Shown here: piece by piece, positions 1-23,967 of the stretch
How positions within the stretch are numbered: the first letter of the stretch is position 1
How the letters are laid out: every line of letters starts with the position of its first letter
Source: a virus
Strand: one strand, 5' to 3'
DNA: 23,967 bases
IMG/VR virus record: IMGVR_UViG_3300034198_006980
Coordinates: 1 to 23,967 of that record
Translations under genes and position numbers: made by a program
Notes under the pieces: generated by a model
What the model was told of the DNA's origin: nothing
Databases searched by the model: none
Seen by the model: only the letters and a program-made list of their open reading frames with translations

Positions 1-1434
1 ACGCATGAGGAGGCCACGCAGTTCTCGCATCACGCGGACGATTATAATTTTATGGCTCGTATTGATCCGCACTCGTTTGATAGTGTGTACTTGCATGATA
101 TTACGAATGACTTTATGGGCAGGCTTGGCGATAATAAGTTGGCTCGCTATACGCTTGGCGCTGGATACCTTATGACGTTTGCGTTTGAGTCTAATCTTCG
201 CGCCGCTATGTACCGCGAGGTCGCGCTTCGTTATCCGGGCTTTAAGACGCTTATGAATTCTCCTGAGATGCAGAAGTTGGCTAAGGAGGGCATTCCCGAG
301 TTGGGTTTTAAGGAGGTTAGTCCGTTTCAGGCTACGTTCCGCGCCTTGTCTGACCCGCAGAATACGCGCTTCTATGATCCTAACTTTATGCCCGAGGTTA
401 AGTATACGGCTGACGGAGTTATGGGTAATTATCGTGACTTTTCTAAGACGGAGCGTACAATTCGTAATTATCTGGTGCCCTTTTATGCGTGGCAGCGCCA
501 CTCGGCTCTTTATACGTATCGCTTGTTTAAGGAGCGCCCGCTTCAGTTGAACGCATTTTACCAGTTAGGTAACTATGGTTTTGATCGTACTGTTGCTAAT
601 GGAGGTACCTTGCCCGAATGGGCCTACGAGTCCGTTCCGATGCCTAGCGAGTTGGTGAATATTCTTCAAATGGACCCGACTCGTGACAATAGGATTAACT
701 TGTCTAGCATTAACCCGTTCTCTACGTTTACGGCCACGACTACCCTTGCGGCTAATATGTTTGGCGGACAGAGTTTTGTGCAGTCCGCTGGTAACGTGTT
801 TGATATGCTTAATCCGTTTATTTCTACGGCAGTGGCTAATCAGACGGGCGTTGATCCTCGCACTGGCATTCCTCTCACGAAGGACGAGAAGAATAAGGGC
901 ATGATTGAGGCTTTTCTTGGTACGTTTGAGAGTTTTCCTGCGATTGCGCGTATTACTAATGGCTTTAAGAGTGATATTGAGTTGAATCAGTTGCGCGGCA
1001 AGGAAGACCCGATGGATGTCTTTGTTGATCCTACGAATCCTGAGTCTAAGTTGAGCGTGCCTAAGGATAAGTTGAATCAGAAATTTAATACGCTTAGTCC
1101 GGCTGGGCTCTTTAATGCATTTGCTCCGGTTAAGGCGCTTAGTCTTGATCCCGAGGCAATGGTGGCTAATTATAAGAAGCAGGCTGCTAAGCGGGGCATT
1201 AAGTTGTCTGCGTCTGGGTGGACGGACACGGCCCTTCAGAAGCACACTAAGGCCCTTGTGGAGTGGAAGCGTATGGCGGATTGGATTCAGCATTATTGGA
1301 TTCCCGCGTACGGTAAGCAGTATCCTGATGTGGCTCAGCGCGTTATGGCCGAGTTGTCTAAGGAGATGCCGGACTTGCCTAAGAATTATCCGCCCGAATT
1401 GTATGCACAGGTCATGGGAGGAGGTACCCAGTGA
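1..1434 (+). CDS. Large virion-associated protein, C-terminal part (5' truncated)
   Basis: The frame is open from base 1. The first ATG (base 52) has no Shine-Dalgarno site before it, so the window shows only the last 477 codons of a longer gene. The visible part is mostly helical and soluble-looking, with an aromatic segment (NYLVPFYAWQRH and following) of a kind I recall from large phage internal or structural proteins. No catalytic motif is evident. Codons end mainly in T or G, as in the other late genes. It heads a chain of small genes that ends in a holin, and the next gene starts on its stop codon (GTGA overlap), so it belongs to the late block. A very large structural or injected polyprotein is the best guess; the exact role is not recognisable. 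Confidence 0.7.
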   Translation, partial: THEEATQFSHHADDYNFMARIDPHSFDSVYLHDITNDFMGRLGDNKLARYTLGAGYLMTFAFESNLRAAMYREVALRYPGFKTLMNSPEMQKLAKEGIPELGFKEVSPFQATFRALSDPQNTRFYDPNFMPEVKYTADGVMGNYRDFSKTERTIRNYLVPFYAWQRHSALYTYRLFKERPLQLNAFYQLGNYGFDRTVANGGTLPEWAYESVPMPSELVNILQMDPTRDNRINLSSINPFSTFTATTTLAANMFGGQSFVQSAGNVFDMLNPFISTAVANQTGVDPRTGIPLTKDEKNKGMIEAFLGTFESFPAIARITNGFKSDIELNQLRGKEDPMDVFVDPTNPESKLSVPKDKLNQKFNTLSPAGLFNAFAPVKALSLDPEAMVANYKKQAAKRGIKLSASGWTDTALQKHTKALVEWKRMADWIQHYWIPAYGKQYPDVAQRVMAELSKEMPDLPKNYPPELYAQVMGGGTQ

Positions 1435-1553
1435 AAATTAAGAAGCGTAAGTTAGATTTGGCTAAGTGGAAGGCGGGTCAGCGGATGGAGTATCCTCCCT
1501 CTGGCCCGAAGTATGTTGCTCCGACAGTGTTGGGTAAGGTGAGTGTGAAGTGA
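1431..1553 (+). CDS. Basic 40-residue protein
   Basis: A GTG start overlaps the upstream stop (GTGA), with a strong GGGAGGAGG Shine-Dalgarno site about 7 bases before it. The product is lysine-rich at its N-terminus (MKIKKRKLDLAKWKAGQ) and has a Pro/Gly/Tyr-containing middle. There is no membrane segment and no cysteine. The next gene starts inside its stop region with another GTGA overlap, so the three genes are translationally coupled. I do not recognise the family. The basic N-terminus could bind nucleic acid or a virion partner, but that is inference. Confidence 0.7.
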   Translation: MKIKKRKLDLAKWKAGQRMEYPPSGPKYVAPTVLGKVSVK

Positions 1554-1786
1554 GTGGTGATGATATTTCTGTGATCCTTCACCGTTTGGATGAGATGGCT
1601 TCTCGCTTGGAGCAGATTCACGAAGAGGTGCGGCGTACGAATGGCCGAGTTACTGAGTTGGAGATTCAGGAGGCTTGGTGGAAGGGTAAGGAGGAGGCTA
1701 AGCGCCCATATGGTACGGTTATTACTACGGTTGTTGCGTATGGTCTTCTTGCGGTTATTGCTTGGTTTGTCGGGAAGAGCGTTTAG
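1550..1786 (+). CDS. XhlA-like membrane protein, possible holin accessory
   Basis: This 78-residue protein has a charged, coiled-coil-like N-terminal half (about residues 6-48, with HRLDEMASRLEQIHEEVRR) and one hydrophobic helix at residues 54-74. A long amphipathic helix followed by a C-terminal membrane anchor is the layout of the XhlA (haemolysin) family, which assists holins in Gram-positive phages. The GTG start overlaps the preceding stop. A second holin-like gene lies about 1 kb downstream in the same run, which supports a lysis role. It could instead be a membrane-anchored structural or exclusion protein. Confidence 0.6.
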   Translation: MSGDDISVILHRLDEMASRLEQIHEEVRRTNGRVTELEIQEAWWKGKEEAKRPYGTVITTVVAYGLLAVIAWFVGKSV

Positions 1787-1794
1787 GAGGCAGT

Positions 1795-1992
1795 ATGAGT
1801 TATGTTTTTGGTTCGAGTAAGGCTAGCGCGTACTTGACTCGGAAGGAGCGCTTGGCTCAGCGCGTGACTGATCCTAAGGACCCGGTTAAGGGCAAGCACG
1901 CTCCGTTTGAGTCGAGTATTAATAAGACGCTGGGCTTGTCTCATATTCTTAATGATGACGAGTATAATATGATGAGAGGAAGGAAGTACTGA
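1795..1992 (+). CDS. Small protein of unknown function (65 aa)
   Basis: I chose the ATG at 1795, which follows a good TTAGGAGG site by five bases, rather than the in-frame alternative at 1762 that lies inside the previous gene. The product is polar, with a basic middle (LTRKERLAQR), and no signal or membrane segment is visible. Its TGA overlaps the ATG of the Dps gene (TGATG), so the two are coupled. I do not recognise the family. By position it is a late or virion-associated accessory protein. Confidence 0.65.
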   Translation: MSYVFGSSKASAYLTRKERLAQRVTDPKDPVKGKHAPFESSINKTLGLSHILNDDEYNMMRGRKY

Positions 1993-2471
1993 TGGCTAAG
2001 ATTTTACCTAGTCTGGACGCGATTAAGCCGAGTGCTGGGGAGGACGAGCCGAAGCCTACTAAGTCGCTTCCGGTTATTCTTCAGGACTTGCTTAATGCTT
2101 CGTTTATGTTGTATTTGAAGGCGCACAAGTATCATTGGAATGTTACTGGTATGAACTTTCAGCAACTTCACGAATTGTTTGGCGAGATTTATGAGGACGT
2201 GTTTGGGGGGATTGATCCTCTGGCGGAGAATATTCGCAAGTTGGGCGTGATGGCGGATGTTAGTCCGGGCGCTGGAGTTGGGGCTGCTACGAGTGATACG
2301 GCGATGATTTCGGATCTCGTGGCGGCTAATGATAGTCTTATTGTTATGTTGAAGGATGCCGAGGAGGCTGCGTGCTATTATGAGGAGGAGGCGATTGCGA
2401 ATTTTCTTGCTGATCGTCTTGGCATGCAGCAGAAGTGGGCTTGGCAGTTAAAGGCCTGTTTGGGCCGTTAG
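1992..2471 (+). CDS. dps: Dps-family DNA-protection ferritin
   Basis: Dps proteins form 12-subunit cages that bind iron, oxidise it with peroxide and often coat DNA. This 159-residue protein has the characteristic first helix pair, with KYHWN, LHELFGEIYEDV and the DPLAENIRKLG segment. H48, H60, D75 and E79 keep the spacing (12, 15 and 4 residues) of the inter-subunit ferroxidase site known from E. coli Dps (H51, H63, D78, E82), so the iron site looks intact. The N-terminus has several lysines (residues 3-24) that could contact DNA. It lies in the late operon between structural and lysis-type genes, which suggests virion packaging or late protection of phage DNA rather than a metabolic role. 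The family call is firm; the phage function is inferred. Confidence 0.9.
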   Translation: MAKILPSLDAIKPSAGEDEPKPTKSLPVILQDLLNASFMLYLKAHKYHWNVTGMNFQQLHELFGEIYEDVFGGIDPLAENIRKLGVMADVSPGAGVGAATSDTAMISDLVAANDSLIVMLKDAEEAACYYEEEAIANFLADRLGMQQKWAWQLKACLGR

Positions 2472-2483
2472 AAAGGAGGGACT

Positions 2484-2729
2484 ATGCCTCAGTTTGATAT
2501 GGGTAGTCGTATGGACGTGGGGAGTGCTTTGTCTCGCGCGGCTGGTATTACGGCTGCGTCTCGTGGTGGTGGTAAGGCCATGGAGGACACGAGCGCTTCG
2601 GAGGATAATTCGAGTAATCCGTCTAAGTTGGCTTATTGGGTGCTTCAGGCTAATGGTCGTAAGAATGCTGCTTACACGATGTGGAAGAAGTATAAGCGTG
2701 GCGGTCGTACTAAGGGAGGTAACCTGTGA
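2484..2729 (+). CDS. Small protein of unknown function (81 aa)
   Basis: A strong GAAAGGAGGG site precedes the ATG. The N-terminal half is Gly/Ala/Ser-rich and probably disordered. The C-terminal part (about residues 47-81) is basic, with tryptophan and tyrosine (LAYWVLQANGRKNAAYTMWKKYKRGGR), suggesting a short nucleic-acid or protein-binding helix. Its end overlaps the GTG of the holin gene (GTGA). I do not recognise the family. The late-operon position is the only functional clue. Confidence 0.65.
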   Translation: MPQFDMGSRMDVGSALSRAAGITAASRGGGKAMEDTSASEDNSSNPSKLAYWVLQANGRKNAAYTMWKKYKRGGRTKGGNL

Positions 2730-2932
2730 ATTGGCGTGAGATTGGTACGCGAGCCCTGTTGACGTTTGTGCAGGCGTTTCTCGCGGTTATTATGGTGCAG
2801 GGCGTGGATTCGGTGTCTTCGTTTGAGGATGTTAAGCCTGCTCTGATTGCTGCCGTTGCGGCTCTGCTCTCGATGGTGTATCGTGTGGTGCGAGAGTATC
2901 AGTCCTCGAAGGGTTACGATTCGGAGGCCTAA
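2726..2932 (+). CDS. Two-helix holin
   Basis: This 68-residue protein has two hydrophobic helices (about residues 9-25 and 37-54) joined by a short acidic turn (SVSSFEDVKP), and a charged C-terminal tail (RVVREYQSSKGYDSEA). That is the layout of small class II phage holins such as the r1t type found in Gram-positive phages, which form the membrane lesion that releases the endolysin. The GTG start overlaps the previous stop. The matching endolysin gene is not beside it but lies on the other strand at 10422-11162. Confidence 0.75.
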   Translation: MNWREIGTRALLTFVQAFLAVIMVQGVDSVSSFEDVKPALIAAVAALLSMVYRVVREYQSSKGYDSEA

Positions 2933-2934
2933 TT

Positions 2935-4500
2935 ATGCTTTTGCGTCCTGATACTAGAAGTCGGTCGGAGGTTATTACTAGGCGTAAACGTAATGCTATT
3001 GAGGCTGCTAAGTCTGGACGAGAAGCGGCGTTTGGTAATCGAAAAACTCTTACAGAAGCGTTTGTTAATAATTATAATGCGGATCTTGCAATGCGAACGC
3101 CATTGCCGGGGGACACTAAATGGAATGAAGAAATAAACAAGTACACAAGTGGAGGCCCTATTGGCCGTGCTTTTGGCTCGGTTGTTGCGCCTTTAGCAAT
3201 GATTCCAAACGCGGCTATGCGAGTTATGGGACAGGCTTCGGAAGATAATTTGCCTATGGAGGCTATGAATTCGCCTCTTCGTAATGCAATGGACCCCAAA
3301 GAGCGGGCGGCTTTTGATGATACTATTACAAGTTCAATGGCTATGGGTATGGTTGGTAATGGTCCGGGAGCGGTTGGTAAGGCGGGTAAAACGGTTTTGG
3401 GCGAACTTATTGATGCTGCGGAGGCGCGAGCCACAAAAAACAGTTCTTCGGCTAAAAAGAAAGTTAGTAATACGGTTCAGTATCTACGAAACGCTGCAAA
3501 CGAGGGCCTTATTGATCCGGCGTTTCTTGCTAACATTGAACATACTGGAGCCCCATTATTTGGCAATGTCCGAGAGGCGGCTAGTATGGTAGAGGCGCTT
3601 GATGTTCCTGTCTATTCTAGTCTTGCAGATGCTCCCAAGAGAGGACGTGTTATTGCTAAAGAGGGTAAAGAGAGGGTGATTCGTGAAGGCGGGGATTTGA
3701 TGTCTTTGGCGGGTTATCTTCTTGGGGCTAAATATCCGGGTGTTACGGCTGCCACTAAAGACTTCAGCCCAGAAGTTCTTAAGTATAATGCTGAAGAGAC
3801 ATTGCGCCGAGGAGAGCACCTTTTTGGCGATATTCCTGATATGCTTCATCCGATGCGGGCTTTGTTTTATCCGCAAGTTAATGAGCAGTTCCTTAAGCCG
3901 TTGTCTGAGGCTACCGGCCATAGTGTTGATACTATTTCTCAGATTGGCGCTTCTTTGAGTCCGGGTAAAAAGGTTCCCATGGAAATGGCGCAGACAATTG
4001 AGTTTGCTAAACGCCTTTCTAATGGCGGTTGGGGTATGCCCATCGAAGAACTTACTAAGGGCTTACTCGATATGAAGTTAGGCCAAAAGGCGCAACAGGG
4101 GGCCGAGTGGATTTTAAGGCACGGATTAAATCCTCAGCACCTTGATATGAATCTCAGAGACCTTAAAAAGATTCGTGCTTATGCGTATAATAAAGCGCGG
4201 CCTTTTGAGCATATTCTTGAGGGGCTTGATATTCCTGCCTATACGCTTGATATTCATCAGCGCAGGGGCCTTGGTTTTGCTGAGGACGCTTTTCCAGAAG
4301 GACTGCGTTATGGTAGGACGGTTTCCACTATTGCTGAGGGGGCTGCTAAGGCGGCTGATTCTGTTGAACGACAGTTGGTTAGGGCGGGCATTCCTCTTGA
4401 AGAGGCTCGTAAACTGGCTAAGTTGCCTAATGTTCAACAGTCCGTTCTTTGGCATGATGTTAGAAATAGTTTAGGAGACGCTTTAGATCGTATGTTTTAG
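2935..4500 (+). CDS. Large protein of unknown function, possibly virion-internal (521 aa)
   Basis: The ATG begins two bases after the previous stop, without a strong Shine-Dalgarno site, which suggests reinitiation or coupling. The protein is soluble and alpha-helical. A glycine/methionine-rich hydrophobic stretch at about residues 125-150 might insert into or touch membrane. The C-terminal half has a block (IGASLSPGKKVPMEMAQ, then YTLDIHQRRGLGF) that resembles conserved regions of uncharacterised actinophage proteins. No enzymatic motif is convincing. Codon use differs from the neighbours: AAA, GCA and CCA are frequent here, while adjacent genes use AAG almost exclusively. That suggests later acquisition. 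It is the last late gene before the terminator, a place often taken by host-interaction or injected proteins. Confidence 0.75.
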   Translation: MLLRPDTRSRSEVITRRKRNAIEAAKSGREAAFGNRKTLTEAFVNNYNADLAMRTPLPGDTKWNEEINKYTSGGPIGRAFGSVVAPLAMIPNAAMRVMGQASEDNLPMEAMNSPLRNAMDPKERAAFDDTITSSMAMGMVGNGPGAVGKAGKTVLGELIDAAEARATKNSSSAKKKVSNTVQYLRNAANEGLIDPAFLANIEHTGAPLFGNVREAASMVEALDVPVYSSLADAPKRGRVIAKEGKERVIREGGDLMSLAGYLLGAKYPGVTAATKDFSPEVLKYNAEETLRRGEHLFGDIPDMLHPMRALFYPQVNEQFLKPLSEATGHSVDTISQIGASLSPGKKVPMEMAQTIEFAKRLSNGGWGMPIEELTKGLLDMKLGQKAQQGAEWILRHGLNPQHLDMNLRDLKKIRAYAYNKARPFEHILEGLDIPAYTLDIHQRRGLGFAEDAFPEGLRYGRTVSTIAEGAAKAADSVERQLVRAGIPLEEARKLAKLPNVQQSVLWHDVRNSLGDALDRMF

Positions 4501-4507
4501 GGGTACA

Positions 4508-4533
4508 AAAAGGGGGCCGAAAGGCCCCCTTTT
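4508..4533. terminator. Bidirectional intrinsic terminator
   Basis: An exact 11-bp stem (AAAAGGGGGCC paired with GGCCCCCTTTT) is closed by a GAAA tetraloop. The A-run before and T-run after give a U-tract on either strand. It lies between the convergent 521-residue gene (plus) and the ribonucleotide reductase gene (minus), so it can end both the late and the early transcripts. Confidence 0.92.
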
Positions 4534-4560
4534 CATTGCTCCTAAATTATTCTAGCACAA

Positions 4561-6483
4561 CTATGCCTTAATGTCAACGACCTCGCAACCATCAGCGCTA
4601 CAGGCCAGCGTCTGAGACGAGTCAGTATTATCCTCCAACTCGTACTCTGCAAGGCCAGCCCAGTCAATACTATTAGGGCTACGCTTCACGAGGTCCTCGT
4701 ACGTGTCCTTGTCGATGCTCTCGTACGGAGCCTGTCGATACGTGTGGTCGCTCTTCGGGAGGAAGGAGATACCACTCACGTCGTCAAAGTGATCGTAGAC
4801 CCACGCTCCGACCTCCATCCACTCGTGCTCTGCTACGCTAACCGTGATGCTAGGCTTGTGCTCGCACCAGTGCTCCTGATACGCGAGCCAGAGTTCCAAC
4901 TGGTCAATGGCCGTCATGTCGTCCGTCACGATAGCGCCCTTAGGGCTCTTGATCGGGAAGTCAAAGACAACGACCTCACTATTAGTAACGTCGGGCTCGT
5001 TTGGAACGCCAGCGTCCTGTAGGAAGCGCGTGAGGGGATCGCTAATGCCTCCGCGGACGCGACGAATATAATAGGGCGAGTATCGAGCGTGAATGCCGCT
5101 AGCGCTGTCAACTAACTGAGACACGGTGCCGCTAGGCTTGACGCACGTGATGGCCGTGCTCTGATTGACGCCTACCTTCTTCGAGTACTCCGCGTTAGTC
5201 TGGACAGCCGTGCGCCTAAACTCGGGCAAGAGATTTCCCAACTGGTACGTGCCCTTACCCGCGAGCGAGCGGTTATCGAGAATGCCGGTAAGCGAAACCC
5301 CGAGGAGGCGCTCCTCTTCAGTGTTCTGCTTCCAAATCTTGCGGAGATACTTAAAGTCCGTGAGAGTGGACTGGAAAGTACCGAGAATCGTAGCGAGCCG
5401 AATCTTACGCTTAAGATCCTCGGGGGTGTCCTCTGCGCGTACGACAACCTCTGTGAGATTACAAAACTGATGCGGCCTGAGAATAATCTCGCTGCATGGG
5501 TTCGTACCAAAATTATGCTCATACTCGCGCCTACCATTCTTCGCGGCCTGCTTCTTTGAGGCCTCACGATTGAAGATACCACGCTCGCCACTCTTCGACT
5601 GGTACAGGCTAAGCCACTCTTCCATGAAGGCGTCCATGCCGGGCTTCTCCGTGTACGCTACCGAATTGTTAGCAAGCGAGCGCTGAACATTGTCTTCCCA
5701 CCACTGTCCAGACTTTGCATTACGCATACGCCCGTCTGACAGGTTTGACAGACTGATGAGGGCCGAGCGGCGAACACCACCGACCACGACCACTTCAGCA
5801 ATTTTACATACAAGATCATGACACTCCAGACTGTTGAGGCGACGACCAGCAGCATTCTCAAACATCTTGACCGTGAAGAGGAAGAGGTCCTCTAGGGGCT
5901 CTGGCCCACTAGCGCGACCACCGAACGTCTTGAGGCGACTGCCAGCGGGACGAATCTTAGAGAGGTCCCACTTCGGCTTCTGTCCTGCGTAGAGGAGGCT
6001 GATGAGTTCTCGGAGAGCGCGGGCCCAGCCAGCCTTAGAGTCCTCTACCGTAATCATCGTCGTAGAGTCCTCGAAGTGCTCGTTTACGATGGGCAACTGG
6101 TTGATGTCATCACGCTCTACGCTAAAGCCCACTCCAACGCCATTCATGAGGATGTAGAGGATCTCGTCGAAGCAGCGCGGGTGATTGATTGGCGTGTATG
6201 AGCAATTATAGCCTGCCACGTTCTCTCGCATGAGGGCGTCACCAGCGGTCATGAGGCAACGCATGCTTGGCATGACCTCTAGGCCAATGATCGCGTCGAG
6301 CAGTTCGGCCTTCAACTCTGCGGGCATCTTATAATTATTCTTTACCGCGAGGTGCTTCTCCATGAAGTCCACGTAGCGACTGACGGTCTCGGGCCAGTAC
6401 TCTCGGCGCTGCTCCGTATCGAGCCACCTAGCGTAGCGGCTTGTTGCGATAAAGGTCTGATAGTCGGTGGGCAGGTTAATCAT
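4561..6483 (-). CDS. nrdJ: Adenosylcobalamin-dependent (class II) ribonucleotide reductase
   Basis: It would reduce ribonucleotides to deoxyribonucleotides for phage DNA synthesis, with AdoCbl generating the thiyl radical, so no NrdF-type partner is needed. The active site is readable: C94 (GYNCSY), C330 with E332 (TNPCSE), and C341 (CNLTEV) exactly 11 residues later, as in the Lactobacillus monomeric reductase (C408/C419). A C-terminal redox pair C628/C633 also has that enzyme's spacing. At 640 residues it is about 100 shorter than that reference, with most of the loss between the first and second active cysteines. The ATG follows GAAGGAGA. It is the last gene of the replication operon and ends before a terminator. 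Activity depends on host cobalamin supply. Confidence 0.93.
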   Translation of the reverse strand: MINLPTDYQTFIATSRYARWLDTEQRREYWPETVSRYVDFMEKHLAVKNNYKMPAELKAELLDAIIGLEVMPSMRCLMTAGDALMRENVAGYNCSYTPINHPRCFDEILYILMNGVGVGFSVERDDINQLPIVNEHFEDSTTMITVEDSKAGWARALRELISLLYAGQKPKWDLSKIRPAGSRLKTFGGRASGPEPLEDLFLFTVKMFENAAGRRLNSLECHDLVCKIAEVVVVGGVRRSALISLSNLSDGRMRNAKSGQWWEDNVQRSLANNSVAYTEKPGMDAFMEEWLSLYQSKSGERGIFNREASKKQAAKNGRREYEHNFGTNPCSEIILRPHQFCNLTEVVVRAEDTPEDLKRKIRLATILGTFQSTLTDFKYLRKIWKQNTEEERLLGVSLTGILDNRSLAGKGTYQLGNLLPEFRRTAVQTNAEYSKKVGVNQSTAITCVKPSGTVSQLVDSASGIHARYSPYYIRRVRGGISDPLTRFLQDAGVPNEPDVTNSEVVVFDFPIKSPKGAIVTDDMTAIDQLELWLAYQEHWCEHKPSITVSVAEHEWMEVGAWVYDHFDDVSGISFLPKSDHTYRQAPYESIDKDTYEDLVKRSPNSIDWAGLAEYELEDNTDSSQTLACSADGCEVVDIKA

Positions 6484-6607
6484 TCTTCTCCTTCAACTTG
6501 CGAGCCTGACGAAGGGCCTTTGCCTGCATCTTCTTAGCCCCTCGCTCTAAGCGCTTCTGCTTGTTTGCCTCTAACTTGTTTCTCTTTGTGCTTCCAATGA
6601 CGGACAT
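6476..6607 (-). CDS. Highly basic 43-residue protein
   Basis: This small gene lies between the tRNA pair and the reductase and overlaps the reductase start by 8 bases. The product begins MSVIGSTKRNK and is a nearly continuous Lys/Arg/Gln-rich amphipathic helix, with no cysteine or membrane segment. Such peptides often bind RNA or DNA. The Shine-Dalgarno site is weak (AAAGAGA), so it may be poorly translated. I do not recognise it. The coding call rests on the overlap, the operon position and the consistent helix pattern. Confidence 0.5.
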   Translation of the reverse strand: MSVIGSTKRNKLEANKQKRLERGAKKMQAKALRQARKLKEKND

Positions 6608-6632
6608 TATATCATATTCTCTTTCGTTTGTA

Positions 6633-6714
6633 TAGGCGCGGAGGGACTCGAACCCTCACACCTCTCGGCAACGGTTTTTGAGACCGTCGTGTCTACCAAT
6701 TCCACCACGCGCCC
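6633..6714 (-). tRNA. tRNA-Leu(CAA)
   Basis: A full cloverleaf is present with acceptor GGGCGCG/CGCGCCT, D-arm with TTGGTAGA, anticodon stem ACGGT/ACCGT with loop CTCAAAA (anticodon CAA, reads UUG), the long variable arm of class II tRNAs, and a GAGGG-TTCGAGT-CCCTC T-arm. The discriminator base is A, as expected for leucine. No CCA is encoded. One base separates it from the next tRNA. UUG is common in the plus-strand late genes. Confidence 0.95.
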
Positions 6715-6715
6715 A

Positions 6716-6797
6716 TGCGAGAGGTGGGACTCGAACCCACAAGCCTTTCGGCAGCGAATTTTAAGTCCGCCGTGTATGCCAGTTCCACCACTCTCGC
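6716..6797 (-). tRNA. tRNA-Leu(UAA)
   Basis: The cloverleaf has acceptor GCGAGAG/CTCTCGC, anticodon stem GCGGA/TTCGC with loop CTTAAAA (anticodon UAA, reads UUA), a long variable arm and T-arm GTGGG-TTCGAGT-CCCAC. The discriminator is A and no CCA is encoded. It starts three bases after the phosphoesterase stop, so both tRNAs must be cut out of the operon transcript. The two tRNAs differ clearly in their stems, so they are not a recent duplication. Confidence 0.95.
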
Positions 6798-6800
6798 TTA

Positions 6801-7571
6801 TCATCCGCGGGAGCGAATCTTCTTTCCGCGAGCCCCGTATCCAATCATCTCGGGCTTGCCGCGCTGCACAAACCAGTAGCCATTGCACCAGTTCGGGTAC
6901 GTTGTCGTGCCCTGTAGGTACTCGGTCTGCGAGATATTGAAGAAACCTCCGAGTTCTCCCACGATGAAGGAGCCGCTAGCGTCGTAGCCCATGGCGCAGT
7001 GATGCGTGTGCCCCGTGAGTACGTGGCACTTGTAGACCTCTGCAATGTTGATCGGGTTGCTGAGCGGATTCTTCGAGTAGGACGTGGGGTGAGCAATCAG
7101 GTAGCGCTCTCCGTTGCTATTCAGGTACACGTGGTCGAGGTTCGTAAACTTCAACTTACACTGGCCGAGTTCGATTCCCATAAAGACTTCCTTCATGGCG
7201 GACACGAAGTCCTGACGATACTCGGTGCTCTTGACGTACCTATAGTCGTGGTTGCCCTTGAGGAACACGATGTTGTTGAAGTTCTTGGCAAGGACTTCCA
7301 TCAGTTTGCGAGCCTCGAAGACTTCCTTCTCGATGCCAGCGCTCTTCTGCTTGGGATAGTACTGCGAGAGGCTGTCGCCGTTCAGGTAGTCGCCAGCGAT
7401 GATGAGGTTTGTCATGTTTCGTTCCTGCGCGTCGTCTAGGAACTTGTTTACGAGTTTCGCGTCGTAGAGCGGCACGTGCCAGTCAGCGGTGACGGCCCAG
7501 TCTCCCCTAAGGTTCAGGGGCTTGTCTAGGCCAAACTCGAAGCGCTTCATATCGGTAGTGTCTACTCTCAT
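6801..7571 (-). CDS. Calcineurin-like metallophosphoesterase
   Basis: The two-metal phosphoesterase fold is read from DWH (D30, H32), GDYLNGD (60-66), GNHD (106-109), H161 in AHP and GHTHH (187-191), the ordered ligand set of this superfamily. At 256 residues it is a single domain with no signal peptide, so it should act in the cytoplasm. In phages such enzymes may hydrolyse nucleic-acid ends, cyclic nucleotides or nucleotide by-products; the substrate cannot be read. The ATG overlaps the stop of the sigma region-4 gene (ATGA), and the tRNA pair follows directly. Confidence 0.88.
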   Translation of the reverse strand: MRVDTTDMKRFEFGLDKPLNLRGDWAVTADWHVPLYDAKLVNKFLDDAQERNMTNLIIAGDYLNGDSLSQYYPKQKSAGIEKEVFEARKLMEVLAKNFNNIVFLKGNHDYRYVKSTEYRQDFVSAMKEVFMGIELGQCKLKFTNLDHVYLNSNGERYLIAHPTSYSKNPLSNPINIAEVYKCHVLTGHTHHCAMGYDASGSFIVGELGGFFNISQTEYLQGTTTYPNWCNGYWFVQRGKPEMIGYGARGKKIRSRG

Positions 7572-7855
7572 GCGAACACTCCATTCATTACATTTGTTAC
7601 AAAGTGCAGGCCCCGGTCGAGTCGGCGGTGTACCTGCATTTTTGTAATCTTGTTCTTCTCTGCCTGTCCTTGGATGCTGTTACCCATAGCGAATACGCCC
7701 ATCATGGTTTCGTACGTTATAGGGTTCTCCTGCTTCAGGCGCTCTAGTGCGTTCTGTAGGTCTAACTTCATGTCAGAGTACTCGACAATATCAGACTCGA
7801 CTAGCACGAAGTAGTTTCGTAGCATGTTCTCGACTGTCTCACTCTGGTACTGCAT
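7568..7855 (-). CDS. Sigma region-4-like helix-turn-helix protein
   Basis: The C-terminal half (about residues 33-92, with QNALERLKQ, then IQGQAEKNKITKMQVHRRLDRGL) has the layout of sigma-70 region 4: a helix, then a helix-turn-helix with the Q/V...R..L..G pattern that contacts the -35 box. I chose the ATG at 7855; an in-frame GTG at 7882 has no Shine-Dalgarno site. The gene overlaps the end of the region-2 gene in a different frame. Together they look like one sigma factor divided in two, as known for SPO1 gp34/gp33 and Bacillus SigO/RsoA. A stand-alone HTH regulator is the alternative. Confidence 0.6.
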   Translation of the reverse strand: MQYQSETVENMLRNYFVLVESDIVEYSDMKLDLQNALERLKQENPITYETMMGVFAMGNSIQGQAEKNKITKMQVHRRLDRGLHFVTNVMNGVFA

Positions 7856-8114
7856 TGTTGAGGATGTCCTCGTAGGATACACTCTGGTATCGGGTTAGCC
7901 TCTTGGTGTATCTGATCCAGTTCTTCATCCGGTTATAGATTGCGGTGCTTACCATTTGCTGGTCCGGGTTGGGATAGATATTCCAGAGGGCGATCATGCC
8001 TTCTTGGTATAGGTCGTCATACTCTGCCGCCTTGGAGAATTGCCACGCGGCCTTTGATACAAGCGGTTCGTAGTCCTTGGCCCAATCAGCGAATTCCTGA
8101 TTCGGGCTGTCCAT
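7839..8114 (-). CDS. Sigma region-2-like protein
   Basis: Residues 18-73 follow sigma-70 region 2: EYDDLYQEGMIALWNIY matches the DLxQEGxxAL core-binding helix, and VSTAIYNRMKNWIRYTKR matches the aromatic, basic segment that opens the -10 element. There is no region 3 or 4 in this 91-residue protein. The region-4-like protein is supplied by the overlapping downstream frame. The ATG shares bases with the SSB stop (TAATG). The likely role is to redirect host RNA polymerase to phage late promoters, since no TTGACA-type promoter was found before the plus-strand genes. Confidence 0.7.
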   Translation of the reverse strand: MDSPNQEFADWAKDYEPLVSKAAWQFSKAAEYDDLYQEGMIALWNIYPNPDQQMVSTAIYNRMKNWIRYTKRLTRYQSVSYEDILNNAVPE

Positions 8115-8479
8115 TAAAAGATGTCGTCGAAGGAAGAGGTCTCGTCCTTGGCGGGCTTCTCACTGGGAGCGCTCGTCTCGGAGGACGCCACGCCGTCAGC
8201 AGCGATACGCACGAGGTACGAGGCCGAGAGGTTGTGGTACGTGGTCTGGGCCCCGTTCTTGTCCTGCCCGGGGCGCTCCTCGTACGCGCCGTCAGCGACG
8301 ATGAAGTCGCCCTTGTTGATCGGGATGTGCGCGTGGCTGGGCCACACGGTCACGCTGATGGCCTTGTTAGTGCCGATGGAGCGGATGCGGATGTCGCGGA
8401 CGGTACGGTCCCCGACGGTGCGCGTGCGCGGGTCAAACTGGACGAGGCCAGCGAAGCAACGATACTCATTGGTGCTCAT
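8114..8479 (-). CDS. ssb: Single-stranded DNA-binding protein
   Basis: This 121-residue protein has an OB-fold-like N-terminal domain (about residues 1-95, with VGDRTVRDIRIRS and KGDFIVADGAY strands) and a disordered acidic tail ending SSFDDIF, the SSB C-terminal tip that docks replication and repair partners. It would coat single-stranded DNA during replication and recombination. The chosen ATG follows AAGGAG; the longer in-frame reading upstream lies inside the resolvase-like gene. Its ATG overlaps the resolvase stop (ATGA), and its stop overlaps the sigma start (TAATG). Confidence 0.85.
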   Translation of the reverse strand: MSTNEYRCFAGLVQFDPRTRTVGDRTVRDIRIRSIGTNKAISVTVWPSHAHIPINKGDFIVADGAYEERPGQDKNGAQTTYHNLSASYLVRIAADGVASSETSAPSEKPAKDETSSFDDIF

Positions 8480-8793
8480 AGTGTCTCCTTGTAGGTGTTC
8501 CACATTTTTACGAATAGATGATACGGTACGACTGTGTAGCGTCGTCCTGTTCGAGCCTCTCTGAGGAAGAGGGCCCACTCGCTTCCGCGAGCATTATGGT
8601 GCGCCTGCTTTAGGTCCGCGTCCTTGAGCGAGAGGCGCTTCTGGTACTTGCATTCAGGCGAGAAGTTACCGGGAAGGTCACACACGTCGGGAACATCATG
8701 ACCGCGTGGGCCAGTACGAGTGCCCCCAAGATCACGAGCAACTTCCCTTTCCCAGTCCTTCCACTGCTTACTCCTGTTCGGTGGCAGGCTCAT
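8476..8793 (-). CDS. Resolvase-like PD-(D/E)XK nuclease
   Basis: This 105-residue protein has the restriction-endonuclease core seen in small phage and archaeal Holliday-junction resolvases: an N-terminal helix with E15/E17 (DWEREVARDLGG), D33 and D36 (GHDVPDV), then E47-x-K49 (PECKYQKR), followed by helices. It probably cuts branched DNA before packaging or during recombination. I chose the ATG at 8793, which overlaps the upstream gene by 26 bases, because the longer frame is only an out-of-frame copy of that gene. It precedes the SSB gene in the operon. Confidence 0.75.
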   Translation of the reverse strand: MSLPPNRSKQWKDWEREVARDLGGTRTGPRGHDVPDVCDLPGNFSPECKYQKRLSLKDADLKQAHHNARGSEWALFLREARTGRRYTVVPYHLFVKMWNTYKETL

Positions 8794-9106
8794 CGGGCTG
8801 CTCGTCGCCGGGGTCGCGGTTCGTGTCGAAGTCCGGGACCTCATCAGCGATGCTGCGGATGTTGGTGGGCAGGGACTCCTTGACGTTCTTGGCGTCATCG
8901 TACGCGGCGATCACGACCATGGCGCGGCCGTCGTCGTCCTCGATGTAGAAGCCGCCAGCGTCTACGGCGCGGAGCGTGAGGAACTCAAGGACTCCGCTAA
9001 TGCGGAACCAGAGGCTCTCAGGACTGTCGCTGGTCTCGATGAGGAGAGCGCCAAGCGGGGTCTTGGGATCGAGCGCGGGCTCGTCCACGATGGTATTGTC
9101 GGTCAT
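8768..9106 (-). CDS. Acidic protein of unknown function (112 aa)
   Basis: A strong AGGAGGAAT site lies before the ATG. The product is very acidic. Residues 16-75 could form a small beta-rich domain (LWFRISGVLEFLTLRAVDAGGFYIED), followed by an acidic, proline-containing disordered tail. No catalytic or metal-binding motif is seen. It lies between the Toprim-helicase and the resolvase-like nuclease, so it is probably a replication accessory, but I do not recognise it. Confidence 0.7.
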   Translation of the reverse strand: MTDNTIVDEPALDPKTPLGALLIETSDSPESLWFRISGVLEFLTLRAVDAGGFYIEDDDGRAMVVIAAYDDAKNVKESLPTNIRSIADEVPDFDTNRDPGDEQPDEPATEQE

Positions 9107-9114
9107 TATTCCTC

Positions 9115-10419
9115 CTAGTAGGGTTCGACTTCAGTAAAGATTTCAAGGTTGACGCGCTGGTCAGGCTTGTCCGTGATCTCAATGCGGCTCACGTCTCCTG
9201 CCTGCTTGCGGCGACTCTTGAAGTGGATGAGGCGAAAGCGGCCGGGCGCCTCTGCGCGAGCCTCTAGGCCACAATCCACGGCTGCTCCAATGTCGCTGGA
9301 GCCGCGAGTACGTACGTAACTGCTGGTAGATTCCCCCTTGTTCGTGTGGTGCAGGATCAGTATAGCAGATCCAGTCTCCTTTGTCAAGACGTTGATGCTA
9401 TCGTTGAAGAGGGCCGCCATGGCTCCAGCATTGTTCTCGTCCTGCGTGTGGAGGCGAGTGAGGGAGTCCATGACGATGAGGCTCGGGTTGTACGCGATTG
9501 CCTCGTCGAGGAACTTGTCAAAGCGCTTGTCGAGGCGCACGCCCTGCCGGTGCAGGTACCTAAGGTTGTCGTGCTTCTCTAGGCCCAACTGCTTCAGGCG
9601 GTGATACACCACGTCGTACGGGTTCTCCTCGTCAATGTAGAGCACGCGGCCCTGATGATTCAGGTTCCACTTGATCCACTTGTCGTCACCATTGGCGACT
9701 GCTACGGCGAGGCTGAGGCTGATCCACGACTTGCCCACGTTGGGCTCTCCCACGAGGAGCGTAGAGTCTCCACGAGCGATGAGGCCGTCTACGAGCCACT
9801 CGTACTCTGGAGGAGCAATGGTAAGATCGAGGGGCGTGTAGTGCGTGGTGCCCTTCTTGCACTCCTTGACGAGGCTAGTGAAGGTCTCGATGCTGTACGA
9901 ATCGAAAAACTCTACGATGTCCTTGACGTTCTCGGGCAGCACGATCCTCCGAGCCTTGAGCCCGAGGGCCTTGCGGATCTTGTTCCACGCCGTGTCTACG
10001 TTTCCGGTTCCCTTGTACGGGTCCCCGTCGTCATTGTCGAGCACGACGTAGATGGTCTCGAAGGAGTCGAGCGCGGGCAGGTCCTCCTCGTAGAGTCCGT
10101 AGAGTCCGCTCATACCGTACACGTTCGTGAGTCCGATGCCCTGTCCCTCCTGCCAGAGGCGCATGGTGTCAGTCTCTCCCTCGACAAGGAAGCAGTAGTT
10201 TGCGTTCGGGTCAGCCTTTCCGAAGAGTCCAAGGCGAGCGCCAGAGGGGCTCGTGAACTTGCGCTGGCCGGGACCGATGTAGCGCTTCTTCTCTCCGCGA
10301 GGGTGCGGGAAGACTACCCACTCGTAGTCGTCGTCAGAATGGACGCCGAAGGCCTCTAGGGTCTCCTCGTTGATGCCCTTGTTCTGCTTAAACCACGCCT
10401 TCTGATGCTCTGTAAGCAA
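9115..10419 (-). CDS. Toprim and RepA/DnaB-like ATPase fusion (primase-helicase-like)
   Basis: This 434-residue protein joins a Toprim domain (about residues 75-165; E80 in VEGETD and DND at 128-130) to a RecA-fold ATPase (about 205-430) with Walker A GEPNVGKS at 224-231, Walker B LIVMDS at 314-319 and an ILILHHTNKG sensor motif. Such proteins unwind or load at phage forks. The N-terminal zinc finger and a full primase polymerisation domain are not seen, so primer synthesis is uncertain. The start is TTG at 10419, backed by GGGAG from the end of the endolysin gene; no ATG occurs before the Toprim core. Confidence 0.85.
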   Translation of the reverse strand: MLTEHQKAWFKQNKGINEETLEAFGVHSDDDYEWVVFPHPRGEKKRYIGPGQRKFTSPSGARLGLFGKADPNANYCFLVEGETDTMRLWQEGQGIGLTNVYGMSGLYGLYEEDLPALDSFETIYVVLDNDDGDPYKGTGNVDTAWNKIRKALGLKARRIVLPENVKDIVEFFDSYSIETFTSLVKECKKGTTHYTPLDLTIAPPEYEWLVDGLIARGDSTLLVGEPNVGKSWISLSLAVAVANGDDKWIKWNLNHQGRVLYIDEENPYDVVYHRLKQLGLEKHDNLRYLHRQGVRLDKRFDKFLDEAIAYNPSLIVMDSLTRLHTQDENNAGAMAALFNDSINVLTKETGSAILILHHTNKGESTSSYVRTRGSSDIGAAVDCGLEARAEAPGRFRLIHFKSRRKQAGDVSRIEITDKPDQRVNLEIFTEVEPY

Positions 10420-10421
10420 GT

Positions 10422-11162
10422 TTACTCCCAGACTCGGATGAATACAAGCGTATCGCTCATGTTGCGGGGCTGAATAGCGACCATGCCGCCGTCAGACGGA
10501 TTGGTGCCGCTCGTGTTGCCCTCGATGGTAGTGTACGTGTTCTTCTTGCCGGGCGGGTCGATGACGATGCCGATGTGGTCGGCCGTTCCATCGTCATTCC
10601 AGTCGAAGAGAACGATGTCTCCGGCCCGGACCTTCTCCTTCGGCACGATGGTAAGGCCATTGCGCTGGTTGCGAGCATCGTCGTGAACGAAGGGACAGTA
10701 AGCCCAGCGATTGCCACGCTGAAAGTGCTTAGCGCCTGCCTTGACGAAGCAGTACGTGACGAACATCGCGCACCACGGGCCGATGATGCCGTACCACTCT
10801 GCGAAGAGGACGTGGTTGCTGCCCGGGGGCTTCTCGGTCATGCCGAGGTACTGGTTCGCAACGCTGAGGGCGATCTCGCCAACGTTAACGCTCTTCTTGC
10901 GCTGATCGGATCGACGCCGCATGAGGACGCTAGGCTTCTTCTTGCCCATGAGGTAGTTGTTGAGCGTGGGCCCGTAGGTCGGGAGAATGTTACCAGTGCG
11001 ATACCCGAGGCGCCACTTAGCCTGAGCGCACGCGCGAGCGGTCTGCTCTCCGAAGATGCCGTCGATCTTACCAGTCCACGCGCCGTACTCCTTCAGGAGG
11101 ATCTGAGCAGCGCGAACGTCGGGTCCCCGCATCGGGGGAGTGGTAAGGCTAAGCGTTCTCAT
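10422..11162 (-). CDS. Endolysin: peptidoglycan-binding domain plus CHAP peptidase
   Basis: It should cut cell-wall peptidoglycan at lysis. Residues 8-70 form a PG_binding_1-like repeat (VRAAQILLKEYG, then GIFGEQTARACAQAKWRLG). A basic linker (about 73-92) leads to a CHAP domain with catalytic C131 in PWCAMFVTY, H196 in DHIGIV and E214 in IEGNT. There is no signal peptide, so release depends on a holin, and holin-like genes lie in the late block. CHAP lysins are typical of Gram-positive hosts. Unusually, it sits inside the replication operon between the 58-residue gene and the Toprim-helicase gene. Confidence 0.9.
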   Translation of the reverse strand: MRTLSLTTPPMRGPDVRAAQILLKEYGAWTGKIDGIFGEQTARACAQAKWRLGYRTGNILPTYGPTLNNYLMGKKKPSVLMRRRSDQRKKSVNVGEIALSVANQYLGMTEKPPGSNHVLFAEWYGIIGPWCAMFVTYCFVKAGAKHFQRGNRWAYCPFVHDDARNQRNGLTIVPKEKVRAGDIVLFDWNDDGTADHIGIVIDPPGKKNTYTTIEGNTSGTNPSDGGMVAIQPRNMSDTLVFIRVWE

Positions 11163-11325
11163 TGTCGCTCTCCTTGGTAAGCGCGTTCATGACCTTCTCG
11201 GCGGACGCGCGATTTTCGATAGAGCAGAAATGACGATACGTTCCAGAGATAGTGTCGTAAGAGAGTACATGATAGTCTCCCTTTCCCTCGTACTCATACG
11301 AGCAATAAATAATGTACTGCGGCAT
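11149..11325 (-). CDS. Small protein of unknown function (58 aa)
   Basis: The ATG follows AAGGAGAAG, and the end overlaps the endolysin start by 14 bases. The product starts MPQYIIYCSYEYEGKGDYHV and looks like a small beta-rich fold with an acidic C-terminal helix. Two cysteines (C8, C34) are present without a metal-binding pattern. It is tightly packed between the DUF3310 gene and the endolysin gene, so the coding call is good although the family is unknown. Confidence 0.75.
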   Translation of the reverse strand: MPQYIIYCSYEYEGKGDYHVLSYDTISGTYRHFCSIENRASAEKVMNALTKESDNENA

Positions 11326-11335
11326 TTACTTCTCC

Positions 11336-11590
11336 TTACTCAGTGTTCTTCTTGGTGTTGGTATAAACCATGCGTTCCTGTAGCATGATGTAGCGGTTGA
11401 GATACCACTGGGCCTTGTACAGGTCCTGTAGTCCGCCCTTCATGCGCCAGCGGCTCAAGTATTTTAGCACATTGCCCTCGTGATAGTCAAGTCCGAGGCC
11501 TTCGATTGCCTCGATAGTTTCCATGGCTCCCATGGTGTAGTGCGCGGGACTGTTGATAGGATCATTGGTCCGCGAGTAGGCTGTAGTCAT
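11336..11590 (-). CDS. DUF3310 family protein
   Basis: The segment from SPAHYTMGAMETIEAIEGL through HEGNVLKYLSRWRMKGGLQ to DLYKAQWYLNRYI (residues 14-68) is the signature of the DUF3310 family, common beside phage replication genes and related to T7 gp1.7, which takes part in nucleotide metabolism. The protein is 84 residues, almost only this domain. Its start overlaps the end of the polymerase C-terminal gene by 29 bases. A helper role in nucleotide supply or replication is likely; the exact activity is not established by sequence. Confidence 0.85.
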   Translation of the reverse strand: MTTAYSRTNDPINSPAHYTMGAMETIEAIEGLGLDYHEGNVLKYLSRWRMKGGLQDLYKAQWYLNRYIMLQERMVYTNTKKNTE

Positions 11591-12317
11591 ACTCCTCCTT
11601 GTCTGCCCAGTTTGTCCTGCTCCACTCGCAGTCTACCTCGATGGGCATGATGCGCGAGATTGTCTCGTCTGTCATGCACTCGGGGATGTTCTCTACAATG
11701 TAGGCCACGTCGTCGATGGCTGCGTCGATCATGATCTCGTCGTGGATGACGTTGACGATGTGAGACTGTAGTGGAGCGAGCGTGTTGCTCACGGTGTTGA
11801 TGGCTGATCGCATGAGGTCTGCCGCGCTTCCCTGAATGAGGGCGTTTAGGGCCTTGTGCGAGTCCGTGACGTGTAGGTGGCGCCCGTGACTGTTGATGAG
11901 GTAGCCTCGCTGCTCTAGTACGTTGTCGATGCTGTTCCTGAGAGCGTTGATGCCGGGCCTCGTCTCGTGGTAGGCTCGCAGTAGTCGCCGCGCCTCCTCG
12001 TACTCTACGCCGAGTTGCGCCATGATCGTGCGCGTTCCTCCGCCGTAGATGATGCTGAAATTCAGGGTCTTGCCCACCTGCCTCTCTTCGTCGCTGATGT
12101 TCTGCCTCTTGTAGAGTCCCTTTGCGGTCTCAAGGTGAGGGTCCAGCCCGGCGACAATCTCGTCTCGAAGGCTCGTGTCGTTGACTCCTCGAATGAGGTA
12201 GTACGCGAGTAGGCGCACCTCGATAGCCTTGTAGTCGAAGAAGAGGAAGGCGTCGAGTTTGGGTACGAATGCACGCTTTACGTCCTTCTGTGTTCGCGGA
12301 ATGTTTTGTACGTTCAC
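11562..12317 (-). CDS. polA (C-terminal part): DNA polymerase I, C-terminal half (fingers and palm)
   Basis: This 251-residue protein carries the catalytic polymerase core: motif A DYKAIEVRLLAY (D28), the O-helix R79-x3-K83-x3-F87-x3-Y91-G, and motif C HDE (192-194). Phe at position 87 matches F762 of E. coli Pol I. It begins at VQNIPR, the conserved strand that in intact enzymes directly follows the TGRLSS motif, and the upstream half ends just after that motif. The GTG start (GGAG six bases before) overlaps the stop of a 62-residue gene. The two halves should associate into one polymerase with a proofreading domain. All key residues are intact, so this is a split gene and not a relic. Confidence 0.92.
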   Translation of the reverse strand: MNVQNIPRTQKDVKRAFVPKLDAFLFFDYKAIEVRLLAYYLIRGVNDTSLRDEIVAGLDPHLETAKGLYKRQNISDEERQVGKTLNFSIIYGGGTRTIMAQLGVEYEEARRLLRAYHETRPGINALRNSIDNVLEQRGYLINSHGRHLHVTDSHKALNALIQGSAADLMRSAINTVSNTLAPLQSHIVNVIHDEIMIDAAIDDVAYIVENIPECMTDETISRIMPIEVDCEWSRTNWADKEEYDYSLLADQ

Positions 12318-12502
12318 GAGAGTTCTCCTACGATCTTATCATTCGCTAGTCGGAGTAGTACTTCGTATACTGTCATTGCGGCCTCGAAGTCTGGAGCCAT
12401 GACGGGCCACCCTCCCTGAATGGGCTCTTCAGTGTACCAGTCGTACATGCTTACGATGTAGAGGTTCCAGTCCTCTTCCTCTTCGTCGTCTAGATAAGCC
12501 AA
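12314..12502 (-). CDS. Acidic small protein inside the split polymerase locus (62 aa)
   Basis: A TTG start at 12502 overlaps the previous gene by 13 bases, and the stop overlaps the GTG of the polymerase C-half (GTGA). The N-terminus is a run of Asp/Glu (DDEEEEDWNLYIV), followed by tryptophan-rich sequence and an amphipathic helix at the end. A phrase with tyrosine, tryptophan and WNLY also occurs in the 55-residue protein at 19412-19579, so a distant relation is possible. The Shine-Dalgarno site is weak. Function is unknown; it might help the polymerase halves meet, but that is speculation. Confidence 0.65.
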   Translation of the reverse strand: MAYLDDEEEEDWNLYIVSMYDWYTEEPIQGGWPVMAPDFEAAMTVYEVLLRLANDKIVGELS

Positions 12503-12681
12503 GGGGACTCGATCCCTAGCATGACTCGAATGGTGCGTCGAACGACGGCGGCCGCGCTGTAGAGCATCTCACTGTGGTCGGGGTGTCGCTGAGCGAAGTA
12601 CTCGTACTCGTGTGCGAGTTCCAGTCCGCGCCTGATGGCCGCGAAGGCCTCTACTCGATCAAGACTCTTCTGCTGCTCCAC
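12490..12681 (-). CDS. Small helical protein inside the split polymerase locus (63 aa)
   Basis: A GTG start lies inside the last 23 bases of the polymerase N-terminal gene, in another frame. The product is all-helical with alternating charges (RVEAFAAIRRGLELAHEYEYFAQRH, then a second helix with VVRRTIRVMLG). It has no cysteine or membrane segment. It could be a two-helix bundle or a dimer. The family is not recognised. It and the next gene fill the gap between the two polymerase halves completely. Confidence 0.65.
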   Translation of the reverse strand: MEQQKSLDRVEAFAAIRRGLELAHEYEYFAQRHPDHSEMLYSAAAVVRRTIRVMLGIESPWLI

Positions 12682-13603
12682 TGCTCATCCTCCCTGTTCG
12701 TGTTCCGTGCTGCCTGAAGTGCGGGTGTAGGATACCACTGGTAGCCTCTTCCCAGATCGCGTCAAAGTACGTGCACTTGATCTTATTGGCCTCTCGAAGT
12801 TCTACGATGAGCGTAGCCAGTTCGTCATCCAAGCCGGAAAGCGTGGCCTTGTCAGTCTTTTCGACTCGTACTCCACGCTGTGCAAGTGCTTTGATGACTT
12901 GCGCTGGCGACTGAGGGTTGAAGTCTGGCCCGGATAGTTCTGCAATCCGCGCTTTCGTTTGATAAATACGATCACCGTACTCCCTCCGCTTGTCCTTTAC
13001 ATAGTCTCGATCTACGCTCAGTCCGTTCTTCTCGATCTCCATGAGATTCAGGGTGAGTTCCTTCTCCATGTCATAGAGTTCTCGAAGGCTCTCGTCCATC
13101 TGCTTGTCAAAGTACTCGTAGAGCCTGAGCGTAAACTCTGCGTCCTTAGCAGCGTAGGGAGCGAGGATTTCGTTCGGGATTGACTCGTACCCGTCTGCCT
13201 TTTTCAGTCCAGCCTTGCGCCGATACTTCTTCAGTACTTCGTCCTCGTCCGTGGACTCTCCCAGCACTTCTGCCGCGAGATACTTTAGTCCGGTCCGGCG
13301 GTGCTCGTCGATGAGGTGCGCCATGGCCTGCGTGTCTTCCCACTTGTCGATGTTGTCGAAGCACTCGGTGCCGACGCCAATGCCGACGAGTTTCTGAATG
13401 TCAAACTTGGCGTGGTGCATGATAATCTTGTCGGCCTCGTTCAGGCGCTCGTCAATCGCCTCTAGGTTCTCTTCGTCGTCCTGTCGCGCGTCAAACACGT
13501 AGGACATCATAGTCCCGTCAGGGTCGCGCCACGCGAGGCTAATCATGAAGGCCTCGTCGTCCCACTCTACTCCAGTGGTCTCGGTGTCAACGGAGAGGAT
13601 GAT
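12659..13603 (-). CDS. polA (N-terminal part): DNA polymerase I, N-terminal half (3'-5' exonuclease and thumb)
   Basis: The first ATG (13546) would cut off exonuclease motif I. Reading upstream in frame gives IILSVDTETTG, with D6 and E8 as the metal ligands, so translation must begin earlier. No ATG, GTG or TTG exists between there and the upstream in-frame stop. The best start is an ATC at 13603 that overlaps the previous stop (TAATC) and lies 7 bases after GGGGAG, the same layout as the TAATG junction elsewhere in this operon. D68 in AKFD (motif II) and Y150/D154 (motif III) complete the proofreading site. The 314-residue product ends after HGTRTGRMSS, the thumb-palm junction, and the polymerase core continues in the gene at 11562. 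Confidence 0.88.
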   Translation of the reverse strand: MILSVDTETTGVEWDDEAFMISLAWRDPDGTMMSYVFDARQDDEENLEAIDERLNEADKIIMHHAKFDIQKLVGIGVGTECFDNIDKWEDTQAMAHLIDEHRRTGLKYLAAEVLGESTDEDEVLKKYRRKAGLKKADGYESIPNEILAPYAAKDAEFTLRLYEYFDKQMDESLRELYDMEKELTLNLMEIEKNGLSVDRDYVKDKRREYGDRIYQTKARIAELSGPDFNPQSPAQVIKALAQRGVRVEKTDKATLSGLDDELATLIVELREANKIKCTYFDAIWEEATSGILHPHFRQHGTRTGRMSSGAAEES

Positions 13604-14235
13604 TAGAGGACTCCCCGCTCGGTCAGGACGCTACGCATATTCTCGACGCTGAGGTCCTCGATTCCGAGGCACTCGGTGATCTGCTCGCGCGTCGGGGTCT
13701 CGGACGGGTCGAGGTTCTTCTCGCGGATCGTGTACTCCATGACCAACTTCTTCAGGGCGATGTCGTCCGTGGCCGCGCTGCGCTGCTTGGCGATGAAGTC
13801 GCGCTCCTCCTCGTCCCAGAGGTACAGGGCGATGCCGAACTGGTGGCAGGCCTTCTTCAGTGCCTCTGCCTGCGCGGTCTTTACGGCCGTGTCCGGATCG
13901 TAGTTGACGCCAGCGCCAACGCCGTCCCGGCTCGTGACGGATCGCAGGCTCGTGAGCACGTCATTGTCCTCGTCAAGACTGCTGACCGCGATGTCATTGG
14001 TAGAGACCACGAGGGTTCCGTGCACAATGGCGAGGAATTGGGCCTGCCCATTGCGCGTCGGGGGCATCACGTCGTGGCGCCACTCAATGTTATTGATGCG
14101 CCAGCCCCAACCAGCGCCGAGGACATCGTTGAGACGGTTGATGTAGCCGTCGATGGCAACGTAGTCCTGCCCCTTGGGGTTCTTCTTTACGAGGTTGGGG
14201 TGGAAGCGCTCAGAGAGTTCGATAGGAAGGTCCAT
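13603..14235 (-). CDS. Rad52-family single-strand annealing protein
   Basis: This 210-residue protein has the Rad52/Rad22 core: KKNPKGQDYVAIDGYINRL near the N-terminus, GWGWRI at about 42-47, and the DTAVKTAQAEALKKACHQFG segment before LYLW at about 110-140. Such proteins anneal complementary single strands during phage recombination and replication restart. The C-terminal part (about 150-210) is helical and may bind SSB or DNA. I chose the ATG at 14235, which follows GAGG, over an upstream TTG. It stands downstream of a PD-(D/E)XK nuclease, the usual exonuclease-annealase pairing. Confidence 0.85.
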   Translation of the reverse strand: MDLPIELSERFHPNLVKKNPKGQDYVAIDGYINRLNDVLGAGWGWRINNIEWRHDVMPPTRNGQAQFLAIVHGTLVVSTNDIAVSSLDEDNDVLTSLRSVTSRDGVGAGVNYDPDTAVKTAQAEALKKACHQFGIALYLWDEEERDFIAKQRSAATDDIALKKLVMEYTIREKNLDPSETPTREQITECLGIEDLSVENMRSVLTERGVL

Positions 14236-14236
14236 G

Positions 14237-14311
14237 TTAGTCCTCAATCAGTAGGATGGCTAGAATAATGTTTAGTGCTATGTATGCAAGCAGTAAGCCT
14301 ATGACTAGCAC
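14237..14311 (-). CDS. Single-helix membrane micropeptide (24 aa)
   Basis: The frame starts with GTG overlapping the previous stop by 7 bases and ends one base before the annealing-protein ATG. The product is almost wholly hydrophobic (LVIGLLLAYIALNIILAILL) with an acidic tail, which is one membrane helix. The Shine-Dalgarno site is only AAGAAG. The exact fit between neighbours and the clean helix argue for a gene; its length leaves doubt. Confidence 0.4.
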   Translation of the reverse strand: MLVIGLLLAYIALNIILAILLIED

Positions 14312-14487
14312 TTGCTCTTCTTCAGACTCAGGAGCATTTCGTCTGCTCCGCGCTCGGTCAGGATGTACTTTCCGAGGCACTTCTCGATCCAGCCCAACTG
14401 GAGGGCAAGCGCGAGGGCCTCGTCCGTGATGTCTACCTCCATGTTGTTGCGGCCAAAGCGCCTACGGAGTCTCTGCGTCATCTTCAT
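14305..14487 (-). CDS. Small winged-helix-like protein (60 aa)
   Basis: I took the ATG at 14487; another ATG lies two codons later. The N-terminus is basic (MKMTQRLRRRFGRNN). Residues 18-55 (DITDEALALALQLGWIEKCLGKYILTERGADEML) look like the recognition and wing part of a small winged helix, where the LTERG phrase is typical. It may be a transcriptional or replication accessory. It overlaps the nuclease gene upstream and the micropeptide downstream. Confidence 0.65.
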   Translation of the reverse strand: MKMTQRLRRRFGRNNMEVDITDEALALALQLGWIEKCLGKYILTERGADEMLLSLKKSKC

Positions 14488-15307
14488 TCGGAAGTCCAAT
14501 CTCGTCGATGATTATAGCATACTTCTTGTCGATTTTCAAGTCGCCGTCCTTGAAGGTCCCTGCCGTAATGGTCTCCTCCATGCTGCACCCGCACGGGTCA
14601 TCGTAGAGGCCTCCCCACGGGCAGAACATGGTCGTATAGTGGGGCTTGTAGATTAGACTCCACGTCTGCGAGCGGCCCTTCTTCTTCCACTGCCACTTTC
14701 CACTAGGGCCCTCTGGCAGAATGCCGGAGCGCTTCCAGTTCTCAATGCTGGTCTCGACCTCGCGCATCCTCGTGAGAACGGCCGTCTTAGCGTGCGGCTT
14801 GAATTCTAGGAATCTCGGCTCTTCCCAGCGATTCTTGTAGTCACTCGTAGAGGGAAGGTAGAGGACGGCGGTCTTGACGTTCTGCGTGGGACCGAAGTGG
14901 TAGTACGCGCTTACCTGCCACACGTGGTCGGGTTTCGGGTAGTCGCCAAGGAACATCATGCCGGGTCCGCTGATAGTCTTATAGTCGAGGAGCCACATCG
15001 TGTCGTCGATCTCGACGTAGGCGTCTGCGGTCCCTCCCCAGCGGTACTTCAACTTCGAGTGCTCTGCAATGATCTCGTACTCTGGCTTGTACTTTGGGTA
15101 CAGACTCTTCATGGCATGGTGAATGGTCTCGTGCACTCCCGTTCCCTGAATCAGGGGGAACATTCGTCCCCACGCTGGCACCGTGCTCGGGTAGCCATAG
15201 GCGTGGTAGAGGACCGCGTGCCTGTCGTGCTGTAGGTGCTGAGAGAAGTGCAGGCGATCATCGTTCCGCGGAGCGCTGAGAAAGGCCTTTAGGTTTTCTA
15301 CAATCAC
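14462..15307 (-). CDS. PD-(D/E)XK exonuclease, Cas4/RecB-like
   Basis: Motifs appear in the family order: GTGVHE (H59), GGTADAY (D95), LLDYKT (D108, K110) and QVSAYYHF (Q131). Three cysteines near the C-terminus (C229, C239, C241, in CPWGG and CGC) recall the iron-sulphur cluster of Cas4/AddB-type nucleases, but the fourth ligand is not obvious. It likely resects double-strand ends to feed the Rad52-type protein encoded three genes downstream. The GTG start overlaps the previous stop (GTGA). The 281-residue length suits a stand-alone phage exonuclease. Confidence 0.82.
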   Translation of the reverse strand: MIVENLKAFLSAPRNDDRLHFSQHLQHDRHAVLYHAYGYPSTVPAWGRMFPLIQGTGVHETIHHAMKSLYPKYKPEYEIIAEHSKLKYRWGGTADAYVEIDDTMWLLDYKTISGPGMMFLGDYPKPDHVWQVSAYYHFGPTQNVKTAVLYLPSTSDYKNRWEEPRFLEFKPHAKTAVLTRMREVETSIENWKRSGILPEGPSGKWQWKKKGRSQTWSLIYKPHYTTMFCPWGGLYDDPCGCSMEETITAGTFKDGDLKIDKKYAIIIDEIGLPNEDDAETP

Positions 15308-15492
15308 TCGTCGCCCTCCACGTAGTCGTGCCAGCGGACGACCAGTTCCTCCATGCTGTCAAGGACCTCGATCACGACCTGATCCGTCCCGGGCCGAACC
15401 GTGGCCTGCATGGTAGCAAGCAACTGGGGCCCGTAGAAAAGTCCAATGGTGGCCTCGTCGCGCTCCGTGGTCTTCTTGTTGATGTAGAACAC
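15304..15492 (-). CDS. Small protein of unknown function (62 aa)
   Basis: A GTG start overlaps the previous stop (TAGTG), and the stop overlaps the nuclease start. The product (MFYINKKTTERDEATIGLFYG and following) looks like a short beta-sheet domain with an acidic C-terminus. There are no cysteines and no membrane segment. The family is not recognised; the tight coupling to the nuclease gene suggests a recombination or nucleotide-related helper. Confidence 0.65.
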   Translation of the reverse strand: MFYINKKTTERDEATIGLFYGPQLLATMQATVRPGTDQVVIEVLDSMEELVVRWHDYVEGDE

Positions 15493-15716
15493 TACTCGTC
15501 GTCCTTTCGCTTGATGACGGTCGCGCGCCAGCCCGGAGTATCGTTGGTCGGCGTGTACCTGAATGCGTACGTCTTGTAGCCCTGCTTGAACAGGAGCCTA
15601 GACGCATTGGCGAGAGAATCCGTGCTACCGATCCTGACGCCATCCACGTCGATGTTCCAACCGCGACCGTTTCGCTTGATCGTGGCCTCGTACGTCTTGG
15701 TCTTCTCCCTAGGCAT
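15492..15716 (-). CDS. Small basic protein of unknown function (74 aa)
   Basis: The ATG lies within the last 8 bases of the previous gene, and its end overlaps the next GTG (TAGTG). The product is basic and beta-rich (KTYEATIKRNGRGWNIDVDG, then a helix with ANASRLLFKQGYKTYAFRY), with the look of a small nucleic-acid-binding fold. No motif fixes its role. Confidence 0.65.
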   Translation of the reverse strand: MPREKTKTYEATIKRNGRGWNIDVDGVRIGSTDSLANASRLLFKQGYKTYAFRYTPTNDTPGWRATVIKRKDDE

Positions 15717-15849
15717 CGTAGTGCTCGCTCTGCATGGCGTCCCAGACCTCGTATTTGGTCTCGATCTCGTGCATGATCCGGTCGTACTCGTAGTAGTCGC
15801 TATCAGGGTCCTCGCGGTCCCAGAAGGGATACTCGTCGCTCGTGCTCAC
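15709..15849 (-). CDS. Acidic small protein (46 aa)
   Basis: A GTG start overlaps the previous stop (GTGA) and is preceded by GGAGGCACGGA. The product is strongly acidic with many tyrosines (REDPDSDYYEYDRIMHEIE). It resembles the acidic, aromatic 67-residue protein at 16479-16682 in composition only. DNA-mimic roles are possible for such proteins but cannot be shown here. Confidence 0.65.
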   Translation of the reverse strand: MSTSDEYPFWDREDPDSDYYEYDRIMHEIETKYEVWDAMQSEHYDA

Positions 15850-16046
15850 TCCGTGCCTCCATAGTTCTCGGTGCTGTCGAGGTACTGATCCATCTCGCGG
15901 TAGTAGTGCTTGTAGAGGTCCGCGAGGTACCAGCGGATATCGGCGATGATCTCGCGCTCTCGGGGAGAGAAGCGATCCACCGCGTTCACCTCGTATCGGG
16001 CCAGAAACTCTTGGATGTCGCTGATAGCGTCCAAGTAGACGCTCAT
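15846..16046 (-). CDS. Small helical protein, first gene of the replication operon (66 aa)
   Basis: The ATG follows AAGGAGCAATAGC. The product is helical and charged (MSVYLDAISDIQEFLARYE, then SPREREIIADIRWYLADLYKHYYREMDQYL), with no metal or membrane motif. It is the first gene after the strong promoter at 16134-16162 and the GGTMCTAT repeat array, so its mRNA leader carries that array. An early regulatory role would fit the position; the family is unknown. Confidence 0.7.
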   Translation of the reverse strand: MSVYLDAISDIQEFLARYEVNAVDRFSPREREIIADIRWYLADLYKHYYREMDQYLDSTENYGGTE

Positions 16047-16061
16047 GCTATTGCTCCTTAT

Positions 16062-16135
16062 GGGTACTATAGGACCTATATGTCCTATAAAGTTTTAGGT
16101 ACCTATTGTTCCTATTGGTACCTATAGGTTCTTAT
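16062..16135. repeat. Array of seven GGTMCTAT-type 9-10 bp units (left copy)
   Basis: On the plus strand, units begin at 16063, 16072, 16081, 16098, 16108, 16117 and 16127, with one gap. Forms are GGTACTAT, GGACCTAT, TGTCCTAT, GGTACCTAT, GTTCCTAT, GGTACCTAT and GGTTCTTAT. Inside lies a perfect inverted repeat (TATAGGAC at 16068-16075 with GTCCTATA at 16082-16089). The array sits between the -10 box of the operon promoter and the first Shine-Dalgarno site. A related array occurs at 21286-21383. An operator or other protein-binding array is likely. Confidence 0.85.
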
Positions 16136-16162
16136 TTTACCACACGAATCCGTGCTTGTCAA
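16134..16162 (-). promoter_or_regulatory. Strong promoter of the replication operon
   Basis: On the minus strand TTGACA (16162-16157), a 17-base spacer and TAAAAT (16139-16134) form a near-consensus vegetative promoter. The spacer holds a short dyad (CACG-GATT-CGTG). It faces the long gene run from 16046 down to the reductase at 4561. The GGTMCTAT array begins at the -10 box, so a protein bound there could block or delay transcription. Confidence 0.85.
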
Positions 16163-16179
16163 GTACTGTTACGTTCTTG

Positions 16180-16377
16180 TTACTCGGGTCGATTCATCGT
16201 GATCGACGTGTCCACGTAGTCCTTCGGATTGTTGTAGCCGTGACGGATGTAGGCCGAGCCCCCGTCCACAAAGATCGAGCCGCACGAGCACTCGATGAAG
16301 TTATTGCGATCCTTGGACTCGATGTGATCCCCGCACGACTTGCAGCGCGCAGAGTTCCTGATGATCGTGGTAGTCAT
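16180..16377 (-). CDS. Small zinc-ribbon protein (65 aa)
   Basis: Two cysteine pairs, CKSC at residues 12-15 and CSC at 30-32, flank IESKDRNNFIE and are followed by GSIFVDGG. This pattern recurs in small uncharacterised phage and bacterial zinc ribbons (I recall DUF7695). A clear GGAGGT site precedes the ATG. It is probably a zinc-dependent adaptor or nucleic-acid-binding protein. It is the last gene before the replication-operon promoter. Confidence 0.75.
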   Translation of the reverse strand: MTTTIIRNSARCKSCGDHIESKDRNNFIECSCGSIFVDGGSAYIRHGYNNPKDYVDTSITMNRPE

Positions 16378-16398
16378 GTCTAAACCTCCAGTATAGGG

Positions 16399-16479
16399 TT
16401 AGGGCTTGCGCTCGAAGATGCTGACCCAGAGGATTCCGAAGGCCAGCACGGGAATGATGATGTAGACTATCGCGTCCAC
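16399..16479 (-). CDS. Single-helix membrane micropeptide (26 aa), YIxxIP type
   Basis: A GTG start overlaps the previous stop (TAGTG), and a GAGGAGGAA Shine-Dalgarno site lies in the end of the upstream gene. The product starts MDAIVYIIIPVLAFGILW and ends in FERKP: an acidic N-terminus, one membrane helix and a charged tail. It shares the pattern M-acidic-YIxxIPxLA with the 26-residue product of 16741-16821. Small membrane peptides of phages can act in exclusion or in modulating membrane proteins; no specific role is shown. Confidence 0.6.
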   Translation of the reverse strand: MDAIVYIIIPVLAFGILWVSIFERKP

Positions 16480-16682
16480 TATTCCTCCTCGTACTCGTCG
16501 CTAGCGCTGTAAGTGTCCGGGTAGTCGTAGTCGAACGTCCAGTCGTGCGAGTTGTACAGGGCCTGCTCCTCCGAGCGGTCCCACTCGGGCAGGACGTACT
16601 CCGGGGGCTCGTGCAGGACGGCGTAGTCGTCGCTGTAGGCCCGGTCGTCCCAGTCGTTCAGCAAGTGCGTGTAGGTCTCCAT
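16479..16682 (-). CDS. Very acidic protein of unknown function (67 aa)
   Basis: AGAAAGGAGC precedes the ATG, and a promoter at 16709-16737 lies just upstream. The product is rich in Asp, Glu, Tyr and Trp (DWDDRAYSDDYAVLHEPPEY at the start, ASDEYEEE at the end) and has no basic patch. Such composition is seen in DNA-mimic inhibitors of host or defence proteins, but that is only a hint. It is coupled to the membrane micropeptide downstream. Confidence 0.7.
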   Translation of the reverse strand: METYTHLLNDWDDRAYSDDYAVLHEPPEYVLPEWDRSEEQALYNSHDWTFDYDYPDTYSASDEYEEE

Positions 16683-16708
16683 GTCGTGCTCCTTTCTAGG
16701 ATGGATAT

Positions 16709-16737
16709 AGGCTAGCAGGCCTCTTCCTGCTTGTCAA
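16709..16737 (-). promoter_or_regulatory. Early promoter before the acidic 67-aa gene
   Basis: TTGACA (16737-16732), a 17-base spacer and TAGCCT (16714-16709) on the minus strand. The spacer is largely an inverted repeat (AGCAGG and CCTGCT around AAGAGG), a possible repressor site. The leader to the ATG at 16682 is about 20 bases and carries AAAGGAG. Confidence 0.65.
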
Positions 16738-16740
16738 GTA

Positions 16741-16821
16741 CTACCAGAACCGATCTACGAGCAGCGCTACCATAAGCATTGCTAATGTAGGGATTACTGC
16801 GATGTACAGGGTCTCTTCCAT
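16741..16821 (-). CDS. Single-helix membrane micropeptide (26 aa), YIxxIP type
   Basis: The ATG is preceded by AGGCAGGAA. The product MEETLYIAVIPTLAMLMVA, continuing to DRFW, has an acidic N-terminus, one membrane helix and a short charged/aromatic tail. It matches the layout and several positions (Y6, I7, I10, P11, L13, A14) of the micropeptide at 16399-16479, so the two look like diverged paralogues. It stops just upstream of the next promoter's -35 box. Confidence 0.55.
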   Translation of the reverse strand: MEETLYIAVIPTLAMLMVALLVDRFW

Positions 16822-16845
16822 TTCCTGCCTTTATAAACGATTTGG

Positions 16846-16911
16846 ACCCCTCACTAATGGGGTAGTATTGGTAGGTCCCTAGAAGGCCCGCAGAGAGCCT
16901 CCTAGGGGCCT
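16846..16911. repeat. Two inverted repeats in the gap downstream of 16928
   Basis: ACCCC/GGGGT (16846-16863) and AGGTCCCTAG/CTAGGGGCCT (16873-16882 with 16902-16911; one G-T pair on the plus strand) could fold just after the stop of the upstream minus-strand gene. Neither is followed by a U-tract, so an intrinsic terminator is doubtful; mRNA stabilisation or a protein site is as likely. Confidence 0.35.
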
Positions 16912-16927
16912 CAAAACGCGCCCTAGC

Positions 16928-17113
16928 CTACCGGCTAAGACTCTTAGCGATCCGATGAGCGGTCTCGCGGTCCGGGCACTCCGCCATCACGCGGCTCACG
17001 TACTCGCACTTCTTAGAGTACTGAAGCACCTGACACGACGTGCCCACGATGTAGACATAGTACCGATTCGGGTACTCCACGCGCTCCTTCGGATACGACT
17101 TCATGCTCCTCAC
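16928..17113 (-). CDS. Small basic protein of unknown function (61 aa)
   Basis: The GTG at 17113 is preceded by GGAG seven bases away; the ATG three codons later is too close to its GGAG. The product is basic and tyrosine-rich (YPNRYYVYIVGTSCQVLQYSK), with a final helix (DRETAHRIAKSLSR). It resembles a small alpha/beta fold without a known motif. A promoter-like sequence at 17178-17206, inside the upstream gene, could drive it separately. Confidence 0.65.
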   Translation of the reverse strand: MRSMKSYPKERVEYPNRYYVYIVGTSCQVLQYSKKCEYVSRVMAECPDRETAHRIAKSLSR

Positions 17114-17114
17114 T

Positions 17115-17390
17115 CTAGTGCTCCTTCCAGTCGTCGAAGAGGGACAGGGCCTCTCGCAGGGCTCCCGTCAGACTCTCAGGATACCCGACGCACTCGGACC
17201 TGTCAAGCGCGAGCCAGACCTCCTCCCGCGCGTCTCTCAGGGCCTCCCGAGAGACCATGCCCGGAGCAGCCGTCATGACGAAGTACGCCATGTCCACGAC
17301 CGTCCACGCCTGCTCGTACTCGGGACACAGGACGGGCTCGTAGGCCTCGGGCTCCTGCTCGTCAATGTCGTCCAGCATGATGATGCTCAT
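17115..17390 (-). CDS. Acidic protein of unknown function (91 aa)
   Basis: The ATG overlaps the previous stop (TGATG). The product is acidic and helical, with an aromatic-hydrophobic middle (WTVVDMAYFVMTAAPGM) and an amphipathic second half (SREALRDAREEVWLALDRSE). There is no metal or membrane motif. A promoter lies within its coding sequence. Unknown family; likely an early host-interaction protein by location. Confidence 0.65.
   Translation of the reverse strand: MSIIMLDDIDEQEPEAYEPVLCPEYEQAWTVVDMAYFVMTAAPGMVSREALRDAREEVWLALDRSECVGYPESLTGALREALSLFDDWKEH
17178..17206 (-). promoter_or_regulatory. Promoter candidate inside the 91-aa gene
   Basis: TTGACA (17206-17201), a 17-base spacer and TATCCT (17183-17178) on the minus strand, inside the coding region of the gene at 17115-17390. 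It could give extra transcription of the 61-residue gene and the micropeptide downstream. The exact hexamer and spacing argue against chance, but it overlaps codons. Confidence 0.5.
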
Positions 17391-17593
17391 CAGTCCTCGT
17401 CCTCCGTCTCGTAGGAAATCGGAATGATGGTGAGAGAATCCAACACCAGTCCGATCAGATCGCCCTCCGCGAGATCCATCACGGCGTCCGGATTCTTACA
17501 GAACACCTCGATCTCAGTCTCGAAGGACCGGAACGTCACCTCGTCCAGCACCTCCACTCGGAAGGTCACCACGCGCTCGTCCGTGCTGTTCAT
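17390..17593 (-). CDS. Small protein of unknown function (67 aa)
   Basis: AAGGAGG lies before a double ATG; the second (17593) has the better spacing. The product (MNSTDERVVTFRVEVLDEV and following) is acidic with strand-like alternation and ends in ETEDED. The longer upstream reading runs through the promoter and is not used. Its stop overlaps the next ATG (TGATG). Family unknown. Confidence 0.65.
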   Translation of the reverse strand: MNSTDERVVTFRVEVLDEVTFRSFETEIEVFCKNPDAVMDLAEGDLIGLVLDSLTIIPISYETEDED

Positions 17594-17630
17594 CATAGCC
17601 TCCTTGGCTAGTTGTTGGCTTGCAGTAAGC

Positions 17631-17659
17631 AGTTTATCGACGTGCTCAGGTCCTGTCAA
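17631..17659 (-). promoter_or_regulatory. Early promoter before the 67-aa gene at 17593
   Basis: TTGACA (17659-17654), a 17-base spacer and TAAACT (17636-17631) on the minus strand. An A/T-rich 17-mer (plus strand CTTTACAAAATCTTTAC, 17664-17680) lies four bases upstream of the -35, as an UP element or operator might. A leader of about 30 bases leads to AAGGAGG. Confidence 0.8.
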
Positions 17660-17663
17660 GAGA

Positions 17664-17680
17664 CTTTACAAAATCTTTAC
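17664..17680 (+). repeat. CTTTACAAAATCTTTAC upstream element
   Basis: This 17-mer occurs here upstream of one early promoter and as its exact reverse complement at 20751-20767 upstream of another. A related form (CTAACAAAATCCTAAC) lies upstream of the promoter at 18178-18206. It contains two ACTTTAC/TCTTTAC half sites and may bind a regulator or act as an UP element. Confidence 0.6.
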
Positions 17681-17686
17681 AAATAC

Positions 17687-17896
17687 CTAGGATTCGCCGC
17701 GCTCGTAGTACTCGTCCTGCGCGTCCAGCACCTCGGCCAGCAGGCGCTCCGCGCGGCGCTTCTCCAGCAGGCTCAGCATCACCATTTCCGCTTCCTCGTG
17801 GTTCAGGTAGATCTCCATGCTGTCCTCGCTCCCATGGATGAATCCCCGCAGGGCTCCCGCCACGATGGTCAGGTCCGTCGCGTTCCAGTTCTTCAT
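17687..17896 (-). CDS. Small helical protein of unknown function (69 aa)
   Basis: TAGGAGG precedes the ATG. The protein begins MKNWNATDLTIVAGALRGFI and continues with an acidic strand (EDSMEIYLNHEE) and a long helix (LLEKRRAERLLAEVLDAQDEY). There are no cysteines or membrane segments. Its leader is one of the related sequences shared by the early-island genes. Family unknown. Confidence 0.65.
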   Translation of the reverse strand: MKNWNATDLTIVAGALRGFIHGSEDSMEIYLNHEEAEMVMLSLLEKRRAERLLAEVLDAQDEYYERGES

Positions 17897-17905
17897 TAGA
17901 GCCTC

Positions 17906-18145
17906 CTAGCCCTCGTTCTTTGGTTTCCTTGAGCAGTTTACAGACATGCTAGCCGCCTGAAGGCCCTTCAGCAGCGTCCTGTACTGGTGCTCCTTCACGA
18001 CCACGGCCCTGTTCTCCTCCGCCGTCGCGGCCCGAGGCGCCTGCTGGCACTTCAGGATCTCGCACTTCACGTCGTCGATCAGGTCGCTGATGGCGAGCCC
18101 CAGTTCGTGGGCCCGGTACTCAATCGTGCTGTCGATCAAAGTCAT
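17906..18145 (-). CDS. Small helical protein of unknown function (79 aa)
   Basis: I chose the ATG at 18145, preceded by AAGGAGG; the longer reading extends into the promoter. The product is mainly two long helices (IEYRAHELGLAISDLIDDVK and a second with ENRAVVVKEHQYRTLLKGLQ), with cysteines at about 35, 40 and 71 not forming a clear zinc site. A coiled-coil or helical-hairpin accessory is likely. Family unknown. Confidence 0.65.
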   Translation of the reverse strand: MTLIDSTIEYRAHELGLAISDLIDDVKCEILKCQQAPRAATAEENRAVVVKEHQYRTLLKGLQAASMSVNCSRKPKNEG

Positions 18146-18177
18146 GATAGCCTCCTTGGCTCTCAGTTGATAGGCAC

Positions 18178-18206
18178 AGCCTGCCACCCCTACCCCCGGC
18201 TGTCAA
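18178..18206 (-). promoter_or_regulatory. Early promoter candidate before the 79-aa gene
   Basis: TTGACA (18206-18201), a 17-base spacer and CAGGCT (18183-18178) on the minus strand. The -10 is poor, so it may need an activator or the upstream A/T-rich repeats at 18211-18243. The spacing and position before AAGGAGG match its neighbours. Confidence 0.55.
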
Positions 18207-18245
18207 GGGCCCTAACAAAATCCTAACATAATCTTTACAAATACC

Positions 18246-18371
18246 TTAGAAGTTAACCTCTCGCTCCCAGCGCTCCGCACGGTCAATCGCGTCCAGACGA
18301 TCCCCCACAGCATGCAGATCGGCGTCCTCGTCTCGTACCACCATCACCGCTTCGATCTTGATAACTTTTAT
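18246..18371 (-). CDS. Small protein (41 aa) with apparent ATA start
   Basis: The frame reads KVIKIEAVMVVRDEDADLHA and on to WEREVNF, a credible beta-alpha peptide. Its Shine-Dalgarno site TAGGAG is followed by CCCTA and then ATA, where the homologous leader of the 17687-17896 gene has ATG. Either ATA is used weakly, or translation starts at the internal ATG (18344, 32 residues), or the gene is decaying. The upstream leader also lacks the -35 box of its relatives, which favours decay or low expression. Confidence 0.5.
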   Translation of the reverse strand: MKVIKIEAVMVVRDEDADLHAVGDRLDAIDRAERWEREVNF

Positions 18372-18437
18372 TAGGGTCTCCTAACACTCGTTTTTTGGCT
18401 TATTTGAGCCGTTTATCGACATGCTCAGGTCGTCGTC

Positions 18438-19316
18438 CTAGGCCTTGACCGGGACGCGTTCCATGATGTACTCAGCAGCGCGCTCCGCGGCATTCGCAGC
18501 CGTCACCAGCAGGCCCGGATCGTCCTGCAAGCGCGAAGCCCACGACTTCAGGTACGCCGCGCTGTGCTCCATCAGGTCCCTGTCCAGCCCAGCCGTTGCG
18601 TACAGCATCGCGGCCCCGATCTCCGCGACCAGTTCCTCCTTTGCGTACTCGTCCGATCCGAACGTGGTGGACTCGATCCGCTTCAGGCGCTTCTCGTGGC
18701 CGCTGCTGTGCACGATCTCGTGGAACAGCGTCTGGTAGTAGTGCTCCGGGCTCGTGAAGTCGCGCGGGTCCGGCATCGTGATCGCGTCGAACGCGGGCGA
18801 ATAGCAGGCCCGGTCACCGCCATGCGTCAGAGGCACGCGCTCCGTCTCCAGCCAGCCATCCGCGATGGCCTGCGCCTCGTCGTGCGGCTCGAAGTCGGCT
18901 CCGGCGAGCAGCAGCGGCCCCAGCGTGAGCCCGTCAATCTGAGCCACGTTGAAGACCGTGTAGGCCTTCGTGAGCCAGAAGCGATCCGTCACCTCGCCCG
19001 TGCCCTTGTCCTTCTTCTCCACGGGGCTGTTGAACACAATCGTGGTGCCCTTCTCGCCCTTGCGGACCTGCGCTCCGGCCTCCTTGGCCTGCTTGTACGT
19101 CATCCAGCGGGGATCGCTGTAGCCCTTGGCGTGAGCGACGTAGCCGAGATAGAGGCGGTTGTAGCCCCTGTAGTAGCGGCCCGTGATGCCGTTGTGCGGA
19201 GCGTTCGGGTCGCCGATGCCGGAGCACGCCCACGGCTTCGACCACGGCGCGATGCCCTCTGCCATCATGTCGATCAGCGACTGTGCCACCTTTGCGTACA
19301 GTTCCTTGCGGTCCAT
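18438..19316 (-). CDS. ardC: ArdC-like antirestriction metallopeptidase
   Basis: This 292-residue protein has the ArdC N-terminal single-stranded-DNA-binding domain (GIAPWSKPW at 21-29, ITGRYYRGYNRLYL, WMTYKQAKEAG, VRKGEKGTTIVF) and a C-terminal zinc peptidase-like domain with HEIVH (H199, E200, H203) and EELVAEIGAA (E232 as third ligand). ArdC proteins from plasmids and phages shield incoming DNA from restriction enzymes. A good AGGAGG precedes the ATG, and its own promoter lies at 19357-19386. Placement in the early island fits action on entry. Confidence 0.9.
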   Translation of the reverse strand: MDRKELYAKVAQSLIDMMAEGIAPWSKPWACSGIGDPNAPHNGITGRYYRGYNRLYLGYVAHAKGYSDPRWMTYKQAKEAGAQVRKGEKGTTIVFNSPVEKKDKGTGEVTDRFWLTKAYTVFNVAQIDGLTLGPLLLAGADFEPHDEAQAIADGWLETERVPLTHGGDRACYSPAFDAITMPDPRDFTSPEHYYQTLFHEIVHSSGHEKRLKRIESTTFGSDEYAKEELVAEIGAAMLYATAGLDRDLMEHSAAYLKSWASRLQDDPGLLVTAANAAERAAEYIMERVPVKA

Positions 19317-19329
19317 CCTAGTGCCTCCT

Positions 19330-19343
19330 GCGGGGTCTCCCGC
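19330..19343 (-). promoter_or_regulatory. Hairpin abutting the ardC Shine-Dalgarno site
   Basis: GCGGG and CCCGC pair around AGAC on the minus strand and end one base before AGGAGG. The position is the same as the loop hairpins before the three genes at 19412-20473, but the tRNA-like helix is missing. It may stabilise the mRNA or tune initiation. Confidence 0.5.
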
Positions 19344-19356
19344 TGTCGTTGATGAT

Positions 19357-19386
19357 AGGCTAGCAGGGGAATCGGACCCCTGTCAA
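19357..19386 (-). promoter_or_regulatory. Promoter of ardC
   Basis: TTGACA (19386-19381), an 18-base spacer and TAGCCT (19362-19357) on the minus strand. The spacer is nearly all one inverted repeat (CAGGGG and CCCCTG around a TCCGATT loop), which as RNA would resemble a T-arm and as DNA could be an operator. Confidence 0.65.
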
Positions 19387-19411
19387 GTCGCCAGACCTAG
19401 CCTGTGTCGTG

Positions 19412-19579
19412 CTACAGCCGTCCTTCGGAATCGCACCAGTCCAAGCCCGTGCTGTCGGCCACCTCGCGGTCGTTGTACCAGTTGTAGTACTCCCACGTGC
19501 AGCCCTCGTCGTCGCTGACGTAGAGGTTCCAGTAGGTCTCCCCGTCGACGACTTCTCGCTCAGTGTAGTACCCGTACAT
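19412..19579 (-). CDS. Aromatic, acidic small protein (55 aa)
   Basis: CAGGAGGCATC precedes the ATG. The product (MYGYYTEREVVDGETYWNLY and following) is rich in Tyr, Trp, Asp and Glu, with single cysteines near residues 27 and 49. It is preceded by a tRNA-like helix plus hairpin (19595-19654), as are the two genes upstream. The WNLY phrase recurs in the 62-residue protein within the polymerase locus. A small beta domain is likely; family unknown. Confidence 0.7.
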   Translation of the reverse strand: MYGYYTEREVVDGETYWNLYVSDDEGCTWEYYNWYNDREVADSTGLDWCDSEGRL

Positions 19580-19594
19580 GATGCCTCCTGTCTG

Positions 19595-19654
19595 CCGGGA
19601 TCATCCCCGGAAGCAACGCTAGGGGCTCGAACCCTAGTGCCTGCCAGTCGTCGC
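19595..19654 (-). promoter_or_regulatory. tRNA-like helix plus RATGAY hairpin, copy 1
   Basis: On the minus strand GCGACG (19654-19649) pairs with CGTTGC (19618-19613), with one G-T. An 11-base insert follows, then a T-arm with stem CTAGGG/CCCTAG and loop TTCGAGC. Two T bases link to a hairpin CCGGG-GATGAT-CCCGG (19610-19595). The Shine-Dalgarno site of the 55-residue gene follows within 10 bases. The D and anticodon arms of a tRNA are absent, so this is a tRNA mimic and not a tRNA gene. Confidence 0.75.
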
Positions 19655-19661
19655 AGCGGTG

Positions 19662-19976
19662 CTACCCCGGCACCAGCGTGGTCTCGCCAATCGTCAGAGC
19701 AATGGCGTCCTGTTGATAGCGTTCGCGGAGCACTCCCAGACTACCCCGGAGCCACTCTACACAGTCGGAAGGCACTGCCGCTACCCAAGTCGCGGACTCC
19801 TCTGCCACTCCCTCCCACTCGCCTACAGACTGCGCAGCGTCCACGTACACCGTTGCGCCGAACGTCTCCAGCACTCCCCGCACGTCATTGCGGAAGTCGT
19901 CCCACTCGTCTGCGAACATATCCCCGCCGCCCGGTACTCCGCGTCCGATGCTGATCGTAACCGTTTTTGTGTCCAT
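19662..19976 (-). CDS. Protein of unknown function (104 aa)
   Basis: AGAAGGAA lies before the ATG. The product begins MDTKTVTISIGRGVPGGG and contains EWDDFRNDVRGVLETFGATVYV and EESATWVAAV, consistent with a small alpha/beta domain. It looks like a conserved phage family, but I cannot name it, and no catalytic residues stand out. tRNA-like leader copy 2 lies directly upstream and copy 1 directly downstream. Confidence 0.75.
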   Translation of the reverse strand: MDTKTVTISIGRGVPGGGDMFADEWDDFRNDVRGVLETFGATVYVDAAQSVGEWEGVAEESATWVAAVPSDCVEWLRGSLGVLRERYQQDAIALTIGETTLVPG

Positions 19977-19994
19977 GTCATTCCTTCTGCATTG

Positions 19995-20054
19995 CCGGGG
20001 TCATTCCCGGAAAGGCAGCCGGGGACTCGAACCCCGGAGTGTTCCACTCTGCCT
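19995..20054 (-). promoter_or_regulatory. tRNA-like helix plus RATGAY hairpin, copy 2
   Basis: On the minus strand AGGCAG (20054-20049) pairs with CTGCCT (20018-20013). An 11-base insert (itself AGTG-GAA-CACT) follows, then a T-arm with stem CCGGGG/CCCCGG and loop TTCGAGT, a TT linker and hairpin CCGGG-AATGAC-CCCGG (20010-19995). It is 60 bases long like copy 1, with every element at the same distance but different stem sequences. The next gene starts 18 bases on. Confidence 0.8.
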
Positions 20055-20059
20055 AGCGT

Positions 20060-20473
20060 CTAGCCGTAGATGACCTTACCAAACAGGGCCACCTGAATCA
20101 CGCAGTCGTTGACATCCGTGCCAGCGATCCACGCGCCCTCATCGATGCTCTCGCGGCACTCCTCCTCGATGCTGCCCCAGAGGTTGTGCTTGCCCTCCGC
20201 GATCTCCACGATGGCCTTGGCGAGCCGCTCGAACGTGGCCCGGTACTTCATCTGCTCCTTGCCGTTCTCGCCGTACTCGTGCGCCTCGTGGACCGTCCAA
20301 ATGATGGCGTCGCCCTGCACCTTGCCATCGCGGGCCCAGTAGCCCGTGCCGTCCATGTCGAGCACTCCCAGCACCATTTCCCGGTTGATCCGGACCTGAC
20401 GGGTGACGTTGTAGACCCACTCGCCAGTCTCGAAGTCAACGGTGCTGGTGATGTTCTCGTGCTTAGTAACCAT
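20060..20473 (-). CDS. Protein of unknown function (137 aa)
   Basis: AGAAGGGAG precedes the ATG. The product has a beta-rich N-terminal half (STVDFETGEWVYNVTRQVRI, then VLDMDGTGYWARDGKVQGD) and a helical middle (MKYRATFERLAKAIVEIAEG), ending in a hydrophobic strand. There is no catalytic pattern or membrane segment. It is the first cistron after the promoter at 20712-20740 and has a long structured leader with the tRNA-sized copy 3. Probably an early host-takeover protein; family unknown. Confidence 0.75.
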   Translation of the reverse strand: MVTKHENITSTVDFETGEWVYNVTRQVRINREMVLGVLDMDGTGYWARDGKVQGDAIIWTVHEAHEYGENGKEQMKYRATFERLAKAIVEIAEGKHNLWGSIEEECRESIDEGAWIAGTDVNDCVIQVALFGKVIYG

Positions 20474-20493
20474 TGCCCCACTCCCTTCTCATC

Positions 20494-20583
20494 CCAGCAT
20501 CATCGCTGGAGAGCCGCTGCCCGGACTTGCACCGGGTACGCCGGGAGACTTACCCGCCTCCCTGCCAGCACTGTGCCAGCGGC
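20494..20583 (-). promoter_or_regulatory. tRNA-sized RNA element plus RATGAY-type hairpin, copy 3
   Basis: On the minus strand GCCGCTG (20583-20577) pairs perfectly with CAGCGGC (20519-20513). A 40-base middle part holds a hairpin (GGGAG/CTCCC), then a T-arm CCCGG-TGCAAGT-CCGGG. The whole is 71 bases, the length of a small tRNA, but no standard D-arm or 7-base anticodon loop is present. Hairpin CCAGC-GATGAT-GCTGG follows at 20509-20494, 20 bases before the ATG at 20473. Confidence 0.7.
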
Positions 20584-20641
20584 TGCGTTTTGCCTACTCA
20601 GTCAGTGTCTCGCCTTTCAGTCCTCTACCGGGGCCTAGCCT

Positions 20642-20680
20642 CCCCGTATCCTCCCCCGTATCAGCCCCTGTATGCCCTCC
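20642..20680 (-). repeat. Three 12-bp direct repeats in an early leader
   Basis: On the plus strand GTAT begins at 20646, 20658 and 20670, exactly 12 bases apart, each within a C-rich unit (CCCCGTATC type). On the minus strand this is ATAC followed by a G-run, near the start of the leader of the 137-residue gene, between the promoter and the tRNA-sized element. It could be a protein-binding site on DNA or RNA. Confidence 0.5.
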
Positions 20681-20711
20681 CGGGTCCGGCTGCTGGGTGC
20701 CTGCTGATCGA

Positions 20712-20740
20712 ATGATTCCACGAGGTCCCCGGCGTGTCAA
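20712..20740 (-). promoter_or_regulatory. Early promoter of the three-gene tRNA-like-leader operon
   Basis: TTGACA (20740-20735), a 17-base spacer and AATCAT (20717-20712) on the minus strand. The GTAAAGATTTTGTAAAG element lies ten bases upstream of the -35 (20751-20767). The predicted leader to the ATG at 20473 is about 230 bases, very long for this phage, and holds the 12-bp repeats and copy 3 of the structured element. Confidence 0.7.
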
Positions 20741-21220
20741 GTGCCAAGACGTAAAGATTTTGTAAAGATTCAAGAATCCCTGCATTTAAGCCAAAAATCA
20801 GGCCTATTCCTCCTCTCATTCCCGGTAGCAGAGAGGTGGGGATGGCAGGGGAAAGGGATCGGGGGGCTGCTGCTGGGAGCGTGCTGCGAGTGGGCTAGGC
20901 GTGTCCACCAGGCAGACACAACCAGTCGGTTGTATTTCTAGGATTCATGCGGGCTCGGGCTGATCTTTGTTACAACGGTCACAATGTCACCATGCATGGG
21001 GTGTATGTATCACTTGTCACAAGGTACCCCGGGGGCTCCGCAGGGCAGGCAGGCCCGAACCGTACCCCTACCCTCGACCTCAACCTGAACCCTAGACTCG
21101 GGCTCGGGCATGAAGGCAAAGGTCGTACGGGCGCGCGCGCGAGGGGCGACCCCCGTCCCGACCCCCAACCCTTATATGCAATAACTCCGATATGATTTTG
21201 GCACATTATGGTTTTGGCCT

Positions 21221-21281
21221 ATGTTTTGTTGCCGTGGTGGCAATGGTTTGTTACGATTTGTTAACGATTTTGTTGCGGTGG
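21221..21281. repeat. TTTGTTACGA-like direct repeats
   Basis: Units of the form TTTTGTTGCCG, GTTTGTTACGA, TTTGTTAACGA and TTTTGTTGCGG follow one another; the last three are about 11 bases apart (21246-21278). They lie in an A/T-rich stretch next to the GGTMCTAT array. Spacing near one helical turn is typical of initiator- or regulator-binding iterons. Confidence 0.5.
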
Positions 21282-21285
21282 TATT

Positions 21286-21383
21286 GGTCCTATGGGTACT
21301 ATATGGTCCTATTTTGTTATTGGTACTATGTTTTTTAGGGTCCTATTGTTCCTATTGTTCCTATAGGTACTATATGGGCCAAT
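21286..21383. repeat. Array of GGTMCTAT-type units (right copy)
   Basis: Eight units G[G/T]T[A/C]CTAT begin at 21286, 21295, 21305, 21322, 21339, 21348, 21357 and 21366, with a weaker GGGCCAAT at 21376. Steps are 9, 10, 17, 17, 9, 9, 9 and 10 bases. The consensus and plus-strand orientation match the array at 16062-16135. It lies upstream of the tail-fibre gene, in the divergent region. Confidence 0.85.
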
Positions 21384-21469
21384 TTTTTTGATGTTACTTT
21401 TTTGCGACTTGTGGTGTTATTATTGGTAGAGATGTTTTTTTTGTTCCGCGATTCGGATTGGGGGTGATT

Positions 21470-22912
21470 GTGTCCGCTACGACTGATTACGCTAATATGG
21501 ATGGTGTTCCTTCGCAGACTTCGGGTGTGTCGCCTTTGAAGGCCGCTGATTGGAATACGTTTGTTCGTGATAATTTTGATGCTATTAAGTTTGGTCACTT
21601 GGTGACGACGGTGGCTGCTAGGCCGACGGGTATTGCTAATGGTACGATGATTTATGAGACGGATACTCGTTCTCCGATGCTGCGCTCGAATGGTGCGTGG
21701 GTGCCTGCTGGTTTGGCTGTGTGTGGTACGACGAGTGACTTGTCTGGTTTTACGGCTTCGCATGAGGGTTTGATTGCGTATGAGACGACGAATGATCGTT
21801 ATCGTCGCTATACGGGTGCTGCGTGGGCTGCTTTGGTTACGACGAGTGATTTGACTGATTCGAGTGTTACTGAGGCTAAGATTGCTGATTCTTCGGTGAC
21901 GAGCGCTAAGATTGCGAATGGTGCGATTGTTGATGCGGATGTTAATTCGTCGGCTGCGATTGCTAAGACGAAGATTGCTGGCACGGCATTGACGACTGCT
22001 GATACGGGTACTGTTACGAGTACGATTATTGCTGATGATACGATTGTGAATGCGGATATTAATTCGGCTGCCGCGATTGCGTACTCTAAGTTAGCCTTGT
22101 CTGGTAGTATTGTGAATGCGGATGTTAGTGCTTCTGCGGCTATTGCTGATTCTAAGTTGGCTACGATTAGTACGGCTGGTAAGGTGGCTAATAGTGCTAC
22201 TACGGCAACTAATGCTAATACTGCGTCGGCTATTGTTGCTCGTGATGCTAGTGGTAATTTTAGTGCTGGTACGATTACGGCTAGTTTGAGTGGTAATGCT
22301 ACTACTGCTACGGGATTGTCTAGTGGTGGTAATACGTTTGCTTGGCAGAGTGTGTCTGCTCAATGGTATACGGGATCTAATTTGCGCGCTAATGGGACTG
22401 TGTACGGTGTTAGTGGTGATTTTAGTAATCTTTATTCTACTGCTCTTTATTCCGCAGATATTACGGGAACATCAGGTGGTACGGCAGTGTTTGACGGTAG
22501 TGCTACGTTTAATTCGAGTATGTATGCGCCTAATATGTCCTCTACTACGAGTGCTGCTAATATGCGGCGTAATACAAGTTCTCCTTATGGTATTGTGTAT
22601 TCTACGTCTAGTCGTAGGGTTAAGACGAATATTGAGCAGTATATTGTTGATCCGGCTAAATTATTGTCGTTTCGTGGTGTGACGTATAATTCGCTTTGTG
22701 AAGCGGATGATCCTAGTCTTTTGTTTGTTGGTTTTATTGCTGAGGAGGCTGAAGAGGCTGGTCTTAGCGAGTTTGTTGATTATGATGATAATGGTGTGGT
22801 TCAGAACTTTAATTATGCTCATTTTACTGCTGCTCTTCTTGAGTTGTGTAAGTATCAGGAGAAGCGTATTGATGATTTGGAGGCGCGCCTTAGCGCGTTG
22901 GAGGCTAGGTAG
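21470..22912 (+). CDS. Tail fibre/spike protein with S74 intramolecular chaperone
   Basis: This 480-residue protein starts at a GTG five bases after GGGGG (GGGGGTGAT). Residues 1-125 form a head domain of the type that attaches to the virion. Residues 125-232 are repeats (SAAIAKTKIAG, SAAAIAYSKLALSG, SAAIADSKLATI) typical of trimeric fibre shafts. The C-terminal domain (about 378-480) is a peptidase S74 chaperone: S380 and K385 in the SSRRVK motif form the self-cleavage site, followed by GFIAEEAEEAG and a final coiled coil (EKRIDDLEARLSALEAR). The chaperone trimerises the fibre and is cut off. It is probably the receptor-binding fibre. Codons are strongly T-ending. Confidence 0.9.
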   Translation: MSATTDYANMDGVPSQTSGVSPLKAADWNTFVRDNFDAIKFGHLVTTVAARPTGIANGTMIYETDTRSPMLRSNGAWVPAGLAVCGTTSDLSGFTASHEGLIAYETTNDRYRRYTGAAWAALVTTSDLTDSSVTEAKIADSSVTSAKIANGAIVDADVNSSAAIAKTKIAGTALTTADTGTVTSTIIADDTIVNADINSAAAIAYSKLALSGSIVNADVSASAAIADSKLATISTAGKVANSATTATNANTASAIVARDASGNFSAGTITASLSGNATTATGLSSGGNTFAWQSVSAQWYTGSNLRANGTVYGVSGDFSNLYSTALYSADITGTSGGTAVFDGSATFNSSMYAPNMSSTTSAANMRRNTSSPYGIVYSTSSRRVKTNIEQYIVDPAKLLSFRGVTYNSLCEADDPSLLFVGFIAEEAEEAGLSEFVDYDDNGVVQNFNYAHFTAALLELCKYQEKRIDDLEARLSALEAR

Positions 22913-23049
22913 TGTTTGGTTCTAATGTTCAGCCGAAGAGGCGCATTAAGGAGGCTCGCAAGGAGCCGTGGTATTGTCACGCTTGCGACTTAGAGCACCC
23001 AGCGTACTACTCGAAGTGCCCGAAGTGCGGAGACCACCGCCCCCACTAG
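22912..23049 (+). CDS. Zinc-ribbon microprotein upstream of terminase (45 aa)
   Basis: A GTG start shares bases with the fibre stop (TAGTG). The product has a basic N-terminus (QPKRRIKEARKEP) and CHAC at residues 22-25 with CPKCG at 36-40, a classic four-cysteine zinc ribbon. It ends 7 bases before the terminase ATG. Placement suggests a packaging or transcription helper, such as a small terminase accessory, but it is too short to be an ordinary small terminase subunit. Confidence 0.7.
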   Translation: MFGSNVQPKRRIKEARKEPWYCHACDLEHPAYYSKCPKCGDHRPH

Positions 23050-23056
23050 GAGAAGA

Positions 23057-23967
23057 ATGCCTAACTATTCGTTTAAGGACGGCGTGACGGTAAAGCCCAA
23101 GGAGTTAGAGGAGATCCTTCTCCGCTACCCAGAGAAGTTTGGTTGGTTCCTGTCGAATGGCTACGCGCCCCACTATTATCAGAGCCTCTTTCACGCGAAC
23201 TCGCACGAGGACACGCTGACGCGATTCCGGCACTTAGTCGCTGGTCGCCGCGGAGGAAAGACCCTCTCTGCCGCGTGGGAAGTTTTGTTCTATTGTCTCT
23301 TTCCCGAGCAGTTCCACCGAGATGCTCGCGGAAAGGAGGACAATGCCCCGCTCTGGGTGTGGGCAACGTCAAAGGATTATAAGGTCTTGCGGCCAGCACT
23401 CCTTACTTTGCGTAAGGTTATTACGGAGGCTGGAATGTCTATCGGCAAGGACGTGAAGGAGAATCGCGGCGCAATGACCTTTGAATTTCCCAACGGGAGC
23501 CTGATCGAGTTTAAGTCTTCGGATGATCCGCAGAGCCTTCGCGGCGCTGGCTTGGATATTCTCTGGATGGACGAGGCTGCTTTTATTAGGAGCGAGGAGC
23601 CGTGGCAGGTTATGCGCCCGGCTCTCTCTGATAAGCAGGGCCTTCTGATTACTACGACGACGCCTGACGGTAAGAACTGGTTTTATGACGAGTTCTGGAA
23701 TAAGGACGCGATGAGTGACCCGAATCAGGGCCGCGTCGAGTATCGCTCGATTGATAATCCGTACTTTCCTAAGCGCGAGTGGGAGTACACGAAGCAGCGT
23801 TATCACCCGCTCCTTTTCGCGCAGGAGTACATGGCAGCGTTCGACTCTATGGCGGGCCGCGACCTAGCGGGCGATTGGCTCCAGTACTACACGGACGAGG
23901 ATCTTCCGAGGGACGCTGACGGCGCCCTAGAGAAACTCCGCAAGTACATTGGCGTGGACCCTGCCGT
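23057..23967 (+). CDS. terL: Terminase large subunit (N-terminal 303 residues, 3' truncated)
   Basis: AGGAGAAGA precedes the ATG, and the frame stays open to the window end. The ATPase motor is complete: Walker A VAGRRGGKT (61-69), Walker B LDILWMDEA (166-174) and the coupling motif LITTTTP (197-203). The RNase H-like nuclease starts at YIGVDPA, with D301 as its first metal ligand; the rest lies outside. It packages DNA into procapsids by ATP hydrolysis and cuts concatemers. The usual neighbouring small subunit is not seen; only the zinc-ribbon gene stands before it. Confidence 0.95.
   Translation, partial: MPNYSFKDGVTVKPKELEEILLRYPEKFGWFLSNGYAPHYYQSLFHANSHEDTLTRFRHLVAGRRGGKTLSAAWEVLFYCLFPEQFHRDARGKEDNAPLWVWATSKDYKVLRPALLTLRKVITEAGMSIGKDVKENRGAMTFEFPNGSLIEFKSSDDPQSLRGAGLDILWMDEAAFIRSEEPWQVMRPALSDKQGLLITTTTPDGKNWFYDEFWNKDAMSDPNQGRVEYRSIDNPYFPKREWEYTKQRYHPLLFAQEYMAAFDSMAGRDLAGDWLQYYTDEDLPRDADGALEKLRKYIGVDPA

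Follow-up and report, generated by a model that had tools for sequence, protein, structure and literature searches.

Several known systems punctuate transcripts with structured RNA: RNase III sites punctuate the early region of phage T7, and tRNAs punctuate mitochondrial transcripts. The tRNA-like domain of tmRNA is built of an acceptor, a T-arm and a stemless D-loop. A hairpin 2-4 nt from the 5' end is the geometry that protects the E. coli ompA mRNA. RNase Z clamps the tRNA elbow, and a 3' CCA acts as its anti-determinant. Bacterial RNase P contacts its substrate around the T-loop, gauges the 12 bp of stacked acceptor and T-stem, and stacks on G+1/C72, and the GGU in its L15 region forms pairs with R73-C74-C75 (PMC11143913; PMC4919913). 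Acceptor/T-stem hairpins are efficient model substrates of this enzyme (PMC11143913).

Here we describe a small tRNA-like element that recurs in the window, by which we mean the whole 23,967-nucleotide stretch of viral DNA that was analysed (IMG/VR record IMGVR_UViG_3300034198_006980, positions 1 to 23,967). All copies in the window lie in one leftward gene series, on the minus strand of 19300-20600, with the following features.

20712-20740, minus strand: promoter-like TTGACA-N17-AATCAT upstream of copy A, a consensus match only
20512-20584, minus strand: copy A, in the leader of the operon's first gene, with an 8-bp acceptor (AGCCGCTG/CAGCGGCT) and T-arm CCCGG-TGCAAGT-CCGGG
20494-20509, minus strand: 3' hairpin of copy A, CCAGC-GATGAT-GCTGG; the ATG of gene 20060-20473 is 20 nt on
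20013-20054, minus strand: mini-tRNA copy B, with acceptor AGGCAG/CTGCCT, linker AGTGGAACACT (11 nt) and T-arm CCGGGG-TTCGAGT-CCCCGG
19995-20010, minus strand: 3' hairpin of copy B, CCGGG-AATGAC-CCCGG, 2 nt (TT) past the acceptor; the ATG of gene 19662-19976 is 18 nt on
19613-19654, minus strand: mini-tRNA copy C, with acceptor GCGACG/CGTTGC, linker ACTGGCAGGCA and T-arm CTAGGG-TTCGAGC-CCCTAG
19595-19610, minus strand: 3' hairpin of copy C, CCGGG-GATGAT-CCCGG, after TT; the ATG of gene 19412-19579 is 15 nt on
19357-19403, minus strand: copy D, upstream of gene 18438-19316, with acceptor AGGCTAG/CTAGCCT and T-arm CAGGGG-TCCGATT-CCCCTG
19330-19343, minus strand: hairpin GCGGG-AGAC-CCCGC, between copy D and the Shine-Dalgarno (SD) site and ATG of the anti-restriction gene 18438-19316

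Copies B and C share one compact layout: a 6-bp acceptor, an 11-nt linker, and a 6-bp T-stem with a 7-nt T-loop that directly joins the 3' strand of the acceptor, followed by 2 bases and a 5-bp hairpin. The GG in the linker of copy B is a mimic of D-loop G18G19. The 5' end of copy B lies 5 nt past the TAG of gene 20060-20473 and that of copy C lies 7 nt past the TAG of gene 19662-19976. The original prediction, which had been made from the letters of the window, placed two copies on the minus strand at 19995-20054 and 19595-19654, and we found their coordinates, stems and loops to be exactly as claimed. Its count of three copies was too low, as the window holds four (copy D having been overlooked) and hundreds more occur elsewhere. 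The 5' end of copy D is 8 nt past the stop of gene 19412-19579. Its linker is 14 nt long and contains GTC-TGGC-GAC, its hairpin stands 13 nt off, compared with 0-3 nt after position 74 in the family, and it is a family member by anatomy only. The remaining copy, copy A, had been taken for an equal member; it is a cloverleaf-like variant whose layout differs from that of the compact copies, as ~40 nt with two extra hairpins separate its acceptor from its T-arm, and it was matched neither by our two family models (R1 and R2) nor by ARAGORN or Rfam.

A fold descriptor recovered copies B, C and D from the window, all on the coding strand, and gave 0 chance matches in 40 shuffled windows. The window copies diverge from the rest of the family at the bases after the acceptor: these are UU in B, UU in C and AU in D, and R73-C74 is absent. 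When the sequences were folded singly, the minimum-energy folds of B and C disrupted the acceptor stem, with z-scores of -1 to -1.7. Single-sequence folding is thus not decisive and the case for the B and C fold rests on comparison.

Between the copies, a consensus scan detected neither a terminator-like site nor a promoter comparable in quality to the one that precedes copy A. Farther down the gene series, some gaps contain TTGACA-N17-TAAACT-like promoters in place of mini-tRNAs. At 17597-17609 and 18149-18161 (minus strand) there is a leader, AGCCAAGGAGGCT, with a small hairpin that carries the SD in its loop and no mini-tRNA. ARAGORN and Rfam called none of the window copies and only two tRNA genes in the window, the adjacent tRNA-Leu genes (CAA and TAA) at 6632-6797, which lie near a B12-type ribonucleotide reductase gene (4561-6483). 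Our search of IMG/VR for protein relatives of gene 20060-20473 returned none. The nearest relative of the anti-restriction gene (L224, 73% identity) is preceded by what appear by eye to be divergent equivalents of the element, AGTCCCTG...CAGGGACT-TT-CCGGC-AATCCT-GCCGG; relatives near 45% identity are without such equivalents.

The first match outside this locus was provided by blastn, which aligned window positions 20018-20095 to a gene end and the adjoining intergenic gap of Streptomyces phage Endor2. The leftward arm of Endor2 contains 9 copies between genes, with a unit that reads GGGTG agTGGCACACg CCGAGG TTCGAGT CCTCGG CACCC ACT, then hairpin, SD and start. Mycobacteriophages Papyrus and Konstantine carry 14 and 7 copies, respectively, and the element is also present in mycobacteriophages Damien, Zenon and LittleE and in Microbacterium phage Musetta. 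A blastn search with one Damien copy reached 136 phage records (108 Streptomyces, 26 Mycobacterium and 2 Microbacterium), mostly in unannotated stretches. A letter pattern combining linker and T-loop matched at least 120 IMG/VR stretches and a further 47 in GTDB genomes, and most of these matches are true copies, many of them serial. Overall, IMG/VR contigs, together with prophages of Actinomycetota and Bacteroidota, contain hundreds of copies. The prophage hosts include Corynebacterium, Riemerella and Hymenobacter, with portal, terminase and Mu-like transposase genes close by, and further carriers are an FtsK-bearing element in Actinocatenispora and one Gemmatimonadota bin. Records hold up to 15 copies, and some prophages a single one. 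Among 199 genomes sampled evenly across Actinomycetota and Bacteroidota, with ~60 candidates scored per genome, matches occurred only in the two seed genomes, indicating that the element is a feature of mobile elements and that the model does not merely report tRNAs. A plasmid search gave no match, and the element is missing from R4, which is the type phage of the Endor2 group.

Two side observations concern Endor2. Its annotated tRNA-Arg, HUN44_00067 (44378-44460; L002:2642-2724), which ARAGORN predicts too, spans a copy of the mini-tRNA and overlaps the end of a gene, and is very likely not a tRNA. Endor2 gaps that are free of mini-tRNAs (L002, near 1403-1478 and 3655-3714) contain the repeats TGTGACAGTGTGAG / TTGACACACT, which are probably promoters or repressor sites.

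To judge the fold by comparison, 32 copies that excluded the window were aligned with plain MAFFT. In this set 97% of cells paired, compared with 63% after shuffling, the covariation score was 0.81 (0.17 shuffled) and 10 of the 11 pairs showed two-sided changes; a second covariation set comprised 37 copies and included the window. As a descriptor that demands pairing is biased, the test was repeated on copies picked by linker and T-loop letters alone. The acceptor was complete in 27 of 28 and then in 214 of 228 such copies, and the T-stem in 28 of 28 and then in 216 of 228, even though the 228 copies contain 27 acceptor and 43 T-stem sequences. A covariance-model search was the check suggested with the original prediction, and R2, a covariance model built without any window sequence, retrieved copy B with 39.3 bits (E 3e-8) and copy C with 35.0 bits (E 4e-7). 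Copy D scored 11.7 bits (E 0.75) with R2, on its T-arm alone, and just 20 bits with R1, whose training set included it. The claim of a repeated, cis-located acceptor/T-arm RNA with compensated stems before consecutive genes is thereby upheld: related leaders elsewhere keep the pairings, and they are not decayed tRNA genes. Judged from these alignments, the element is under selection at the RNA level.

The family element is ~42 nt long and has neither a D-stem nor an anticodon arm. Its stack is 11 bp in most copies, the tRNA stack being one pair longer. The linker measures 11 nt in 303 of 323 copies, with consensus A-C-Y-G-G-C-A-S-A-C-A, and its GG sits where D-loop G18-G19 would face T-loop U55-C56; collecting the copies involved some selection for the linker GG and the T-loop, whereas none was applied to the flank positions. 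Where the stack is 11 bp (283 copies), the flanks and first pair read G+1 (96%), A-1 (80%), R73 (100%), C74 (100%) and C75 (3%), percentages that describe the sample only, as the copies are interdependent and many come from related Streptomyces phages. Positions -1 and 73 could pair in just 4 of the 283 and are unpaired in 279, and R73-C74 is present in 204 of 205 copies of the letter-selected set. In three hosts that carry the element (Kribbella, Corynebacterium and Riemerella), the RNase P RNA has GGU at the expected place. At the family level, though in the window copies without R73-C74, the conserved positions match those that RNase P reads. The suggestion, made with the original prediction, that RNase P may cut the element is strengthened by four family-wide features: R73-C74, G+1, the unpaired -1/73 and the D-loop-like GG opposite the T-loop.

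The placement of the element is regular. In 251 of 330 copies a long open frame has its stop codon no more than 20 nt upstream, compared with 11% at random places (median 8 nt in a 334-copy set), and the next SD-start is found a median of 42 nt downstream (5-95% range 23-82 nt). The 5' end is typically 6-9 nt past the stop codon, the window gaps being 5, 7 and 8 nt. In the three annotated phages Papyrus, Konstantine and Endor2, copies mostly start 6-15 nt past the stop and mostly end 33-58 nt before the start, and 27 of the 32 gaps of at least 60 nt in their element-bearing regions hold a copy. No copy in these phages lies inside a gene, save two overlaps with gene starts in Papyrus. There, at L046:3640 and L046:24974, annotated gene starts fall inside the element; misannotation is the more likely explanation, and a later SD-preceded start codon fits better.

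On the 3' side, the stretch after C74 folds better than its shuffled versions, with a mean z of -1.49 compared with -0.27 in gene-internal control stretches, and its first paired base usually lies 0-3 nt past C74. A perfect hairpin of at least 5 bp occupies the expected place in 141 of 232 copies, against 16% when shuffled and 24% in genes. In about 40% of copies such a hairpin is missing there, and 104 different stems occur among the 3' hairpins. The RATGAY loop had been put forward as a defining part of the element. Among the 232 non-redundant copies it is present in one window copy only; a 3' hairpin is a general family feature, and this loop is local to the window. The RATGAY-hairpin pattern YCCGGGRATGAYCCCGG matched 35 IMG/VR stretches, none with a convincing adjoining mini-tRNA, and a weak descriptor match beside it in one of them (L013) looks like chance.

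From the observed RNA structure, covariation, position, spread and recognition features, we propose that these minimal tRNA mimics probably punctuate phage operons for processing by RNase P (and probably RNase Z); the cuts, the enzymes and the effect on stability are what we infer. According to this model, the 11-12 bp stack of acceptor and T-stem, the T-loop and the GG of the 11-nt linker, acting as G18-G19, would form a tRNA elbow. Host RNase P would take the element for a pre-tRNA and cut at its 5' side, 6-9 nt past the upstream stop, and a second cut, most likely by RNase Z, would fall on the 3' side beside N73. That a 3' CCA is an anti-determinant for RNase Z would explain why C75 is avoided and C74 kept. 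After the 3' cut, the downstream mRNA would begin 2-4 nt before a stem-loop, with the SD behind it, and such a 5'-terminal stem-loop is expected to resist 5'-end-dependent decay. In this way early operons of small genes would be split by the elements into separate mRNAs.

Not all copies fit a simple punctuation of genes. Ten units occupy a gene-poor stretch of IMG/VR contig L134 (2007-5060), with a small hairpin after every unit, and similar tandem copies occur in LittleE and Amycolatopsis. In the gene-poor arrays L134:2007-5060, L044:2369-2548 and 3825-4012, and L194:6879-7272, the units are ~70-100 nt apart and separated by G-rich GGCNNGGC filler. In L057, L086 and L095, a promoter-like TTGACA begins directly after R73-C74; in these cases one transcription unit finishes with the element and another starts at once. 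In a Corynebacterium prophage (L189:4801-4880), a mini-tRNA lies just behind a head gene, and in place of a leader hairpin it precedes a terminator-like hairpin with a T-run. The gene-less arrays and the copies followed by a promoter or terminator indicate that the unit is modular, and it could have a role in trans or at the 3' end of the upstream RNA.

Such arrays bear on the idea that the excised mini-tRNA is itself the product, a free ~42-nt RNA acting in trans for which an intergenic place offers cheap expression. It might occupy RNase P, RNase Z, or tRNA-modifying or CCA-adding enzymes, or serve as a decoy for tRNA-attacking defences. The gene-less arrays of up to 10 units in L134, the tandem copies in LittleE and Amycolatopsis, the strong conservation of tRNA-identity positions and the up to 15 copies per record would all suit such an RNA. 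However, three quarters of the copies lie no more than 20 nt from a stop codon, mostly with a gene following, the hairpin/SD leader would be superfluous for a role in trans, and some prophages have a single copy; we regard this explanation as rather unlikely. We hold a combined version to be doubtful to a similar degree, namely that anticodon-less mini-tRNAs form a class shared by phages of at least Actinomycetota and Bacteroidota, are excised by host tRNA enzymes and act also in trans on the tRNA-processing or surveillance machinery, the gene-less arrays being dedicated sources.

Processing would be dispensable if the uncut RNA acted on transcription, in a put-like manner, by antitermination or by shielding untranslated gaps from Rho. 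The element does fill gaps that are not shielded by coupled translation, and the arrays lie in long non-coding stretches, but such a role would by itself leave the tRNA-end features (R73-C74, G+1 and the unpaired -1/73) unexplained, and we judge it unlikely. Alternatively, an uncut tRNA mimic could act on translation of the next gene, through ribosome recruitment, reinitiation or regulated access to the SD, as its regular place between the stop codon and the SD/start might suggest. The distance to the start varies (23-82 nt, 5-95%), however, while that to the upstream stop is tighter, and arrays exist without a gene, making this role quite unlikely.

Repeats that are intergenic, in one orientation and present in many copies recall the stoperators of cluster A phages (PMC3029335), and the element could in principle be a DNA site, either a repressor-binding stoperator or a boundary sequence for gene shuffling. 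This is very improbable: compensated variation in the two stems, which make up about half of the element, is nothing that a DNA site would need, and the window contains neither the L5 stoperator consensus nor that of SAS. Finally, decayed or unusual ordinary tRNA genes can be practically dismissed, since the T-loop, elbow and acceptor features, and the one Endor2 copy that ARAGORN reads as tRNA-Arg, are outweighed by the fixed 11-nt linker, the absent anticodon arm, the up to 15 paired copies per genome and the failure of ARAGORN and Rfam to call the window copies, which do not match the RF00005 cloverleaf.

If punctuation by tRNA mimics is correct, host tRNA-maturation enzymes, which are essential and present from the first minute of infection, would cut early phage transcripts into end-protected mRNAs, and tRNA punctuation would have shrunk to a 42-nt mimic that is repeated up to about 15 times in a genome. 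Hundreds of intergenic gaps that lack annotation in well-studied actinophages would gain a function, false tRNA annotations would be corrected, and a portable part for RNA processing in bacteria would become available. Whatever the function, an Rfam entry for the element is warranted.

The original prediction knew of no described family with this layout, and our searches of Rfam 15 and the literature agree. Rfam 15 gave no family match at threshold; the nearest family was mascRNA-menRNA (RF01684), at 23.0 and 19.5 bits in the window and 26.3 bits in Endor2, with a gathering threshold of 42.5. In the open-access literature we found no description of the element, though an earlier one may exist, and the passages retrieved from the Endor2 and cluster J papers make no mention of it.

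Among repeats of phage DNA, the SAS/ESAS sequences of cluster K and the Microbacterium motifs (PMC3203893, PMC7302621) resemble the element in being repeated upstream of some small phage genes, but they are fixed sequences or inverted repeats of 13-18 bp and are not tRNA-like. The 13-bp SAS, GGGATAGGAGCCC, which is placed at start codons, had 0 matches in the window with up to 2 mismatches allowed. Cluster A stoperators are likewise repeated, intergenic and in one orientation, yet each is a constant 13-bp asymmetric DNA-binding site, whereas the stems of the element vary with compensation.

Among RNAs, mascRNA and menRNA, which are cut from MALAT1 and NEAT1 by RNase P and RNase Z, also have a tRNA-like fold within a longer transcript. 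They are eukaryotic, nuclear and single-copy, have a longer middle region and receive CCA, and no homology is claimed. Compared with the tRNA-like domain of tmRNA, the element is without a reading frame, CCA and the Ala identity pair, is 42 nt long and comes in many copies. The RNase III sites of T7 and the mitochondrial tRNAs are, like the element, intergenic structures that would yield units with protected ends. Those systems use RNase III hairpins or complete tRNAs, while the element combines an anticodon-less mini-tRNA with a leader hairpin. The element also resembles the minimal model substrates of RNase P (PMC11143913), which share its coaxial acceptor/T stack, 7-nt T-loop, G+1, unpaired N-1/N73 and R73-C74. 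By contrast with these, the element is natural and multicopy, lies between phage genes, has a D-loop-like linker and usually 11 bp, avoids C75 and is a predicted substrate. We call the element a new RNA family, and its presumed way of working a variant of the tRNA-like RNase P substrates.
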